Below are positions 1-64,000 of a DNA stretch of 64,000 nucleotides, piece after piece. This DNA comes from Pelosinus propionicus DSM 13327 (GTDB lineage: Bacteria > Bacillota > Negativicutes > DSM-13327), in assembly GCF_900114615.1 (NCBI RefSeq), contig NZ_FOTS01000026.1:1-64000 (forward strand), written 5' to 3'. Each line of letters opens with the position of its first letter. Position 1 is the first letter of the stretch. The notes under the pieces were generated by a model. That model was not told the origin of the DNA, did not search any database, and saw only the letters and a program-made list of their open reading frames with translations. A program made the position numbers and the translations under genes.

Positions 1-258
1 ACAAGACTGTTCCAGCTTGCGGCTTGAATAGATGCCGTTCATGTACCCATAGACAAGAATTTTAAATAGACGCTTCGGTGATCTCTCGATTCTCCCCATT
101 CGGGAGTACGTAGTGTACAGTTTGCTATAATCCAGCCTTTCTAACACTGCGCTGAGTAACCGTACCGAGTCATCTTCTGGGATCATCTCGCCGATGTCCA
201 TCGGCAAGACTAGTTGATATATATTTGTGTCTGTTATATAATTTGCTTGTATTTTCAT
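1..258 (-). CDS. IS1182-family transposase, N-terminal fragment
   Basis: The 86 visible codons start at an ATG at 256-258 and run off the left edge. The translation shows the N-terminal signature of IS1182/DUF772 transposases: a PEDDSVRLLSAVLERLD segment followed by an RSPKRLFKILVYGYMNGI segment and SSRKLEQSC. This region precedes the DDE catalytic domain, which is not in the window. Whether the full transposase is intact cannot be seen. Upstream, a terminator-like hairpin within the element would limit transcription entering from the flank. Confidence 0.85.
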   Translation of the reverse strand, partial: MKIQANYITDTNIYQLVLPMDIGEMIPEDDSVRLLSAVLERLDYSKLYTTYSRMGRIERSPKRLFKILVYGYMNGIYSSRKLEQSC

Positions 259-282
259 GTTCCAACAAACTTGATTTTACAC

Positions 283-320
283 AAAAAAATGGCTCCCGGC
301 TACTGCCGGTTGCCATTTTT
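283..320. terminator. Hairpin inside IS end
   Basis: AATGGC pairs with GCCATT and CCGGC with GCCGG around a TACT loop, with A-runs on one side and T-runs on the other, so it can act as a terminator in either direction. It lies between the IS end and the transposase start. Such hairpins in IS elements are known to shield the transposase from outside transcription; that role here is inferred. Confidence 0.6.
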
Positions 321-350
321 GTTTTTTAGGGCTAGTGCGACAGCCCCTTT

Positions 351-721
351 TTGCAGCAGTTGCTAATCTAAAGATTCTTGCATGATATTAAATTAAGGAA
401 ATTTGAATATTTTCTGTACGATGATGCATTTCACTTTTATAGAGGTAATACATATTTAAGATGAGGGCATGAACTAGAAAGACTTGTAGATTCTTTGGAA
501 TAACAATGAGTAATAATAGATGGAATAAAACTGAAAATTCATAATAATATTATTTTAATTATCTATTTGATTTCACTTGTGTGTCTCACCACGAGAAGAT
601 TGCTGTTTAGAATCCTAAGTTGTCCAGTTAAATAAATCAGTGCAAAAGCAGTACGCTAATCTACAACAAATCAAGTCGTCTAAATGAATAAGATTGATAA
701 GAAAAATAGGAGGTATCATTC
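351..721. other. Gene-free region before dcuC-like gene
   Basis: This AT-rich stretch has no open frame with a ribosome site on either strand. It presumably holds the promoter of the dcuC-like gene, but no clear -35/-10 pair, sigma-54 element or operator palindrome stands out. The insertion of the IS element next to it may have displaced earlier upstream sequence. Confidence 0.5.
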
Positions 722-1981
722 ATGATTTGGATTGGCATTTTAATTGTAGTTTTAACATTTCTTGCTATCATCAAACGTTATGAAACGAGGCTGGTTCTAT
801 TTATAGCTGGCGTAGCAATGGCTTTAGCCGTCGGCAAGCCTTTAGTAGCTATTGATGCTTTTGCTAAAACAATGGTTAGCGGAGGACTTGTAACAACAAT
901 CTGTACTGTGATGGGCTTTTCTTATGTAATGAAATTAACTGGCTGTGATAGTCATTTAGTAAACTTATTAACAAGTTTACTAAAAAAAGCTGATTTTATA
1001 TTAATACCAGGGGCGGTCATTATAACATGGGTGATTAATGTTGCCTTGCCCAGTACCGCAGGATGCGCCGCTGCTGTTGGTGCTGTACTGATACCTACAT
1101 TGATCGGATCTGGGGTACACCCTGCGATGGCCGCTGCCTGTGTCATGTCTGGTACCATTGGGAGTGTTATGAGTCCAGGTCTTGCACATAATCCATTTGT
1201 TGCAAAATTGGCCAATGTTGATGTGATGACAGTAATCGCTGGTCATACAATACCTGCACTTATCTCACTTGCTGTTGCAGCAACGATGCTTACAATTGTT
1301 TCCCATTTGCAAAAAGAAGGCGCTAGTGCTGAGCGGTCTACTGAAATGTTTAGTAATGCGGAATTTTTTCAGATTAACGTTATAAAAGCTCTAGTGCCGA
1401 TTATTCCTCTTATCTTATTGGTACTAGGGAGTAAAATGGTTGATCTGATCTCTGAAGTTACTGTTCCTCAAGCTATGATTATAGGGGCGATGCTTGGATT
1501 TGTCGTAACCTTAGGTAATGCCCAAGAGATATCGAAAAGCTTTTTTAAGGGAATGGGTGATTCCTACGGACAAATAATGGGGATTATTATTGCAGCAGCT
1601 GTATTCACACAAGGAATGGATATCATTGGACTCACTGGTGCACTCATCGAAAAGATGAAAGAATCACAGGATGTAGCAAGATATGCCGCATCCATCGGTC
1701 CCTTTTTTCTCGCAGTATTGAGTGGATCAGGTGATGCGGCTGCACTTGCTTTTAATGGTGCAGTAACTCCTCATGCTGCGCAATTTGGTTTTAAAATTAC
1801 AGATATGGGTTCTCTAGCTACTATATCTGGTGCTCTAGGGCGTACGATGTCTCCTGTTGCTGGTGGTGCGATAGTATGTGCAACAATCGCTGGCGTAAAT
1901 CCGATGGAGATAGCCAAACGTACTGCTCCGGGGATGTTCTGTGCACTTGTTGCTGTCTTGATCGTTTTTTCAATTAAATAA
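722..1981 (+). CDS. dcuC: DcuC-family anaerobic C4-dicarboxylate carrier
   Basis: The 419-residue protein is hydrophobic throughout, with about 12 predicted membrane segments and no signal peptide, as in the DcuC family, which exchanges or exports C4-dicarboxylates such as succinate during anaerobic growth. Family-like conserved stretches include NVALPSTAG near residue 105, GVHPAMAA near 135, the SPGLAHNPFVAK loop near 150, a GSGDAAALAFN segment near 335 and LGRTMSPVAGG near 375. The start follows AGGAGGT at good spacing. A second paralogue lies at 60370-61623, and the two align end to end with roughly half the residues identical by eye. A LysR regulator gene downstream on the same strand is a plausible controller. 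The true substrate could be a dicarboxylate or a related amino acid; this is a family-level call. Confidence 0.85.
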   Translation: MIWIGILIVVLTFLAIIKRYETRLVLFIAGVAMALAVGKPLVAIDAFAKTMVSGGLVTTICTVMGFSYVMKLTGCDSHLVNLLTSLLKKADFILIPGAVIITWVINVALPSTAGCAAAVGAVLIPTLIGSGVHPAMAAACVMSGTIGSVMSPGLAHNPFVAKLANVDVMTVIAGHTIPALISLAVAATMLTIVSHLQKEGASAERSTEMFSNAEFFQINVIKALVPIIPLILLVLGSKMVDLISEVTVPQAMIIGAMLGFVVTLGNAQEISKSFFKGMGDSYGQIMGIIIAAAVFTQGMDIIGLTGALIEKMKESQDVARYAASIGPFFLAVLSGSGDAAALAFNGAVTPHAAQFGFKITDMGSLATISGALGRTMSPVAGGAIVCATIAGVNPMEIAKRTAPGMFCALVAVLIVFSIK

Positions 1982-2025
1982 TTTAATAATAGATTTTAAT
2001 ATGGGCGCTGTTTATAATAGAGCAT

Positions 2026-2066
2026 AGGGCTGCTTACTGCAAATCGTGGTAAGTTAGCCCTTTTAT
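2026..2066 (+). terminator. Rho-independent terminator after dcuC-like gene
   Basis: An AGGGCT/AGCCC and CTTAC/GTAAG stem is followed by TTTTATTTAT. It separates the carrier gene from the LysR gene. Confidence 0.7.
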
Positions 2067-2189
2067 TTATGATGACGATTCTATATTCTATAAGTTGCCA
2101 TATGATGAAATTGAGATTATAATTGCTTTGAAAAGAGTTTGCTTAGTGTTGCGATATAAGGTTAGAACCTTTGTGTAAAGGAGGTCAAT

Positions 2190-3137
2190 ATGGAGATACG
2201 ACATCTAGAATATTTCATAGAGGTAGCACGGCAAAAGAGTTTTAGTAAGGCTGCTGACCAAATGCATATTTCTCAGCCGTCGATTAGTAAGATAATTAAA
2301 GAAATTGAGGGGCATTTTGGAGTTGTACTATTTTATCGTACAACAAAGTATGTTGAATTGACTGATGCAGGTGAAATAATTTTGGAACAAGCAGAGAATA
2401 TTGTTTCATCATTTCAAAATATAAGCGCTAATTTAGTTGGAGGATTTAATTTAAGATCAGGAAAGATCCGAATTGGTATTCCGCCAATTACGGGTCTGAC
2501 CTCATTCGCCCGTTTATTTGGTCCTTTTAAAAGGGCCTATCCGAATATTAATATGCAGCTATTTGAGTTTGGATCAAAGAAAATTGAAACAGGCATTCTT
2601 GATGGGATACTAGACGTAGGTATAATATGTATTCCCCCTAGTGATCAAGAACTCTATGAAATGATTTGCAGTATTCAAGATCCATTGCGGCTCGTCGTTC
2701 ATCCAGAACATCCTTTTGCCCAATGTGAAATCATTGATTATGCAAATCTGGTAAATGAATCTTTTGTGCTGTATAGTAATGATTTTAGTTTAAATGATCT
2801 CATTATCGATCGATGTATGCAAGCCGGTTTTCGCCCTAATGTCATTTTTGAGACAATGCAGCTTGAGCTCATGACCCAGCTGGTGGCAGATCATTTCGGC
2901 ATAGCTTTATTGCCAAGTACTGTCTGCCAGCATTTGGACACTGCTGCACTGGTCTCAGTTCCATTAGCTGATCCGCCAATCTACTTACAATTGGGAGTGG
3001 TATGGAAAAAGGAGCGATATGTTTCTCATGCTACAAAAGCGTGGCTGGAGTTTGTAAGAGAACAGATCAACTCCGAGGATAAAAAACCTGATATTACAAG
3101 GAATCAATGGTTTTGGGATACGGCGGCTCCATCGTAA
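2190..3137 (+). CDS. LysR-family regulator with unusual QWFWD C-terminal tail
   Basis: The 315-residue protein has a standard LysR winged-helix N-terminus (residues 1-60, with SFSKAADQMHISQPSISK as the recognition helix region) and a periplasmic-binding-protein-like effector domain from about 90 to 290. It is slightly longer than usual because of a charged linker (NSEDKKP) and a last segment DITRNQWFWDTAAPS. This tail is not part of the LysR fold. The same tail pattern closes the micro-protein encoded just downstream (3350-3493), with 10 of 15 residues identical and the same distance to the stop. The start follows AAAGGAGG. The nearest candidate target is the dcuC-like gene upstream. The regulator assignment is secure; the function of the tail is unknown. 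Confidence 0.9.
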   Translation: MEIRHLEYFIEVARQKSFSKAADQMHISQPSISKIIKEIEGHFGVVLFYRTTKYVELTDAGEIILEQAENIVSSFQNISANLVGGFNLRSGKIRIGIPPITGLTSFARLFGPFKRAYPNINMQLFEFGSKKIETGILDGILDVGIICIPPSDQELYEMICSIQDPLRLVVHPEHPFAQCEIIDYANLVNESFVLYSNDFSLNDLIIDRCMQAGFRPNVIFETMQLELMTQLVADHFGIALLPSTVCQHLDTAALVSVPLADPPIYLQLGVVWKKERYVSHATKAWLEFVREQINSEDKKPDITRNQWFWDTAAPS

Positions 3138-3349
3138 AATAGAGACATCAAATTAATGTTTAATAATGTATACATGTGACATTGCGCTAATTCTATTCTA
3201 AGCTGGCTGTTTTTAAGCTACTTATTCCGAATCTAAATGCGGTATATGCCGAATCCGTATTTCACTTCTTTTTGCAAGAGGAATACAATAAGATCAAGGC
3301 AAGCACTATTCATATGCTAAGCAGCCAACATACGATTAGGAGGGATAGC

Positions 3350-3493
3350 GTGGCTAGTTCGATCAATGTTCTAGATCAGGGAATATTTGATAAAACAGAG
3401 GAAGAATCTTCTGCTGAAGTGAAAAAGGATGAAGTAAAAGTCGTGGATATTACACAACAGCAATGGTTTTGGGATCAGGCAGTAATGTCATAA
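3350..3493 (+). CDS. 47-residue protein with QWFWD tail
   Basis: A GTG start at 3350 is preceded by AGGAGGG with a 5-base spacer, which is far better than any longer version of this frame. The product is acidic and probably disordered in its first 30 residues (runs of E, K and S), then ends with DITQQQWFWDQAVMS. That tail matches the C-terminus of the LysR protein encoded 212 bases upstream, also at the nucleotide level (for instance CAATGGTTTTGGGAT in both). No signal peptide, membrane segment or Cys pattern is visible, and it does not look like a typical RiPP precursor or toxin. I do not recognise the family. A terminator follows directly. It may be a partner, decoy or duplicated remnant of the regulator tail. 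Confidence 0.7.
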   Translation: MASSINVLDQGIFDKTEEESSAEVKKDEVKVVDITQQQWFWDQAVMS

Positions 3494-3536
3494 GAGTGTT
3501 TTGGTTGTATTGGACTACAAGGTAATATAAATTTGC

Positions 3537-3566
3537 AGGTTTGGCAATTATGCCAAGCCTTTTTTC
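3537..3566 (+). terminator. Terminator after micro-protein gene
   Basis: A TTGGC/GCCAA stem with flanking AGG/CCT and an AATTAT loop is followed by TTTTTT. Confidence 0.75.
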
Positions 3567-3741
3567 TTTTGACCAGGAAACAGAAAGACATTCTTGTCCC
3601 AAACAATTTAATCGTATGCTTTGCATTTTAGTTGTGTATTTTAGATGTTTGTTTTCTTTTGTCGGATAGACAACTAGGATCAGAATGATAGAATAAAGGT
3701 AAAGAATATTCTAACTTATTTATAGTCGAGGAGGGAATGGT

Positions 3742-4803
3742 ATGAAGGTTTGTAAAAGGGCAATAGCAATGGTAGCTGTGGTCACGTCATTATCTTTACT
3801 ATTAGCAGGCTGCGGCTCTGGCACCTCAGAGAAACCAAAAACAGCTGCAGGACAAGAGGAAAAGGTACTTACAGTCTACACTGCCCGCAGTGAGAGTTTA
3901 AACAATCTTGTCATTCCGAAATTTGAAAAAGAAACAGGTATCAAGGTAGAGATGATTGTTGCGGGGACTGGAGCATTGCAAAAGCGGGTTGCGTCAGAAA
4001 AGAATAATCCGTTGGGCGATATTTTGTGGGCAGCCGACCAAACCATGCTAAATTCTTCCAAAGAGTTGTTTATGCAGTATGTTTCTCCTGAAGATGCAAA
4101 CATGGGTGATGCTTTTAAGAATAAGTCCGGTTATTTTTCAGCTGCTTTCGCCGATCCTACAGTCATTATTGTGAATACAAATTTGACTGGTGATATCAAA
4201 GTTGATAGTTTTGCGGATCTTATTAACCCTGCGCTTAAAGGAAAAATTGCATTTGGTGATCCTGCCAGTTCAAGTTCTTCTTTCCAATCGCTCATGGCTA
4301 TGCTGTATGCCAATGGCAAAGATGGTGATCCGATGTCAGATGAAGCTTGGGCTTTTGTTGATAAATTTATTGCAAATCTGAATGGTAAGATGCTCAATAG
4401 TTCCGGTGCAGTACATAAGGGTGTTGCTGATGGTGAGTATACTGTGGGTTTAACCTGGGAAGATCCCGCAGCCAATTATGTGAAAAATGGCGCACCGGTG
4501 AAGGTGGTATTTCCAAGTGAAGGTGCGATTTTCCCTGGAGAATCCGTTCAAATCATAAAGGGATGTAAACACCCTGAAAATGCAAAGAAATTTGTAGATT
4601 TTATGCTTTCTCAAAAAATTCAGGAACAGGTTGGTAAAGAGCTTACTGTTCGTCCTTTGCGTAAAGATATCAAACTTGCAGATTATATGACACCAACGGC
4701 TTCCATTAAATTGTTTAAGAATTATGATGAGGCTTGGGTATCAGATAATAAGAATACAATCACTGCAAAATTCAATGAACGTCTTGAGAAATCTATGAAA
4801 TAA
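3742..4803 (+). CDS. ABC importer substrate-binding lipoprotein, AfuA/FbpA type
   Basis: This 353-residue protein has a lipoprotein signal (KR near the N-terminus, hydrophobic core, LLAGC lipobox with Cys near residue 24) and a mature domain of the Fe(3+)/AfuA-like extracellular binding-protein family, beginning VLTVYTARSESL. The paired adjacent Tyr residues that bind iron in FbpA are not present, whereas a Ser-rich loop (GDPASSSSSFQSL) near residue 175 could bind a phosphate or other anion. AfuA-type relatives bind hexose phosphates, so a phosphorylated or anionic organic substrate is more likely than iron; this is inference. It opens an operon with the ATPase and fused permease, and a YesM/YesN-like two-component system follows. 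Confidence 0.8.
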   Translation: MKVCKRAIAMVAVVTSLSLLLAGCGSGTSEKPKTAAGQEEKVLTVYTARSESLNNLVIPKFEKETGIKVEMIVAGTGALQKRVASEKNNPLGDILWAADQTMLNSSKELFMQYVSPEDANMGDAFKNKSGYFSAAFADPTVIIVNTNLTGDIKVDSFADLINPALKGKIAFGDPASSSSSFQSLMAMLYANGKDGDPMSDEAWAFVDKFIANLNGKMLNSSGAVHKGVADGEYTVGLTWEDPAANYVKNGAPVKVVFPSEGAIFPGESVQIIKGCKHPENAKKFVDFMLSQKIQEQVGKELTVRPLRKDIKLADYMTPTASIKLFKNYDEAWVSDNKNTITAKFNERLEKSMK

Positions 4804-4837
4804 ATCATTTTTTTTGCAGTGATGAAGAATGAATAAG

Positions 4838-4883
4838 AAAGGGCCTTGCGACTTAGCAATTATACTGCGCATAGGCCTTTTTT
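4838..4883 (+). terminator. Intra-operon hairpin with T-run
   Basis: AAGGGCCTTGCG can pair imperfectly with CGCATAGGCCTT, followed by TTTTTT. Lying between the binding-protein gene and the ATPase gene of one transporter, it probably acts as a partial terminator that keeps the binding protein more abundant than the membrane complex. Confidence 0.55.
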
Positions 4884-4931
4884 CTATAAATCGAGATTAT
4901 GCATAAATTATAAAAGTCGGAGGGATTAAAG

Positions 4932-6032
4932 ATGAGCGTTTCAATCGATATAGAAGAAGTAGTCAAAAAGTATGGCAATGATACGATCATAAACGGGCTT
5001 TCGCTTCATGTGAAGCCAGGGGAATTTTTCACCTTGCTGGGACCCTCAGGCTGTGGAAAAACTACATTGTTGCGCATGATCATTGGTTTTAATTCAATCG
5101 AGGGTGGCAAGATTAAAGTTGATGGACGTGTTGTTAATGATATTCCTACTAACAATCGTAACATGGGCATGGTATTTCAAAACTATGCGATCTTTCCACA
5201 TATGTCGGTCAAAGAAAATGTTGCTTTTGGACTGAGAATGCGGAAAGTTCCTGAAAATGATATTGACAAGCAGGTTGATGAAATTTTAAAAATTGTTAAA
5301 ATTGACCATCTCAAAGATAGAATGCCCATAAAGCTTTCAGGAGGTCAACAGCAGCGTGTGGCCTTAGCAAGAGCAATTGTTATCCACCCTGAGGTCTTAT
5401 TAATGGATGAGCCCCTTTCCAATCTTGATGCAAAGCTGCGAGTAGAAATGCGCAATGCAATCAAGAGCATTCAACGGCAGATTAATATCACCACAGTGTA
5501 TGTTACTCACGATCAAGAGGAGGCACTCGCCATTTCAGATCGAATTGCGATTATGCATAATGGTGTCATTCAGCAAATTGACAGCCCCAAAAATATTTAC
5601 CAGCGGCCGGTGAATACCTTTGTATCTACTTTTATTGGTCTTTCTAATCTGATTGATGCTGAAATTAGTAAAAATCAAGGCTGCAATGCTTCTATTGTGT
5701 TTGATCATGGATATTGCGTGTTCATGGAAAATATAAAAGATACCGTGAAAAATGGACAGAAAATCTTGGTTTCAGTAAGACCGGAAGAGTTTCATATTCG
5801 TTCAGCTGGCGAAGGTTTGAAAGCGACGATAAAAAGCAGTGTATTTCTTGGATTGACGACTCACTATTTTGTTCAGCTTGAGAATGGTCAGGATATTCAG
5901 GTCATCCAAGACCGAGATGAACAGGATATCATCCCTGACGGGACCACTATTATTCTTGCCGTTAATCCACAAAAAATCAATGTGTTCCACTATGAAAACA
6001 AAACAACGTTAATCAGAGGTGGAAAAGAATGA
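4932..6032 (+). CDS. ABC importer ATPase, FbpC/PotA type
   Basis: The 366-residue protein is a complete import ATPase: Walker A GPSGCGKTT near residue 37, Q-loop FQNYAIFPHM near 85, ABC signature LSGGQQQRVALARA near 137, Walker B VLLMDEPLSNLD near 157 and the switch His in VTHDQEEA near 193. Residues from about 240 onward form the TOBE-type C-terminal regulatory region typical of the FbpC, PotA and UgpC groups. It sits on the cytoplasmic face and powers uptake with the permease encoded next, whose ATG overlaps this stop codon by 4 bases (ATGA), a sign of translational coupling. Confidence 0.92.
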   Translation: MSVSIDIEEVVKKYGNDTIINGLSLHVKPGEFFTLLGPSGCGKTTLLRMIIGFNSIEGGKIKVDGRVVNDIPTNNRNMGMVFQNYAIFPHMSVKENVAFGLRMRKVPENDIDKQVDEILKIVKIDHLKDRMPIKLSGGQQQRVALARAIVIHPEVLLMDEPLSNLDAKLRVEMRNAIKSIQRQINITTVYVTHDQEEALAISDRIAIMHNGVIQQIDSPKNIYQRPVNTFVSTFIGLSNLIDAEISKNQGCNASIVFDHGYCVFMENIKDTVKNGQKILVSVRPEEFHIRSAGEGLKATIKSSVFLGLTTHYFVQLENGQDIQVIQDRDEQDIIPDGTTIILAVNPQKINVFHYENKTTLIRGGKE

Positions 6033-7693
6033 ACTATGCTGGTGAAAAGCGTTTTACCATTTGGTCATCGTTTAGTCTGGTGATTCTAGCAATTTTTGCT
6101 TTATTTATTATATATCCACTGATTTTGGTCTTATGTAAAAGTGTGATCGATCCTCAATCAGGAAATTTTACAATGAGTTATTTAACTAAATTTTTCACCA
6201 GAAAGTTTTACTGGAGTACGCTAATCAACAGCTTGCAAGTTACTGCTTGCGCGACTTTGCTTGCGGCTGCTATTGGACTTCCTATGGCGTATGTGATGAG
6301 AAGTGTAAAGATTAGGGGAAGCGGATTTTTGGATATTCTCATTGTGATTTCTTATTTGTCTCCACCTTTTATCGGTGCCTATGCTTGGATTCAACTGCTG
6401 GGACGTAATGGTGTAGTAACCAACTGGGTCAATACTATCTTTGGTATCCAATTTGACGGTATTTACGGTTTTGCAGGCATTGTACTAGTGTTTACTCTGC
6501 AATCATTCCCGCTGGTGTACATGTATGTATCGGGTGCATTGAAAAACCTAGATAATTCTCTTAATGAAGCGGCAGAAAGTTTGGGATGCACTGGTTTTGA
6601 GCGAATCACGAAGATTATTGTACCGCTGGTTATGCCTACGCTGCTGGCTAGTTCGTTATTAATCTTCATGCGCGTATTTGCCGATTTTGGTACGCCAATG
6701 CTAATTGGAGAAGGGTTTAAAACGATCCCTGTGCTGATTTACACTCAGTTTATGAGTGAAGTTGGCGGAGATGATGGTTTTGCCGCTGCGTTATGCGTCA
6801 TTGTAATTATGATGACCATACTGATATTCTTAGCCCAGCGCTTTCTTGCCAATCGTAATACCTATTCTATGACGGCACTTAAGCCTATGACAGCTCAGAA
6901 AATTACTGGTGTGAAAAATATGCTGTCTCATGCATTTATCTATTTAGTGGTAGGATTAGCGGTTTTGCCTCAAGTAGTGGTTATTTATACTTCGTTTTTA
7001 AAGAGCAACGGCGGTCAGGTATTCACTGGCGGCTTTGCACTGCAAAGCTATCAGGCAACTTTGTTTTCCAAGGATAATGATGTTATTTGGAATACCTACA
7101 TGCTTGGTCTCGTATCCATTACCATAATCGTAGTGCTGGGGATTCTGATTTCGTATCTTACTGTACGCAAACAGAGTCCGTTAAACAGTGCATTAGATAT
7201 GATTACGATGTTTCCTTATATTATTCCCGGTTCCGTTCTTGGAATTTCTTTTTTATTCGCCTTTAACAATCCACCGCTTCTTTTAAGCGGCACTGCGTTG
7301 ATTATGATTATATCCTTTGCCATACGCAGGATGCCCTATACCATTCGATCCAGTACAGCGATTATTGGGCAGATCAGCCCCAGTATGGAAGAAGCCGCCA
7401 TATCTTTAGGGGCTACCGAAATGAAATCCTATACAAAGGTTACTGTCCCCATGATGATGCCAGGAGTTTTAGCCGGGGCAATTATGAGCTGGGTAACGGT
7501 CATTAGTGAACTAAGTTCTTCCATTATTCTTTACACCAACAGTACTCAGACCCTTACCGTTTCCATATATACAGAGGTTATACGCGGCAATTACGGAAAT
7601 GCATCGGCCTATTCTACCATACTTACGATTACCTCGATTGTGTCGCTGCTGTTGTTTTTCAAACTTACCGGTAAGCGGGACATCAGTATTTGA
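6029..7693 (+). CDS. ABC importer permease, FbpB-like, two fused modules
   Basis: The 554-residue membrane protein has about 12 hydrophobic segments arranged as two homologous permease halves, as in FbpB/AfuB iron or sugar-phosphate importers. Each half has the EAA loop that contacts the ATPase: NEAAESLGCTGFERITKIIVP near residue 187 and EEAAISLGATEMKSYTKV near 455. The gene overlaps the ATPase gene by 4 bases and ends just before a very strong terminator, so binding protein, ATPase and permease make up one transcription unit. Substrate is not determined by the permease sequence. Confidence 0.9.
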   Translation: MNYAGEKRFTIWSSFSLVILAIFALFIIYPLILVLCKSVIDPQSGNFTMSYLTKFFTRKFYWSTLINSLQVTACATLLAAAIGLPMAYVMRSVKIRGSGFLDILIVISYLSPPFIGAYAWIQLLGRNGVVTNWVNTIFGIQFDGIYGFAGIVLVFTLQSFPLVYMYVSGALKNLDNSLNEAAESLGCTGFERITKIIVPLVMPTLLASSLLIFMRVFADFGTPMLIGEGFKTIPVLIYTQFMSEVGGDDGFAAALCVIVIMMTILIFLAQRFLANRNTYSMTALKPMTAQKITGVKNMLSHAFIYLVVGLAVLPQVVVIYTSFLKSNGGQVFTGGFALQSYQATLFSKDNDVIWNTYMLGLVSITIIVVLGILISYLTVRKQSPLNSALDMITMFPYIIPGSVLGISFLFAFNNPPLLLSGTALIMIISFAIRRMPYTIRSSTAIIGQISPSMEEAAISLGATEMKSYTKVTVPMMMPGVLAGAIMSWVTVISELSSSIILYTNSTQTLTVSIYTEVIRGNYGNASAYSTILTITSIVSLLLFFKLTGKRDISI

Positions 7694-7698
7694 TAGAC

Positions 7699-7742
7699 AT
7701 TATAAAACAGGGTTCCAATACGTTGGAACCCTGTTTTATAAT
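7699..7742 (+). terminator. Perfect 20-bp stem terminator
   Basis: The arms ATTATAAAACAGGGTTCCAA and its exact complement surround a TACG loop. It ends the ABC operon and isolates it from the two-component genes that follow. Confidence 0.85.
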
Positions 7743-7803
7743 GATACTGTAACAGCCTTAGTCGGTTGATGCATCATAAAAGTGAAAAAGAGGCGAGAAG
7801 AGT

Positions 7804-9513
7804 ATGAGAAAAGCCGAGACATTTAAGAGCTATATGAAACGCCTGTTCATTCGATATACAGTAGCGCTGATCTTGTTAATGTTTATTTTATTCATTATAT
7901 TTATCATGCTTAATTTTCGACTGTTTGTCACAAAAGCCAATGAAGACTGTAACCAACTGGTAGGCAGATTTGTCAGCGAGCAGTATATCAGCTATCAAAA
8001 TAACATTGAACGTTTTTCACAAAGTGATCAATTCAAAAAAGCGCTTTTGAAGGGTGAAAATCTCAACGAAGTTAACCGCGAGTTGTATCAGTTTTGTCTG
8101 AGTCAGCAAATTAAATCGAACTTTGTATTGTTAAGAGGTGAGAGTAGTATTGTCTCTACTAATCTTTATAAAACAAATCAGATGCTATTTTTAGCAAATG
8201 GTATTGTGAGAGATGTATTTACTCGTTTAAATAGTGATCCTGGTGCTACCTATAGCGGAGCGATTGGAATTCCCTATGATAATGGACAAAAATCCGATCT
8301 GATGTTTGCAAGAGCTATAGTATCAGATAGCGGACAGATTTTAGGTTATCTGATCTTCGGTCTGCAAGAGGACAGTCTTAGTTCATTTATGCGCAACAGG
8401 GATGCCGATATAATTCTAATCACCGATCGGTTTAATAATGTTATATTCTCTACGAATAGTTTAATTATCGATTCGATGGGAAAATATAAGTCGGAACAGG
8501 AAGACCTGACTTCAGCGATAATCGACCAAAAGCCCTATTATGTCACGAATGGTATACTGCCAGAGGGCAAAATAAAAATCATCACAATGACTTCGATTGC
8601 CAAACAGCAGCAGCTAATTGAATTTGGTGTGATATTTTTGTCTGGGATGAGCTGTTTTTTAATTATGCTTGTGCGGGTGTTAGCAGATAAGGTAACTACT
8701 AAAAATTTGCGTTCCATTGATGAATTGCTTTATGCCGTGAGCGAGTGTCGAACAGGCAATATCCATTACCGAATTAAGTCAAAAACCTTTGATGAATTCC
8801 AAACGCTATATGATGAATTCAATAACATGATGATTAAAGTTCAGCAGCTGATCAAAAACAATGATGAACTTGCTGAACGCAAAAGATGGATGGAAGTAAA
8901 ACACCTTAAAGGGCAGTTTAATCCTCATTTTATGTTTAATGTCATGGAAACGCTGCGCTATGTAATTGCAATCGATCCTAACCAGGCATCTCAGATGGTA
9001 GTATCATTTGCTAACCTTATGCGCTATAGCATCAACTATGGCAGTACTCATGTTTCCTTAAAAACGGATATTAGTTATGTTAAAGACTATCTTTTATTGC
9101 AGAAAATGAGATACAATCAGCGATTGGAATACAATATTGAGATTGAGGAAGCTCTTTTGCAATATAAAGTACCTAAATTGTTTATTCAGCCAATTGTAGA
9201 AAATAGCATAGTGCACGGTTTAGAGAATACCAGAAAACTAAGGGTACAGATTACTGGGCGGGCTTTAGATCAGCGGCTTGCACTTTGCATCGAAGATGAC
9301 GGACCTGGTATCAGCGAAGAAGCACTTACTGCGCTGCGGGCATTACTTAATAATGAAAATGCCATGCCCAAACGTATTGGCTTGTACAATGTTCATCGGA
9401 CAGCACAATTGCTGTATGGTAAGGATTATGGGCTAAACCTTGAAAGCTTACAGGGTAAAGGTCTAAGAGTAACCCTGACGATGCCGATTGTGTTGGAGGA
9501 TGATGATGTATAA
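7804..9513 (+). CDS. Sensor histidine kinase, YesM/LytS-like
   Basis: The 569-residue kinase has a membrane segment at about 17-38, a large extracytoplasmic sensor of roughly 230 residues, a second membrane segment near 275-297, a HAMP-like linker, and a His_kinase (5TM-5TMR/YesM class) core. The phospho-acceptor His lies in GQFNPHFMFNVME near residue 378, and the ATP-binding region shows PIVENSIVHGLE (N box), DDGPGIS (G1 box) and RIGLYNVHRT (G2-like box). It partners with the AraC-type response regulator whose start overlaps this gene by 8 bases. YesM/YesN pairs commonly control neighbouring sugar importers, so the upstream ABC operon is the likely target. The external signal may be the transported compound itself, but nothing in the sequence proves it. 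Confidence 0.9.
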   Translation: MRKAETFKSYMKRLFIRYTVALILLMFILFIIFIMLNFRLFVTKANEDCNQLVGRFVSEQYISYQNNIERFSQSDQFKKALLKGENLNEVNRELYQFCLSQQIKSNFVLLRGESSIVSTNLYKTNQMLFLANGIVRDVFTRLNSDPGATYSGAIGIPYDNGQKSDLMFARAIVSDSGQILGYLIFGLQEDSLSSFMRNRDADIILITDRFNNVIFSTNSLIIDSMGKYKSEQEDLTSAIIDQKPYYVTNGILPEGKIKIITMTSIAKQQQLIEFGVIFLSGMSCFLIMLVRVLADKVTTKNLRSIDELLYAVSECRTGNIHYRIKSKTFDEFQTLYDEFNNMMIKVQQLIKNNDELAERKRWMEVKHLKGQFNPHFMFNVMETLRYVIAIDPNQASQMVVSFANLMRYSINYGSTHVSLKTDISYVKDYLLLQKMRYNQRLEYNIEIEEALLQYKVPKLFIQPIVENSIVHGLENTRKLRVQITGRALDQRLALCIEDDGPGISEEALTALRALLNNENAMPKRIGLYNVHRTAQLLYGKDYGLNLESLQGKGLRVTLTMPIVLEDDDV

Positions 9514-10303
9514 GATTCTGATAGTGGAAGACGAGGATACAATCCGTAAGGGACTAATTTTTATGGTGGATTGGCTGAAGGTCAACTGCGTTGTAGCAGC
9601 TGAAGCATCTGACGGGGAAGAGGGGCTTGAAAAGATCAAGGAAATCCGCCCCGACATTGTGATTACGGATGTGAAAATGCCGTTTAAAAGTGGAATACAG
9701 ATGCTTGAAGAAAGTATAGCTCTTTATGGATATGAGGCCATCATCATTTCAGGTTACAGTGAGTTCGAGTACGCCAAAAAGGCGATCACTTTGAATGTCA
9801 CTGAATACCTGCTAAAGCCAATTGACTTTGGACATCTCTACCAGACCATTGAGAAACTGACATGCAAGATTGAAGCCAGCCAGCAATTGAAAAAATATAT
9901 AAAATCTCTGGATTATAAGCCTACAGATTTAATACTCGACAGACAACTGCTGCAAGGTTTTAAAAATAAATATGTCGGTAAAATGTTAGAACAAATTAAA
10001 ACCTGTTACAATCAGAAAATATCCCTCAATGACCTAAGCAAGAAATACGGGCTTTCAAGTACATACTTAAACGCTAAGTTCAAAACGGAAACCAATTATA
10101 CGTTTAATGACTTCTTAAACCGCTATCGTGTATTACAGGCAGTTGAACTTTTGAAACAAGAGAAAATGATGATATATGAAATAGCAAAAGCCGTAGGGTT
10201 TCAGGACTATAAATATTTTATTCAAGTATTCAAAAAATACATTGGATGTTCTCCCAGCAAGTTCTTAAGTACATTAGATGCACAGACGACTCAATCGACC
10301 TAA
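9506..10303 (+). CDS. AraC-type response regulator, YesN-like
   Basis: The ATG at 9506 is chosen because GGAGG ends 6 bases upstream, although in-frame TTG and ATG codons precede it. The 265-residue protein has a receiver domain (acidic pocket EDED near residue 8, phospho-acceptor Asp in IVITDVKMP near 53, Lys in EYLLKPIDF near 103) and a C-terminal double helix-turn-helix AraC domain from about 165 to 260 (NDLSKKYGLSSTYLNAKFK, then EIAKAVGFQDYKYFIQVFKK). It is translated from the same message as the kinase. Its stop overlaps by a few bases the stop of the convergent nitroreductase gene, so the two transcripts converge without a terminator between them. Confidence 0.92.
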   Translation: MYKILIVEDEDTIRKGLIFMVDWLKVNCVVAAEASDGEEGLEKIKEIRPDIVITDVKMPFKSGIQMLEESIALYGYEAIIISGYSEFEYAKKAITLNVTEYLLKPIDFGHLYQTIEKLTCKIEASQQLKKYIKSLDYKPTDLILDRQLLQGFKNKYVGKMLEQIKTCYNQKISLNDLSKKYGLSSTYLNAKFKTETNYTFNDFLNRYRVLQAVELLKQEKMMIYEIAKAVGFQDYKYFIQVFKKYIGCSPSKFLSTLDAQTTQST

Positions 10304-10887
10304 TCCAGCCATTTGACTTTTTTGGTCAAATCCGGATCTTGCCGTGGTCTGGGCTGAGGAATAACTGCAGGGTAACCCAATGGGGTAATGGCGACAATTT
10401 CTCTAGTTGCAGGAATTTCTAATAAATCCCGCAGATGTTTTTCGTCGCCCAAAGGACCAGTCATCCAGCAACCACCTAATCCTAAGGCGGCAGCTGCCAA
10501 TAGCATGTTTTCTATGGCTGCACTGGTGCTTTCCAAATATGCTTTTCGATAAACCGGATCGCTGCTGGCTTCGGTCAAAATTACAATTACAATCGGAGCA
10601 TCTCCGTAGACGTTAGCGAAGTTAATAAACTCATTGCGTGGCATAAATGCTTTGTCGGGGGCTTCATCCCAATCTTTTGTATATTTGTCGACAATTCTCC
10701 CATAATTTTTTCCCATTTTATTTTTCTTATCGCCGGATACGATTAAGAACTCCCAGGGTTGTAAATTTAATGCCGACGGGGCCCAGTTTGCTGCATCTAA
10801 TATTTTCAGTAGATCCTCCTTTTTCACTAGGTCGGTCTTATACTTGCGAATAGATCTTCATTTTTGTATGACCTCAAAAAATTCCAT
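10300..10887 (-). pseudogene. Nitroreductase-family gene with in-frame TGA at codon 10
   Basis: The expected start is the ATG at 10885-10887, preceded by AGGAGTG. From there the frame reads MEFFEVIQK, then TGA (10858-10860), then RSIRKYKTDLVKKEDLL and continues unbroken to the stop at 10300. In nitroreductases the FMN-phosphate motif here is normally RRS-x-R, so TGA stands where CGA (Arg) would be expected; a single C-to-T change explains it. The remainder looks intact (NWAPSALNLQPWEF, LGLGGCWMTGP), about 175 codons after a GTG at 10827, but that GTG has no ribosome site and would lose the first FMN-binding residues. It is divergent from an HxlR regulator, a common pairing. Selenocysteine in place of this Arg is unlikely. 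Confidence 0.75.
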
Positions 10888-10931
10888 GATAATTTCACTC
10901 CTATCCATTTTGCTTGGTACTCTTTGAGCTT

Positions 10932-11003
10932 AATAGTATCTTCACATGAATATTTTTGCAAGTACGCACATTTATATGATATACTACTAAAAATAATACT
11001 ATT
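10932..11003. promoter_or_regulatory. Inverted repeat between nitroreductase and hxlR-like genes
   Basis: AATAGTAT at 10932-10939 and its complement ATACTATT at 10996-11003 flank the divergent promoter region, which also holds a TATGATATAC box. HxlR proteins often bind inverted repeats in such intergenic regions and respond to aldehydes or redox stress. The assignment is by position only. Confidence 0.35.
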
Positions 11004-11020
11004 GAGAAGGATAAAAAATT

Positions 11021-11359
11021 ATGGCAAAATTTCATTTTCAAGAAGGAACTTGCCCTGTGCTGGCCGTCCAAAATCTCATTACTGGGAAATGGAAACTTCT
11101 GATTCTATGGCAATTGAGTCAGGGAACGAAACGGTTTAATGAGCTGCAAAAGCTGCTGCCTGATATTTCCCAAGGAATACTTACCCACCAATTACGGGAA
11201 TTAGAACAGGATAGACTCGTTCATAGAGAGGTCTATAAGGAAGTACCACCTAAAGTTGAATACTCATTAACTGAAATTGGTCAAAGCTTTATACCCGTCT
11301 TAAACGTTGTATGTGAATGGGGCACCGTTTATTTAAGTAATATAAAATCTTTAAATTAA
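11021..11359 (+). CDS. HxlR-family transcriptional regulator
   Basis: The 112-residue protein is a single winged-helix domain of the HxlR/MarR-like group: the N-terminal [22 protein letters not shown] motif (shown here in two parts: [10 protein letters not shown] and [12 protein letters not shown]), the [20 protein letters not shown] recognition helix region, and a wing with [15 protein letters not shown]. The conserved Cys near residue 11 is the redox- or aldehyde-sensing Cys position in characterised relatives. It is transcribed away from the nitroreductase gene, which it probably controls together with itself. The start is backed by AAGGA. Confidence 0.88.
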
Positions 11360-11606
11360 AAAAATACAAGGTAGCCACTTGTCCTTCCTTATGAGGATGA
11401 AATTATAATTAATGAACAAAATAAAAAGTACATAATAAGCTGCAAGTAGGGGAGGTTTGAAATCATACTTCAGAATACAAGTTGAGTGCCTTAGTGAGGC
11501 TGCGATTTAACAAGACCAAATGTTTGTCAATTCATAATTAATATGGAAAATGCCAAAATATAATCTTCGTTTCTGCAGCTTACTCTATATAAAGTGAGGG
11601 GTTTAC

Positions 11607-12476
11607 ATGCATAATAAAAAAACATCTAAACAACGAGCCTGGAAAGAAATACAGCGGTATATTATACTGTTTATTGGTTCTGTTATCTATGCGGCGGGAC
11701 TAGAAATCTTTTTAGTTCCCAATAATGTTATTGATGGTGGTGTAGTTGGTATTGCGATCATGGCCAGTCATCTAACTGGTTTGCCGTTGGGAGTATTCCT
11801 GATTATCATTAACATACCGTTCATTTATTTGGGATATAAGCAAATTGGTAAAACTTTTACATTATCAACGATATTTTCGATTATAGTATTGTCCTATTTC
11901 ACTAAAATGTTCTTGCCTGTTCCTGGTTTTACAGATGATTTATTTTTAGCCTCAATTTTTGGAGGTATCATTCTAGGGATCGGTGTAGGTCTCATTGTGC
12001 GTTACGGCGGTTCATTGGATGGATCAGAAATTGTAGCGATATTAATGGACAAGAAAAGCAGCTTTTCTGTAGGTGAGATTGTCATGATCATCAACCTGTT
12101 TATTTTAAGTGGGGCTGGACTAGTGTTTGGCTGGGACCGCGCCATGTATTCTCTGGTTACATATTTTATTGCTTCGAAGGTAATTGATATCGTCATTGAA
12201 GGTTTGGATGAATCAAAAGCTGTTATCATTGTTTCAGATCATTCGGCTTCCATTGCCGAAGCTCTCATGGCTCGGCTGGGTAGGGGCGTGACGATTTTGC
12301 ACGGTGAAGGTGCCTATAAAGGTGACGAAAAACATATTCTCTATACTGTGATTACCAGACTAGAGATGGCAAAATTTAAATCACTCGTTTCAGAAATTGA
12401 TGAAGATGCTTTTATAACGATTAACGATGTGCATGATGTTATGGGTGGGACATTTAAAAAGAGAGCTATTCATTAA
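11607..12476 (+). CDS. yitT: YitT-family membrane protein
   Basis: The 289-residue protein has the two-part layout of the YitT family: five to six membrane segments in the first 200 residues (for example FIGSVIYAAGLEIFLVPN and the VRYGGSLDGSEIVAILM motif near 135) and a cytoplasmic DUF2179 domain at the C-terminus (ITRLEMAKFKSLVSEIDEDAF). Members are common and often multi-copy in Firmicutes; their transport or regulatory role is not established. It stands alone between HxlR and a convergent terminator. Confidence 0.88.
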   Translation: MHNKKTSKQRAWKEIQRYIILFIGSVIYAAGLEIFLVPNNVIDGGVVGIAIMASHLTGLPLGVFLIIINIPFIYLGYKQIGKTFTLSTIFSIIVLSYFTKMFLPVPGFTDDLFLASIFGGIILGIGVGLIVRYGGSLDGSEIVAILMDKKSSFSVGEIVMIINLFILSGAGLVFGWDRAMYSLVTYFIASKVIDIVIEGLDESKAVIIVSDHSASIAEALMARLGRGVTILHGEGAYKGDEKHILYTVITRLEMAKFKSLVSEIDEDAFITINDVHDVMGGTFKKRAIH

Positions 12477-12486
12477 AAGTAAAAAA

Positions 12487-12532
12487 ACAATAGGCCAGTA
12501 CTGCTTGCTATGCAGCACTGGCCTATTATTGT
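12487..12532. terminator. Bidirectional terminator between convergent genes
   Basis: AATAGGCCAGT and ACTGGCCTATT form the outer stem with CTGC/GCAG inside. It has A-rich sequence on the left and T-rich on the right, so it serves yitT and the convergent nitroreductase gene. Confidence 0.8.
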
Positions 12533-12546
12533 CCTAAAGTAAATTT

Positions 12547-13077
12547 TTATTCATTAATAGCAAATGTATTATAGAATATAGTTTTTTCTTTGTCGTACCG
12601 CTTATCATGGTTCGGATTGGGTGATGAAGCTTTATCCGGATAGCCAATAGGTAATAAGGCAACAGGCACGATAGTAGACGGTAAGGAGAAGATATTTTGA
12701 ATTAAGGCTGGATCAAAGTGCCCAACCCATGTGCTTCCCAGCCCTAAATGGGCTGCTTCTAACATCATGTGAGTTGTGACAATACTGGCGTCCACATAGC
12801 CGCTGTCGTTGTTGTCGTAGGGCCTTTTCCAGCTCACAGTAGTGTCATAGCCAATGAGCAGCACTAAAGGTGCATTGAAATGATAGGTTGTGCAGGTTTT
12901 TAATTTACTTAAACTTGCTTCGCTGTTAAGCACAAGTATACGTTGTGGCTGCGCGTTTGCTGCAGTTGGCGCAAGGCGGCCAGCTTCTAGAATGAGATCT
13001 AGTTTGCCGGGTTCTACCTGCTGCTGGCTAAATTTCCTAACGGAATATCTTACTTTTGCCAATTCTAAAAAATTCAT
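12547..13077 (-). CDS. Nitroreductase-family flavoprotein
   Basis: The 176-residue protein carries the nitroreductase fold: an N-terminal RYSVRKF FMN-phosphate motif near residue 10, LAPTAANAQPQR near 35, and the conserved core SIVTTHMMLEAAHLGLGSTWVGHF near residue 98 (given in overlapping form: MMLEAAHLGLGSTWVG). The reaction is probably NAD(P)H-dependent reduction of a nitro, quinone or flavin-like substrate in the cytoplasm, as for the family. It lies 22 bases after the C39-like peptidase gene on the same strand, so the two may share a transcript, though the functions do not obviously connect. Its own AGGCG-type ribosome site precedes the ATG. It has an intact Arg motif, unlike the disrupted paralogue at 10.3-10.9 kb. 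Confidence 0.87.
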   Translation of the reverse strand: MNFLELAKVRYSVRKFSQQQVEPGKLDLILEAGRLAPTAANAQPQRILVLNSEASLSKLKTCTTYHFNAPLVLLIGYDTTVSWKRPYDNNDSGYVDASIVTTHMMLEAAHLGLGSTWVGHFDPALIQNIFSLPSTIVPVALLPIGYPDKASSPNPNHDKRYDKEKTIFYNTFAINE

Positions 13078-13099
13078 AATAACGCCTCCATTCTATTTT

Positions 13100-13897
13100 T
13101 TAGTGAGGTGCTTTCACTGTCAGCCATTGTTGCGTTTTTTGACCTTTTGGCAGCATGTGGGCATCAAACCACATATAATAAAATTTTTCTACTGGGTTAA
13201 TAACGTATCCGTCTTGCAGGTGATCCCCCGTGTCATAAGGATCTGCCAATATGAGGACATCATCAGCTATTGTCTTCGTTTCCATAGTATCATAACCGAT
13301 AATCACTCTCCAATGTCCGCCCCAATCAATATTTTCGACCATGATAGGGGTATTGTTTTTTAAGTTTGAAATTATAAATTCTTTGAATTCATTAATGCCT
13401 GAAAATGTAGTGCCATCTTTCTGAGCAGTAGTTAGACTGGATTTAACATCCCAGCCAATGCTCTTAAAAAATGCAGACATTCCTCTTGTATCTGTACCCG
13501 TTCCTGGTTTTGTTTTCATTATCTTAGCAATTTTAAGTTCATCCCAATTTGTATTCCCAGAATAATACAGTACAGTTAACGCAGCTGCAGGGCCGCAAGT
13601 AATTTCTGTAGTTTGCTGATATGTTTGATACTTCGGCAAAATGGTTAATGTATCGGTGGATCTCATATTGAAGAAATCGACCGATTTATAATAAGGAGAG
13701 TCAATGACATTACCTAGGCCGTTATACGAAGAGGCACCTTGACTAGTAACGTCATAGCCCGGAGGATAAGGAATAACACGGCTTTGTTCAACGTTCTCTT
13801 TCAAAACTGCGTCAGCTGCGAATGCGATATTCGCCGTATCCAAACTGATTCCTAAAAGAATATAAGTAACAACTAACAAATATAAGCGTTTTTTCAC
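13100..13897 (-). CDS. Secreted C39-like cysteine peptidase
   Basis: The GTG start at 13897 follows GGAGTGG. The 265-residue protein begins with a signal peptide (KKR, hydrophobic stretch, cleavage likely after AFA near residue 27). The mature part contains the papain-like C39 family triad: Cys in EITCGPAAAL near residue 100, His in GGHWRVIIGYD near 195, and Asp in LILADPYD near 215. It lacks the ABC exporter domains of bacteriocin-processing C39 enzymes, so it is a stand-alone exported peptidase-like protein. Substrate unknown. The nitroreductase gene follows 22 bases downstream. Confidence 0.82.
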   Translation of the reverse strand: MKKRLYLLVVTYILLGISLDTANIAFAADAVLKENVEQSRVIPYPPGYDVTSQGASSYNGLGNVIDSPYYKSVDFFNMRSTDTLTILPKYQTYQQTTEITCGPAAALTVLYYSGNTNWDELKIAKIMKTKPGTGTDTRGMSAFFKSIGWDVKSSLTTAQKDGTTFSGINEFKEFIISNLKNNTPIMVENIDWGGHWRVIIGYDTMETKTIADDVLILADPYDTGDHLQDGYVINPVEKFYYMWFDAHMLPKGQKTQQWLTVKAPH

Positions 13898-14172
13898 ATT
13901 ACCACTCCATTCTTATATTTTAAAATTTATTTATATACATTGTAGTGCTTATTTCTATTATTTATACCATTCTCCTCCTTACCATAGAATTGATGCAAAC
14001 CGTTGAAACGTCCTGTTAATTGATCAAGTGTTTTACCGCTTATTAACGTATGCATTGGTATCCTGCTATTTGTGAAAAAATGCTACAATACAGATTTGCA
14101 GGATTCAGCATTTTCAAAGAGAAGATAGCAAGGAACTGTCTTGTGAAAATAGTATGTTGTAGAGGTGATAGA

Positions 14173-16056
14173 ATGAAGATTCTTATTGTTGTGCCTTATG
14201 TAAGTGTTGCTGAATTTATCAAGATGATTATACAGGAACAAGATGATAAGGAATGGGAATATGAGATTCTTGTCAATATAGGAGTCCGGTTAATTGTAAG
14301 CCAAAACATTAAATCTGATGTTGTGATTGCCAGAGGCGTTACTGCCAGCGCACTGAAAAAGAAATTACCCAACACGCCAGTAGTGGATCTTTTAGTAAGC
14401 GGTTATGATATCTTGCGTTCGATTAAGGAATGCTTAGTTCGTTTTCAGGATCGGAAGATTGGTATTGTAGGCTCTTACGACATGATCTGCGGAGCAAAGA
14501 GTATAGAAAACATTATGGATATTGAACTGGTTACCGTCGAGGTAAACAATGAAGACGATGCTGAAGTAAGTATAGCGAAATTGAAAACAGATGGGATTCA
14601 GACAGTCATTGGTGGTGTAATGTCAAGCAATATAGCTCGGCGAATAGGGATGGACAGCTTATTTATCGAATCCGGGAGAGAAGCGGTCTACTTTGCATTG
14701 CAAGAAGCCAAGCGCGTAGCAACCGTAAGACGCAAGGAACAGGAGCGGACAGAACAATTCCGAGCAATATTAGATTATTCCGATGAAGGAATCATTGCTG
14801 TAGATACGCTAGGAAAAATTAATTTAATGAATACGGCGGCAATTACGATTACCAGTCTACATAATAAGGTTATTGGAAGAAACGTGGAAGACGTCCTGCC
14901 GGAGCTTGATTTAGGTAAAGTTTTAGTTTCAGGAAAATCTGAAATAGGAGAAGTACACACAGTTGCTAATCAGCAAATGGTTATTAATACAGTACCGATT
15001 CTTGTTGCAGGTGAAACGGTTGGGGTTGTTGCAACATTTAAACCGGTTGGCGCTATTCAAGAACTTGAAGGAAAAATTCGCGAAAAAATACATAATCGCG
15101 GGCATGTAGCTAAGTTGAAATTCGAGGATATTTTGGGCAGCAGCAAAGTAATAAAAGATACGATATCCGTTGCTCGTGAATTTAGTCTAGTGAACTCTAA
15201 TGTTCTTATTGTAGGAGAAACTGGAACAGGTAAAGAGGTATTTGCGCAGAGTATACATAATGGAAGTAATCGTTGTAAAGGACCATTTGTGGCTGTAAAT
15301 TGTGCAGCATTACCGGAAAATTTGTTGGAAAGTGAACTTTTTGGCTATGTAGAAGGAGCTTTTACAGGAGCCTCGCGTGGCGGGAAATTTGGATTATTTG
15401 AGCTTGCTCATCGTGGTACTATTTTTTTGGATGAAGTGTCCGAGATTTCACCAAAGATGCAGGGGCGATTGTTAAGGGTCCTGCAGGAACGTGAAATTAT
15501 GCGTTTGGGTGGAGATCGAGTAATTCCTGTTGATGTTCGCATAATAGCTGCTACCAATAAAGATTTGTATGATCTTGTAAAGCAGGGGTTATTTCGTGAG
15601 GATCTATATTATCGTCTTGATATTTTACAACTTAGCATTCCAGCTCTCCGACAGCGTGGAGAAGATATTATACTATTGATGGACCATTTCTATAAACGGT
15701 ATTGCATAAAGAATAAAAAAGGGTACAAAGAAATAAATCAGGAGGCTAAAGCCAAACTTCTCGAATATTCTTGGTTAGGCAACGTAAGAGAATTAAAGAA
15801 CATTGCTGAGCGTTTGGCAGTGCTTAGTAAAAACAGTTGTGTTGACCTTAAAGAGGTTGAAGCTGCACTGCCCAATCGGGAAAGGGCATCGAAATATGAA
15901 ATTAGAAGCAGTGGCAATTTAGACCAGGAATGCTTATACCGGGCTTTAGAAGAGAGTGAGTATCATTATGGTAAGGCAGCTGCTAAATTAGGTATAAGCC
16001 GCACCACATTGTGGAAACGTTTAAAACAGCTTGATGAAAACAAATTGAAAGGATAA
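14173..16056 (+). CDS. Sigma-54-dependent activator with PrpR-type sensor and PAS domains
   Basis: The ATG at 14173 follows GAGGTGAT; the frame is open further upstream but without a ribosome site. The 627-residue protein has a PrpR_N-like small-molecule sensor (about 1-185), a PAS domain (about 193-300), a sigma-54 AAA+ domain and a Fis-type helix-turn-helix at the C-terminus ([20 protein letters not shown]). In the AAA+ part, Walker A is GETGTGKE at 348-355, the sigma-54 contact loop GAFTGA is at 395-400, and Walker B is TIFLDE. It therefore activates RNA polymerase with sigma-54. A sigma-54 promoter lies 130 bases past its stop, ahead of the dehydrogenase and MFS genes, which are the probable targets. 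The inducer is likely a small organic acid or sugar acid. Confidence 0.92.
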
Positions 16057-16071
16057 ACGTTTTAAACAAAA

Positions 16072-16088
16072 TGAACAAAAAATGTTCA
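16072..16088. promoter_or_regulatory. Likely upstream activator site
   Basis: A perfect inverted repeat TGAACA-N5-TGTTCA sits about 100 bases upstream of the sigma-54 promoter, the usual distance for an enhancer-type site bound by the activator encoded just before it. A second short repeat CGAAA-N5-TTTCG follows. Binding by this activator is inferred. Confidence 0.55.
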
Positions 16089-16133
16089 GCGAAAGACAGT
16101 TTCGTATAAAATGTAATATGGAATTATATCCTT

Positions 16134-16162
16134 GCGGGCAGGCGTAAAGCCTGCCTTTTATA
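16134..16162 (+). terminator. Terminator after the sigma-54 activator gene
   Basis: GGCAGGC pairs with GCCTGCC around GTAAA and is followed by TTTTAT. It ends the activator message before the sigma-54 promoter. Confidence 0.8.
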
Positions 16163-16187
16163 ATTATTTATTAAATTTATTAAAGAT

Positions 16188-16203
16188 TGGCATAATTATT
16201 GCA
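16188..16203 (+). promoter_or_regulatory. Sigma-54 (-24/-12) promoter
   Basis: TGGCAT-AATTA-TTGCA matches the -24/-12 consensus (TGGCAC-N5-TTGCA) with one mismatch and the exact 12-base GG-to-GC spacing. Transcription would start near 16213 and cover the dehydrogenase and MFS genes. Confidence 0.85.
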
Positions 16204-16353
16204 TTTTAACTGTAACGACAGCAGTTTTCTGTAAATGTTCACTAAGTAAAAGGTGAAGTTGACTCAAATACATTGTGAGGTGAGGATAAAAAAGAAGAAT
16301 TACAGGTTTCATATTTACGTAACATTTTAAATTTATAAAAAATAGGAGTGTTA

Positions 16354-17343
16354 ATGATGAGCGTAATTACTAAAGCAGCTTTATTAAAAGGACAGCGTGA
16401 TATTGAATTAATTGAAAAGGAATTAGTTGCGGGAGAGGATGAAGTAATTGTTCGAAATCATCTTATGGGTATCTGCGGATCGGATAAGAATTTCTATCTC
16501 GGACAGCTTCCTCCGAAAACAGCAGAATTTCGTCAAGATCCTAAATTTCCTTTCTATCTTGGCCATGAAAGCGGCGGTACTGTAGTGGAAATTGGCTCAA
16601 AGGTACGTGAGGTGAAGCCTGGCGATAAAGTCATGTGTTTTGGTTGGAATAATAACTTTGCGGAATACTTTAAAGCTAAGGTTTGGGAATTACAGATTGT
16701 TCCTGAAGGATTGGATATGGATTTAGCAAGTTTAGGTGAACCAATTGCCTGCGGAATGTTCTCGGGCCTAACAACTGGTACGAATATTGGTGATACTGTA
16801 GTGGTAATGGGCGGTGGATTTGCTGGACAAATTATTGCTCAGTGTGCCAAAAAACAGGGGGCGTCCCAAGTGATTGTGGCTGATGTTGAAGACGGTAAAT
16901 TAGCAATTGCTAAAAAACTTGGAGCGGATGTAACCATTAATAGCAGAAATGTAGATGTTGTTAATTATGTAAAAGACCTCACAGATGGAATTGGTGCAGA
17001 CGTTGTTGTAGAAGCTGCTGGAGTTGAGTCTTCTTTTAATGCAGCATCAGAGTTAATTAAGCATAATGGCATATTTGTTTTCTATAGCTGGATGACAAAA
17101 CCAGTGAACTTGAACATTAGTCGTTGGCATGATGATGGATTGGAATTCCGTAATACCTGTCTTGTCCATCATACTCGTCAGCAGCGTGAAGTATGGACCC
17201 CTTGGGCATTACGTCCAGTAGTTAAAAATATTATTGACATCAAATCATTGATTACTCATGAATTTAAGTTGGATAATATAAAAGATGCTTTCGAAACTGC
17301 AGTAGAAGACGAGAGTGCCATTAAAGTTGTCTTAAGACCATAA
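16354..17343 (+). CDS. Zinc-type MDR alcohol/polyol dehydrogenase
   Basis: Two adjacent ATG codons (16354 and 16357) follow AGGAG; the first is used here and a GTG at 16348 is too close to the site. The about 329-residue cytoplasmic enzyme belongs to the medium-chain dehydrogenase family. Catalytic zinc ligands appear as Cys in GICGSDKNF near residue 40 and GHESGG near 68; the nucleotide-binding motif is VVMGGGFAGQIIAQ near 150, followed by an acidic residue at the end of strand 2 (VADVED) that suggests NAD(H). The four-Cys structural zinc cluster of typical members is absent. With the sugar-acid-like MFS carrier downstream and a sigma-54 activator upstream, it probably oxidises an imported polyol or sugar acid. 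Confidence 0.85.
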   Translation: MMSVITKAALLKGQRDIELIEKELVAGEDEVIVRNHLMGICGSDKNFYLGQLPPKTAEFRQDPKFPFYLGHESGGTVVEIGSKVREVKPGDKVMCFGWNNNFAEYFKAKVWELQIVPEGLDMDLASLGEPIACGMFSGLTTGTNIGDTVVVMGGGFAGQIIAQCAKKQGASQVIVADVEDGKLAIAKKLGADVTINSRNVDVVNYVKDLTDGIGADVVVEAAGVESSFNAASELIKHNGIFVFYSWMTKPVNLNISRWHDDGLEFRNTCLVHHTRQQREVWTPWALRPVVKNIIDIKSLITHEFKLDNIKDAFETAVEDESAIKVVLRP

Positions 17344-17386
17344 GTAATAATTTCATTCCAGACTATGCAATAAAGGAGAAATACTA

Positions 17387-18697
17387 ATGGAAAAGGCAAC
17401 TAAAACTCGGTATTGGGTATTGTTTATTGTATGTATACTCTATTTTATAACGTATGTAGATCGGGTTAATATTTCAGTAGCAGCCCCGCTCATCATGAAA
17501 GAATTTAATATTAGTAAGGTTGAGCTTGGAGTCGTCTTTGCCGCTTTTTCCTGGGCGTATTCCATATTCCAAATTCCTGTTGGTATGCTAGGCGATAAAT
17601 ATGGTCCCCATAAGGTTTTAACTGTACTTGTCGTTTTGTGGGCGGCAGTGGACGTTATGACGGGTTTAGCCTGGAGTTTTACGTCTTTAATTGTGATTCG
17701 CTTTTTATTTGGAATATGCGAATCAGGTGCATTTCCTACTGCTACTCGGGCTTTTTCTCACTGGATTCCTGCAACGGAACGCGGTTTCGTACAAGGTCTA
17801 ACTCATGCTTGTTCTCGTCTCGGTGGGGCGATTACTCCTATTCTTATGGTAGGGATTATGAGCCAATTTGGCTGGCGGCCAGCCTTTTATTTCGGCGGTG
17901 CAATTGCTCTGGCTTGGGCCATCATTTGGTTCATTTGGTATCGGAATAAACCAGAAGAATTGCAGGCCAAATGGGGCGGTATTAATCAGGCCGAAATTGA
18001 TCTGATTTATCAAGGACAAGTTAAGAAAAAAGTAGCTCAAAAACTGCCCTTCCGCACACTTATTAAAAGCAAAAATCTTTGGTGCCTTTGCTTAGCATAT
18101 ATTTGCTATAATTATACACTCTGGATTTTCTTAACTTGGCTTCCCACTTACCTGGTGGACGCTCGCGGTTTTGCTATTATGACAATGGGGATCTTTGCAA
18201 GCTTGCCGCTTTTTGCTGGTACCATTGGTGATACCTTAGGGGGCTGGCTATCCGATAAGATTTGGAAACATACGAAGAATGGTAAAATTGCTCGTCGTGG
18301 TGTGGCTATGGCTGGCTTTCTCATTGCAGCCTTTTGTATGATTCCGGGGGCCATGACAGACTCTCAATATCTCTCCGTATTTTTGCTCGCTTGTGCCTTG
18401 TTTGGCCTTGAGATGACTGTGGGAGTATTCTGGGCAACCTGTCTTGATATTGGACATGATTATGCAGGTACTGTATCAGCAACAATGAATTCTATCGGTG
18501 CAATCGGATCAGCAATGACTCCGTTGATCTTTGGTTTTATAGTACAGCGAACGGGATCTTGGGTATATCCTTTTGTGCTTGCCAGCGGGATTCTTATAAT
18601 TGGGACTTTTCTTTGGACTAAAATTAATCCTGAAGTATCTCTTATTGAAGAACTTGAACTATTGGACTCTTCAGACCTAAATAAAAAGGAAGTATAG
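17387..18697 (+). CDS. MFS transporter, anion:cation symporter (ACS) family
   Basis: The 436-residue protein has 12 membrane segments and the features of the ACS branch (glucarate, galactonate and related organic-anion symporters): N-terminal YFITYVDRVNISVAAP, the GDKYGPHKV loop between segments 2 and 3, and FLFGICESGAFPTATRAFSHW in segment 4 (seen as GICESGAFPTATR). It probably brings in a sugar acid or similar anion with protons. It lies 43 bases after the dehydrogenase gene, in the same sigma-54-controlled unit, and ends at a strong terminator. Confidence 0.88.
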   Translation: MEKATKTRYWVLFIVCILYFITYVDRVNISVAAPLIMKEFNISKVELGVVFAAFSWAYSIFQIPVGMLGDKYGPHKVLTVLVVLWAAVDVMTGLAWSFTSLIVIRFLFGICESGAFPTATRAFSHWIPATERGFVQGLTHACSRLGGAITPILMVGIMSQFGWRPAFYFGGAIALAWAIIWFIWYRNKPEELQAKWGGINQAEIDLIYQGQVKKKVAQKLPFRTLIKSKNLWCLCLAYICYNYTLWIFLTWLPTYLVDARGFAIMTMGIFASLPLFAGTIGDTLGGWLSDKIWKHTKNGKIARRGVAMAGFLIAAFCMIPGAMTDSQYLSVFLLACALFGLEMTVGVFWATCLDIGHDYAGTVSATMNSIGAIGSAMTPLIFGFIVQRTGSWVYPFVLASGILIIGTFLWTKINPEVSLIEELELLDSSDLNKKEV

Positions 18698-18748
18698 AAG
18701 TTAGAATGCTCTAAAGAGCAACAAGTAGAGAGTGATTTGGTTTTTTAA

Positions 18749-18792
18749 AAAATATAAGAGAAGGCGCCCTATGAGGCGCTTTTCTTATATTT
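18749..18792 (+). terminator. Terminator after MFS gene
   Basis: AATATAAGA and GGCGC arms pair with GCGCC-type and TCTTATATT arms around CTATGA. It closes the dehydrogenase-MFS unit. Confidence 0.8.
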
Positions 18793-18863
18793 AATTCTTT
18801 TCTATAAATCAAATGAATTTTAAATCCTTTTATTCGATGATAATGTATATCGCATAGGAGGTG

Positions 18864-19031
18864 TTGGTTATTTCTAGTATAAATTTTAAAGAATTGCAAG
18901 AGGAAATAGAACGGATGCGCCTAAATTTGATTCATATTGTTGCAAGTAAAGGACCAGTATCAACGGAAGCAATACAAATAAGCCGGGCATTAGATACTAA
19001 AATAAAAGATTTTTATCAACATAAAAGATAG
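18864..19031 (+). CDS. Spo0E-like aspartyl-phosphate phosphatase
   Basis: This 55-codon gene encodes a two-helix protein with the Spo0E signature: ELQEEIERMRLNLI, a turn region with SKGPVSTEAIQ, then SRALDTKIKDFY, matching the family S(Q/R)xLDxxI motif. Spo0E-type phosphatases remove phosphate from Spo0A and delay sporulation, so the host is probably a spore former. The TTG start at 18864 is only 2 bases from AGGAGG, so the real start may be a nearby non-ATG codon such as the ATT at 18870. It stands alone between two terminators. Confidence 0.8.
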   Translation: MVISSINFKELQEEIERMRLNLIHIVASKGPVSTEAIQISRALDTKIKDFYQHKR

Positions 19032-19094
19032 TCATTTCAAAGAAATAGTCCGTAGTTCTCTTTGTTTCTCCGCTATTAAATATAAGGCAGTACT

Positions 19095-19140
19095 AAGGTG
19101 TTTAAAAAGCTAATGTGTAGCTTTTTAGGCATCTTTTTTT
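19095..19140 (+). terminator. Terminator after Spo0E-like gene
   Basis: TAAAAAGCTA pairs with TAGCTTTTTA, flanked by AGGTG/CATCT and followed by TTTTTTT. Confidence 0.75.
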
Positions 19141-19165
19141 ATAAAATGAGAAAATTGAAAATGCA

Positions 19166-19217
19166 TTTACAAATAATTATAACAGTGTTATATTAAAAAT
19201 ATAACACTGTTATAATT
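19166..19217 (+). promoter_or_regulatory. Promoter with double TetR-type operator
   Basis: TTTACA (19166-19171), a 17-base spacer and TATATT (19189-19194) form a sigma-A promoter. It is covered by two copies of TAACA-N-TGTTA (19180-19190 and 19202-19212), with centres 22 bases apart, together forming a perfect 19-base inverted repeat. Such a pair would block polymerase and suits two TetR dimers side by side. The TetR gene at 20657 is the last gene of the unit, so autoregulation is likely. Confidence 0.75.
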
Positions 19218-19247
19218 AAGAATGTCAATTTCGAAGGGAGCATCACT

Positions 19248-20630
19248 ATGAAGATTATTGTGCTCAATGGAAGTCCAAAGGGTGAAAGAAGCGTGACTAT
19301 GCAGTATATTGATTTTATTCGAAAGAAATTTCCTCAGCATGAGCTAAAAATACTCAATATAGCACAGCGCGGCAAAGAAATCGAAAATAGGAAAGATGTA
19401 TTCCAAGAAGTGATCGAAGAGATAAACAAGGCTGATGGTGTATTATGGGCTTTCCCGTTATATGTATTTTTGATTCCTTCTCAATACAAACGATTTATCG
19501 AGCTGATAACCGAGCGATCGGCAGCAGTTGCTTTTAAAGGTAAACCTGCTGCCATCTTAACGACATCAATTCACTTTTATGATCATACCGCTCACAATTA
19601 TGTGCATGGCATTTGCGATGACCTTGACATGAACTTTTATGCATCTTACTCAGCTGAGATGTATGATTTATTAAAAGAAAGGGAAAGAGAAAAGATATAT
19701 AATTTTTCTCGAGGCTTTTTTGAAGCGATAGACAGAAGAGCTCCTGGGATAAAAGTCTATCCTTCATTGAATGTGGAGACGACTGAATATATTCCTAGTT
19801 CCTCCTTAGATGCGATAGATACTCAAGGTAAAAAAATATTGATTGTAACCGATGGAGAAGAACATCATCTTAATCTTAACCGGATGGTGAACAGAGTTGC
19901 CGAACATTTTACAGGGATGGCAGAAGTAATTAATCTGCACAATATTGACATTAAAGGAGGCTGCCTGGGCTGTATTCGCTGTGGATATGATAATACTTGC
20001 GTTTATAGCGGCAAAGATGGATTTATTGAATTTTATAACAGTAAAATAAAAACTGCTGATATTTTAGTTTTTGCTGGAACAATTCGTGACCGATATTTAT
20101 CCTCTTTATGGAAGACTTTTTTTGATCGAGGTTTTTTTAATACTCATATTCCATCGTTAATGGGAAAACAAATTGCTTTTTTGATTAGCGGGCCTTTGGG
20201 ACAATTACCGAATCTTAGGCAAATTATAGAGGCTTATACGGAATGGCAGCAGGCAAACCTCGTGGGGATTATAACAGATGAAGAGCCAGACTCCAAGAAG
20301 TTAGATGACTTACTTCGAGAGCTCGCGATTAGAAGTGTAGAGTATGCCAGCTCCCAATATATTAGGCCGGCAACGTTTTTGGGAGTGGGAGGACGTAAGA
20401 TATTTCGTGATGAAATATGGGGAAATTTACGGTTTCCATTTGCAGCCGATTATCGGTTTTATAAAAATACGGGCTTTTATGACTTTCCCCAGAAGGATTA
20501 CTCGAATCGAATACATAATTTAATCTTTGAGTGGATACTTAAGATTCCGGTGTTGCGTAAAAAAATTTACAATGAAATGATGGTAGAAAAAATGGTCGAA
20601 CCATTTCAAAAATTATTGAACAAGCTATAA
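19248..20630 (+). CDS. Tandem flavodoxin-like protein with iron-sulfur flavoprotein half
   Basis: The 460-residue protein contains two NADPH-dependent FMN reductase/flavodoxin-like domains. The first (about 1-180) begins with the FMN phosphate loop LNGSPKGERS; the second begins near 195 and carries Cys at 239, 242, 245 and 251 (CLGCIRCGYDNTC), a CX2CX2CX5C pattern as in iron-sulfur flavoproteins, where it holds a 4Fe-4S cluster. A fused pair is unusual because relatives are single-domain. It is probably a cytoplasmic electron-transfer or reductase protein. It forms an operon with the TetR gene 26 bases downstream, under a double operator. Confidence 0.8.
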   Translation: MKIIVLNGSPKGERSVTMQYIDFIRKKFPQHELKILNIAQRGKEIENRKDVFQEVIEEINKADGVLWAFPLYVFLIPSQYKRFIELITERSAAVAFKGKPAAILTTSIHFYDHTAHNYVHGICDDLDMNFYASYSAEMYDLLKEREREKIYNFSRGFFEAIDRRAPGIKVYPSLNVETTEYIPSSSLDAIDTQGKKILIVTDGEEHHLNLNRMVNRVAEHFTGMAEVINLHNIDIKGGCLGCIRCGYDNTCVYSGKDGFIEFYNSKIKTADILVFAGTIRDRYLSSLWKTFFDRGFFNTHIPSLMGKQIAFLISGPLGQLPNLRQIIEAYTEWQQANLVGIITDEEPDSKKLDDLLRELAIRSVEYASSQYIRPATFLGVGGRKIFRDEIWGNLRFPFAADYRFYKNTGFYDFPQKDYSNRIHNLIFEWILKIPVLRKKIYNEMMVEKMVEPFQKLLNKL

Positions 20631-20656
20631 GGCAATTCTACCATAGTGGAGGTATT

Positions 20657-21304
20657 GTGCCAGAGAATACAAAACAATTAAACACACGTGCATTAATTTT
20701 AGAAAGGGCGCGAGAACTTTTCTTATCCCAAGGTTATCATAAGGCTACCATGCGTACAATTGCTAATGTGGCAGGAATTTCTACTGGACCTTTATATTTT
20801 TACTTTCGCAACAAAGCGGAAGTGTTTTTCCATATCTGCAATGAAGCATTTGACTACCTGATTGAGGATTTTCGCCGAGTCGCATCAGAAGATAACCATG
20901 CAGGTATACGTTTGCGGAATATTTATTATGCATATAAAGCGTTTTATTATCAAGAACCTCAGCTTTTTGAAATTATGCATTTGCCGAACAATGCAATGCA
21001 AGGAATTGACATTCCGCAAGACTTGCAGGAGGTCTTAAACCACAAATCGCAGGAATTGGTCAAGATCATGGAAGGCGTTATTCAGGAAGGAATTGTTCGT
21101 CAAGAGTTACGCCCGGTTGACCCCTGTAAACTAGCTTTGTATCTATACTCTGCTACAGAAGGTATTTTTCTCTCCAGCCGCATGAATGTTTTGCAGCAGT
21201 ATGATGTAAGCCTTGATGACATGATTGACACAGCTATTGATCTAATTGGGCTAGGTATGATAGAAACTGGTAGAGAATGTCCGCCTAAAGCAGAAAAAGG
21301 ATAA
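20657..21304 (+). CDS. TetR-family repressor
   Basis: The GTG start follows GTGGAGGT. The 215-residue protein has the TetR DNA-binding domain at about residues 10-57 (ERARELFLSQGYHKATMRTI, then ISTGPLYFYFRNKAEVFF) and a divergent all-helical ligand domain. It is encoded after the tandem flavoprotein in the same direction, and the twin TAACA-N-TGTTA sites at the head of the unit are the probable targets. The ligand is unknown; an electrophile or quinone that the flavoprotein reduces would fit. Confidence 0.9.
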   Translation: MPENTKQLNTRALILERARELFLSQGYHKATMRTIANVAGISTGPLYFYFRNKAEVFFHICNEAFDYLIEDFRRVASEDNHAGIRLRNIYYAYKAFYYQEPQLFEIMHLPNNAMQGIDIPQDLQEVLNHKSQELVKIMEGVIQEGIVRQELRPVDPCKLALYLYSATEGIFLSSRMNVLQQYDVSLDDMIDTAIDLIGLGMIETGRECPPKAEKG

Positions 21305-21406
21305 AAAATTCTGGAGGATGCTTTGGATTCCTTCAGGCGTTATATTTTAGTCCATATGTGATATTTCTGCGCGCAGAGATTTATGGCTTACTTCTATGTG
21401 TTATGC

Positions 21407-21652
21407 TCACAAATGAATAATACCCATACTAGCGGGCCAATTTTTTACTTTAGCTAGCAGGTTAATCCATTCCGATGCTGATAATAGAACCTGACCAGGC
21501 TCTAAGACGTGAGCCGGTATGCGGAAGTTCTCGGCACTTCCTAAACCTGTGCCTGATAACTCGCCGCCATAAGCGGAAATTGTCATTCTGTCAATTTTTC
21601 GAATCGGGAGAGTTTGACCCAGAAAAAAGTCTTTACTCACGATAGCTCTCAT
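21407..21652 (-). CDS. Small conserved-looking protein of unknown function
   Basis: The ATG at 21652 is preceded by AAGGAGG with good spacing, which makes this 81-residue frame credible. The protein has no signal peptide or membrane segment. It contains a Gly-rich stretch (SAYGGELSGTGLGSAE) and the segment PAHVLEPGQVLLSASEWINL. I do not recognise the family. It is transcribed away from the Eis-like gene and towards the TetR gene, with no strong terminator visible between the convergent ends. Confidence 0.6.
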   Translation of the reverse strand: MRAIVSKDFFLGQTLPIRKIDRMTISAYGGELSGTGLGSAENFRIPAHVLEPGQVLLSASEWINLLAKVKNWPASMGIIHL

Positions 21653-21973
21653 GAAGTTACCTCCTTATCGATAAAAACATTCAATAATTTACTTCTTTTA
21701 TTACGACAGAAATCCTTCCCAAACGCAAAGAATGAAAGAAGCATTAACCATGAAGTAATAGAATCTTACTTTGTTTCAAATAGGAGCAGGCAAACGGTCT
21801 TTATATCCATATAAAAAATGAGTATGGTGGAATGACGGAATCGGTTTAGGGATATTCTATTAATAATCAATTCACACTACAAAACATTCCTGGAAGATGA
21901 AGATATGACAAAATACAAAGCATTATAAAATGAGAAAGAATTTTAAAGTTTAACACAGTGAAGGCAGGTTCTT
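21653..21973. other. Divergent intergenic region
   Basis: The stretch between the small unknown gene and the Eis-like gene is AT-rich and should hold both promoters. No convincing small frame, terminator or operator palindrome was found. Confidence 0.4.
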
Positions 21974-23185
21974 ATGAGTCGAGACAAAAGATTAAAAATA
22001 AAAAAGGTTGGTGTAGAACATCTAGAGCAATACAATCAACTGCTGCGGTACGTTTTTCAGGTGACTGATAATGATTTACACAGGATAGGTTGGAAAGAAA
22101 GAGATATCATCCTTGCTAAATCTCCGGTATTGGAACAAGCGGATGTTCTTGGATGGTTTGATGGAGAAAAACTAGTTTCTCAGGTTGCTGTCTATCCTTT
22201 TCAAGTGCGAATTTTCAATACGATTTATGATATGGGAGGGCTTACGGGGGTTGGCACCTTTCCCGAGTACTCCAATCAAGGGTTGATGCACAAGCTGCTC
22301 CGCCAGGCACTAGCGAACATGCGGGAGAAAAAACAGTCAATCTCTTACCTGTATCCTTACTCGATTCCTTACTACCGCCGCAAAGGGTGGGAAATCATCT
22401 CAGATAAAATAACATTTGAAGTGAAGGATTATCAATTGCCGAAGAATAAACAAGTATTTGGAGAGGCTGAACGCATTGATATTGAAAATAATGATTTAAA
22501 GGCAGTTTATGAACGTTTTGCCTTTCAAAGCCATGGAGCGATGCTGCGCAACGAGTTAGCCTGGAATGAATATTGGCGATGGGATACGGATGATTTAACA
22601 GCTGCAATTTATTATAATGAAAACAGACAGCCTGATGGATATGTGCTTTACTGGATTTCAGATGAAGTGTTTCACATTAAAGATATGATATTTATTAATG
22701 AAGAAGCCCGCAGCGGGTTGTGGAATTTTATCAGCGCCCATTTTTCTATGATTTCAAAGGTTGTAGGCAATATCTATACGGATGAGCCATTAGCTTTTTT
22801 GCTGGAAGATGGGGATATTAAAGAAACGATTTCTCCTTATTACATGGCTCGAATTGTAGATTTGGAGCAGTTTATTGATCAATATCCCTTTAAGGCGAAT
22901 ACTGAGAAACGTGTATGGACGTTTACCCTCGATGATCCGCTGCTGCCGTGGAACCAAGGAACTTTCACCATTTGCATTCACCCTAATGGAAAAGGTGAGG
23001 TAGCCCGAGTAGGAGAGCGAAGCAAGTCCAAGATCGATATCCAAACCATGACGACCATGCTGCTCAGTTATAAAAGTCCGAGTTATCTTCATAAAATAGG
23101 CCGCCTTTCATGTAGTTCGGAAACCGTTCAGATGCTGGAAGATGCTATTTTTCAGCAAACCCTTTATTTTTCAGATTACTTTTAG
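21974..23185 (+). CDS. Eis-like GNAT acetyltransferase
   Basis: The 403-residue protein has the layout of the Eis/ YkkB-like group: a first GNAT domain (residues 1-150) with the acetyl-CoA loop TFPEYSNQGLMHKLLRQAL near 99, a second GNAT-like domain (about 160-290) and an SCP2-like C-terminal domain. It ends in Phe (SDYF), and in mycobacterial Eis the terminal Phe carboxylate is the catalytic base. Eis acetylates aminoglycosides and other amines; many Firmicutes relatives have no known substrate. It is a single-gene unit with its terminator overlapping the stop codon. Confidence 0.85.
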   Translation: MSRDKRLKIKKVGVEHLEQYNQLLRYVFQVTDNDLHRIGWKERDIILAKSPVLEQADVLGWFDGEKLVSQVAVYPFQVRIFNTIYDMGGLTGVGTFPEYSNQGLMHKLLRQALANMREKKQSISYLYPYSIPYYRRKGWEIISDKITFEVKDYQLPKNKQVFGEAERIDIENNDLKAVYERFAFQSHGAMLRNELAWNEYWRWDTDDLTAAIYYNENRQPDGYVLYWISDEVFHIKDMIFINEEARSGLWNFISAHFSMISKVVGNIYTDEPLAFLLEDGDIKETISPYYMARIVDLEQFIDQYPFKANTEKRVWTFTLDDPLLPWNQGTFTICIHPNGKGEVARVGERSKSKIDIQTMTTMLLSYKSPSYLHKIGRLSCSSETVQMLEDAIFQQTLYFSDYF

Positions 23186-23211
23186 CAGCCTTATGCATAA
23201 GGCTGCTAAAA
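23180..23211 (+). terminator. Perfect 32-base palindrome at the Eis-like stop codon
   Basis: The arms are TTTTAGCAGCCTTATG and its complement, with no loop, so the folded hairpin would open a few central bases. The stop TAG lies inside the left arm. The A-run after it on this strand is followed by a T-rich stretch, so it probably terminates the gene. Confidence 0.7.
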
Positions 23212-23226
23212 GTATTTATTTTGTAC

Positions 23227-23256
23227 TTGACAATAATAATATACATATGGCATGAT
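23227..23256 (+). promoter_or_regulatory. Promoter of the leader RNA
   Basis: TTGACA (23227-23232), an 18-base gap and an extended TGG-CATGAT box (23248-23256) give a plausible sigma-A promoter starting near 23263. Confidence 0.55.
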
Positions 23257-23262
23257 TAAGAC

Positions 23263-23396
23263 CATAATTAATTTTGATTAGCAGGGGCAAAAGCCGCTAA
23301 TTGATAAATTGATGAATATAAGACGACTTACTCTAAGCTGATCACAATAAATGAAGGCTAAAGATGCGCGCCCTATGCGCTTCTTTAGCCTTTTTT
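23263..23396 (+). promoter_or_regulatory. Unclassified leader RNA with terminator (possible riboswitch or attenuator)
   Basis: About 90 bases separate the predicted transcription start from a strong terminator, and the coding gene begins only about 30 bases later with no other promoter in that gap. The upstream part can form at least one hairpin (ATTAGC at 23277-23282 with GCTAAT at 23296-23301 around a GGC/GCC inner stem). The arrangement is that of a transcription attenuator or riboswitch for the importer genes. It does not match the TPP, guanidine, SAM, purine, preQ1 or glycine consensus sequences that I know. Confidence 0.5.
23354..23396 (+). terminator. Terminator within the leader of the SsuABC-like operon
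   Basis: AAGGCTAAAGA pairs with TCTTTAGCCTT, extended by GCGC/GCGC, and is followed by TTTTTT. It would stop transcription before the binding-protein gene unless an alternative fold forms. Confidence 0.85.
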
Positions 23397-23428
23397 GATT
23401 TGTCTTAGAAAAAGAAAGGAATGAGGAA

Positions 23429-24427
23429 ATGATTGTTAAAGAGGTTAAAGCACTAATTTTACTAATTACTATGATGGTGATTGTAGTAGCAGCAGGTTGC
23501 GGTAGTAGTAATACCGCACAACAGTCAGCGGCAAAGTCTGCTAAAGAGGTGGTAGAATTCAAGTACCCAGAACTTGTTTATTTTGACTATATCTATTTAG
23601 CAGATGAACTAGGATATTTTAAAGATGCGAACGTTCGGCCTAAGTATGTAGGAAAAATGGGAGCTGGACAAGTAATCCCTTCATTGGTAAATGGGTCAAT
23701 TGATGTTGCTACTAGGCATACTCCAGTAGTTATTGCAGCCATTGCCAGTGGTGCAGACATTAAGATTTTTACCTCTGGAAGCAGCTCCACTAAACAATGG
23801 CCTCACATGAAATACTTTGTTCGTGCGGGCTCTGATATCAAGTCCATCAAAGATTTTAACGGTAAAACCATTGGCCTTAATAGTTTCGGGGCTTGCGCCG
23901 AATATGTAACGAAAAAATATCTGCAAGAAAATGGCGGCGATCCCAGCAGCATTAATTTCAAAACAGCACCAGATGACCAGCATGAAATGGCATTAGCAGA
24001 AGGGCACACAGACATTGCCATTATTCATCCGCCTGCTTCAGGACGTGCCAGCAATGATCCTAAATTTAAAATGTTATTCAGCGATTATGATATTGACCAA
24101 GGTCTCAGCAGTATGTGCCCTTATTCCGTGAATGGTAAATTCCTGAAGGAACATCCTGAAGCAGTAAAGGAATTAACGGAGATCCTAATTAAAACCGCTA
24201 AATGGAGTAATGCGCATCCACAGGAAGCCAAAGATATTATGGCTAAGCGTTTTAATATGAAAGCGGATCAAGTAGAACTTTATAATTTTTCAGAAGATCA
24301 GCTGGTACCAGAAGCAGGAGTGCAGTATTGGATTGACCGACTGGTTGAAGTTAATAAGCTGACACCAGGCCAGGTTAAACTGGAACAAATTTATACGAAT
24401 GAGTACAATCCTAACTATAGAAAATAA
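23429..24427 (+). CDS. ABC importer binding lipoprotein, SsuA/TauA (NMT1) type
   Basis: The 332-residue protein starts with a lipoprotein signal (VVAAGC lipobox near residue 24). The mature domain belongs to the NMT1/SsuA group: YLADELGYFKDANV near residue 55, GSIDVATRHTPVVIAAIASG near 88, and NGKTIGLNSFGACAEYV near 145. Relatives bind sulfonates, nitrate, bicarbonate or thiamine precursors. It is the first gene of a classic binding protein-ATPase-permease order. A leader RNA with a terminator controls the unit, so the transporter is probably made only under a specific nutritional condition. Confidence 0.87.
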   Translation: MIVKEVKALILLITMMVIVVAAGCGSSNTAQQSAAKSAKEVVEFKYPELVYFDYIYLADELGYFKDANVRPKYVGKMGAGQVIPSLVNGSIDVATRHTPVVIAAIASGADIKIFTSGSSSTKQWPHMKYFVRAGSDIKSIKDFNGKTIGLNSFGACAEYVTKKYLQENGGDPSSINFKTAPDDQHEMALAEGHTDIAIIHPPASGRASNDPKFKMLFSDYDIDQGLSSMCPYSVNGKFLKEHPEAVKELTEILIKTAKWSNAHPQEAKDIMAKRFNMKADQVELYNFSEDQLVPEAGVQYWIDRLVEVNKLTPGQVKLEQIYTNEYNPNYRK

Positions 24428-24455
24428 ATTACAGTAGAAAGGTGAGAAGTCTACC

Positions 24456-25364
24456 ATGAGTAAAATACAAGCTAGCAAGATTCATCGCCAATTCCAAGTG
24501 AACAATGATTTTGGAAAAAAGACAAAATTAACGGTCTTGGATGATTTTAACTTGCAGGTCCGTGAGGGAGAGTTTCTTTCTATATTGGGACCCAGTGGCT
24601 GCGGCAAATCTACCTTTCTAAACATGTTAGCCGGATTGGATAAACAAGATGACGGACAACTATTGATTGATGGCGATCCCGTAGGTGATAGGAGCTTTGA
24701 CCGTGGCATGGTTTTTCAGGGATATGCACTTTTTCCTTGGCGTACAGTTCTAGAAAATGTGGAGATTGGCCTGCAAATTCGCGGATTAGAGAAAAAAGAA
24801 CGAGAGGAAATCGCAAAGTATTACTTAACAATGGTTGGTTTGGCGGCTTTCGCCAATCGTTACCCTCATCAACTATCAGGAGGAATGAAGCAAAGGGTTG
24901 CCATTGCCCGTGTATTGGCCTATCAGCCTGATATCATGCTGATGGACGAGCCCTTTGCTGCTTTGGATGCCCAAACAAGAGAAACCTTGCAATTGGAGCT
25001 AATTCGAATTTGGGAAGCCGATAAAAAAACCATTGTTTTCATTACTCATAGTATTGATGAGGCAATTTTGCTTTCTGATCGTGTAGCCGTAATGACAGCA
25101 AGGCCAGGCAAGGTAAAGGAAATTATTGATGTTTCCCTGCCGCGGCCTCGCTCAGAAGAGATTCGCAATTCATCTGAGTTTACCCAAATCAGGCAATATG
25201 CCTGGAGTCTGATTAAAGATGAAGTTACGAAAGCCCAGGTCTATCAAGAAAGTGTAGAGCAAGGTCAGGATACGATAATGGTTCAGCCTATTATTTCACT
25301 GCAACAGAAATTTAAGGACATGATTCAGAAAAGGATAGGTGAACACAATGAAAAAATTGGCTAA
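24456..25364 (+). CDS. ABC importer ATPase, SsuB/TauB type
   Basis: The 302-residue protein has all ATPase motifs: Walker A GPSGCGKST near residue 46, Q-loop FQGYALFPW near 87, signature LSGGMKQRVAIARVLA near 142, Walker B IMLMDEPFAALD near 164, and switch His in ITHSIDEAI near 199. Its last 50 residues extend beyond the core and have no clear motif. It energises uptake together with the permease encoded by the overlapping next gene (17-base overlap). Confidence 0.9.
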   Translation: MSKIQASKIHRQFQVNNDFGKKTKLTVLDDFNLQVREGEFLSILGPSGCGKSTFLNMLAGLDKQDDGQLLIDGDPVGDRSFDRGMVFQGYALFPWRTVLENVEIGLQIRGLEKKEREEIAKYYLTMVGLAAFANRYPHQLSGGMKQRVAIARVLAYQPDIMLMDEPFAALDAQTRETLQLELIRIWEADKKTIVFITHSIDEAILLSDRVAVMTARPGKVKEIIDVSLPRPRSEEIRNSSEFTQIRQYAWSLIKDEVTKAQVYQESVEQGQDTIMVQPIISLQQKFKDMIQKRIGEHNEKIG

Positions 25365-26130
25365 TTTCTTTACCGGTTCTTTGGAAAAGACGATCGGCCT
25401 AATCTTATTTGTTGGCTTATGGGAACTGGCGCCCCAAACAGGCTGGGTGAATTCTACCTATTTAAGTCCACCATCAACAGTCGTATCGGCACTAATAGTT
25501 CTGCTGAAAAGCAGGGCTCTTCTCAAGCATCTATTAATCAGTCTCCAAAGAGCCTTGGTGGGAATGGCAGTTGCTGTTTCTTTTGGTATGGTTTTCGGAT
25601 TATTTATTGGCTATTTTAAAAAGATTGAAGGCTATTTAGATGCGTTGTTTCAATCTTTTAGACAAATGTCGGCATTTGCGCTTTTTCCTGTGTTTATTCT
25701 CTTATTTGGAGTGGGTGAGCTTTCTAAGACCATTATTATTTTTTGGGCTTCTTTGTGGCCTATTTTATTAAATACTATTAATGGGGTCAAAAATGTGGAT
25801 ACATTACTGATCCAATCGGCAAAATCCATGGGAGCATCACAAAAATTTATTTTCTTACGGGTTATATTACCGGCGGCAGCTCCCGATATTTTCACGGGAA
25901 TTCGCTTAGGAGCATCTTACTGCGTCATGTCCCTTGTTGCTGCAGAAATGATCGGTGCTACCTCTGGACTAGGATATTTAATCTTATATTCCCAAGAAAC
26001 ATTTAATATTCCTGATATGTATGCAGGAATTGTCGGATTAGCCATTATGGGATTAGGAATAAACTATGCCTTAAAGCTGATTGAAAAATCTTTTAGCAGC
26101 TGGAAGCAAGGAGTAGCAGTTGGAGAGTAA
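25348..26130 (+). CDS. ABC importer permease, SsuC/TauC type
   Basis: The ATG at 25348 is used; a GTG at 25339 is also in frame. The 260-residue membrane protein has about six segments and the EAA-type loop (LLIQSAKSMGASQKFIFLRVILP, here seen as AKSMGASQKFIFLRV) near residue 155. It forms the channel of the sulfonate/nitrate/taurine-type importer. A terminator follows about 100 bases downstream. Confidence 0.9.
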   Translation: MKKLANFFTGSLEKTIGLILFVGLWELAPQTGWVNSTYLSPPSTVVSALIVLLKSRALLKHLLISLQRALVGMAVAVSFGMVFGLFIGYFKKIEGYLDALFQSFRQMSAFALFPVFILLFGVGELSKTIIIFWASLWPILLNTINGVKNVDTLLIQSAKSMGASQKFIFLRVILPAAAPDIFTGIRLGASYCVMSLVAAEMIGATSGLGYLILYSQETFNIPDMYAGIVGLAIMGLGINYALKLIEKSFSSWKQGVAVGE

Positions 26131-26229
26131 GATAAACAGTAAACCTAGGATCATTGCTGGTTTTCATGGAGCAGTAAAAGCAATCTGGCAGTAAAATTTT
26201 CTTTATATTAAGAACGTAAAGTTGGCAAC

Positions 26230-26262
26230 AGACTCATGTTTAGAAAACGTGAGTCTTTTTTT
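26230..26262 (+). terminator. Terminator after SsuABC-like operon
   Basis: AGACTCATGTTT pairs with AACGTGAGTCT and is followed by TTTTTTT. Confidence 0.8.
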
Positions 26263-26337
26263 AGAAGTATACGATTTTGGAGAATGAAAGTATTATCCAA
26301 AAAATTAAGAAATGCTTATCTGAGTTACTGCATAGAC

Positions 26338-26398
26338 TTGACAGGAAAATTCTTCTTTAGTAAAATTAGTCATACAAAACGGAATGAATATTCATTCC
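26338..26398 (+). promoter_or_regulatory. Promoter and palindromic operator of tetR-like gene
   Basis: TTGACA (26338-26343), a 17-base spacer and TAAAAT (26361-26366) form a near-consensus promoter. The perfect 18-base palindrome GGAATGAATATTCATTCC lies at 26381-26398, just past the start of transcription. It fits a TetR/AcrR operator and autoregulation by the gene that follows. Confidence 0.75.
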
Positions 26399-26429
26399 TA
26401 AAATATTGAATTTAATTTTGGAGAATACA

Positions 26430-27002
26430 ATGAAAGAAAAGGTACAGAATAAAAAAGCAGCTGTGCTGCAAGCCGCACTAGAACTTATCTCTGAGCAAGG
26501 GTTTCAGGGTTCCCCGATGTCACAAATTGCTCAAAGAGCGAATATTGGCGTAGGTACTATTTACCGTTACTTTTCCAGCAAGGAAGACTTGATCAACGAT
26601 TTATATATTGATGTCAAGACTCGTCTTGCCCAGCACACCCTGCGCAATTATTCGGCGAGCCGGGAGGTTCATGCAAGTTTTTTAGTGTTATTACGTAATA
26701 TTGTTGATTATTTTATTGAAAATCCTGCAGAATTGCTGTTTATGGAGCAGTATGCGAACTCTCCCCTTATTACTGATGCCGCACGGGAAGAAGGTTTACG
26801 CATGTTTGCGCCAGTCAATCATTTGTTTAAGCGTGGCAAAGACGAGAATTTACTGAAAGAACTTCCAATGGAGATGCTAAGCACTCTTGCTTATGGATCG
26901 ACGATCTCTCTTGTTAAGCTTAAGTTGTTTGCTAAGGTTCGTCTAGATGAAACTACCATCGATGCAGGAGTAGACGCAATATGGGATGCAATCAAGAGGT
27001 AG
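26430..27002 (+). CDS. TetR/AcrR-family repressor
   Basis: The ATG at 26430 follows GGAG. The 190-residue protein has the TetR helix-turn-helix in residues 10-55 (ALELISEQGFQGSPMSQI, then IGVGTIYRYFSSKEDL). An 18-base palindromic operator lies directly upstream. The aldo/keto reductase gene 83 bases downstream is probably in the same unit, which suggests control of a carbonyl-detoxifying or fermentative reductase. Confidence 0.9.
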   Translation: MKEKVQNKKAAVLQAALELISEQGFQGSPMSQIAQRANIGVGTIYRYFSSKEDLINDLYIDVKTRLAQHTLRNYSASREVHASFLVLLRNIVDYFIENPAELLFMEQYANSPLITDAAREEGLRMFAPVNHLFKRGKDENLLKELPMEMLSTLAYGSTISLVKLKLFAKVRLDETTIDAGVDAIWDAIKR

Positions 27003-27085
27003 TGAAAAACGAATTCAATTTTGCGTCTTATCTTCAAGAACATTCCAGTCTTAAATGAGTAATCGAAAATAAGGGAGGAATTATT

Positions 27086-28234
27086 TTGTTGTACAGAAAG
27101 TTTGGTAAAACGAAAGAAATGGTTTCCGCTTTAGGGTTTGGCTGTATGAGGCTTCCTATAATCGGTACCGATCCAACCAACATTGATGAGGAGAAGGCAA
27201 CAGAAATGCTAAGGCATGCTATTGATGCAGGTGTAAATTATGTAGATACCGCTTATCCTTATCATGGAACGGGTTTTACTCGTGGTGGTGCCAGCGAACT
27301 TTTTGTTGCTAAAGCCTTGAGGGATGGCTACAGACAGAAAGTAAAATTAGCGACAAAACTTCCTAGCTGGTTGATTAAAACAAGAGACGATATGGATAAA
27401 TATTTAAATGAACAATTGGAACGCCTTGAAACGGATACAATTGATTTTTATCTAGTTCATTCACTGAATGAAAATGTGTGGCCAGTATTAAAAGAAGCTG
27501 GTATTAGCGAGTTTTTACAAGAAGCGATCAAAGACGGAAGAATCAAGTACGCAGGATTTTCCTTCCATGATCAAATCGGATTGTTTAAAGAAATCGTGGA
27601 TTATTATGATTGGTCATTTTGTCAGATTCAATATAACTATTTAGATGAGAAATACCAAGCTGGCAGGGAAGGCTTAGAATATGCAGCGAAGAAAGGTTTG
27701 GGAATTGTCATTATGGAACCCCTAAGAGGCGGTAACATTGTAAATCTCCCTAAAGAAGCAATCGAGGTTATTGATCAAGCAGATGTGAAAAGAACACCGG
27801 CAGAATGGGGCTTACGATGGGTATGGAACCATCCAGAAGTCTCTGTTGTATTAAGTGGTATGACGACGATGGATCATGTTACAGAAAATATAAAAGTAGC
27901 CCAAGAAGGAGAAGCCAATTCACTGACAACCAAAGAACTGGATATCGTCAATAAAGTAAAAAATCTCTTCGAACAAAGAATTAAAGTCAACTGTACAGGC
28001 TGTGCATACTGCATGCCTTGTCCTGCAGGTATCAATATTCCTGGATGCTTTTCCACTTATAATGATCATTGGGTTTTTGATGCCACTCCTGCGGCAAAGA
28101 AAACCTATGAGCTTCGCTCGAGGCTTACAGCTCCCGCATCGAAATGTGTAGAATGCGGTAAATGTGAAAGCCATTGTCCTCAAGGAATCCCAATCCGCAA
28201 AGAATTAAAGAATGTGAAAGAGCTATTCGAATAA
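27086..28234 (+). CDS. Aldo/keto reductase with C-terminal 2[4Fe-4S] ferredoxin domain
   Basis: The start is one of two TTG codons (27086 or 27089) after GGGAGGAA. The 382-residue protein has an aldo/keto reductase barrel (residues 1-285) with GFGCMRLP near 17, the catalytic Asp/Tyr motif VDTAYPYHG near 52 and FSFHD near 155. It then has two ferredoxin-like clusters: CTGCAYCMPCP (CX2CX2CX2C) near residue 305 and CVECGKCESHCPQGI (CX2CX2CX3C) near 353. This class is common in anaerobes. The clusters suggest electron exchange with ferredoxin rather than simple NADPH use. It probably belongs to the TetR unit. Confidence 0.88.
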   Translation: MLYRKFGKTKEMVSALGFGCMRLPIIGTDPTNIDEEKATEMLRHAIDAGVNYVDTAYPYHGTGFTRGGASELFVAKALRDGYRQKVKLATKLPSWLIKTRDDMDKYLNEQLERLETDTIDFYLVHSLNENVWPVLKEAGISEFLQEAIKDGRIKYAGFSFHDQIGLFKEIVDYYDWSFCQIQYNYLDEKYQAGREGLEYAAKKGLGIVIMEPLRGGNIVNLPKEAIEVIDQADVKRTPAEWGLRWVWNHPEVSVVLSGMTTMDHVTENIKVAQEGEANSLTTKELDIVNKVKNLFEQRIKVNCTGCAYCMPCPAGINIPGCFSTYNDHWVFDATPAAKKTYELRSRLTAPASKCVECGKCESHCPQGIPIRKELKNVKELFE

Positions 28235-28246
28235 ATAAATGTGTTC

Positions 28247-28297
28247 AAATAAGGGGCGCCGTCTATTTTAATTTAGATAGATGGACGACCCTTATTT
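28247..28297. terminator. Terminator between convergent genes
   Basis: AAATAAGGG pairs with CCCTTATTT, with an inner GTC/GAC and CTAT-type stem around an AT-rich loop. It follows the aldo/keto reductase gene. Confidence 0.7.
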
Positions 28298-28381
28298 GTA
28301 ATTTTAAAGCAGTTCTCTTTGTTGTAGCATCCTTTATTCTGTGTTCAATCAAATGTTCAAGGGATGCCAGTGATAAAAGTT

Positions 28382-28906
28382 TTATTCAGGGTCATCGTCA
28401 TTTTTCTTTAATGGTTTCATAGCTGGTTTTATCAGTCTGAATACATTTTCTGCTTGTTCAGAAGCGATGTTCTTTACAAATTCTTTTTCCGAAACTTGAG
28501 CCAGAACTAAGCCGTATATCGATGTAGTTGCAACGTTTGCCAATGCGGTAGTCAGAGGGATGGGCATTGTTCCCTCCACTTTAAACAAGGAAGCAACGGC
28601 ATAAATAAAAAACCAAATAAATGTTGAGAAAAGCCATCCTTTAAAAAGAAGATTTGTAATTTTGATTAAAGGAACTAGGTAAATGAAGACAATTCCGAGA
28701 ATGCCTGTAAAACCAATATTTACTGCGAGTGCGAACAAAATTTCAAAGGTACTAAATGGCGGAGTCTGACCTAAAACGATGATTGCAGTCCAATCAGCAA
28801 ATCGAAGAGTAGTAAGACCTAGAAAACCAAACAGCAAACTTACGATGTTTGCGACTAATCCGCTAGTTACTCCTGCAATGAAACCTCTGGTAAATTTATC
28901 TCCCAA
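28382..28906 (-). CDS. Small membrane protein of unknown function
   Basis: A TTG start at 28906 follows AAGGAG. The 174-residue protein has about four membrane segments (GFIAGVTSGLVANIVSLLFG first) and a charged C-terminal tail ending NDDDPE. A PPFSTFEILFALAVNIGF segment and a conserved-looking FKGWLFSTFIWFFIYA segment stand out, but I do not recognise a named family. It is a single-gene unit, convergent with the reductase gene and downstream of the VirK/YbjX-like gene. Confidence 0.7.
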   Translation of the reverse strand: MGDKFTRGFIAGVTSGLVANIVSLLFGFLGLTTLRFADWTAIIVLGQTPPFSTFEILFALAVNIGFTGILGIVFIYLVPLIKITNLLFKGWLFSTFIWFFIYAVASLFKVEGTMPIPLTTALANVATTSIYGLVLAQVSEKEFVKNIASEQAENVFRLIKPAMKPLKKNDDDPE

Positions 28907-28975
28907 GATGATTTCTCTCCTTTATAAGCTTTATGCTTAGTATAAGCAAGGCTAGGGAAACTATTCTTTCATAAT

Positions 28976-29028
28976 AAAAAGACTTCCTATCATCCAAGAA
29001 ACAAGGAGATGATGAGGAAGTCAAAAAA
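28976..29028. terminator. Terminator after virK/ybjX-like gene
   Basis: GACTTCCT pairs with AGGAAGTC, with CATC/GATG inside, and has A/T runs at both ends. Confidence 0.75.
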
Positions 29029-29036
29029 TTGAAGGA

Positions 29037-29960
29037 TTAAACGATTACTTGTAACCGAATATTTTTTTTTAGATATTGATCGAATGATTGTATAATTATT
29101 GAATCAGTTTCATCCAGCATTAAAAATCTTTTTCTGTATAGATTACGTTTGTGCGAGTCAACTTCATTGAGATTTTTTCGAATTTCAGCTGTAGGCAGTT
29201 CAAAAAAACGTGCATCCTTGCATACTTTTCCACCGATCTCCTGCCAGAAATCATCTAAGGAAGTTTTTAGTTTACGATCAAGGCGGATGTGATTATTAGC
29301 ATAAAATCCATAATTAGATACGGCGTATATTTTTTTTAACCCTAATTCACAGGCAACGGTACACAATGCATGAAAAATAAAATTTTTAGTTCGATAACCA
29401 TAAAAGAACTTGGTTAAGCCTCGTGAGATTTGTAATCCATTGGGCGATCCCTGCAAGGCTCCAATCCACAGAGCCATCTCGTTTTCTTGATTTGGTGCCA
29501 GCCAAAATATGATCTGATAAATCCTCTTATCGCCGAGTTTAAGTAAGATAGCCAGTAAGCCTTCTTTGTCATGACTTCCTCGACTGAAGTGCAGGGTCAA
29601 GGAAAGCATTTCATTTTGATATTTCTGACTCCAGAGCGGGATGCCATCGCCAAGATAGATCTTCCTTAAGGCATCTTCCTTAAGGCAATCATTAACAAAT
29701 AAGTAATGTTTTTTAATAATTTCAGTTCGCTCTGAAAAGCTGGACTGATGATAAAACCATTGACGTGTTGCCTGCTCAAAGATACATGGCTGAGCGATAG
29801 AAATGTCTCGCCTGAGATGATTTTTTTCAAAGAATTCAATGAGTTTCATCATTTGCTTGTAATGAGTTACTGTTCTAATTAGAAAAACGAACTTACGCCA
29901 AGACGCATGCCGTTCACCATCGCTATAAATTTTTGCACTCAAATTAATCAACTGTTTCAT
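29037..29960 (-). CDS. VirK/YbjX (DUF535) family protein
   Basis: The 307-residue protein fits the DUF535 family along its length: RDISIAQPCIF near residue 50, YLGDGIPLWSQ near 105, ALWIGALQGSPNGLQISRGLTK near 167 (seen as GALQGSPNGLQISRGLT), and HALCTVACELGLKKIYAVSN near 195. Family members in enteric bacteria influence outer-membrane integrity and peptide resistance, and their biochemical activity is not known. No signal peptide is visible. Its presence fits a diderm host. The start follows TGGAGAAA. Confidence 0.8.
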   Translation of the reverse strand: MKQLINLSAKIYSDGERHASWRKFVFLIRTVTHYKQMMKLIEFFEKNHLRRDISIAQPCIFEQATRQWFYHQSSFSERTEIIKKHYLFVNDCLKEDALRKIYLGDGIPLWSQKYQNEMLSLTLHFSRGSHDKEGLLAILLKLGDKRIYQIIFWLAPNQENEMALWIGALQGSPNGLQISRGLTKFFYGYRTKNFIFHALCTVACELGLKKIYAVSNYGFYANNHIRLDRKLKTSLDDFWQEIGGKVCKDARFFELPTAEIRKNLNEVDSHKRNLYRKRFLMLDETDSIIIQSFDQYLKKNIRLQVIV

Positions 29961-30073
29961 ATGTGTTTCTCCAGAATTTGATTTTGTTAGCTAAGTATAG
30001 CAAAATAAACTGAAATTCTGCTGAAATAATGCGGAAGCTAACTTAAATCCCTGATAGATCCTTTGTTCCTATT

Positions 30074-30118
30074 AAATTAGGAGTACCTTACTAGTTTTAT
30101 GTAAGGTACTCCTAATTT
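30074..30118. terminator. Strong bidirectional terminator
   Basis: AAATTAGGAGTACCTTAC and its exact complement surround TAGTTTTAT. It ends the 42-residue protein gene on the minus strand. Confidence 0.8.
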
Positions 30119-30122
30119 GATG

Positions 30123-30251
30123 TTAAGTGTTTGGGTGATTTGGCTGTTTGTTCTTAGCAATATATTCTGCATTTTTAATATCCTGTATCTGCTCTTTTCC
30201 ACGTTTACCTTTTGTATTTTGCTGTACGTCACTGTCTCGTTTTTGAGCCAT
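30123..30251 (-). CDS. 42-residue hydrophilic basic protein
   Basis: The frame begins with ATG at 30251 after GGAGGTGA at ideal spacing, and ends just before a strong terminator, so it is very likely expressed. The product is highly charged (MAQKRDSDVQQNTKGKRGK at the start), has no Cys or hydrophobic segment and ends NQPNHPNT-like (KNKQPNHPNT). Size and composition recall small spore or nucleic-acid-associated proteins, but I cannot place it in a family. It is divergent from the short FtsH gene. Confidence 0.65.
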   Translation of the reverse strand: MAQKRDSDVQQNTKGKRGKEQIQDIKNAEYIAKNKQPNHPNT

Positions 30252-30428
30252 AAAATCACCTCCTGACCGTAGTATTTACTCATGATTATTGAGATATGCA
30301 ATTAAAATGTCATCGAAGGGGCAGAAAGAACTTGCCTTCGTGGTTTATTGAAGTGCGGTTTATTAATTGTCACGAGAGCCATTTGTGTGCATAAAATAGT
30401 ATGACATGATAAAGGGAGGAGACTTAAT

Positions 30429-31994
30429 GTGATAAACTCCAGATTTATCTTTAAGAGAATTAAGCGAATGGTGCTAAAAGCTAGTGATCCAGTGTTGTCC
30501 ATAGCCAGTCTGCCTATGTTGCTTTCAATTGGCGATTGGCTTTATATAATGAAAAAAATTGAGAATGGTAAATTACCAAATTTGTCTAATGATGAGAAAA
30601 AAGCTAAAATACGTAAGCATACGAATATTATTACCTTTAAGGATGTAGAAGGTAATGATGAAGCGAAGCTGGAACTCAAGGAAATTCTAGCGTTTATTAA
30701 GCATCCTAAAAAGTTTAGTGATTTGGGTGCTCGAATTCCTAAAGGAGTTCTGTTGTATGGGCCGCCCGGCACCGGAAAAACACTAATGGCAAAAGCATTG
30801 GCAGGCGAGGCGGGAGTGCCGTTTTTAAGCATGAGCGGTTCTGAATTCGTAGAAATGTATGTTGGTGTTGGGGCTTCCAGAGTGCGTGATTTATTTAAGG
30901 AAGGCAGGAAGAAGGCTCCATGTATCATTTTTATTGATGAAATAGACGCAGTAGGACGGCAGCGCGGGGCTGGTGTGGGTGGAGGAAATGATGAACGAGA
31001 ACAAACCCTAAATCAATTGCTGGTAGAGATGGATGGATTCGATGCAAATAAAGGAATCTTTGTTGTTGCAGCGACCAATCGAACGGATATTCTTGATCCG
31101 GCACTTTTACGACCGGGACGCTTTGACCGCAGAATTGTAGTGGATCGGCCAGATCTTAGGGGACGCCTTAATATATTAAAAGTGCACACTAGACGCAAGC
31201 CTTTAGCAAATGAGATGGACCTTGAAGTCCTAGCTCGCCGCACACCTGGTTTTACAGGAGCCGATCTCAGTAATATGGTGAATGAAGCTGCTATTCTTGC
31301 TGTGCGCAAAGGTAAAATTTGCATAGAGATGGATGATATGGAAGAAGCGGTGGAGCGTATAGTGGCAGGACCGGAGCGCAAAGGTCGTTTTATGAATGCA
31401 AGAGATAAAAAGCTTACTGCGTATCATGAGGCCGGGCACGTTTTAGTTGCGATGCTTTTAAGGCATGCTGATCCGATTCATAGAGTGTCGATTATTCCGC
31501 GCGGTCAGGCTGGCGGATATACTCTTACGTTGCCTAAAGAAGATCGGTGTTATTTTACCAGATCGGAAATTTTCGATCGCATTAAGATATTACTGGGTGG
31601 TAGGGCAGCTGAGTTCCTGACTTTTAAAGAAACAAGCACTGGAGTTCAAAATGACCTAATACAAGCTACTGAACTTGCACGTAAAATGATCTGTGAGTAC
31701 GGAATGAGCGACACATTAGGACCAGTCGCTTTATCACGATCTCAGGAACAGGTTTTTTTGGGGCGTGATATAGCACGCGGTCCTATTAATAGCCAGGAAA
31801 TAGACTATACCATAGATAAAGAAATACATCACATACTTGATAGCGCTTATGAAAAAGCCGAAGAAATAATCACATCTAATCTTGATAAGCTGCGGCTTAT
31901 TGCAACCACTTTATTAGAGCGAGAAAAGCTGGATGGCGCGGAATTAAGTCAATTGCTGGGAAGACTGGATACTGATGATGATGAAAACGAATAG
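30429..31994 (+). CDS. Short FtsH-type AAA+ zinc metalloprotease
   Basis: A GTG start at 30429 follows GGGAGGAG. The 521-residue protein has the complete AAA+ and peptidase parts of FtsH: Walker A GPPGTGKT at 111-118, Walker [10 protein letters not shown] near 167, the second region of homology AATNRTD...RPGRFDR near 214-234, and the zinc site HEAGH at 333-337 with the third ligand Asp near 409. Unlike standard FtsH (about 600-650 residues with two membrane segments and an external domain), it has only about 65 residues before the AAA+ domain, with one weakly hydrophobic stretch ([18 protein letters not shown]). It is thus a minor paralogue, perhaps soluble or peripherally anchored, and not a replacement for the housekeeping enzyme. 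Confidence 0.9.
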
Positions 31995-32046
31995 CAGGAT
32001 TTCAAATTTGCTCAAGGTAATGATTTATGAGAACCTAAAGAGCATA

Positions 32047-32913
32047 TCATTTCAGAATGGCTTGTGAATATTCAATCAACTTTTCAGTGGCAATGGATGC
32101 ATTGGAATATGATTTTACGGCAATACCTAATACTCGTTTGGCACAAGGGTTTAAAGGCTTTGTCACGATTGTGCTATCAGGGGTTTGCAATAAAAGCGCA
32201 GGAAGTATGCTAATTCCTAAATTCTTGCTAACCATTGAAATCACGCTAAAATCATCCATGGATGAGATGTTAACATTAGGGAGGATATTATTCTTTTGAA
32301 AATAGGAATTCACATCATAATCAAATCCTGGGGAGGACAAAATAAAATCATTCTGCATAAAATCTGTAGGAGTGATATAATCCTTAGTGGCTAAAGGGTG
32401 ATTAGGCGGAAGTACTGCTACTAGATGATCTTCTTTTAATGGTATCCATTTACTTTGGCGGTGATCTTTGTAGCTTAAAAAAGCTAAATCAATATAATTA
32501 TCTTTTAGCCACATTTCTAATTGATCCATTCCTCCTTCCATCAATTGAATTTTAATATTTGGGTAGTCTGTCCGAAACTTATAAATGATTTTTGGTAACC
32601 ATTGTGTTGAGATGCTATGAAAAGTACCTATACGAATTGTGCCAGTAGCAACCCCATGGATAGAAGAAACAATTTGATTGAACTTTTCATCGAGCTTAAT
32701 CATTTCTTGAACCAAGGGATGCAGTTGACTTCCCTCTGAAGTCAGCTTTACTCCATATTTATTTCGTGTCATGATTGAAAATCCTAAATCTTTTTCAACA
32801 CTTTTGATAAGATGACTAATTCCTGACTGGGAAAATCCTATTTGTTCTCCTGCTTTTGTGAGACTTCCTGTGGCTAGAATTGTTTGTATTACTTTCCATT
32901 TCTCTAAGTCCAT
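32047..32913 (-). CDS. LysR-family regulator
   Basis: The ATG at 32913 follows AGAGGG; an in-frame ATG 21 bases upstream has no ribosome site. The 288-residue protein has a LysR winged helix (GSLTKAGEQIGFSQSGISHL near residue 15) and an effector-binding domain with GTIRIGTFHS near 86. It belongs to the CysL/CbbR-like general LysR group. It is divergent from an EamA transporter gene, which is the likely target, through the inverted repeat at 32952-32972. Confidence 0.9.
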   Translation of the reverse strand: MDLEKWKVIQTILATGSLTKAGEQIGFSQSGISHLIKSVEKDLGFSIMTRNKYGVKLTSEGSQLHPLVQEMIKLDEKFNQIVSSIHGVATGTIRIGTFHSISTQWLPKIIYKFRTDYPNIKIQLMEGGMDQLEMWLKDNYIDLAFLSYKDHRQSKWIPLKEDHLVAVLPPNHPLATKDYITPTDFMQNDFILSSPGFDYDVNSYFQKNNILPNVNISSMDDFSVISMVSKNLGISILPALLLQTPDSTIVTKPLNPCAKRVLGIAVKSYSNASIATEKLIEYSQAILK

Positions 32914-32951
32914 ATAAACCCTCTTTTCTAGCATGAATAAATTGCATAATT

Positions 32952-32972
32952 AAAATGTAATATCTACATTTT
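32952..32972. promoter_or_regulatory. LysR-type binding site
   Basis: AAAATGTA-N5-TACATTTT is a perfect inverted repeat containing the T-N11-A pattern of LysR sites. It lies between the divergent lysR-like and EamA genes. Confidence 0.65.
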
Positions 32973-33036
32973 ACTAATGTTATAACCACGATTATAATAG
33001 CTCTATAGAAAATTGCAAGAGAACAGAGGAATTTGT

Positions 33037-33909
33037 ATGAAGAAACAACTCGCCGAAGTCAATCCCAAGGTCATGTTAATGTTAGGTGTATTAGGGATAT
33101 CGTTCTCAGCTGTATTTATAAGAGAATCAAATGCTCCAAGTTTAGTTATTGCGACCTATCGATTGGGGTGGACCGTTCTTATTTTATTACCGATAGTGGG
33201 AATTAAATTTCGGGATGAATTGCGTAACCTTAAACAGCGAGATGTGTCGTGGTGCGCGGTCAGCGGATTTTTCCTTGCCGCTCATTTTTGGCTGTGGTTT
33301 GAATCCTTAAAATTTACATCTATAGCGAGTTCAACCGTATTGGTGAGTACAGAAGTGATCTTTGCTGCCATAGGGTTTGTTCTTGTATTTAGCGGTAAAA
33401 TAAATAAGCTGGGAGTTACTGCAATTATTGTTACTTTTTTAGGTAGTGTGGTGATTGCGATGAGCGACAGCGGTGGTGGGAGCAATGTTTTATATGGCGA
33501 TGTTTTAGCATTGCTTGGAGCCGTTATGGTTGCAGTTTATACACTAATAGGGAAAAAACAACGGGGACACCTTAGTACCACAATCTATACGTTTATCACA
33601 TATTGTGCTTGTTTTGTAAGCCTGCTGATATTTGATGCTGTGACTGGCACACCGATTTATGGATACGGCATGAAAGAAATTATCCTTGGACTTCTGCTAG
33701 GGATTTCCTGTACGCTGTTAGGTCATAGTATATTTAGTTGGTGTCTAAAGTACTTAAGCCCATCGTTTGTGTCTTCAGCAAAATTGTTAGAGCCAGTATT
33801 TGCTTCTATTCTAGCAGTTTTTATTTACAAAGAAACGCCTAATATGTTGCAGGTTATTGGGGGAATCATTGTTATTGGAGGAGTATACTTATATTCTAAG
33901 AGTGAATAA
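33037..33909 (+). CDS. EamA/DMT-family transporter
   Basis: The ATG at 33037 follows CAGAGGA. The 290-residue protein has ten membrane segments in two EamA repeats, with the typical SAVFIRESNAPSLVIATYRLG start and the second-repeat ending LEPVFASILAVFIYKETP. Family members export metabolites or amino acids. It is divergently paired with a LysR gene, a frequent arrangement for inducible exporters. A terminator follows. Confidence 0.87.
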   Translation: MKKQLAEVNPKVMLMLGVLGISFSAVFIRESNAPSLVIATYRLGWTVLILLPIVGIKFRDELRNLKQRDVSWCAVSGFFLAAHFWLWFESLKFTSIASSTVLVSTEVIFAAIGFVLVFSGKINKLGVTAIIVTFLGSVVIAMSDSGGGSNVLYGDVLALLGAVMVAVYTLIGKKQRGHLSTTIYTFITYCACFVSLLIFDAVTGTPIYGYGMKEIILGLLLGISCTLLGHSIFSWCLKYLSPSFVSSAKLLEPVFASILAVFIYKETPNMLQVIGGIIVIGGVYLYSKSE

Positions 33910-33936
33910 AAAGAGCGTTATGAATACAAGATTAAA

Positions 33937-33979
33937 CGAAAAAACTCCTGCAGGTAATTCGTCCTGCAGGAATTTTTCG
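33937..33979. terminator. Terminator after EamA gene
   Basis: CTCCTGCAGG pairs with CCTGCAGGA(A), extended by CGAAAAA and TTTTTCG, around TAATTCGT. Confidence 0.8.
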
Positions 33980-34181
33980 TTTGAGAGTAAATAGGTAGAA
34001 TTGTGGAATTTTTTGATTTTAATTCTATAATCAATATGAAAGGTAGGAAGCCAACCATTATTGCTACTACAGAAGAGAACCAATCGATACCTGGCAGTGA
34101 TGATATAAAGATAGGATTAAATATTTATACCAAATAATAGAAAATAGAAGAAAATAGCCCTAATTTGTGAGGAGGATGAAA

Positions 34182-34979
34182 ATGGGAGTAACGATCTATC
34201 AGGTAGATGCATTTACGGATTTACCTTATAAAGGTAATCCAGCAGCCGTTTGCTTATTGGATAAAGCTAAAGATGAGGCATGGATGCAGGCTGTAGCCAA
34301 TGAAAATAACTTATCAGAAACAGCTTTTTTGACGCCAGGGAATGACGGTTATAATCTTCGCTGGTTTACTCCAAAAAGTGAAGTTAAACTTTGTGGTCAT
34401 GCAACTTTGGCAAGTGCTTACATCCTGTATAAGGAAAAATTATTGCCATTGAACAAACAGGCTCGATTTTTTACCTTAAGTGGTTTGCTAACAGCCAGCT
34501 ACCATGAAAATACCGGGTTCATTGAATTGGACTTTCCAGCACATTCTGTAACGCCTTGTGAGCCCCCACGCGGATTAGTAGAATCGTTAAAGGTCAAGCC
34601 AATTTTTATAGGCCGTAGCGATAATGATTACTTAATCGAAGTAGCGTCAGAAGATGAGGTAAAAGAGCTTGTGCCGGATTTTAGCAGATTACTTCAGGTT
34701 CCGTGCCGAGGAATCATTGTGACAGCATTAGCATCATCCAATAATTATGACTTTATTTCTCGGTTTTTTGCTCCTGCTGTTGGTGTCAATGAAGATCCTG
34801 TTACCGGTTCAGCTCATTGTCGACTAGCTCCCTATTGGGAGGCAAAGTTGAAGAAAAATGAGTTTATTGCTTATCAGGCATCATCGCGGGGCGGTTTTTT
34901 ACAGTTGGCTACTGTAGGAGATCGAGTCAGGATTGGCGGTAAAGCTGTGATCGTGTTGAAGGGAGAATTTCTTGTATGA
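34182..34979 (+). CDS. PhzF-family isomerase-like protein
   Basis: The ATG at 34182 follows GGAGG with a 6-base spacer. The 265-residue cytoplasmic protein shows the two-fold PhzF layout: VDAFTDLPYKGNPAAV at the start, the catalytic Glu in ENNLSETAFL near residue 45, FTPKSEVKLCGHATLASA near 70, and the second-half NEDPVTGSAH motif near 205. Most PhzF relatives outside phenazine clusters have unknown substrates. No phenazine genes lie nearby. It stands alone. Confidence 0.87.
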   Translation: MGVTIYQVDAFTDLPYKGNPAAVCLLDKAKDEAWMQAVANENNLSETAFLTPGNDGYNLRWFTPKSEVKLCGHATLASAYILYKEKLLPLNKQARFFTLSGLLTASYHENTGFIELDFPAHSVTPCEPPRGLVESLKVKPIFIGRSDNDYLIEVASEDEVKELVPDFSRLLQVPCRGIIVTALASSNNYDFISRFFAPAVGVNEDPVTGSAHCRLAPYWEAKLKKNEFIAYQASSRGGFLQLATVGDRVRIGGKAVIVLKGEFLV

Positions 34980-35122
34980 TCAAAACTCACCTAACTTGTA
35001 AAAAAGAATGAATATTGCTCAAAGATAGTAAACTACTTACTGTTCTTAAGAATGTGGCATTTGAGAATCACTTTATTTTGGCGATCAATGCAATCGATTC
35101 CGATAGAAACTACAAAGCACTA

Positions 35123-35860
35123 TTATTCTTGAAAGGCTGCATTATGAAACCATACATGTCCTAACTGCTGTTTGTTTCTACCTCGATTTTTCCTTTCTCG
35201 TACGGGTTTTGCTGGAATTCCAGCTACAAACGTGTTTGGATCCACACTTTTGGTTACTACCGATCTTGCAGCGACTACTGCTTGTTCACCTACCACTATA
35301 CCTGGCAATAACATGGAATGAGAGAAAACTTTAGCAAAGTGCTCTACTTTCACCGGTGCATAAATTCTCTTTTCGTGATTGTGTTCAAGATGTGAATGCG
35401 TGTAAATTTCCACCTTTTCAGTTAATGTTACAAAATTGCCAAGAGTAATTCCTCCTTTGCCATCGAGGAATACTTCACGATTTAGGAACACATCATCGCC
35501 GATTTCGATATTATGACCAAAATTAAAACGTACACCCTCCATGGCGATGAAATTTTTCCCACATTTTTTAAATAATTTTTGGGCGAGAATACGACGAAAG
35601 GGGACCGCAAAATTAGTAATTAAACTAAGCGGCAATTTGTCAAATATCTCCCAGAGTAAATGCAAGTATTTCTGTTCCATTGTAAGAGGTAGAACCTTAA
35701 TTTGGGGCAAATATTCGTCGTATAATTTAAAGTCATCAAATAATTCCTTGGGAAATAAATGTGTTGCGTTTATTAATTCTAAAATTGAGTAGGTTTTTTT
35801 CTCATCTAATACGCTTTGAACGATGGATTCAATAGTCGACAGCTTATTCTCAATATTCAT
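35123..35860 (-). CDS. Hexapeptide-repeat acyltransferase (maltose acetyltransferase-like)
   Basis: The ATG at 35860 follows TGGAGGT; the frame extends further upstream without a ribosome site. The 245-residue protein has a helical N-terminal part (residues 1-110) and a left-handed beta-helix (about 125-230) with hexapeptide-like repeats such as IEIGDDVFLNREVFLDG and GIVVGEQAVVAARSVVTK, plus the His in THSHLEHN that resembles the catalytic region of O-acetyltransferases. It probably acetylates a sugar or thiogalactoside-like acceptor. The N-terminal region is longer than in typical maltose acetyltransferases. Confidence 0.8.
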   Translation of the reverse strand: MNIENKLSTIESIVQSVLDEKKTYSILELINATHLFPKELFDDFKLYDEYLPQIKVLPLTMEQKYLHLLWEIFDKLPLSLITNFAVPFRRILAQKLFKKCGKNFIAMEGVRFNFGHNIEIGDDVFLNREVFLDGKGGITLGNFVTLTEKVEIYTHSHLEHNHEKRIYAPVKVEHFAKVFSHSMLLPGIVVGEQAVVAARSVVTKSVDPNTFVAGIPAKPVRERKNRGRNKQQLGHVWFHNAAFQE

Positions 35861-35985
35861 AAATACCTCCAAGCTATATAGATATCGAATATGAAAGTGA
35901 TCTTCCATTAACCTTAACACGGAGAACATTCACTTTGGCATCACGATTATAATCCATAGAAATGCGTTATTCTTTTGTATCCTTT

Positions 35986-38085
35986 TTAAGACACTTTAAA
36001 TTCGGATACCAAATTATATAGACGATCGGAGATCTCGACCAATTGTTTGGTAGAATCAACAATTGCCTGCATTCCAGCGGCCTGTTCTTCTACGGCAGCT
36101 GCCACTTGCTGTGTGGAAGCAGATGTCTGTTCTGTAATTGCAGCAGCATTTTCTATATCTGCCATAGTATATTGCACCTCTTCGTTCATGATGCTTGCAG
36201 CGGAAGATACGTCATCGACAACCATAATAATCTCGCCGACAGTCTTTTCGATATCGTCAAAATGAGCACCAGCCTGAATGGCAATTTCCATACTATCGGT
36301 AATTTCCTGCGAACCCTTATTCATACTCTCGGTTATGGAGGCAATCTGTTCCTGAATACCGTTGATAAGCTGAGCTATTTGCTGGGCCGCGCCACCTGAC
36401 TGTTCAGCCAGTTTTCTAACTTCATCTGCGACAACGGCAAATCCGCGACCAGCTTCACCTGCTCTGGCTGCCTCAATAGCAGCGTTAAGAGCCAACAGAT
36501 TCGTCTGGCCGGCAATGCCAGTAATGACTTCAATAATGTTGCCAATTTCGGAGGACTGTGCTAATAGCAGTTGACTTTCTTGTAAGTTGCTGTTGTTATG
36601 CTTTACGAATACGCTCATACTTTCCACTGTTTGTTTTACGGATTGAAGACCGATGGAGCTTACATCCTGTGATCTTTTAGCGACTTGAAGCATTTCATGA
36701 CATTTGTCAGTAACTGTTTTTCCGGACTCACCTACTTGCTTAGTCTTATTGGCAGCGTCTGATACATGGGCTGCCTGTTGATCGGCACCTTGAGCCAGCG
36801 CCTGCATTGTCGTCGCTACTTCCTCTGTCATTTTGCCTGTATCCTGACAAGCGTCGGCAACGTCACGGGAAAGACGCTTTATCTTTTCCGATTCATCGGT
36901 GATATTATTTACCACTCCCCGCAAGGTTGAGACGGTCTTACTGAAGGCATAAGCCAGCCTGCCAATTTCGTCTTGAGAGTCAATTTGGAGGGAGCCAGTT
37001 AAATCTCCGGCAGCCACTTGGTCAGCAAACTTGCTGAGTTGGCTGAAAAGGCGGCCAATAGCCAAGTAAATGACGATAGACATGAAAACGATGACAGCCA
37101 CTGCGATCAACAGCATCATTGTAAGTATTTTATTTGCTGACGCGAAAAGCTCATCTTCGAAAACAACATTAGCTACTGTCCAGCCTGCTATTGGAATGGG
37201 GTTATAAAAAACAATTTTTTTATCTGTTCCATCAGTATAGCGGAATATGCCGGGTTTGCCTCCGGCAATCAGTTCGCCAAGTTTACGGATATTTTCATTA
37301 TCAATATTTGATATTTTTTCTTTCATAGCCCATTCTGAGTTGGGATGAACAACGAAGGTACCGTCTTGTGCCAAAAGAAATCCATAACCTTTTTCTCCAT
37401 ACTTCAACTGCTGGGTTATTTGCTGGATCGTTTCAATGGTCAAACTCGCGCCAGCGCCAGCTGTTACGTTTCCTTGATTATCTTTTCGATAGGCAATCAT
37501 AAGCACCATATTTTTATCATATGCCTGGGAATACGCCGGCTTATAAATAGCATCATAAGGAATACCACCAGTACGGGAAAATCGTTCTCCTGCTTCTAAT
37601 GCGCCGCCTTTTGCCCATGGATTAGTTTTTAATACTCCCGCTTTCACATCATAATAACGGGCTGTCAGTTTACTTAAAGCTTCAGGATTGCTGTATTCCT
37701 GAGGTTCTAAAGAGTTGACGATATGCAGAGCTGCATATTGGTTAGGATATGCTTCATTAATAAATTTCCAACGGGATAGCAGAAGCTCATCAATCAGTTT
37801 TATGGATTCATCCTCCCGTTTAAGATCAAGTTGTGGATTGGTCATTAAGATCCGCGCGACCATCGGACTTGCAGCTGTTTCACGTACTTCACCAAGCCGC
37901 CCGGTCAACCAAGTGTTCATATGGTCGGCCGCTTCGCCGGTTCTAAGTACCATAGACTCAGTTAATTCCGATTCAATTACCTTGTGGAACTGCCAATAAG
38001 CAACCCCGGTCAAAGAGAGTAAACCAATAATAATCACTGGTAATATTATTGCTAGCAGTTTAAATTTAAAAGACAAGTTTTTCAT
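35986..38085 (-). CDS. Methyl-accepting chemotaxis protein with dCache-type sensor
   Basis: The 699-residue receptor has an N-terminal membrane segment (about 10-30), an external double-Cache-like sensor (about 35-310), a second membrane segment (about 325-345), HAMP, and a long cytoplasmic signalling domain. The hairpin tip [20 protein letters not shown] (seen in two parts) near residue 550 is the CheA/CheW contact. No C-terminal pentapeptide is visible. It probably senses a small organic compound and signals to the chemotaxis kinase. It is encoded downstream of the RraA-PilZ gene on the same strand, about 110 bases away. Confidence 0.9.
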
Positions 38086-38195
38086 CGTTTAGAACCTCCC
38101 AAAAATTGATCAATTGCTATAAATTAAAGTTACTTTATCTCAGATTACAATGGTGAAGTATTCAACTGACTACAAACTTAACAAATGTCCAGTCC

Positions 38196-39206
38196 CTAAT
38201 ACCCAATATCCAAGCATTCTAGTCTCCCGAACTGCGAATGACGATATATTACATGATCCAATATTGCCCTTACCTCCTCAGCTATGTCCACAAACTCACA
38301 GCCAAAGTTGTTATACTGCTGCCAGGTGACGTTTGCGACAATATTAATATTTCCTAGTTCTTTAGACAAACACAGTCGTATTTGCGAAAGAATCTCTAAT
38401 GGCTGCTCTACTTGCAGTAATATTCCATCCATACTCATATTAATTGCAGTGGCATGTATGGGTTCAGCAGAGCCTTTGATAATAATGGTTACAGGTGCAT
38501 CGACATTGACACGAGGAGAATTTCGATTATCATTTATGATAACAGCTCGTCTTGCTTTAAGAGCTTCCTCGATCCACATACGGTCCAAAGTCCCTTTTTC
38601 GATGTCGTTCATGATCTTCTGTTCCACGCGAATCTTATTTTTGGATTGTATCAGCAAATCATCAGCATCACGGGGATTAATGACGACAATCCCATCTTCG
38701 TCACCAACCAAGATATCACCAGGATTCACAACAACTCCGCCACAAGTCACAGGCACATTGATTTTCCCAGGTCGGTCTTTATAAGACATAGTCAGGGCGG
38801 TACCTGCCGCATAGATGGGTACATCCATTCTTCTCAATGCTCCGATATCACGTACAGCGCCATCAATAATAAATCCGCCAATGCCTCTTTGTTTGGACCA
38901 CAAAGCCAGCAGCTTTCCCATAACAGGATTAGTCAAGTCACCTTGAGCATCCACTACCAAAACATCTCCAGGTTGTGCGAGGTCAAGTGCTTTCTGAAGC
39001 AGTAGATTATCATCAGGATGTGACTTAACGGTAAAAGCTGGTCCAAGCAGCGGTAGATTGTTAATTGGTCGAATTGTAGCGTTCATGCATGACATGCGGT
39101 TCATATTGTCGGCGATAGCAGCTGATGGCATTCCGACAAAAGCATCAATTAGTTTTCGGGGAGGCCGATTTATGCTAGTAAAAATATACAATCCTTCATT
39201 TGACAT
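38196..39206 (-). CDS. RraA-like (HMG aldolase family) protein fused to a PilZ c-di-GMP domain
   Basis: The 336-residue protein has two parts. Residues 1-215 form an RraA/4-hydroxy-4-methyl-2-oxoglutarate aldolase-like domain: PGDVLVVDAQGD near 79, IIDGAVRDIGALRR with the Arg-Asp metal-site pair at 119-120, and PGDILVGDEDGIVVINP near 162. Residues 222-325 form a PilZ domain with both c-di-GMP motifs: RxxxR (R228-N-S-P-R232) and NxSxxG (N256-M-S-M-D-G261), followed by ANVTWQQYNNFGCEF. I know of no described RraA-PilZ fusion. The simplest reading is an aldolase, decarboxylase or RNase E-inhibitor-like fold whose activity or partner choice is set by c-di-GMP. The start follows GGAGTGA. It is followed by a chemoreceptor gene. 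Confidence 0.85.
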   Translation of the reverse strand: MSNEGLYIFTSINRPPRKLIDAFVGMPSAAIADNMNRMSCMNATIRPINNLPLLGPAFTVKSHPDDNLLLQKALDLAQPGDVLVVDAQGDLTNPVMGKLLALWSKQRGIGGFIIDGAVRDIGALRRMDVPIYAAGTALTMSYKDRPGKINVPVTCGGVVVNPGDILVGDEDGIVVINPRDADDLLIQSKNKIRVEQKIMNDIEKGTLDRMWIEEALKARRAVIINDNRNSPRVNVDAPVTIIIKGSAEPIHATAINMSMDGILLQVEQPLEILSQIRLCLSKELGNINIVANVTWQQYNNFGCEFVDIAEEVRAILDHVIYRHSQFGRLECLDIGY

Positions 39207-39593
39207 AAATACATCACTCCATTCTTAGCTTTAATATAGTTATAAACAAAACCAACCACGTAGCTGACTGACATTTGAGCTTTCCTGCGAAACACCAGTT
39301 TGATATCAAAATGTTTTTACCTTTAGACCTAATGGTTTGCATTCTTACTTTGGCTTTAGTTCGCCTATGGAATAGTATTAAAAACGCCATTATTGTACAA
39401 AATTTTCCAATGATATTTTTACTGTAATGTATTTGTATATAAAATACAATTGACTTAACAAAAATGTAATTTATTATTAATGTGGACACGGAACAGGTTG
39501 GTTGTTCCAAAAGGTAGAAGAGGCAGAAAATCAAAGTACAGCAAATAGGACAGATTTTGTCTTATTTGCTGTATACTAAGTTGGGTGATAAAA
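39207..39593. other. Divergent intergenic region between RraA-PilZ and WYL genes
   Basis: No coding frame with a ribosome site was found; a 106-codon frame on the minus strand lacks one. The region is AT-rich and carries a TTGTAT-N5-ATACAA inverted repeat near 39431-39450 and the long operator-like hairpin at 39537-39573. Confidence 0.5.
39537..39573. promoter_or_regulatory. Operator-like inverted repeat upstream of WYL regulator
   Basis: TACAGCAAATA and TATTTGCTGTA form the outer arms, with GACA/TGTC inside and one mismatch. The right arm runs into a TATACT box. The position suggests autoregulation by the WYL protein. Confidence 0.55.
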
Positions 39594-40505
39594 ATGAAAA
39601 GCAGTCGAGTTTTCGAAATAACAACTATATTGCTTAACAAAGGATCGGTTACGGCGAGAGAACTCGCTAGCCGTTTTGGTGTTTCCACAAGGACAATTTA
39701 TCGGGATATCGATATACTCTCCTCCTCAGGTGTACCTGTATATATGAGCAAAGGGAATGGCGGAGGCATACATCTTCTAGAGGATTATACATTGAATAGA
39801 ACCATTTTTTCGGAGGGGGAAAGTGAAAACCTGCTGATGGCGATCAAAACGCTACAGGCAACTCAATATCCAGACTTAGATGCTGCTCTTGAAAAAATGG
39901 GAGCAATATTCAAGAAGATTTCAAATCATGATTGGGTTGAAGTCGATTTTTCGCCATGGGCAAGTTTGCCGAATGAGCAAAACAAATTTAATGACATAAA
40001 GCGGGCTATGTTAAATAGGAATGTCATTCAATTCGGCTATGTGAACGGAGAAGGTCATCAAAGCTTTCGACAGGCAGAACCGGAGAAGCTTATATTCAAA
40101 AATAATGCATGGTATCTATTAGCCTTCTGCCGACAGCATCAGGAGCACAGAACCTTTCGAATATCCAGACTGAAAAAGCTGGAGGTATTAACGGAAAATT
40201 TTGAGAAAAAAGTACTGCCAAGAGCAAAAGTAAAAGAGGGCAGCTCTGCTCGGCAGCCTCTAATTGTGTTGAAGCTTTGCTTTAAGGCGCAAGTTATAAA
40301 CCGATTATATGATTATTTTGATGACTCGTTTCTGACTCCTAATGTCGACGGGAGTGTTACTTTAGTGGCAGAGTTACCTGAGGGGGAATGGCTATACAGT
40401 TATATCTTATCATTTGGCAGTTCGGTAGAGGTAATTGAACCGAAATCTATGCGTAAGATCATTGCAGAAAGAATACGACAAGCATTAGAACTTTATGCGC
40501 GATAA
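39594..40505 (+). CDS. YafY/WYL-domain transcriptional regulator
   Basis: The ATG at 39594 follows GGGTGA. The 303-residue protein has an N-terminal DeoR-like helix-turn-helix (GSVTARELASRFGVSTRTIYRD, seen as ARELASRFGVSTRTIYRD) and a central WYL domain (residues about 130-205) with the WYLLAFCRQHQEHRTFRISR core, plus a C-terminal WCX extension. WYL domains bind small ligands or nucleic acid and often react to DNA damage or metabolic signals. It is divergent from the RraA-PilZ gene. Confidence 0.88.
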   Translation: MKSSRVFEITTILLNKGSVTARELASRFGVSTRTIYRDIDILSSSGVPVYMSKGNGGGIHLLEDYTLNRTIFSEGESENLLMAIKTLQATQYPDLDAALEKMGAIFKKISNHDWVEVDFSPWASLPNEQNKFNDIKRAMLNRNVIQFGYVNGEGHQSFRQAEPEKLIFKNNAWYLLAFCRQHQEHRTFRISRLKKLEVLTENFEKKVLPRAKVKEGSSARQPLIVLKLCFKAQVINRLYDYFDDSFLTPNVDGSVTLVAELPEGEWLYSYILSFGSSVEVIEPKSMRKIIAERIRQALELYAR

Positions 40506-40560
40506 TTGGAGAGAATACAATGCTCTTAGGATAGTGACAACATAATTGATGTGAAGTAGA

Positions 40561-40602
40561 AATAGGCTTATCCATTTCTAGTTAAGATGGATAAGCCTTT
40601 TG
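40561..40602 (+). terminator. Terminator after WYL regulator
   Basis: AGGCTTATCCAT pairs with ATGGATAAGCCT around TTCTAGTTAAG and is followed by TTTTG. Confidence 0.8.
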
Positions 40603-40666
40603 TAATTATTTATACAAATTAGAGATGATTTTACTTTCATTTAGCACGAAGGATTACATTTTCTTT

Positions 40667-40701
40667 CTTTTCATATGAATTTCAGAATGACTTGCTATAC
40701 T
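40667..40701 (+). promoter_or_regulatory. Promoter element shared with ydjC-like gene
   Basis: TTTTCA (40668-40673) and ATTTCA (40679-40684) are direct repeats 11 bases apart, and a TGC-TATACT extended -10 box (40693-40701) lies 11 bases further. This stretch is almost the same as 50272-50306 upstream of the deacetylase gene. The repeat spacing fits an OmpR/PhoP/PmrA-type response regulator site. An additional inverted repeat TCAGAATG/CATTCTGA spans the -10 box here. Confidence 0.65.
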
Positions 40702-40744
40702 CATTCTGACGCAAGATTTGACTAGAAAGGAATCACTAAAAACA

Positions 40745-42292
40745 ATGATAAATAAAAATGTTTGGCTCTGTATAACAATCATTTTCGGGGTGGCTGGCGT
40801 ACTCATGTTTTCTTATTTGGGATTTCATCCTCTATTGGACCCAGATGAACCGGTATATGCTGAAACCGCTCGCGAAATGCTGCAGTTTCATGATTTCATA
40901 TCTCCTCGAATCTATGGAGAATTTTGGTATGACAAACCGCCGATGTATTATTGGCTGGTTGCAGTGGCATTTAAAATCTTTGGAACAGGTGAGTTTGCTG
41001 CGCGTTTTCCTTCCGCCTTTTTTGCAGTAGGCGGAAGTCTTCTAGCCTATTTATCCGGCCGGAAACTTTTCAACGAGCGCGCCGGATTTCTTGGTGCCTT
41101 GGTATTGGCCACAAGTCTGGAGTACTTTTATTTAGGTAATGCAGCAGTTACGGATATGACATTGACTTTTTTTCTTATGGCAGCACTGCTGTCATTTCTT
41201 CACCGAAAATACTATCTTCTATACGGATTCGCTGCTCTTGCAGTAGTGACGAAGGGGCCGGTTGCTATTTTCTTTTGTGCCGTGATTATTGGACTGCATC
41301 TAATTACGACAGGTTCTCTTAAAACGGTAAAGAGTATGAAACTTATAAGTGGTGCTGCGCTTTTTGCAGTCATTGCTTTGCCTTGGTATGTGGCAATGTA
41401 CTTTATCCATGGCATGGCTTTTATAGACACATTTTTAGGATTTCATAATGTTACACGTTTTTTGCAGCCTGAGCACGCGTCAGGGACGTTATGGTATTAC
41501 TATATTCCTGTGTTAGTTCTGGGGTTCTTCCCTTGGACAGCTTTTTTAGGCCAGGCCTTGCTTGCAGGGGGAAAAGAAAAAGGAGAATATCGTAGCACCT
41601 GTATTTTTTTATGCATCTGGGCAGCAATAGTATTTGGATTCTTTTCACTGTCCCAGACGAAGTTAATCTCGTATATTCTGCCAATGTATCCACCCTTAGC
41701 GATGCTGGTTGGCTACTATTTGGATAAAGCATGGACAGAAGAACGTTATAAGGCGCTAAAAAGCTCTGCTATTATTTTTGCAGTTGTTGCCTCATTCTTG
41801 ATTGCAGGTTTGTTTTATGCAGGAAGGGTGGTTACAGCAGAAATGATGTTTTCAGTGAAGGTACTAGCGGGAATTTTATCGCTGCTGACCGTTTATGTTC
41901 TCGTTCAGAGCTTTTGCCATAAATTTCGTGCTGTGATGGTCTCTTATGTCCTGGGAATGATTATATTTACAGGTTTTTTAATGATACAAACCCTTCCCCT
42001 TGTTACACCGTCGCTTTCTGTAAAACAGTTTGTTAAAGAATTTAAGCAGCAGTATGACGGGCAAGCTCCCGTTTATATTGCAAGATTTTATCAGCCCGGT
42101 TTCATGTATTATAGCGGTATGGCAGGTACTGAACTAGATTCTGATAAATTAGAGGCAACGATTCTGGGCAAAACGGATAAGGCTTACTTTATTGTACAAA
42201 AAAAGAAGTATGAGAGGTTGTCTCCTACAACGTTAAGTAAGCTGCGTGTATTGACAGTTCAAGAAGATAAGGTCTTTTTTACTCGAGATTGA
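40745..42292 (+). CDS. GT39/ArnT-like lipid-linked glycosyltransferase (copy 1)
   Basis: The ATG at 40745 is the best methionine start, although the AAAGGA site is somewhat far (13 bases); a TTG at 40718 is possible. The about 515-residue protein has about 12 membrane segments and the GT-C fold signature of the PMT/ArnT family: the first external loop motif LLDPDEPVYAETAREM near residue 30 and GEFWYDKPPMYYWL near 60. Members transfer a sugar from a polyprenyl phosphate carrier to lipid A, proteins or cell-wall polymers. It is followed 26 bases later by a paralogue in the same unit. The shared promoter with a YdjC-type deacetylase suggests an envelope-modification role. Confidence 0.85.
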   Translation: MINKNVWLCITIIFGVAGVLMFSYLGFHPLLDPDEPVYAETAREMLQFHDFISPRIYGEFWYDKPPMYYWLVAVAFKIFGTGEFAARFPSAFFAVGGSLLAYLSGRKLFNERAGFLGALVLATSLEYFYLGNAAVTDMTLTFFLMAALLSFLHRKYYLLYGFAALAVVTKGPVAIFFCAVIIGLHLITTGSLKTVKSMKLISGAALFAVIALPWYVAMYFIHGMAFIDTFLGFHNVTRFLQPEHASGTLWYYYIPVLVLGFFPWTAFLGQALLAGGKEKGEYRSTCIFLCIWAAIVFGFFSLSQTKLISYILPMYPPLAMLVGYYLDKAWTEERYKALKSSAIIFAVVASFLIAGLFYAGRVVTAEMMFSVKVLAGILSLLTVYVLVQSFCHKFRAVMVSYVLGMIIFTGFLMIQTLPLVTPSLSVKQFVKEFKQQYDGQAPVYIARFYQPGFMYYSGMAGTELDSDKLEATILGKTDKAYFIVQKKKYERLSPTTLSKLRVLTVQEDKVFFTRD

Positions 42293-42318
42293 TGCGTTAT
42301 TTTTATGGGAGGACTATT

Positions 42319-43974
42319 ATGAATGTAAAAACATCTGATGTCATAACTGATTTGATACATTCTAAGCAAAAGTACTTGGGAATATTCCTACTTTCCTTTT
42401 TCTTTTATATGTTTTTCAGTCATATGATGCCTATTACCGATCCCGTTGAATCCAACTATGCCCTTACAGCAAAAGAAATGGTGCTGTCAGCAGATTGGAT
42501 CTCACCAAGGATATATGGGAATATCTGGTTTGATAAGCCGGTGTTTTTCTATTGGACTACAGCCATAGCTTTTCAACTGTTTGGGTTTTCCGAATGGGCG
42601 GCACGAATTCCACCTGCATTTTTTGCTTCTGTTGGTCTAGTGCTAATGTATTGGTTTACGCTTAAAATCGTTAAACCAAGGGTAGCTATTTTAGCAGTTT
42701 TAGTTATGGGGACCTCGTTTGAATATATTGTATTGGCAAAGCTGATTGTTACAGATATGGTGTTTTTTGTATTCAATTGTGCAGCCCTAGGATTTTTTTA
42801 TCTGGGGTATGTGAATCTAGATGGCAGCAAGAAGAGATGGTATCAGTTTGGATATGTTAGCATGGCTCTAGCTGTATTGACAAAAGGGCCGATCGGTGTT
42901 CTGCTGCCTGGTCTAGTTATATTGGTTTTTATAGCTGTGCAGCGTAAGTGGTCTCAAGGAAAAGAATGGTTCATACCGTCGGGGATTTTTCTTTTTGCAG
43001 CTGTGGCGCTGCCCTGGTATGCTGCGATGTATGCCATGCATGGCACAGAATTTATCAATAGCTTTTTCGGCGTACACAATTATCTTCGAGCAACCGTTTC
43101 AGAACATCCAAAGGATAATGTGAGCTATTACTATATTGCGGTATTTATACTCAGTATGCTGCCTTGGTCTGCTTTAGCCATAAAAGCATTGATACAGGGA
43201 TGTAGGGACTTTAGGTCTCAATCCTCTCCGCTGCTGCTGTTTCTTTTTTTGTGGACAGCGGCCTACTTTGGCTTTTATTCACTAATGGCTACCAAATATT
43301 TGACCTACACATTCCCTATTGTCTTTCCGGTGTCAATTATAACTGCGATCCACCTTGAGAAAATGCTTGCAGAAGGCAAGAAGGCGGCAATTGTCTATTG
43401 GGCAGTGGTTCCTTTCGTATTGCTGCTGTTAGTATATATGATCGTGGCTTATCGTTATCTGGCGGGATTAGGACTTATCATAACAGTTGGTAGTCTGCTG
43501 CTACTTCTGCTGCTATTTTTCTATAGATCAAATCGGCGTACGGCAGCTGATTTTTTCAAATTGCTTTGTTGGTGTCAATTAGGAGCATATATCATACTTT
43601 GCCTATTTGTGTTTCCCGCTATGGCTCAAAGCCGATCAGGAAAAGAGATTGCAGAAAGCATTGCTGGCATGGGAAAAAGAGAGATTGGCATGTATGAGTT
43701 TTATAGCACATCTGAAGTGTTTTATAGCGGCAATATCCCAGTAAAGATTGAAAAATCAAGTGTGCTGCCATTACACCAGCCTGGAGAGATGGACTGGTCA
43801 AGTAAATATACCATGCCGATCCAAGGGCTAGTCGGTTTTATGGCGCAGTCCTCAAATAGTCTAATTGTAGTACCTGATACGCAAAAAAATCTGTTTCTAG
43901 TAGAAACAGATAATTTCAAGCCTAAACTGATAAAGAGTGATAACGGATGGAATTATTATTATTTGAATCACTGA
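42319..43974 (+). CDS. GT39/ArnT-like lipid-linked glycosyltransferase (copy 2)
   Basis: The ATG at 42319 follows GGGAGGA at good spacing. The 551-residue protein is a clear paralogue of the preceding one, with the same membrane layout and matching motifs (ITDPVESNYALTAKEM near residue 38; GNIWFDKPVFFYWT near 69). The first acidic residue of copy 1's DPDEP motif is Val here (DPVES) while the Glu is kept, so catalytic behaviour or acceptor choice may differ. Both are co-transcribed. The N-terminus is about 15 residues longer than in copy 1. There is no strong terminator before the small heat-shock gene 160 bases later. Confidence 0.85.
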   Translation: MNVKTSDVITDLIHSKQKYLGIFLLSFFFYMFFSHMMPITDPVESNYALTAKEMVLSADWISPRIYGNIWFDKPVFFYWTTAIAFQLFGFSEWAARIPPAFFASVGLVLMYWFTLKIVKPRVAILAVLVMGTSFEYIVLAKLIVTDMVFFVFNCAALGFFYLGYVNLDGSKKRWYQFGYVSMALAVLTKGPIGVLLPGLVILVFIAVQRKWSQGKEWFIPSGIFLFAAVALPWYAAMYAMHGTEFINSFFGVHNYLRATVSEHPKDNVSYYYIAVFILSMLPWSALAIKALIQGCRDFRSQSSPLLLFLFLWTAAYFGFYSLMATKYLTYTFPIVFPVSIITAIHLEKMLAEGKKAAIVYWAVVPFVLLLLVYMIVAYRYLAGLGLIITVGSLLLLLLLFFYRSNRRTAADFFKLLCWCQLGAYIILCLFVFPAMAQSRSGKEIAESIAGMGKREIGMYEFYSTSEVFYSGNIPVKIEKSSVLPLHQPGEMDWSSKYTMPIQGLVGFMAQSSNSLIVVPDTQKNLFLVETDNFKPKLIKSDNGWNYYYLNH

Positions 43975-44136
43975 TAGATATCATTTATTACTACTAGAAT
44001 TACAAAAATGATGTAAGAACAATAGCTAAAAGAGTGTGATGACATTTGACTAGGCAGCAACTAGAACATCGAATAAAATAAAAGGAGCTTAAGCATACTA
44101 GTAATGATATAAATAGAAAGGAGGAACAAAATCATT

Positions 44137-44586
44137 ATGTTTGGTTTAAGACCTTATAGGCAAAATTATGGACATCAAAGAAATGCGCTGAGTAAGTTTG
44201 CAAGAAATTTTTTAGGAGATGATTTTCAAGCACTTTTTGAAAGTGTAAATAATTTCCCTAGCTCATTTCGAGTAGATCTGCGAGAAAATGAAGATCAATA
44301 TGTGCTAGAAGCAGATTTGCCTGGTATCAATAAAGAGGATATAAGTCTGTATTATGAAAATAATTATTTAACAATTAGTGCAAACCGAAATGAAATGCAA
44401 GAAGTGAAAAGTGAAAAAGATTATGTCCGCAGGGAAAGGCGATTTGGTCAGTTTCAGCGGAATTTTTATATAGACAACATTCAAGAAGATAAAATTAATG
44501 CCAAATTTGATCATGGTGTACTTACCATTACCTTGGTGAAATCAGACAGAACATTGCCTAAACAAGGCAATATCCCTATTCAATAA
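44137..44586 (+). CDS. Small heat-shock protein (Hsp20/alpha-crystallin)
   Basis: The 149-residue protein has a short N-terminal arm and an alpha-crystallin domain (about 45-135) with FRVDLRENEDQYVLEADLPG and the characteristic FDHGVLTITLVKSD end (A-x-x-x-n-GVL-type motif). The C-terminal tail NIPIQ contains the IxI-like anchor (IPI). It is a holdase chaperone acting in the cytoplasm. A strong AAAGGAGGAAC site precedes the ATG. No CIRCE element was seen upstream. Confidence 0.92.
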   Translation: MFGLRPYRQNYGHQRNALSKFARNFLGDDFQALFESVNNFPSSFRVDLRENEDQYVLEADLPGINKEDISLYYENNYLTISANRNEMQEVKSEKDYVRRERRFGQFQRNFYIDNIQEDKINAKFDHGVLTITLVKSDRTLPKQGNIPIQ

Positions 44587-44673
44587 TAGTGCGCGTGAAA
44601 AGATTCTAACTGACTTCTGCCGTGGCAAGATAATATATAACATCTATAGAACAGTAAGCGCTGGAAAGTAGGG

Positions 44674-44722
44674 AAAAAAGGAGCTAGTGGGACCATAAAA
44701 CCGTCCCATTAGCTCCTTTTAA
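44674..44722. terminator. Bidirectional terminator
   Basis: AAAAGGAGCTAGTGGGAC pairs with GTCCCATTAGCTCCTTTT around CATAAAACC. It lies between the heat-shock gene and the convergent chemoreceptor pseudogene. Confidence 0.85.
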
Positions 44723-44724
44723 AG

Positions 44725-45554
44725 TTACTTATAACGCTCTACATAATCTTCCAAGCTGCGAGCACCTTTATTAATCTCTTCTAAATTCGCAGCGATCTCT
44801 TGTGTGGCTGCTGCCTGCTGTTGGCTAACAGAGCTAGTAATTTCAATTGATTTATAAATGTCGGAAACAGCTTTACTCATTTCTTGTAATGTTGCCTGTA
44901 TTTTCTTTGTTGCATCTTGAGACTGATCAGCAAGTTTTCTGACTTCCTCAGCTACAACTGCGAATCCTCTGCCTTGTTCTCCAGCCCTGGCTGCTTCAAT
45001 GGCTGCATTTAATCCAAGAAGATTGGTTTGTTGTGCTATCGTTCGTATGAAACTAATAACTTGGACGGTTTCTTCGTTTCGTTTAGTCAGATCTGCTGCC
45101 AGTTGAATTGCTTTTTGCCCGGCACTTACCAATTCACTTGCACTTCGAGCAACTTGCTCAACACTTGTCGAAGCTTGTCCAGTTGAATTAGCTAACTTTT
45201 CAACAGTGTCTACTAACTTAAGACTATCATTTAAGTCGATACCAGAGCTTAGCGTTCCAATAATCTCTTTGTTTACGCCATAAATAGGAGTAAAAATAGT
45301 TTTTATCGTGCGGCCATATACTTCGGGAGGAATATCTGCGTATCTTTACCTGTATTAATGCAATCTTCGATGGTACTAATACCTTTAATTGGTTTGCCTG
45401 TAGGTAAATCAAGCTCAAATTCTTTTGCACGATAGTAGGATAAATACTCCGTTTCACTTGTCAATCCAACCGCCATATCTTCTCGGACAATTTTGTTTAA
45501 GTACGGAAGAACTATTTTGAACGCCTCAAGTATTTCCTCATTAGTACGTTGCAT
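44725..45554 (-). pseudogene. Soluble MCP-type chemoreceptor, frameshifted
   Basis: The start is ATG at 45554 after GGGGAGG. The first frame runs to 45303 and reads a GAF/PAS-like sensor part ([34 protein letters not shown]). The continuation, [20 protein letters not shown] and onward to the full MCP signalling tip and stop at 44725, is in the -1 frame. The switch lies near 45328-45336, at TATTCCTCCC. Adding one base there restores a single protein of about 275 residues with a short MCP domain ([20 protein letters not shown]) and no membrane segment. It is either a real single-base deletion or a sequence error. A cytoplasmic receptor of this kind would sense an internal signal. Confidence 0.8.
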
Positions 45555-45716
45555 CTCGCCACCTCCCCAAATATTGTTATTATAGTTCGATATCAAAGCA
45601 GCAAATACCTCTTAGGCAAGTAGTGTAATATCAAAAAATGTAAAAAAAGCTCGATAAAAGTAAAAAATAAAACAATCTTTCCCCGCGTCTGATGTATTGT
45701 TAATTGTGAGATCATT

Positions 45717-46694
45717 TCAACAATAGACATAACGTCTGCCACCCCAGTATTCTTCCTGGTAGTGACCAATATCAAAGCGACTCTCTTGTATTTCTGATCT
45801 ACTTTGAGGAGCATGTATCATGATGCCATTTCCCACACACATGCCTACGTGGTGAATATTGCCCTTTCCTCCTTGGCTAGCAAAAAAAACTAGATCACCA
45901 GGCAAGAGACTATTTTCCTCAATTGGGATGCCTTCTTGTGATTGCTGCCTAGAATTGCGATATAGAGATATGCCTTGAGACTGATAGAGACGAAAGGTAT
46001 AGCCAGAACAATCAAAGCCATAGCATGACGTGCCGCCCCACAAATAGCGCAGCCCTAAGAATTGCCTGGCTTGTGCCACAATGCATTCTCTGGAAAAGAA
46101 AAGTTCAGAGACTTTTTTGGTTTCTAAGCGGGAGACATGGCCTGTTCCGCCGTCTGGCAGGCGAACTTTAAAAATCGATTCCCCTTCCAAAAGGATAGGT
46201 AATCGGACTTGGAAGCTGAGTTCATTAATGGGCTGGGTCCAACACGTTGTATCCCAAAATAACGCTGTCTTTGGTACCATTACTACAGCCTGTGGTAAGC
46301 AGGATTGCTCTGTGAGATAAGTAGTATTATAGCTGATCTGATCCTCTGGTACCCACCCGGCTTGACCCCATTTGTTATCCTTGGTGCGTTGTGCCATTGC
46401 GGCTACTTGCAGCCAGTTCTTTCGTCCATCTAGTATTGTGACTTTTTCTCCATAGATTGCCATCGTATTTACTTTGTTCACTAGCCACAGTCTTTGCTGT
46501 ACATCCAAACTTTGTGACCAGGATGCAGGATTGGTAGCAGCAGATAAGCTGATTTTTCGATATTGAATATCTGGATTAGACCAAAAGATAGCCAGTGGTA
46601 CATTGATAGCACCAAAGATCATCTGCCTTGTAGATTGTTCCATTTTGCCACTTTCCTTTGCTATGGTTTTGAAATATAGCCAATCTGGCTGCAT
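45717..46694 (-). CDS. NlpC/P60 peptidase with SH3-like domains (YkfC-like)
   Basis: The 325-residue protein has two SH3b-like segments in the first 210 residues (for example KVNTMAIYGEKVTILDGRKNW, seen as GEKVTILDGRKNWLQV) and an NlpC/P60 domain at the C-terminus: catalytic Cys in GFDCSGYTF near residue 243, His in NIHHVGMCVGNG near 292, and a third polar position in IHAPQS near 307. No signal peptide is visible, and this matches the YkfC group, which cleaves gamma-D-Glu-diamino-acid bonds in recycled wall peptides in the cytoplasm. ATG at 46694 follows AAGGAAG; an internal ATG 51 bases downstream is also possible. Confidence 0.85.
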   Translation of the reverse strand: MQPDWLYFKTIAKESGKMEQSTRQMIFGAINVPLAIFWSNPDIQYRKISLSAATNPASWSQSLDVQQRLWLVNKVNTMAIYGEKVTILDGRKNWLQVAAMAQRTKDNKWGQAGWVPEDQISYNTTYLTEQSCLPQAVVMVPKTALFWDTTCWTQPINELSFQVRLPILLEGESIFKVRLPDGGTGHVSRLETKKVSELFFSRECIVAQARQFLGLRYLWGGTSCYGFDCSGYTFRLYQSQGISLYRNSRQQSQEGIPIEENSLLPGDLVFFASQGGKGNIHHVGMCVGNGIMIHAPQSRSEIQESRFDIGHYQEEYWGGRRYVYC

Positions 46695-47071
46695 AGTAAT
46701 TCTTCCTTCCTTTAATTGCTATAGACTATATTACATAATATGCATACTTTACATCAAAGGAGAAAAGAAACTTTCAAATTATGTAAAAATCTAGAAGGAT
46801 TTAGCATTATCGAAGAGAAGATACCTATTAATCTGGCTTATTAGTGGATTAATAGACTTTCTTTTCGTATTTGATGTAGTGTTGAACGTGAATGAACTGC
46901 CATTTTCTTTTATGTACTGGTTATGATGAACGATAGAGTATCTTTGATTACATAAAAAGTCGAAATATTCGGACTTTTAATATAATTATAAGTCATTTAC
47001 TTTGTTTATTCGGAATAAATATAAAGGTATTGATATTGTACATATAAAAAAAGAAAAGGAGGCAGATTATT
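46695..47071. other. Gene-free region before HdrD-like gene
   Basis: About 375 AT-rich bases contain no frame with a ribosome site. A weak inverted repeat AAAAGTC/GACTTTT near 46970 sits in the presumed promoter region of the oxidoreductase gene. No recognised riboswitch or operator was found. Confidence 0.45.
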
Positions 47072-49081
47072 ATGGTAAAAATACTCATCTTTTTAGCCTG
47101 GATGTGTAGTACCTTTGGTTTCATGGCGTACATGATCTATCGCAGGTATAGAAATACGCTGCATGGGAAACCCGATAACAGGTACGACCGAATTGGGGAT
47201 CGCCTGAAATATTTCCTGACAAATGTCGTAGGTCAGGACAAGGTGCTGCAGGATCCGATTTCTGGTTTGTCTCACGTTATGATCATGTGGGGGTTTATCG
47301 TGCTTGGTTTTGGTGCATTTAATTTGGCAGTGGAGGGGTTATTTGGCATTCCGGTACCGTTCATTGGTGATAATCTCATTTTTATCGGGTTGAAGGAATT
47401 GTTTCTACTGCTGGTTTATATTGGTGTTATCGTAGCAGTTCTCCGACGAACAGTATGGAAGCCAGAACGCATAGAAAACTCTACGGAAGCATTTGTCATT
47501 CTTGGATTGATCAGTCTTATCGTAACCGGGGACCTTTTGTATAATGGTGCTAATTTTGCTCTTGGAGAAAATGCTGGTATTCGAAGTGCAGCTTTTTTTG
47601 GCAATTTGGTATCGGGATTGCTGGTGGGAAATGAACCCGATACCCTTCAACGACTGGCAAACGGAGCTTGGTGGATGCATTTTCTGGCGATGGGCTTAAT
47701 GGGGCTGTTAATCCCTGGTTCCAAACATCTGCATTTGGCATTTGCACCAGTTAATGCGATCTGGCATACACTGCGTCCTAAAGGCTCATTGACAACTGTT
47801 GATTTCGAAGATGAGACCGCGGAAACTTTTGGTGTCAACAAATTAGAAGAATTTACGTGGAAGCAGCTTTTCGATACCTATACCTGTGTAAGGTGCGGAA
47901 GGTGCACGGAACAATGCCCCGCTTTTCGTACAGGAAAAGCGCTGGATCCCCGTGCCCTACATGTTGAGCTGCGGGACCATATGGAAGAGAAGATACCGCT
48001 TTTGGAGAAGTTGAAAGCTGACGGTGAGCATAAAACCGAGTTTACTGAAGCTGAGCAGGCAACTCTCGACAAAATGATTGTTGATGGTATATTTTCCGAA
48101 GAGTTTATCTGGTCCTGTACGACCTGCCGTGCTTGTGAGCAGGCTTGTCCTGTTTCTAATGAGCATGTGCAGAAAATTATTGATTTACGTCGTTATAAGG
48201 TGATGAGCGAAGCGAAAATACCAAAAGATGTGCTCAATGCCTTTAACTGCTATAAAAGCGGAAATCCATGGAAGCTTCCACGCAGCAGTCGTGGCGACTG
48301 GATGAAAGGTCTGGATGTCCCCCTCTGGTCAAAAGAGGCGGATTATCTATTATATGTAGGGTGCGTTGGTGCTTATGATAATCGTGCTAAGCAGGTAAGC
48401 GCTGCATTGGTTAAGGTATTGAAAGCCGCAGGAGTAAATTTCGGTGTCCTCGGCAGCGATGAACCGTGCTGCGGTGAGACCATTCGCCGAATGGGCAATG
48501 AGTATGAATTCCAGTCTTTGGCTGAAGGGAATGTGGAATTATTTAAAAATTTGGGAGTTAAAAAAATTATTACTCTCTGTCCTCACTGCTTTAATTCCTT
48601 TAAGAATGATTATCCCGATTTTGGAGGTAAATTTGAAGTGATTCATCACACCGAGCTGCTTGCAGAACTTATCCGGTGTGGAGATATCAAGGTTAATGGT
48701 TCATTTAACGGTAAAGTCGTTTATCATGATGCTTGCTATCTTGGACGTCACAATGATGTATTTGAGGCACCCCGAGCTATCCTTAAGGCAGTACCTGGGA
48801 TCGATCTGACCGAAATGGAGCAGAACCGAGAAAATGCCTTTTGCTGTGGCGCCGGCGGCGGCCGTAACTGGATGGAAGAAGAAACTGGCCATGGTTCGCA
48901 GCGTATTAATGAAGTGCGGGCAAAAGAAGCTTTACAAACAGAAGCTGAGACCATTGCTACGGCTTGCCCTTATTGCTTGACGATGATTCTAGATGGAACT
49001 AAGGCTCATAATGCAAAAGAACAGATCCGTATATTGGACATAGCAGAAATTCTTGCCGATTCTCTAGAAAAAGCAAAATAA
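47072..49081 (+). CDS. Membrane-bound HdrD-like iron-sulfur oxidoreductase (FadF/EtfX-type)
   Basis: The 669-residue protein has an N-terminal membrane part of about six segments resembling the nitrate-reductase gamma (b-type cytochrome) domain, then a ferredoxin-like pair of 4Fe-4S motifs (CVRCGRCTEQCPAF near residue 271 and CTTCRACEQACPVSN near 351), and two CCG (DUF224) domains with PCCGETIRRMG near 467 and FCCGAGGGRNW near 590. This is the FadF/YwjF and HdrD-related group that links electron-transfer flavoprotein to menaquinone or a membrane pool in anaerobes and fatty-acid oxidisers. No etfAB genes are adjacent in this window, so the partner must be elsewhere. A strong terminator follows. 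Confidence 0.88.
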   Translation: MVKILIFLAWMCSTFGFMAYMIYRRYRNTLHGKPDNRYDRIGDRLKYFLTNVVGQDKVLQDPISGLSHVMIMWGFIVLGFGAFNLAVEGLFGIPVPFIGDNLIFIGLKELFLLLVYIGVIVAVLRRTVWKPERIENSTEAFVILGLISLIVTGDLLYNGANFALGENAGIRSAAFFGNLVSGLLVGNEPDTLQRLANGAWWMHFLAMGLMGLLIPGSKHLHLAFAPVNAIWHTLRPKGSLTTVDFEDETAETFGVNKLEEFTWKQLFDTYTCVRCGRCTEQCPAFRTGKALDPRALHVELRDHMEEKIPLLEKLKADGEHKTEFTEAEQATLDKMIVDGIFSEEFIWSCTTCRACEQACPVSNEHVQKIIDLRRYKVMSEAKIPKDVLNAFNCYKSGNPWKLPRSSRGDWMKGLDVPLWSKEADYLLYVGCVGAYDNRAKQVSAALVKVLKAAGVNFGVLGSDEPCCGETIRRMGNEYEFQSLAEGNVELFKNLGVKKIITLCPHCFNSFKNDYPDFGGKFEVIHHTELLAELIRCGDIKVNGSFNGKVVYHDACYLGRHNDVFEAPRAILKAVPGIDLTEMEQNRENAFCCGAGGGRNWMEEETGHGSQRINEVRAKEALQTEAETIATACPYCLTMILDGTKAHNAKEQIRILDIAEILADSLEKAK

Positions 49082-49091
49082 TAAAGAAGGA

Positions 49092-49139
49092 GAAATCCCC
49101 TGTATTGAACTTTTTTTGAAGTTCAATACAGGGGATTTC
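49092..49139 (+). terminator. Strong terminator after HdrD-like gene
   Basis: GAAATCCCCTGTATTGAACT and its complement flank a T-rich loop; the stem is at least 18 bp with no mismatch. Confidence 0.85.
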
Positions 49140-49314
49140 GTTATTGCAGATAGAACGATATAAATTTTATGAAGAGTGATTCTAATATGACATATAGTTG
49201 TCTAATTACCTTGTGTATAGTAAAAAAGTGATAAAAAATAGGAAGATGTCTATGGATAATATGGCTGCCAAGTAAAAATTAGAAGGCAGCAAGCAGGAAG
49301 GAAGGGACATAATA

Positions 49315-50103
49315 ATGGATTATTCATTTAATGTAAACGAATTTAGAGGAAAGAAAATTCTAGTCACAGGCGGGACAAAAGGTATTGGCGAAGCGATTGT
49401 TAAGCGTCTTAAAAGCGCAGGAGGAACGATGATAACCACTGCTCGTTCCATTCCTAATGATATCCAAGATCCGGACTTATTTATTCAAGCTGATATCAGC
49501 ACTCCAGAGGGGGTGACGAAAATTCTCAAAGATGTGCAAGAGTCTTTTGGCGGTGTGGATATTCTTATCAATAATGTCGGCGGATCTTCAACTCCGGCAG
49601 GAGGAGCTCTTTCTTTGAATGATAATGACTGGCAGGAGACATTCAATGCAAATTTGTTCGCTGCTGTGCGTCTGGACCGTGGACTGTTGCCTTATATGCA
49701 GGAACAAGGCTCTGGTGTAATCATTCATATCACGTCAATCCAGCGCCGCCTTCCTGGAAGTATGACTATGCCGTACTCGGCAGCGAAAGCAGCCTTAACA
49801 AACTACAGTAAAGGACTGGCATCTCAAGTGGCAGCTGATGGAGTGCGCGTTAATACAGTTGCACCGGGATTTACCGAAACTAAAGCCGCTGAGAGACTCA
49901 TCCACCGAATGGCTAAAAGTTCAGGTACTGACTATCTAAGTGCGTGTCAGGAATTAATGAATTCCCTGGGAGGTATCCCCCTTGGCCGGCCAGGACGTCC
50001 TGAAGAAGTAGCCGAACTGGTTGCCTTCTTAGTATCTGATCGGGCTTCGTATATTACAGGCAGCGAGCATATCATTGATGGGGGAACGATTCGGACAATC
50101 TAG
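49315..50103 (+). CDS. SDR-family oxidoreductase
   Basis: The 262-residue protein is a classical short-chain dehydrogenase: cofactor loop TGGTKGIGEA near residue 18, NNVGG near 89, catalytic Ser in HITSIQRR near 140, and the YSAAKAALTNYSK Tyr/Lys motif near 157. The C-terminal SGLGRPGRPEEVAE-like segment (IPLGRPGRPEEVAEL) and ITGSEHIIDGG close the family fold. The substrate is unknown; members reduce oxo groups of lipids or sugars. A single-gene unit. Confidence 0.88.
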   Translation: MDYSFNVNEFRGKKILVTGGTKGIGEAIVKRLKSAGGTMITTARSIPNDIQDPDLFIQADISTPEGVTKILKDVQESFGGVDILINNVGGSSTPAGGALSLNDNDWQETFNANLFAAVRLDRGLLPYMQEQGSGVIIHITSIQRRLPGSMTMPYSAAKAALTNYSKGLASQVAADGVRVNTVAPGFTETKAAERLIHRMAKSSGTDYLSACQELMNSLGGIPLGRPGRPEEVAELVAFLVSDRASYITGSEHIIDGGTIRTI

Positions 50104-50227
50104 CAGTTTACGGCGGTCTATATAAGAAGCAAAAATCAATTCATGAGCAGATTCGTATTGGATATAAGAGTATCAGCATTCGCGCTGCTCTGGCAAGTGT
50201 ACAGTCACATAAAATTGGGTTATAAAC

Positions 50228-50267
50228 AAGGCTCTTTCATTCTAGATGAAGGAGCCCTTCGTTTTTA
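50228..50267 (+). terminator. Terminator after SDR gene
   Basis: AAGGCTCTTTCAT pairs with ATGAAGGAGCCCTT around TCTAG and is followed by CGTTTTTATTT. Confidence 0.75.
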
Positions 50268-50271
50268 TTTC

Positions 50272-50306
50272 TTTTTCACATTAATTTCAGAATGGCTTGT
50301 TATACT
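50272..50306 (+). promoter_or_regulatory. Promoter element of ydjC-like gene, matching the GT39 promoter
   Basis: TTTTCA (50273-50278) and ATTTCA (50284-50289), 11 bases apart, precede a TGT-TATACT extended -10 box (50298-50306). About 33 of 39 bases match the copy at 40667-40705, including every element spacing. Confidence 0.65.
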
Positions 50307-50359
50307 TATTTTACAAAATCATTATTCAGCTATCATGAAAATAGATATGGAGGATTTTT

Positions 50360-51214
50360 ATGCGACAATTAATTGTTAATGCAGATGATTTTGGATTACA
50401 TGAATTAATCAATGAAGGGATCGAAGAGAGCCATGCAGCTGGTTGCGTTAGCAGTACAACAATTATGCCAGGCGGTAGTGCTTTTCAGCATGCTGTTGGA
50501 TTGGCCAAGAAATATCCAAAGCTTGGTATTGGCGTCCATCTTACCCTAGTTGGAGGCAGCCCGGTTGCAAGAGGGAATATTCATACCCTGCTTACTTCAA
50601 ATGGGATGTTTTTTTCTTCTTATAGAGAATTCATTCAAAGATATATTCTGGGGCGTATCTCAAAAGAGCACATAGAGTATGAGATATGGTGCCAAATGCA
50701 AAAGGTTGCGGGAAGCGGCATTAAGATTACCCATATAGATAGCCATCAGCATCTCCACACACTGCCAGGTATACCTGAAATCATCTGCCGGATTGCGAAA
50801 GAATTTAAAATTAGCAAGGTTAGAATACCAGCAGAACCTTTCTGCTTTTGGGGACCAGAAAAACCTGGCATGAAACGATTGTGCGCGCGAACATTTCTTA
50901 GCGGATGCTCTCGTCTTGCTGAATATCAGTATCAAAAGCAGGGGTTTTATTATCCTCAGCACTTTTATGGCATGCTTGCCGGAGGAGCAATGTCACAGGC
51001 TGTAATGCAGTATTTGATTGTAAACCTTCCCAAGGGGGTTTCAGAAATTATGGTACATCCGGGTAAAAGTACAAAAGCCTTGAGTCAGGTTTTTCCTTGG
51101 GGCTATCAATGGCAAAAAGAAATGGAAGCTCTAAAAAGCGATGAATTATGCAAAATCATACGAGAAAGGCAAATTCAATTAATCAGTTATCAAGAACTGA
51201 ATGAATCAAAATAG
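50360..51214 (+). CDS. YdjC/ChbG/HpnK-type carbohydrate deacetylase
   Basis: The 284-residue protein has the YdjC-family metal and catalytic motifs: NADDFGL at residues 6-12 (catalytic and metal Asp), GVHLTLVGG near 60, the HIDSHQHLH metal site near 123 and EIMVHPG near 227. Family members remove N-acetyl groups from sugars such as diacetylchitobiose or from lipid-linked amino sugars. The gene shares a promoter element with the GT39 pair 10 kb away, so it may deacetylate a lipid-linked sugar before transfer to the envelope. The start follows ATGGAGGA. Confidence 0.87.
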   Translation: MRQLIVNADDFGLHELINEGIEESHAAGCVSSTTIMPGGSAFQHAVGLAKKYPKLGIGVHLTLVGGSPVARGNIHTLLTSNGMFFSSYREFIQRYILGRISKEHIEYEIWCQMQKVAGSGIKITHIDSHQHLHTLPGIPEIICRIAKEFKISKVRIPAEPFCFWGPEKPGMKRLCARTFLSGCSRLAEYQYQKQGFYYPQHFYGMLAGGAMSQAVMQYLIVNLPKGVSEIMVHPGKSTKALSQVFPWGYQWQKEMEALKSDELCKIIRERQIQLISYQELNESK

Positions 51215-51280
51215 ACATATTTCTGATTCCATTCTCCAATAAAAGCTGCCCACAAGCTATTTAAAAAGAGGGTTATGGGC

Positions 51281-51318
51281 AAAGAGAATCATCTGCATTA
51301 GGTAGATGATTCTTTCTT
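51281..51318 (+). terminator. Terminator after YdjC-like gene
   Basis: AGAATCATCT pairs with AGATGATTCT around GCATTAGGT and is followed by TTCTT. Confidence 0.7.
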
Positions 51319-51407
51319 ATGCTGCCTTGTGATTCAAAGTTGCATTTCTATGCGCATTGACCAAACAGGTTATTGGGTGTAGAATAAACAAGTATTAAAA
51401 AGAATAT

Positions 51408-51486
51408 TTTGGCAAACCAATTGAAAAGTTGGGACGCAAAGCTATGGGTCTAAAGACGAGTTGTCTATGATTGCCAGGTTGCTAGT
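51408..51486 (+). promoter_or_regulatory. Cyclic-di-GMP-I (GEMM-I) riboswitch
   Basis: The RNA contains the conserved parts of the class in order: GGCAAACCA, the GGGACGCAAAGC core, GGGTCTAA, and TTGCCAGGTTGC with the tetraloop-receptor region between. The aptamer is followed by a terminator at 51519-51553 and the chemoreceptor ATG at 51628, so c-di-GMP is predicted to switch receptor expression at the level of transcription termination. The direction (on or off) cannot be settled by eye. Confidence 0.92.
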
Positions 51487-51518
51487 GAATCATAAATTAA
51501 GTGAATCGTGATGAGTTA

Positions 51519-51553
51519 ATTAGCACTTGCCTTGGGCAGGTGCTATTTTTTTA
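51519..51553 (+). terminator. Expression-platform terminator of the c-di-GMP riboswitch
   Basis: TAGCACTTGCC pairs with GGCAGGTGCTA around TTG-type loop bases and is followed by TTTTTTT. It sits about 35 bases after the aptamer. Confidence 0.85.
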
Positions 51554-51627
51554 GCTGGATAAGGTAAGGCTCAATATAGTAAGTTGGTAATTTTGGCGAG
51601 AAGTGAAAATGGATGGAGGAATTTTTT

Positions 51628-53649
51628 ATGAATTTGTTTACATGGATGAAGAAAAGTATTCAGGTAAAGGTTACCGCTGTTTTAGTAATTGGACTATTAA
51701 TAACATTAAGCATTTTAGGGGTATGTAATTTCTATAATGCAAAAAGTATACTAGTTTCAGATGCTGAGGAAGATCTTGTTCATCGCGCAAATGCCTATGC
51801 TGAAGATATTGGGGCGTGGAAAGATACTCGTGAAATTGAGGTTTCGATACTGGCAACAAATCAAAGTGTTGTTAATGGAGACACACAGGGTGCTCTTGCT
51901 TATCTAAAAGAAGAGACCAAAAGAAATCCGATTTATTCACGGTTTTGGCTTGTTGATGCGAGGGGGCAATCCATTCACACATCAGGAGATCGGACAAATA
52001 TCGCTGATCGTGAATATTTTAAACAGGTCATGTCAACTGGCAAAGCGACAACGACCGATCCTATTATTTCTAAGGCTGACGGTAAATTGGTAGTATCTGT
52101 GGTTGCGCCAATCAAAAAAAATAATCAGATTATCGGTGCTCTTGGGGGCACAGTGCCTATTGATGCCCTCATTTCGCGCGTGAATGAAATTAAGATTGCA
52201 CAAAGCGGTTTTGCCTATGTCATTCAGGGTGATGGCTTAACCATCATTCATCCCGATAAAGAGCAAATCATGAAAACGAACATACTAAAAGATCCTAATG
52301 CAAATGATCAACTTAAAAGTGTAATGAATAAAATGATAAATGGAGAGAGTGGTACTGGTAATTACGTAGACGGCAGCATTACGAAGTACATCGCTTATGC
52401 TCCCATTCCAGGGACTCATTGGAGCTTAGGGATTAATGTACCGGAACAAGAAATTCTTGTAAAATTAGCTCCCTTTATACGAGCCTCACTCATTACAATT
52501 GGTTTGATTCTTCTTGTGGCTTGCGGTTTTGGTATTCTAGTTTCAAGGAATGTAACGAAGCCGATTGTAAGATTGAATAAAGCAATTGAGAAAATTGCAG
52601 CTGGTGACTTAACTTCACAAGTGGCTGTTCTAGGTATGACAGCAGAGCAGAGTGCAGAAGGCAAAGACGAATTAGATGCTATGGGGATTCATTTTGACAC
52701 TATGGCAAAAAAAATACGCAGCTTGGTTCAACAAATTGCTACTTCAGCAGAGCTGGTGGCAGCATCTTCGGAAGAACTCACGGCAAGCGCAGAGCAATCC
52801 TCTGTAGCTGCCAATCAAATAGCTGAAACAATAACGGAAGTATCTTCAGGCAGTACATTTCAGCTGCAAGCAGTAGATGCTGCAGCCGATGCTGTTGAAA
52901 AGATGTCTGCTAGTATTCAGCAGGTAGCTGCTCACTCTGGAAATGTCGCAGCTACTGCTGAAAAAACTGCACTTGCTGCTCAAAATGGTGGCAAGGCAAT
53001 CGAAGATACGACAAAACAGATGGAAAATATTGAGATGACTGTGACCAACTCAGCGCAGGTAGTTGAAAAACTTGGCAATCGTTCCAAAGAAATCGGTCAA
53101 ATTGTCGATACTATTTCTGGAATTGCTGGTCAAACAAATCTTTTGGCATTGAATGCTGCAATTGAGGCGGCACGTGCTGGTGAACAAGGCAGAGGATTTG
53201 CAGTGGTAGCGGAAGAAGTTCGTAAACTTGCAGAACAATCTCAAGATGCAGCAAAACACATTGCAGTGCTAATTGGCGAAATTCAAGGTGATACTGAAAA
53301 AGCAGTTAACGTAATGGCCGAAGGGACGAATGAAGTCAAGCGAGGTTCAGAAGTAGTTCATACAGCAGGTAAGGCTTTCGGGGAAATATTGAATTTAATT
53401 GAACAGGTTTCCGATCAAATCCGGGATATTTCTGCTGCAATTCAGCAGGTAGCAGGTGGCAGTGAGCAAATTGTTACCTCTATTAAAGAAATCGATAAAA
53501 TAAGCGGTAAGACAGCAGAATACACTCAGACTGTTTCTGCATCGGCTCAAGAACAATCAGCATCAATGGAAGAGATTGCGGCATCTAGTGAAGCGTTAGC
53601 CAAAATGTCTGAAGAACTTCGCTCTATTATCGCTCAATTTAGAGTTTAA
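51628..53649 (+). CDS. Methyl-accepting chemotaxis protein under c-di-GMP riboswitch control
   Basis: The ATG at 51628 follows GGAGGA. The 673-residue receptor has a membrane segment (about 13-35), an external dCache-type sensor (about 40-280), a second membrane segment (about 290-312), HAMP, and a full MCP signalling domain with [20 protein letters not shown] at the tip near residue 505. The dCache motif region includes [16 protein letters not shown] and DREYFKQV, typical of small organic ligand sensing. Its expression is gated by the upstream GEMM-I riboswitch, linking chemotaxis to the motile or sessile state. Confidence 0.92.
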
Positions 53650-53659
53650 GTGTTTCTTC

Positions 53660-53703
53660 AAAACTCCCTATAATCTGCTAGGAAGTAGGTTATGGGGAGT
53701 TTC
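53660..53703 (+). terminator. Terminator after riboswitch-controlled MCP
   Basis: AAACTCCCTATAA pairs with TTATGGGGAGTTT, with CT/AG pairs inside. Confidence 0.7.
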
Positions 53704-53764
53704 TCTTAAATTTGACATGATGGTCAATAGGGGGAATCAGAATAATATTCAATTATGAATTATA

Positions 53765-54774
53765 TTAAATATTATTTTGGGAAAATGAGTAAACAAGCGA
53801 AACCTTGCCTAGCGCTTTTCCGGATTCGATATATTGATGAGCCTCACCGATTTGTTCAAAGGAGAATTGCCTTTCATCACGATTAATACGCAACTGATTC
53901 TTTTCAATCATCTGACTTATAGTGCTTAAGATTGTACTATGACGATCTCTTTCAATGTTATAAACCATTGGTATTAGCATGAAAACAGCATGAAGACTTA
54001 TTGCTTTGGCATGAATAAGACCAAGGTCGAGAGTCACTCGTGCATTTGTGGTACAGACAGAACCATTGTATTTGACTGCCTTAAAACTATTGATCAGATT
54101 AGTGCCACCTACTGGATCGAGGATAACATCAAAGCCTTTACCAGCGGTATATTGATTTACATATTCCTCTACGGACTCTGTTTCGGTAAAGATAGCAGCG
54201 TCAGCGCCTAAATCTCTTATAATCGCTGCCTGTTTTGATTTCGTACGGTTCCATAGACGACAGCTCCTAGTTGTTTGGCTAATTGCAGTGCAATATGGCC
54301 TACACCTCCTGCAGCACCCTGTATTAATACTTTATCCCCTGGATGAATCTGCACTTTTTCCCTGAGTGCTTCCCAAGCCGTTATACTTACAAGGGGGAAT
54401 AAGGCAGCTGTAGCATGGTCGATATTTGAGGGTTTTTTTGCAATTAAGTTAGCATCTACTAACATGTAGTCAGCTAATGCACCTTGAAGCTGGCCAACAC
54501 CCCCAGCACAGCCAAAGACTTCATCGCCAACATTCCATTGGAGAACATTTTCACCTAGGGATACTATTTCGCCAGAAAAGTCAGAATTTAATATAGCAGG
54601 AAAAGCTGGGGTGATCGCTGGTACCAATCCTGAACGGATTTTTGTCTCTATCGGGTTGATACTGCTGGCGATTACTTTCACCAGAACATATCCCGCTTTT
54701 ACCTCTGGGCGCTTGACATCAGCTTCTTCGAAAACTTCCGGTCCGCCATAATTACGAATTACCATTGCCTTCAT
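53765..54774 (-). pseudogene. Quinone oxidoreductase-like MDR dehydrogenase, frameshifted
   Basis: The start is ATG at 54774 after AGGAGGAA. The first frame runs to 54217 and has the NADPH-binding QGAAGGVGHIALQLAKQLGA motif and YGTVRNQ, then stops. The rest (KQAAIIRDLGADAAIFTETE, FDVILDPVGG, NARVTLDLGL, EQIGEAHQYIESGKALGKV) continues in the -1 frame to 53765. The join is at a run of four A on the minus strand (54233-54236); one more A would restore a protein of about 336 residues reading NQKQAAII. Either real decay or a homopolymer error. The intact enzyme would be an NADPH-dependent quinone or enone reductase of the zinc-free group. It is divergent from a LysR gene. Confidence 0.8.
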
Positions 54775-54867
54775 TTTAATTCCTCCTATATAGTATTTCG
54801 ATTTTAGATTTTCTTTGTTTGCTTTAACGATACGAAAATGAATAGTAAGAAAATACTCTTACCAATA

Positions 54868-55002
54868 CTACCTAAACAATAATGTATGGATTAAATTGAT
54901 GACCCATAAAGAGATAATCACATAGATAATTGCAAAAAGTCCTAGAGTCCATGCTGCATTACTACTCTTTCGTAGTATATCCGTTAATTCCTTGTTTTCC
55001 AT
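54868..55002 (-). CDS. 44-residue single-span membrane protein
   Basis: The frame begins with ATG at 55002 after AGGAGAT with an 8-base spacer. After 15 polar residues (MENKELTDILRKSSN) it has one hydrophobic helix (LGLFAIIYVIISLWVINLI) and ends HTLLFR. No known family is recognised. Its place between a damaged reductase gene and the divergent LysR gene suggests an independent small protein or part of that region's regulon. Confidence 0.6.
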   Translation of the reverse strand: MENKELTDILRKSSNAAWTLGLFAIIYVIISLWVINLIHTLLFR

Positions 55003-55165
55003 CCAAATCATCTCCTAATAATCATTTGCTTCTTGCGCTAATTATAACTTTGATGTTGTAAATTGAAAAATGAATAAACAAGATGGCGGCATCAAAAAAA
55101 ATGATGATGATTTTAAATGAAAAAATGGTACTATGTAGATAAGAAAATTAGGGAGGATATAGATC

Positions 55166-56050
55166 ATGGAATTATCTGATTTAACGATTTTCCGTGAGGT
55201 AGTGTCCCAAGGTTCTATAACGAAAGCGGCAAATGAGCTTGGTTATGTACAATCCAACATTACTTCCAGAATACAACAGCTAGAAAATGAAATGAGTATT
55301 AAACTACTGTATCGGCATCCTAGGGGAGTTACCCCGACAGTTGCAGGGAAAATTTTATTTGAATATAGTGAGAAAATTATTACTCTGGTTGCAGAGGCTA
55401 AGCAGTCAATAAAGAATCCTCAATTGCCAGAAGGTAAGCTCACTTTGGGGATTGCGCAGACTATTTCCTTAGCTTATCATTCGTCGATTGTCAAATATAT
55501 TTTAGAGGCTTATCCTTCTATTAATGTTTCTGTAATGGTAAAGCATAGTGATGATTTAATTGCCGCAGTAGAAAATAATATACTGGACTTTGCTCTTGTG
55601 ACCGGTCCAATACATCATTCTGATTTAATGGAATTAAGAGTTGCTAAAGAGGAGCTGGTACTGGTTTCTCATGAGAAAGAAAAAATAAAAGGTATCTCTG
55701 AATTAGCAAACCATACCGTACTATTACACGAATCTCCATGTGCTTTTCGAAAAGTTTTAGAAACTTTTTTGACCGATGCAGCAATTACACCACCTAAAAT
55801 ACTAGAATATGGTACACCTGAAAGTTTATTAAATGGTATTACAGAGGGAGTCGGCATTTCTCTGCTGCCCCTTTCCGCAGTTAAAAAACACGTTGAATCG
55901 GGATTGCTGCATGCAGTACCAATTGAGCAGCCCACAAAAACAATAGCTACGGTTTTGATCTTTCAACGACGCATTTTGCCCTCACAGTATTTTGATATTT
56001 TAGCTGAAACATTAAAAAAAATAACGGGAATTGGGAGCGAATTCATCTAA
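55166..56050 (+). CDS. LysR-family regulator
   Basis: The 294-residue protein has a LysR winged helix (GSITKAANELGYVQSNITSR near residue 15) and an effector domain from about 90 to 290. It is of standard length and has no extra tail. It is divergent from the small membrane protein and the frameshifted quinone oxidoreductase gene, which is a common target arrangement. The start follows GGGAGGA. Confidence 0.9.
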   Translation: MELSDLTIFREVVSQGSITKAANELGYVQSNITSRIQQLENEMSIKLLYRHPRGVTPTVAGKILFEYSEKIITLVAEAKQSIKNPQLPEGKLTLGIAQTISLAYHSSIVKYILEAYPSINVSVMVKHSDDLIAAVENNILDFALVTGPIHHSDLMELRVAKEELVLVSHEKEKIKGISELANHTVLLHESPCAFRKVLETFLTDAAITPPKILEYGTPESLLNGITEGVGISLLPLSAVKKHVESGLLHAVPIEQPTKTIATVLIFQRRILPSQYFDILAETLKKITGIGSEFI

Positions 56051-56154
56051 AACATTCTAGCAGCAAAATAACATATAGTAAAAAGTCTAGAAATCGTAGT
56101 TTAATAGGACAATAGGATCCGGTAATTTGGTTATGATTCTGTTGACGTAGAGGA

Positions 56155-56204
56155 GCAGCACCCCATCATCTAGTGCCAGGTAGATGATGGGGTGCTGCGT
56201 TTTA
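56155..56204. terminator. Very strong bidirectional terminator
   Basis: GCAGCACCCCATCATCTA and its exact complement flank GTGCCAGG, giving an 18-bp stem followed by TTTT. It lies between the LysR gene and the convergent mscS-like gene. Confidence 0.85.
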
Positions 56205-56231
56205 ATTTCCAGTAGAAAAGCAATAGACCGT

Positions 56232-57272
56232 TTATTTCTGGATCGGTATTATGATCCCTTCCTGCTGGTAACGTTCATAAATTCTCTTGATAAATTCATG
56301 GCAAATGAGCTGCTGATCCGTTACAGTCTTTACCCGTAAGATAACATTGAAGTTAATACTCGACCCTGCAAAACTGCCGTAGCGGACTAAGGGCTCAAAA
56401 GTTTTGACTCCTCCGTCAATTTCCTGAAGAACTCTTTTAGCAATCTCGACAGTAACTTTTTCCACAAGATTCAAATCACTTCCATAACTGACGCCTATGG
56501 GAATGGAAATAGAGCACTCAGCATAGGGCTGGGCATAATTAGTGATAATCGATGAAGCAATTTGTTTGTTGGGAACAACAGCCATATTCTCAGTGGGAGT
56601 TCTGATTGTGGTATTGCGCCAATTCATGTCCACTACATGACCTTCTTCACCAGTCGACAGTTTAACGAAATCGCCCATTTTAATTTGTTTAGACACAAGA
56701 ATGTTGATGCCGGAAAATAAATTTGCCAAAGTGTCCTGCAAAGCCAAAGCCGTAGCCAAGCCGCCGACACCCAATGCGGTGATTAACGGAGAGATTGAAA
56801 CTCCGAAAGATTCAAGTAAAATTAATATGCCAATGGCGTAAACAGTCAGGTCGATTGCCGTGGCTAAAATCGAAGTAGATGCTAAATTCTCAGATGTTTT
56901 CCCCAATTTATGCTTAAGATATCCCGAGCCCAGATGGGCGACCATAAGGGTCAGAGAAAGAATAACAATGGCGTGAAATAATCTTTGGAGAAATAGCAGC
57001 GGATGCGGCGGAATCGTCAGGATTTCCATGACAGCGTAAAGGCCAATGAGAATACCCAGCAACGTTGGTATTCCCTTAAATGTTTGCTGCAGCAGGGAAT
57101 GAGAGATTTTTGTTTTTCTTGCAATTATTTTAAGTAGCTTAGAAAATACCACCCGAAGTATGACAATGCCTAATGCTAAACTAATGAGAAAAACGATCAA
57201 ATGTGTTTTAAATCCGCCATTTTGAATAGGGTTTCCTATTGCCGTGAGAAGTTGAGTTAAAGTTTCGAGCAT
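56232..57272 (-). CDS. MscS-family mechanosensitive channel
   Basis: The ATG at 57272 follows TGGAGGA. The 346-residue protein has four to five membrane segments, the pore helix with GVGGLATALALQDTLANLFSG (seen as GGLATALALQDTLANL) near residue 170, and a cytoplasmic beta domain with GDFVKLSTGEEGHVVDMNWR (in part: GEEGHVVDMNWRNT). It opens under membrane tension during osmotic downshock. The gene is monocistronic. Confidence 0.9.
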   Translation of the reverse strand: MLETLTQLLTAIGNPIQNGGFKTHLIVFLISLALGIVILRVVFSKLLKIIARKTKISHSLLQQTFKGIPTLLGILIGLYAVMEILTIPPHPLLFLQRLFHAIVILSLTLMVAHLGSGYLKHKLGKTSENLASTSILATAIDLTVYAIGILILLESFGVSISPLITALGVGGLATALALQDTLANLFSGINILVSKQIKMGDFVKLSTGEEGHVVDMNWRNTTIRTPTENMAVVPNKQIASSIITNYAQPYAECSISIPIGVSYGSDLNLVEKVTVEIAKRVLQEIDGGVKTFEPLVRYGSFAGSSINFNVILRVKTVTDQQLICHEFIKRIYERYQQEGIIIPIQK

Positions 57273-57593
57273 TATTTCCTCCAAATAATATAGAAAATTG
57301 ATATTAAATAATATACATTGCTTCGTTAATAATCGATGATTTCCTGCCGTGGTATGCGCTTATTATCCTGGAAAATTCATGCAATGGGATGTGGCAGCAG
57401 TTTCCTTGTTCCATGTAGCGAATGTAAATGCAACAGTATGGGATACAGATACTAATGAATCACTTGCAGGATTTTGTTTGTAAGGTGGCTATGGTGCTAG
57501 AATAGTACTATAGGTAAATAAATAATTTACGTAACATAGCTATTGAGGTAGAATATCGACATAGATAGTAAAATAGAGAAAGGGTGACAGCAC
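57273..57593. other. Intergenic region between mscS-like and M24 peptidase genes
   Basis: A short open stretch at about 57378-57482 lacks a ribosome site. The right side should hold the M24 peptidase promoter. No operator or RNA element is evident. Confidence 0.4.
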
Positions 57594-58781
57594 ATGAATC
57601 ATATCTTAACAACTGAACTGGAAATAAGAACGCAGCATTTTCAAGATAAGTTAGCAAAACAAGAATTAGATGGAGCTATTATTTTATTAAATAGTGATCT
57701 GTTTTACTTTACTGGCACAGTGCAAAACTCATTTTTATTTATTCCGGTAAGTGGAGACCCGGTATTGATGGTAAAAAAGAGTTTGCAGCGCGGGAGAGAG
57801 GAATCACCACTAAAAAATATTGTACCGATTAAACATCCAAGGGAAATTCCTGGAATACTTGCTTCCTTTGGCTATGCAGCATTTGCCAATATAGGAATGG
57901 AGCTAGATGTATTATCTTTTAACCTCTATCAGGCCTATAAAAAGATATTTCTTCAGGCCGAGTTGCGTGATATTTCGCCTGCGATTAAAGAAATCCGAGC
58001 AATTAAATCGCCTTTTGAGATAGAACGTATCCGTAACTCCTTGCGGGTTGCTGATCAAGCTTTTTTAACAATACCTACTTTTTTACGGGAAGGCATGCCT
58101 GAGATTGAAGTTGCTGCATTATTTGAAGCAGAGTTACGCAAGAGGGGCTATTCTGGCTGCTGTAAAATGAGAAGTTTTAATCAGGAGTTTTTCTATGGAA
58201 ATGTATGCAGTGGCGGCAGTGGGTTTTATCCCAGCTATTTTGATGGACCAGTAGGCGGTACGGGAGTTGCTGCATCCAATCCTCAAGGAGCTGGGTGGAA
58301 AAAGATAGCTCGCAATGAGGCAGTTTATGTCGATTATACCTGTATCATTGAAGGCTATACCGGTGATCAAACCCGAATTTTTTGCATCGGCGAACTCACG
58401 CCTCGCATGGAAAAGGCATTTTCGGACGCAGTATTAATTCAAGCTGAAGTTCTAAAAACATTACGGCCGGGATCTCTCGCTGAAGATTCTTATTTATTAG
58501 CGTTACAATTGGCGGAAGAAATGGGTTACAAGGATCATTTTATGGGATACAAGGAGAATCAGGTAAAATTTCTTGGTCATGGTATCGGATTAGAATTAGA
58601 TGAATGGCCTATTTTTGCCAATGGAGTTAAGACACCGATTCAACCAGGAATGACTTTTGCTCTTGAACCAAAGTTTGTGTTCCCAGAAGGTGCAATCGGC
58701 ACAGAAAACAGCTTCGTGATGACAGAGGAAGGACCCGAATATTTAAGCATAACGCCTGAAGTGATTACGTATTTACCTTAA
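57594..58781 (+). CDS. M24-family metallopeptidase (Xaa-Pro peptidase-like)
   Basis: The 395-residue protein has a creatinase-like N-terminal domain (1-150) and a pita-bread M24 domain. The five metal ligands can be placed: Asp in VYVDYT near residue 245, Asp in GDQTRIF near 257, His in GHGIGLELDE near 325, Glu in LEPKFV near 358 and Glu in GTENSF near 370. Members cleave Xaa-Pro dipeptides or related compounds in the cytoplasm. No signal peptide. The start follows GGGTGA. It is probably single-gene; a dipeptide-related role with the dcuC-like carrier downstream is possible but not shown. Confidence 0.88.
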   Translation: MNHILTTELEIRTQHFQDKLAKQELDGAIILLNSDLFYFTGTVQNSFLFIPVSGDPVLMVKKSLQRGREESPLKNIVPIKHPREIPGILASFGYAAFANIGMELDVLSFNLYQAYKKIFLQAELRDISPAIKEIRAIKSPFEIERIRNSLRVADQAFLTIPTFLREGMPEIEVAALFEAELRKRGYSGCCKMRSFNQEFFYGNVCSGGSGFYPSYFDGPVGGTGVAASNPQGAGWKKIARNEAVYVDYTCIIEGYTGDQTRIFCIGELTPRMEKAFSDAVLIQAEVLKTLRPGSLAEDSYLLALQLAEEMGYKDHFMGYKENQVKFLGHGIGLELDEWPIFANGVKTPIQPGMTFALEPKFVFPEGAIGTENSFVMTEEGPEYLSITPEVITYLP

Positions 58782-59142
58782 TTAGCTAGTGTGGGCGGCA
58801 CTCCTTTTATCATTCCAATCATAGAAATGATAGTGTTAGATTATGGGTGCTGCTAAATTGTATATCGTAAAAAATGTGAGAAATAAGGCTCAGCCAGCAG
58901 TGAGTATGCTGCCGGCTGAGCCGTATTAGTTATGAGTTAAAATAAAATAAAATCCTAAAATTGGGAGGAAAAGGAAATTATAAAGCGAAGATAAGTAATA
59001 AGATAAGAGTTTCAGTACACGGATACTCGCTAAGCTCTGGTTTGAAGATTATTTATGATTATTTGCATGTTATTGTATATTCACTGTGAAACCGTTATCG
59101 AATCCTATGATAAAAATCATATAAAATTTAGGAGGTATCACT
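58782..59142. other. Intergenic region with hairpin before C1 peptidase gene
   Basis: A strong hairpin at 58887-58922 (GGCTCAGCC with GGCTGAGCC, and GCAG with CTGC inside) lacks a T-run, so it may be an inefficient terminator for the M24 gene or a processing site. The remainder carries the presumed promoter of the C1 peptidase gene and no frame with a ribosome site. Confidence 0.5.
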
Positions 59143-60039
59143 ATGAATCATCAAGCAGTACTTTCCGACAATAAAATAGTAGGTACAGGATGGTTGCCGC
59201 CATTACCTGATTTGCGTGATTATACGGAGATGCATCCGAAGTTGGAAAAAGTCATGCAAAAGTTGGGTTTATCAGAAAGAGTACCGCTGCCTTCTAAGGT
59301 AGATTTGCGTCAATGGTGCTCTGAAATTCAAGATCAAGGTACGCTGGGAGCGTGTACTGCACACGCCGCTGCAGGTATCATTGAATACTTTGAGAATCGA
59401 TCTTTTACGAATCACATTAAAGCCTCTCGGCTTTTTATTTACAAAAATTCTCGAAATTTGAGAGGCGTGACTGGAGATAAAGGTTCCTATTTGCGGGATA
59501 CCATGGGAGCGTTAGTACTCTGCGGTGTACCGTCAGAAAGTTACTGGAAGTATACAGATAAAGCTCCAGACTTTGATAAAGAGCCGTCTTCCTTTGTATA
59601 TGCAGTAGCAGACAACTATGAAGCGTTGCAATACTTTTGTCATGATGCATTAGGTATGAATAAATCTCCTGCTGAAGTATTAAATAGCGTAAAGAAGTAT
59701 ATTGCATCTGGTATTCCATCAATGTTTGGTTTTTATGGTTTTAATTCATTTACGCAGTCAAACGTTCCTGGAGGAATTCCTTATCCAGGTTCAGATGAAC
59801 AAGCACAATGGGGGCATGCCATTGTCGCAATCGGTTATGACGATACGATAAAAATTAAAAATACTACATATAATCAAGAAACGACAGGAGCATTACTGAT
59901 CCGTAATTCTTGGGGAGTCAACTGGGGTGATCAAGGCTATGGCTGGCTGCCATATGATTATGTTTTGAATAAAATTGCATCTGATTTTTGGTCGCTTTTA
60001 AGTATGGAATGGATTGAAACGGATCAATTTGGAATTTAG
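59143..60039 (+). CDS. Papain-like C1 cysteine peptidase
   Basis: The 298-residue protein holds the papain catalytic set: Cys in QGTLGACTAHAAAG near residue 70, His in WGHAIVAIGYDD near 228, and Asn in IRNSWGVNWGDQGYGWLPY near 253. It has no signal peptide and no recognisable inhibitory propeptide beyond about 50 N-terminal residues (DNKIVGTGWLPPLPDLRDY). Bacterial relatives of this type are of unknown role, and activity would have to be restricted in the cytoplasm. The start follows AGGAGGT. Promoter and context suggest a single-gene unit. Confidence 0.86.
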   Translation: MNHQAVLSDNKIVGTGWLPPLPDLRDYTEMHPKLEKVMQKLGLSERVPLPSKVDLRQWCSEIQDQGTLGACTAHAAAGIIEYFENRSFTNHIKASRLFIYKNSRNLRGVTGDKGSYLRDTMGALVLCGVPSESYWKYTDKAPDFDKEPSSFVYAVADNYEALQYFCHDALGMNKSPAEVLNSVKKYIASGIPSMFGFYGFNSFTQSNVPGGIPYPGSDEQAQWGHAIVAIGYDDTIKIKNTTYNQETTGALLIRNSWGVNWGDQGYGWLPYDYVLNKIASDFWSLLSMEWIETDQFGI

Positions 60040-60214
60040 CCAGTATAGTAAGTACTATCAATTTAAGAAATCAAAATAAGCGTATCTTTATATTCTTAAT
60101 GGTTTCACAGACAATACTTTGCTTTGCATAGTATCTACCATAAACACATATGGCTAAGTCGGCGAATGTTAATGTTTGCAGATGTTGTAGATTTTTGTCT
60201 TATCATATGATATA

Positions 60215-60226
60215 ATTGTATACAAT
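60215..60226. promoter_or_regulatory. Palindromic operator over the -10 box of second dcuC-like gene
   Basis: ATTGTATACAAT is a perfect palindrome overlapping the TATAAT box at 60211-60216, in the style of GntR/FadR-family sites. No GntR gene lies in the window, so the regulator must be elsewhere. Confidence 0.5.
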
Positions 60227-60230
60227 AGCA

Positions 60231-60269
60231 AGGGCGCTGTTTTCTATTAAAGAAAATCAGCGTCTTTTT
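60231..60269 (+). terminator. Leader hairpin before second dcuC-like gene
   Basis: GCGCTGTTTTCT pairs with AGAAAATCAGCGT around ATTAA and is followed by TTTTT. It sits just after the predicted transcription start and about 100 bases before the gene, so it may attenuate the operon. Confidence 0.6.
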
Positions 60270-60369
60270 GGTTTGACTCTACATGTAAGGAGGGGAAAAG
60301 GTTTATCAGGTAGGTAATAAGATGTTACATGATGTCTTTAGGACATTTTTAGAGGGGGAGAATTTTTTT

Positions 60370-61623
60370 ATGATGACTGCTATTGGCGTTATTATGGTAA
60401 TTATTACAGTTTACTTTTTGATCAAACGATATGATGCGCGACTGATTTTATTAGCTTCTGGTATTATTATGGCTTGTGTGGCGGGTACGCCGATGGTTTC
60501 TTTAAATGCTTTTGCAAAAGAAATGACTAATAGCGGGCTGATTCAGGCAGTTTGTTCCGTTATGGGTTTTGCAATGGTAATGAAGTATACAGAATGTGAT
60601 AAACATTTAATCAATTTAATGGCAAACGGTCTTTCGAAAGTTCGTCCGCTTTTGATTCCGGGCGTTGTTTTGGCTACTTACGCTGTGAACGTAGCACTAC
60701 CAAGTGCTGCAGGAACCGCAGCGGCTGCAGGGGCGATTTTTGTACCGTTGATGATGTCGGCAGGTGTTCATCCGGCCATGGCGGGAGCAGCGGTGAAATG
60801 TGGTACATACGGCAGTATGCTGAATCCGGGTTTGGCACATAATCCATTCGTAGCCAAGATTGCTGGTGTGGATGTTCTGGATGTTATTGCATTTCATTTT
60901 AAAGCCAATATTGCTTCCTTGCTAACAGCAACCATTTTGATTACGTTGATTGCTTATTACAAAAAAGAACATAAAGGCTATAAGACGGAAGGTTTTGAGG
61001 CAGAAGCATCTTTTAAAGTAAATCTTCTATATGCGTTGATGCCAATTTTCCCTATTGTAATTTTAATTTTAGGTGCAACGGCAATTATACCGGCATTTAA
61101 GATGGATGTTCCACAAGCCATGATTATCGGTTCTTTAGCTGCTCTTTTGGTGACAAGAAAAAATCCTGTTAACCTGAGCAATGCATTCTTCGATGGTATG
61201 GGGAAAGCCTATGGTGAGATTCTTGGTATTATCATTGCTGCAGGTGTATTTGTTTCTGGTTTGACAGCAATTGGACTTGTAAAAGCTTTTACTGATTCAA
61301 TGCTGAGCAATCCGGCAATTGTTAAGATTTGTGCAGCTGTCGGTCCATTTATTTTAGGATTAGTGGTTGGTTCGGGAGATGCGGCAACATTTGCGTTTAA
61401 TCAAGCGATTACACCACATGCTGCAGATTTTGGTATGTCAGTGGTGCAAATGGGCAGCATGGCAACACTCGGCGGTACACTAGGGCGTACGATGTCACCG
61501 ATTGCCGGTGCTACAATTATTATAGCTGGTATTGCCGGTGTCAATCCAATGGAAATCGCAAAACGCAACTGCTTACCAATGGTGGGGGCTATGATTGTTG
61601 GTATGTTATTCTTGTTAGCGTAA
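60370..61623 (+). CDS. dcuC: DcuC-family C4-dicarboxylate carrier (second copy)
   Basis: The ATG at 60370 follows GGGGGAG and matches the N-terminus of the paralogue at 722; the earlier ATG at 60322 would add 16 polar residues. The 417-residue protein has about 12 membrane segments and the same signature loops: NVALPSAAGTAAAAGA, GVHPAMAGA, NPGLAHNPFVAK, GSGDAATFAFNQAITPH and LGRTMSPIAGA. It is probably an anaerobic dicarboxylate antiporter or exporter. It is co-transcribed with the CapA-like gene 54 bases downstream. A palindromic operator and a leader hairpin suggest tight control. Confidence 0.85.
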   Translation: MMTAIGVIMVIITVYFLIKRYDARLILLASGIIMACVAGTPMVSLNAFAKEMTNSGLIQAVCSVMGFAMVMKYTECDKHLINLMANGLSKVRPLLIPGVVLATYAVNVALPSAAGTAAAAGAIFVPLMMSAGVHPAMAGAAVKCGTYGSMLNPGLAHNPFVAKIAGVDVLDVIAFHFKANIASLLTATILITLIAYYKKEHKGYKTEGFEAEASFKVNLLYALMPIFPIVILILGATAIIPAFKMDVPQAMIIGSLAALLVTRKNPVNLSNAFFDGMGKAYGEILGIIIAAGVFVSGLTAIGLVKAFTDSMLSNPAIVKICAAVGPFILGLVVGSGDAATFAFNQAITPHAADFGMSVVQMGSMATLGGTLGRTMSPIAGATIIIAGIAGVNPMEIAKRNCLPMVGAMIVGMLFLLA

Positions 61624-61677
61624 AATTTTGTAACTTTTCATTAGAGCAGTAATTTTTAACAAAGGTGTTGAATTGTT

Positions 61678-62976
61678 ATGTCGAAAATTACGATCGTAGC
61701 AACAGGGGATTCTTTTATTACGCAGTGTTTACCGCAAGATATTCATTTCACAAAATTAAAGAACTATATAGAAGCACATGATGTTCGATTTACGAACTTT
61801 GAGATTCTATTACATGATTTTGAAGTGTATCCAGCCCCAACAAGCGGAGGCACATGGGCAGTTGCTCGTCCAGACGTATTACAGGATATTAAGCAGCTTG
61901 GTTTTAATATGATGGCTTGGGCAAATAATCATACAATTGATTGGAATATTGACGGTGTTTTAACGACAATGAATCATCTCGATAACAATAAATGTATTCA
62001 TGCCGGTGTTGGCAGAAACCTAGCAGAAGCCTCGCAGCCCAAATATCTTGATACCCCTCAAGGACGAGTTGCGCTGATTGGCATTACTTCTACGATATCG
62101 GAATGGGGCATGGCAAGTGCACAAAGACCAGATGTACTTGGCCGTCCCGGGGCGAATGTTCTTCGGTATCAGTCGGTTCACAAAGTACGTCCTGAAGATT
62201 TTAATAAGTTAAAGGAAATCGTTGAGCAGACAGAGGTAAATTCCAATAGAATACTAAATGAAAAAGAAGGATTTACAAAGCCGGTTGAAGGCGGTTATTA
62301 TGTCGGCAATATCAGATTTGAACAAGGTGATGAGCCAGGGACGGTAACCAGGATGAATTCCAAAGATGCCGAACGTATTGTGCGATCAATTCGTGAAGCT
62401 GCACGGCAGGCGGATGTTGTTTTGGTAAGTCATCATACACATGAGCGTAAAGGCTTGGAGAAAGACCGTCCAGCCGATTTTGCTCGTGATTTTGCAAAGT
62501 TGTGCATTGACAGCGGTGCGCATGCTTATATTGGTCACGGCCCGCATATTTGGCGAGGTATTGAAATCTATAAAAAACGTCCGATTTTTTATAGTCTTGG
62601 CGATTTTATTTTCCAAAATGATTCGGTAGAACGGCAGCCAACAGAATTTTATGACCTTTATGATTTAGGCGTAGAAAATACGGTATCTGATGGACTGGAT
62701 GCTCGCAGTGCAAATGAAACAAGAGGTCTGGTTGTCGATCCCAAAGTATTTGAATCCGCTATGGTTTCTTTTGCTGTTGTGGATGGTCAAATTGATGAAA
62801 TTACTTTAAATCCGCTTTCACTGGGATTTGAATATGGTAGAGCACGCCGCGGTCGTCCACAATTGTCCGATAAAGAAAACGGAGAACGAATTTTACGCGA
62901 TATTGCTAATTTATCAAAAGAGTTTGGCACGAAAATTATGATAAAAGATGGCATAGGAACAATTGGATTGAAATAA
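61678..62976 (+). CDS. CapA-family (PGA_cap) calcineurin-like phosphoesterase, apparently cytoplasmic
   Basis: The 432-residue protein matches the CapA metallophosphoesterase family: metal-site Asp in ATGDSF near residue 10, FTNFEILL near 41, the NNH motif in WANNHTIDW near 85, VVLVSHHTHE near 255 and the YIGHGPHIWRG His cluster near 283. Unlike the poly-gamma-glutamate capsule proteins, it has no signal peptide or membrane anchor, and no capB or capC genes are nearby. It is the second gene of a unit with a DcuC-like carrier, suggesting intracellular hydrolysis of a phosphorylated or peptide-like substrate linked to the transported compound. Function unknown. Confidence 0.82.
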   Translation: MSKITIVATGDSFITQCLPQDIHFTKLKNYIEAHDVRFTNFEILLHDFEVYPAPTSGGTWAVARPDVLQDIKQLGFNMMAWANNHTIDWNIDGVLTTMNHLDNNKCIHAGVGRNLAEASQPKYLDTPQGRVALIGITSTISEWGMASAQRPDVLGRPGANVLRYQSVHKVRPEDFNKLKEIVEQTEVNSNRILNEKEGFTKPVEGGYYVGNIRFEQGDEPGTVTRMNSKDAERIVRSIREAARQADVVLVSHHTHERKGLEKDRPADFARDFAKLCIDSGAHAYIGHGPHIWRGIEIYKKRPIFYSLGDFIFQNDSVERQPTEFYDLYDLGVENTVSDGLDARSANETRGLVVDPKVFESAMVSFAVVDGQIDEITLNPLSLGFEYGRARRGRPQLSDKENGERILRDIANLSKEFGTKIMIKDGIGTIGLK

Positions 62977-63029
62977 AATTGTTTCAGCAGATTGGTATTT
63001 TCATTGTTGAATGTTAAAAAGAATAGCAG

Positions 63030-63078
63030 ACAAATGGTAGCCTACAAACGTTAATGATTGTAGGCTGCCATTTGTTTA
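63030..63078 (+). terminator. Terminator after capA-like gene
   Basis: ACAAATGGTAGCCTACAA pairs with TTGTAGGCTGCCATTTGT around ACGTTAATGA and is followed by TTTATT. Confidence 0.82.
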
Positions 63079-63236
63079 TTACGGTTAATACAAGAATTTG
63101 TAAAGAAGTAAATAGATTAGCTATTTTATACGATATGATAATAGAAGGTGTCAGCCGTTTTAAGTGATAGGATTTCTAAAATCTTTAGGCAATAAAAGTT
63201 GCTATCAAATAAATAAGATGAAGGGAATGGTTTTCT

Positions 63237-63635
63237 ATGAATTTAGGTATATCGGGGATTTCATTTTCGCCACAAAGTAATTCTCGTGTTGGACAGAATG
63301 ATAAGAGTGAAGTAAAGAACAATCAAGGCAAAAGGCAATACGTCACGGAACAAGAAGGCGCCTATGAATGTACGTATGTAGTTATAGGAGAGAACTTCAA
63401 GATTTTGATAGGGAGAGTTCCTAAGAATAAGGACGAAGAGCAAGATACGTCCAAAACCGAAGCTGCAGGTAATCAGGGTATACATGCACTGAGTAATGAC
63501 CAAACGTTGATGGGGCATCAAATGTTAGCTGCGGCGAAACTTTCTAATAAAAATTTACAGCAAAGAATCCAAGCTGCAGACAAATATGATACAAGTTCCT
63601 ATTATGATAGTGCTAAACTAGATGCCAAGGGTTAG
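63237..63635 (+). CDS. 132-residue protein of unknown function
   Basis: The ATG at 63237 follows AAGGGAA at a somewhat long distance. The protein is hydrophilic, Asn/Gln/Lys-rich, with no signal peptide or membrane segment; a beta-rich part (EGAYECTYVVIGENFKILIG, residues about 40-58) is flanked by low-complexity stretches (NKDEEQDTSKTEAAG). The C-terminal half LMGHQMLAAAKLSNKNLQQR may be helical. No family recognised. It stands alone between two terminators. Confidence 0.55.
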   Translation: MNLGISGISFSPQSNSRVGQNDKSEVKNNQGKRQYVTEQEGAYECTYVVIGENFKILIGRVPKNKDEEQDTSKTEAAGNQGIHALSNDQTLMGHQMLAAAKLSNKNLQQRIQAADKYDTSSYYDSAKLDAKG

Positions 63636-63770
63636 TAATCAATGTTTTTGGTATTCTTACTGGATAGAAAACGTATCGATTTGGAAAAATAAAATATAAA
63701 ACCAATATTGGTCAAGAGAGACAATAACAATGATTAAAATACAGAATCGTTATTTATATAGCCAAGAACG

Positions 63771-63810
63771 ATGAAAGAGCCTTCCGCAAAATGTGGAAGG
63801 CTCTTTCATG
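63771..63810. terminator. Bidirectional terminator
   Basis: ATGAAAGAGCCTTCC pairs with GGAAGGCTCTTTCAT around GCAAAATGT. It separates the small unknown gene from the convergent gene at the right edge. Confidence 0.8.
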
Positions 63811-63814
63811 AGAA

Positions 63815-64000
63815 CTATTTCATAGTGAGTACATTTTCTGGTGTGGTATTGTAATCCGTTGTTACTCCAACACTAAAATGAATAAACAGTTCTGGATATC
63901 CCTCTATCGGCAGCCAGTACGTTATTATTTCTCTTTCTCCAAATTTTATTTTTTTAAATGTCGGCTGTTGAGTGTCTAACGCTTGATTGGCCAAGCAGCC
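63815..64000 (-). CDS. C-terminal end of a gene cut by the window edge
   Basis: The minus strand is open from the edge to a TAG at 63815-63817, giving 61 residues that read KIKFGEREIITYWLPIEG, YPELFIHFSVGVTTDY and finish TPENVLTMK. The frame ends just before a terminator, which supports it as the end of a real gene. Too little is visible to name it. Confidence 0.55.
   Translation of the reverse strand, partial: GCLANQALDTQQPTFKKIKFGEREIITYWLPIEGYPELFIHFSVGVTTDYNTTPENVLTMK

Follow-up and report, generated by a model that had tools for sequence, protein, structure and literature searches.

The PilZ targets characterised so far are mostly transcription factors, components of flagella or pili, and polysaccharide synthases. 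In a recent review of the effectors of c-di-GMP neither an aldolase nor a metabolic enzyme is mentioned (PMC12564702), and our search of an open-access library of 5.4 million papers found no PilZ target that is a metabolic aldolase, no relevant paper in which PilZ is paired with a dimethylmenaquinone methyltransferase or an HMG aldolase, and no earlier account of an RraA-PilZ fusion. Such a fusion is encoded in Pelosinus propionicus DSM 13327, within the 64,000 nucleotides of DNA analysed here (the window).

The N-terminal half resembles the HMG/CHA aldolase/oxaloacetate decarboxylase of P. putida (3NOJ), in which Arg123 is essential, metal is bound by the acidic residues Asp124 and Glu199, and phosphate activation is strongly lowered by the G144V substitution (PMC5065237). 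The fold is common to residues 4-206 of the fusion and the equivalents of Arg123, Asp124, Lys147 and Glu199 are kept, whereas the C-terminal PilZ domain has no counterpart in 3NOJ and the position of Asp102 is occupied by Glu in most fusions and by Lys in the window. RraA, the regulator of RNase E activity, also has its core fold in common with the fusion, but the latter belongs to a longer subfamily, scores below the equivalog cut-offs and lies in an unrelated gene context. In PRK07028 (hexulose-6-phosphate synthase-RraA) and PRK12764 (fumarylacetoacetate hydrolase-RraA) RraA is likewise joined to a second domain; there, however, the partner is another enzyme, while here it is a second-messenger receptor.

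On the PilZ side, MapZ, the CheR1 adaptor of P. aeruginosa, has the c-di-GMP motifs in common with the fusion but is a stand-alone PilZ protein, whereas here PilZ is joined to RraA and the link to a chemoreceptor is one suggested by genome context. The flagellar brake YcgR/MotI carries a C-terminal PilZ domain of similar fold; unlike it, the fusion has RraA and not YcgR-N as its N-terminal part, and does not lie in a flagellar cluster. Azospirillum Tlp1 and Azorhizobium Cbp1 also place c-di-GMP input near a chemoreceptor, although in them PilZ is inside the receptor protein and here it belongs to a separate, enzyme-like protein encoded alongside. The RraA-PilZ protein combines two known kinds of domain in a new way, and its linkage to chemoreceptor genes is unexpectedly strict.

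Results

Architecture of the fusion and its PilZ domain

A preliminary description of the window had reported one uninterrupted frame joining an RraA domain to a PilZ domain, and this is what we found: the gene (Table 1) has no internal stop, and both Pfam domains lie over their gathering cut-offs (PF03737, 154.6 bits against 24.5; PF07238, 49.3 bits against 22.5). Residues 3-218 belong to the PRK06201 subfamily, barely over its cut-off (NCBIfam PRK06201.1, 237.7 against 231), and the fusion misses the equivalog cut-offs for HMG/CHA aldolase (NCBIfam PRK09262, 144.6 against 179; ligK_PcmE, 123 against 304.5) as well as those for RraA (NCBIfam PRK09372, 87.5 against 136; TIGR02998, 43.1 against 241). 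An AlphaFold2 model, built from 27 window and locus sequences, recovered both folds with a mean pLDDT of 82.7 and a pTM of 0.60, the linker 225-228 being the weakest internal stretch by pLDDT. The best fold match of residues 4-206 is 3NOJ (32% identity), and E. coli RraA (1q5x) is matched with a Z of 17.6. From about residue 226 the model forms a beta-barrel with a C-terminal helix and matches PilZ structures, several of them c-di-GMP-bound; the structures matched include MapZ (PDB 5XLY).

Table 1. Features of the fusion locus and of the riboswitch locus, with positions in the window
Feature	Position	Strand	Evidence or remark
RraA-PilZ fusion gene, 336 aa	38196..39206	minus	single frame from ATG to TAG; orthologues
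RraA-like domain, residues 29-175	38682..39122	minus	PF03737 E 2.9e-45; fold match 3NOJ Z 25.4
Lys98, site of the active-site acid (Asp102 of 3NOJ)	38913..38915	minus	alignment
Arg119-Asp120 catalytic/metal pair	38847..38852	minus	intact in window; Cys-Asn in L064 and L065
PilZ domain, residues 227-321	38244..38528	minus	PF07238 E 6.9e-13; PilZ structure matches Z about 10-14.7
RxxxR motif RNSPR, residues 228-232	38511..38525	minus	read from DNA; invariant in 10/10 full-length fusions
NxSxxG motif NMSMDG, residues 256-261	38424..38441	minus	read from DNA; invariant in 10/10 full-length fusions
dCache chemoreceptor (MCP), 699 aa, group A	35986..38085	minus	MCPsignal 1e-41, dCache_1 3e-14
Hexapeptide-repeat acetyltransferase-like gene	35123..35929	minus	Hexapep below cut-off
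Divergent HTH-WYL regulator	39585..40505	plus	conserved neighbour in Pelosinus subclade
c-di-GMP-I riboswitch	51401-51486	plus	74.3 bits
dCache chemoreceptor gene behind riboswitch	51613-53649	plus	about 130 bp downstream of riboswitch

The two ligand motifs noted in the preliminary description are present and conserved in the orthologues, and the profile recognises the C-terminal part as PilZ. All five motif residues (R228, R232, N256, S258 and G261) are among the 29 invariant positions of 133 aligned columns, which by our own arithmetic has a chance probability of about 4e-4; between the window protein and fusions outside its subclade the identity over the linker-PilZ stretch is 44-55%, yet the motif residues do not vary. 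From profile, motifs and fold we infer a PilZ domain of the c-di-GMP-binding type, which would bind this ligand. The window genome holds 31 GGDEF matches against three PilZ matches, the latter being a YcgR-like protein in a flagellar-chemotaxis cluster (C34), the RraA-PilZ fusion and a 618-aa frame that matches weakly, so that the fusion makes up a notable share of the PilZ output of the genome. The c-di-GMP riboswitch of the preliminary description is also there, and it precedes a chemoreceptor gene other than the one beside the fusion; this arrangement is an independent suggestion of a control of chemoreception by c-di-GMP in this strain, at the RNA level.

Distribution and origin of the fusion

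Nine further full-length fusions were found in other assemblies, bringing the total to ten in six Negativicutes families as counted from the taxonomy of the genome labels; the carriers include Pelosinus fermentans UBA6563, an uncultured Pelosinus and Propionispora sp. 2/2-37. Both Pfam domains are over cut-off in all seven orthologous full-length fusions that were scanned. Unfused paralogues of the same genome stop close to the position at which PilZ starts, and a missed stop was therefore worth suspecting. An artefact, whether an assembly joint, a missed stop or frameshift, or a chance motif, is refuted by the occurrence in ten assemblies and six families, by the invariant motifs, and by profile and fold, and we give it practically no credence.

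A maximum-likelihood tree of RraA domains places the fused proteins in one clade (support 99/97), the internal branching order of which is poorly resolved. The clade also holds PilZ-less relatives from Sporomusa, Lucifera and a soil MAG (L079, L049, L080 and L051) and a truncated member, L073, from which the PilZ motif is gone. The C-terminal ends of L080 (RGAVVVQENS) and L079 (RGVVFPFEQNHKTSIE) resemble the fused proteins up to the PilZ start, as is expected after the loss of a PilZ domain, and the simplest reading of the tree and of these ends would be one fusion event followed by several PilZ losses. A profile of the fused C-terminal part (A4) gave no fusion beyond the Negativicutes among 398 genomes of the phylum, the matches being weak and in open frames of 126-217 aa. 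An exact-peptide scan of 84,980 species genomes, which is an insensitive method, encountered the fusion in Pelosinus and Propionispora alone, and the plasmid matches listed are RraA genes without PilZ.

Linkage to chemoreceptor genes and gene context

The chemoreceptor gene that the preliminary description had seen to follow the fusion lies 110 bp downstream on the same strand, and is one case of an association extending over the whole clade. A dCache chemoreceptor is located within 1.5 kb at 14 of 15 fusion-clade loci, whereas of 37 loci with other RraA paralogues one has such a neighbour (Fisher p 1e-10, the loci not being phylogenetically independent). At the exception, L068, the receptor is found two genes further on, and in L066 and L067 a single D-2-hydroxyacid dehydrogenase gene stands between receptor and fusion. 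With 55 receptor genes in genome G000, about 1% of its genes by our own estimate, such adjacency is not expected by chance, and this conserved linkage is the strongest contextual fact on the fusion.

The receptors belong to three ligand-domain groups, between which the alignments are short or weak, at about 20-37% identity. Group A receptors (window, L064, L065 and L074) are located downstream and group B receptors (L066, L067, L070 and L072) upstream, while those of group C lie downstream in L068 and upstream in L069, L071, L073, L079 and L080. Genome G092 holds group B and group C receptors together, and in G000 a B-like receptor is located elsewhere, away from RraA, which indicates that the groups are separate receptors and not a single one that has drifted. 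Ten receptors have 52% identity or more to the ligand domain of group C. Nine of them adjoin an RraA gene, with or without PilZ (in L068 at a distance of two genes), and the tenth has DUF441 and a distant RraA as neighbours.

In two genera a second, distant RraA and DUF441 were observed beside a group C chemoreceptor (L068, 7729-8884; L118, 1387-2560), so one receptor type is linked to RraA-type genes from more than one subfamily. Two broken genes were also seen beside receptors. In Sporomusa ovata DSM 2662 (G298) a frame change at about residue 125 splits the RraA gene by the group C receptor (L119, 4761-5500), and in G001 a frameshifted remnant of an RraA N-terminus is located directly downstream of a group B chemoreceptor (L110, 5345-5522).

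No terminator-like site was found between the fusion and chemoreceptor genes of the window, and a promoter scan gave no excess over shuffles; the two genes may be co-transcribed. The acetyltransferase-like gene, which is the conserved next gene in the Pelosinus subclade (L064, L065 and L074), may be on the same transcript. Elsewhere in the window two adjoining genes for large multi-pass membrane proteins (40718-43974, plus strand) look ArnT/PMT-glycosyltransferase-like by eye from their translation.

An SBF-family transporter is encoded downstream in nine clade loci, and Ldh_2 or DUF441 are rarer neighbours found in a few cases. An unfused RraA paralogue in the genome of the window (G000:C62) belongs to what looks like a catabolic operon (L077, 1896-16626), together with a citrate/DASS-type transporter, a 2-hydroxyacid dehydrogenase, a 2-oxoacid:ferredoxin oxidoreductase and an Amidohydro_2 enzyme. 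A dCache receptor lies a few genes past it, and this cluster may represent an organic-acid pathway. For the gene context of the fusion clade we would also infer an organic-acid theme.

The aldolase-type active site

By alignment to 3NOJ, R119-D120 of the fusion correspond to Arg123-Asp124, K143 to Lys147 and E195 to Glu199. The Arg-Asp metal site given in the preliminary description is indeed present, in the window as in every aligned fusion except L064 and L065, but the active site as a whole is not intact. Position 98, which is Glu in 24 of 24 aligned relatives outside the window subclade, is Lys in the window, L064 and L065; where other fusions have the loop GVTPAGPYKDGPGE, the window has GTALTMSYKDRPGK, and Met140 stands at the position equivalent to Gly144. 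Fusions outside the window subclade retain the catalytic set of Glu98, Arg119, Asp120, Lys143 and Glu195.

The catalytic motifs of these enzymes are, as Mazurkewich reportedly described in 2014, D-X20-R-D or G-X20-R-D-X2-E/D. That there are two catalytic motifs, and this much only, is confirmed in PMC5065237. With Lys98 and RDIGA the window protein conforms to neither of these two forms, and this, together with Lys98 itself and the rewritten loop, makes an aldolase/decarboxylase activity of the window protein doubtful. For the window subclade an impaired catalytic half is probable, considering the substitution of Lys98 for Glu/Asp and the altered loop, while for the fusions outside it the same activity is plausible from the residues retained.

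Erosion in the Pelosinus subclade of the window

Omega is mostly 0.1-0.3 in both halves of the fusion, which corresponds to purifying selection. The RraA half gives 0.22-0.27 in the window subclade against 0.12-0.15 in unsaturated comparisons of other fusions, and the adjacent receptor gives 0.06-0.07 in the window subclade; the branch leading to this subclade is long (0.35 in the RraA tree). Three genomes have an unbroken frame (79-80% identity) that preserves each of the five c-di-GMP motif residues. These complete PilZ motifs in the three full copies, and an omega that stays clearly under 1, argue against a gene that is simply dead.

Two further Pelosinus genomes have lost most of the gene. 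In G004 (L074, 9340-9633) an in-frame deletion removed most of RraA together with RxxxR, leaving a 97-aa ORF in which the first RraA residues are joined to the second half of PilZ, with the receptor gene intact alongside; in G003 (L128/L124, C1 at about 313-316 kb) nearly the whole fusion gene is deleted and the group A chemoreceptor is kept. Over its first 300 residues the receptor is 97-98% identical in these two genomes (98% in G003), and its retention after the deletion indicates a receptor that does without the fusion. Judged from these substitutions and deletions, the fusion of the window subclade appears to be in the course of being either lost or re-purposed.

Discussion

The computation yields directly a fusion with intact ligand motifs, a single origin and a conserved linkage to receptors. 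To account for these we propose, with a probability of roughly 0.45, that RraA-PilZ is a c-di-GMP-gated class II pyruvate aldolase/decarboxylase partnering a chemoreceptor, conserved elsewhere and decaying or re-purposed in the lineage of the window. In this mechanism the PilZ domain appended to an enzyme of the HMG/CHA-aldolase type would serve as the c-di-GMP receptor, the chemoreceptor would sense an extracellular compound, probably a carboxylate, and the co-located transporter, where present, would import it. The RraA half would then cleave or decarboxylate the compound, or a 2-oxo acid derived from it, by the metal/Arg pyruvate-enolate route, and c-di-GMP bound to PilZ would raise or lower this activity in such a way that catabolism tracks the switch between the motile and the sessile state. 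In the window subclade the protein may be decaying, or may act solely as a c-di-GMP-responsive binding protein. Ligand binding, the aldolase/decarboxylase chemistry, the allosteric coupling, the substrate and the sign of the regulation are the predicted elements of the scheme.

Several observations argue against gating. The low pTM of the model and the low pLDDT of the linker give no sign of a fixed interface between PilZ and the active site, and Sporomusa and Lucifera have lost PilZ but retain the RraA gene, the receptor and the transporter, so that PilZ is dispensable for the locus there. The eroded enzyme site of the window subclade and the large deletions in G003 and G004 also speak against a gated enzyme. 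The preliminary description's proposal of an aldolase/decarboxylase under second-messenger control therefore remains a good reading for the family, whose fusions outside the window subclade keep the catalytic set, and is weakened for the window copy by Lys98, by the rewritten neighbouring loop and by the loss of Arg-Asp in two sister sequences.

The main rival is an adaptor similar to MapZ, in which PilZ, mounted on an RraA oligomer, modulates the neighbouring chemoreceptor or the methylation machinery through c-di-GMP and the enzyme fold is a scaffold. It suits the eroded active site of the window better than a gated enzyme does, as the PilZ motifs are kept despite the catalytic loss in L064/L065 and Lys98 in the window. 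The linkage to three unrelated ligand-domain groups, on either side of the gene, also favours it, since the conserved partner is then a receptor and not a particular ligand, and there are precedents in the binding of CheR1 by MapZ (PMC12564702) and in the PilZ-containing chemoreceptor Cbp1 (PMC6454048). However, the same receptor linkage is found in the PilZ-less members L079, L080 and L119-L121, which ties the enzyme half to the receptor without PilZ; most fusions retain the full catalytic set, and the receptor outlives the fusion in G003 and G004. We consider such an adaptor rather unlikely.

An equally limited chance is given to a decaying relic in the Pelosinus subclade of the window, that is, a protein useful in the ancestor and now under relaxed constraint and loss, with no particular present function. 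The long subclade branch, the omega of the RraA half set beside that of the receptor, the loss of Arg-Asp in L064/L065 and the in-frame and near-complete deletions of G004 and G003 all agree with it, but omega stays far below 1 in both halves, three frames are intact and the five c-di-GMP motif residues are kept. Very improbable, finally, is the RNA-degradation regulator of the preliminary description, whose RraA half would inhibit an RNase under c-di-GMP control: the fold is common to E. coli RraA, but the best family is PRK06201, the closest fold that of the HMG/CHA aldolase 3NOJ, the enterobacterial RraA model scores far below its cut-off (43 against 241 bits), and the neighbours are transport, dehydrogenase and chemoreceptor genes.

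Returning to the gated enzyme, a further and more tentative step, possible but on balance unlikely, would be to regard these proteins as c-di-GMP effectors of a new class, in which a class II pyruvate aldolase/decarboxylase is under direct control of the messenger and the partner chemoreceptor follows the substrate or product of that enzyme; a single protein would then connect carbon catabolism with chemotaxis and with the choice between motile and sessile life in Negativicutes. The locus is a compact and testable system: among related species there are natural versions that are fused, that lack PilZ, that are altered at the catalytic site or that are deleted, with the same kind of receptor adjoining them. 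If the coupling is true, c-di-GMP would act directly on carbon flux.
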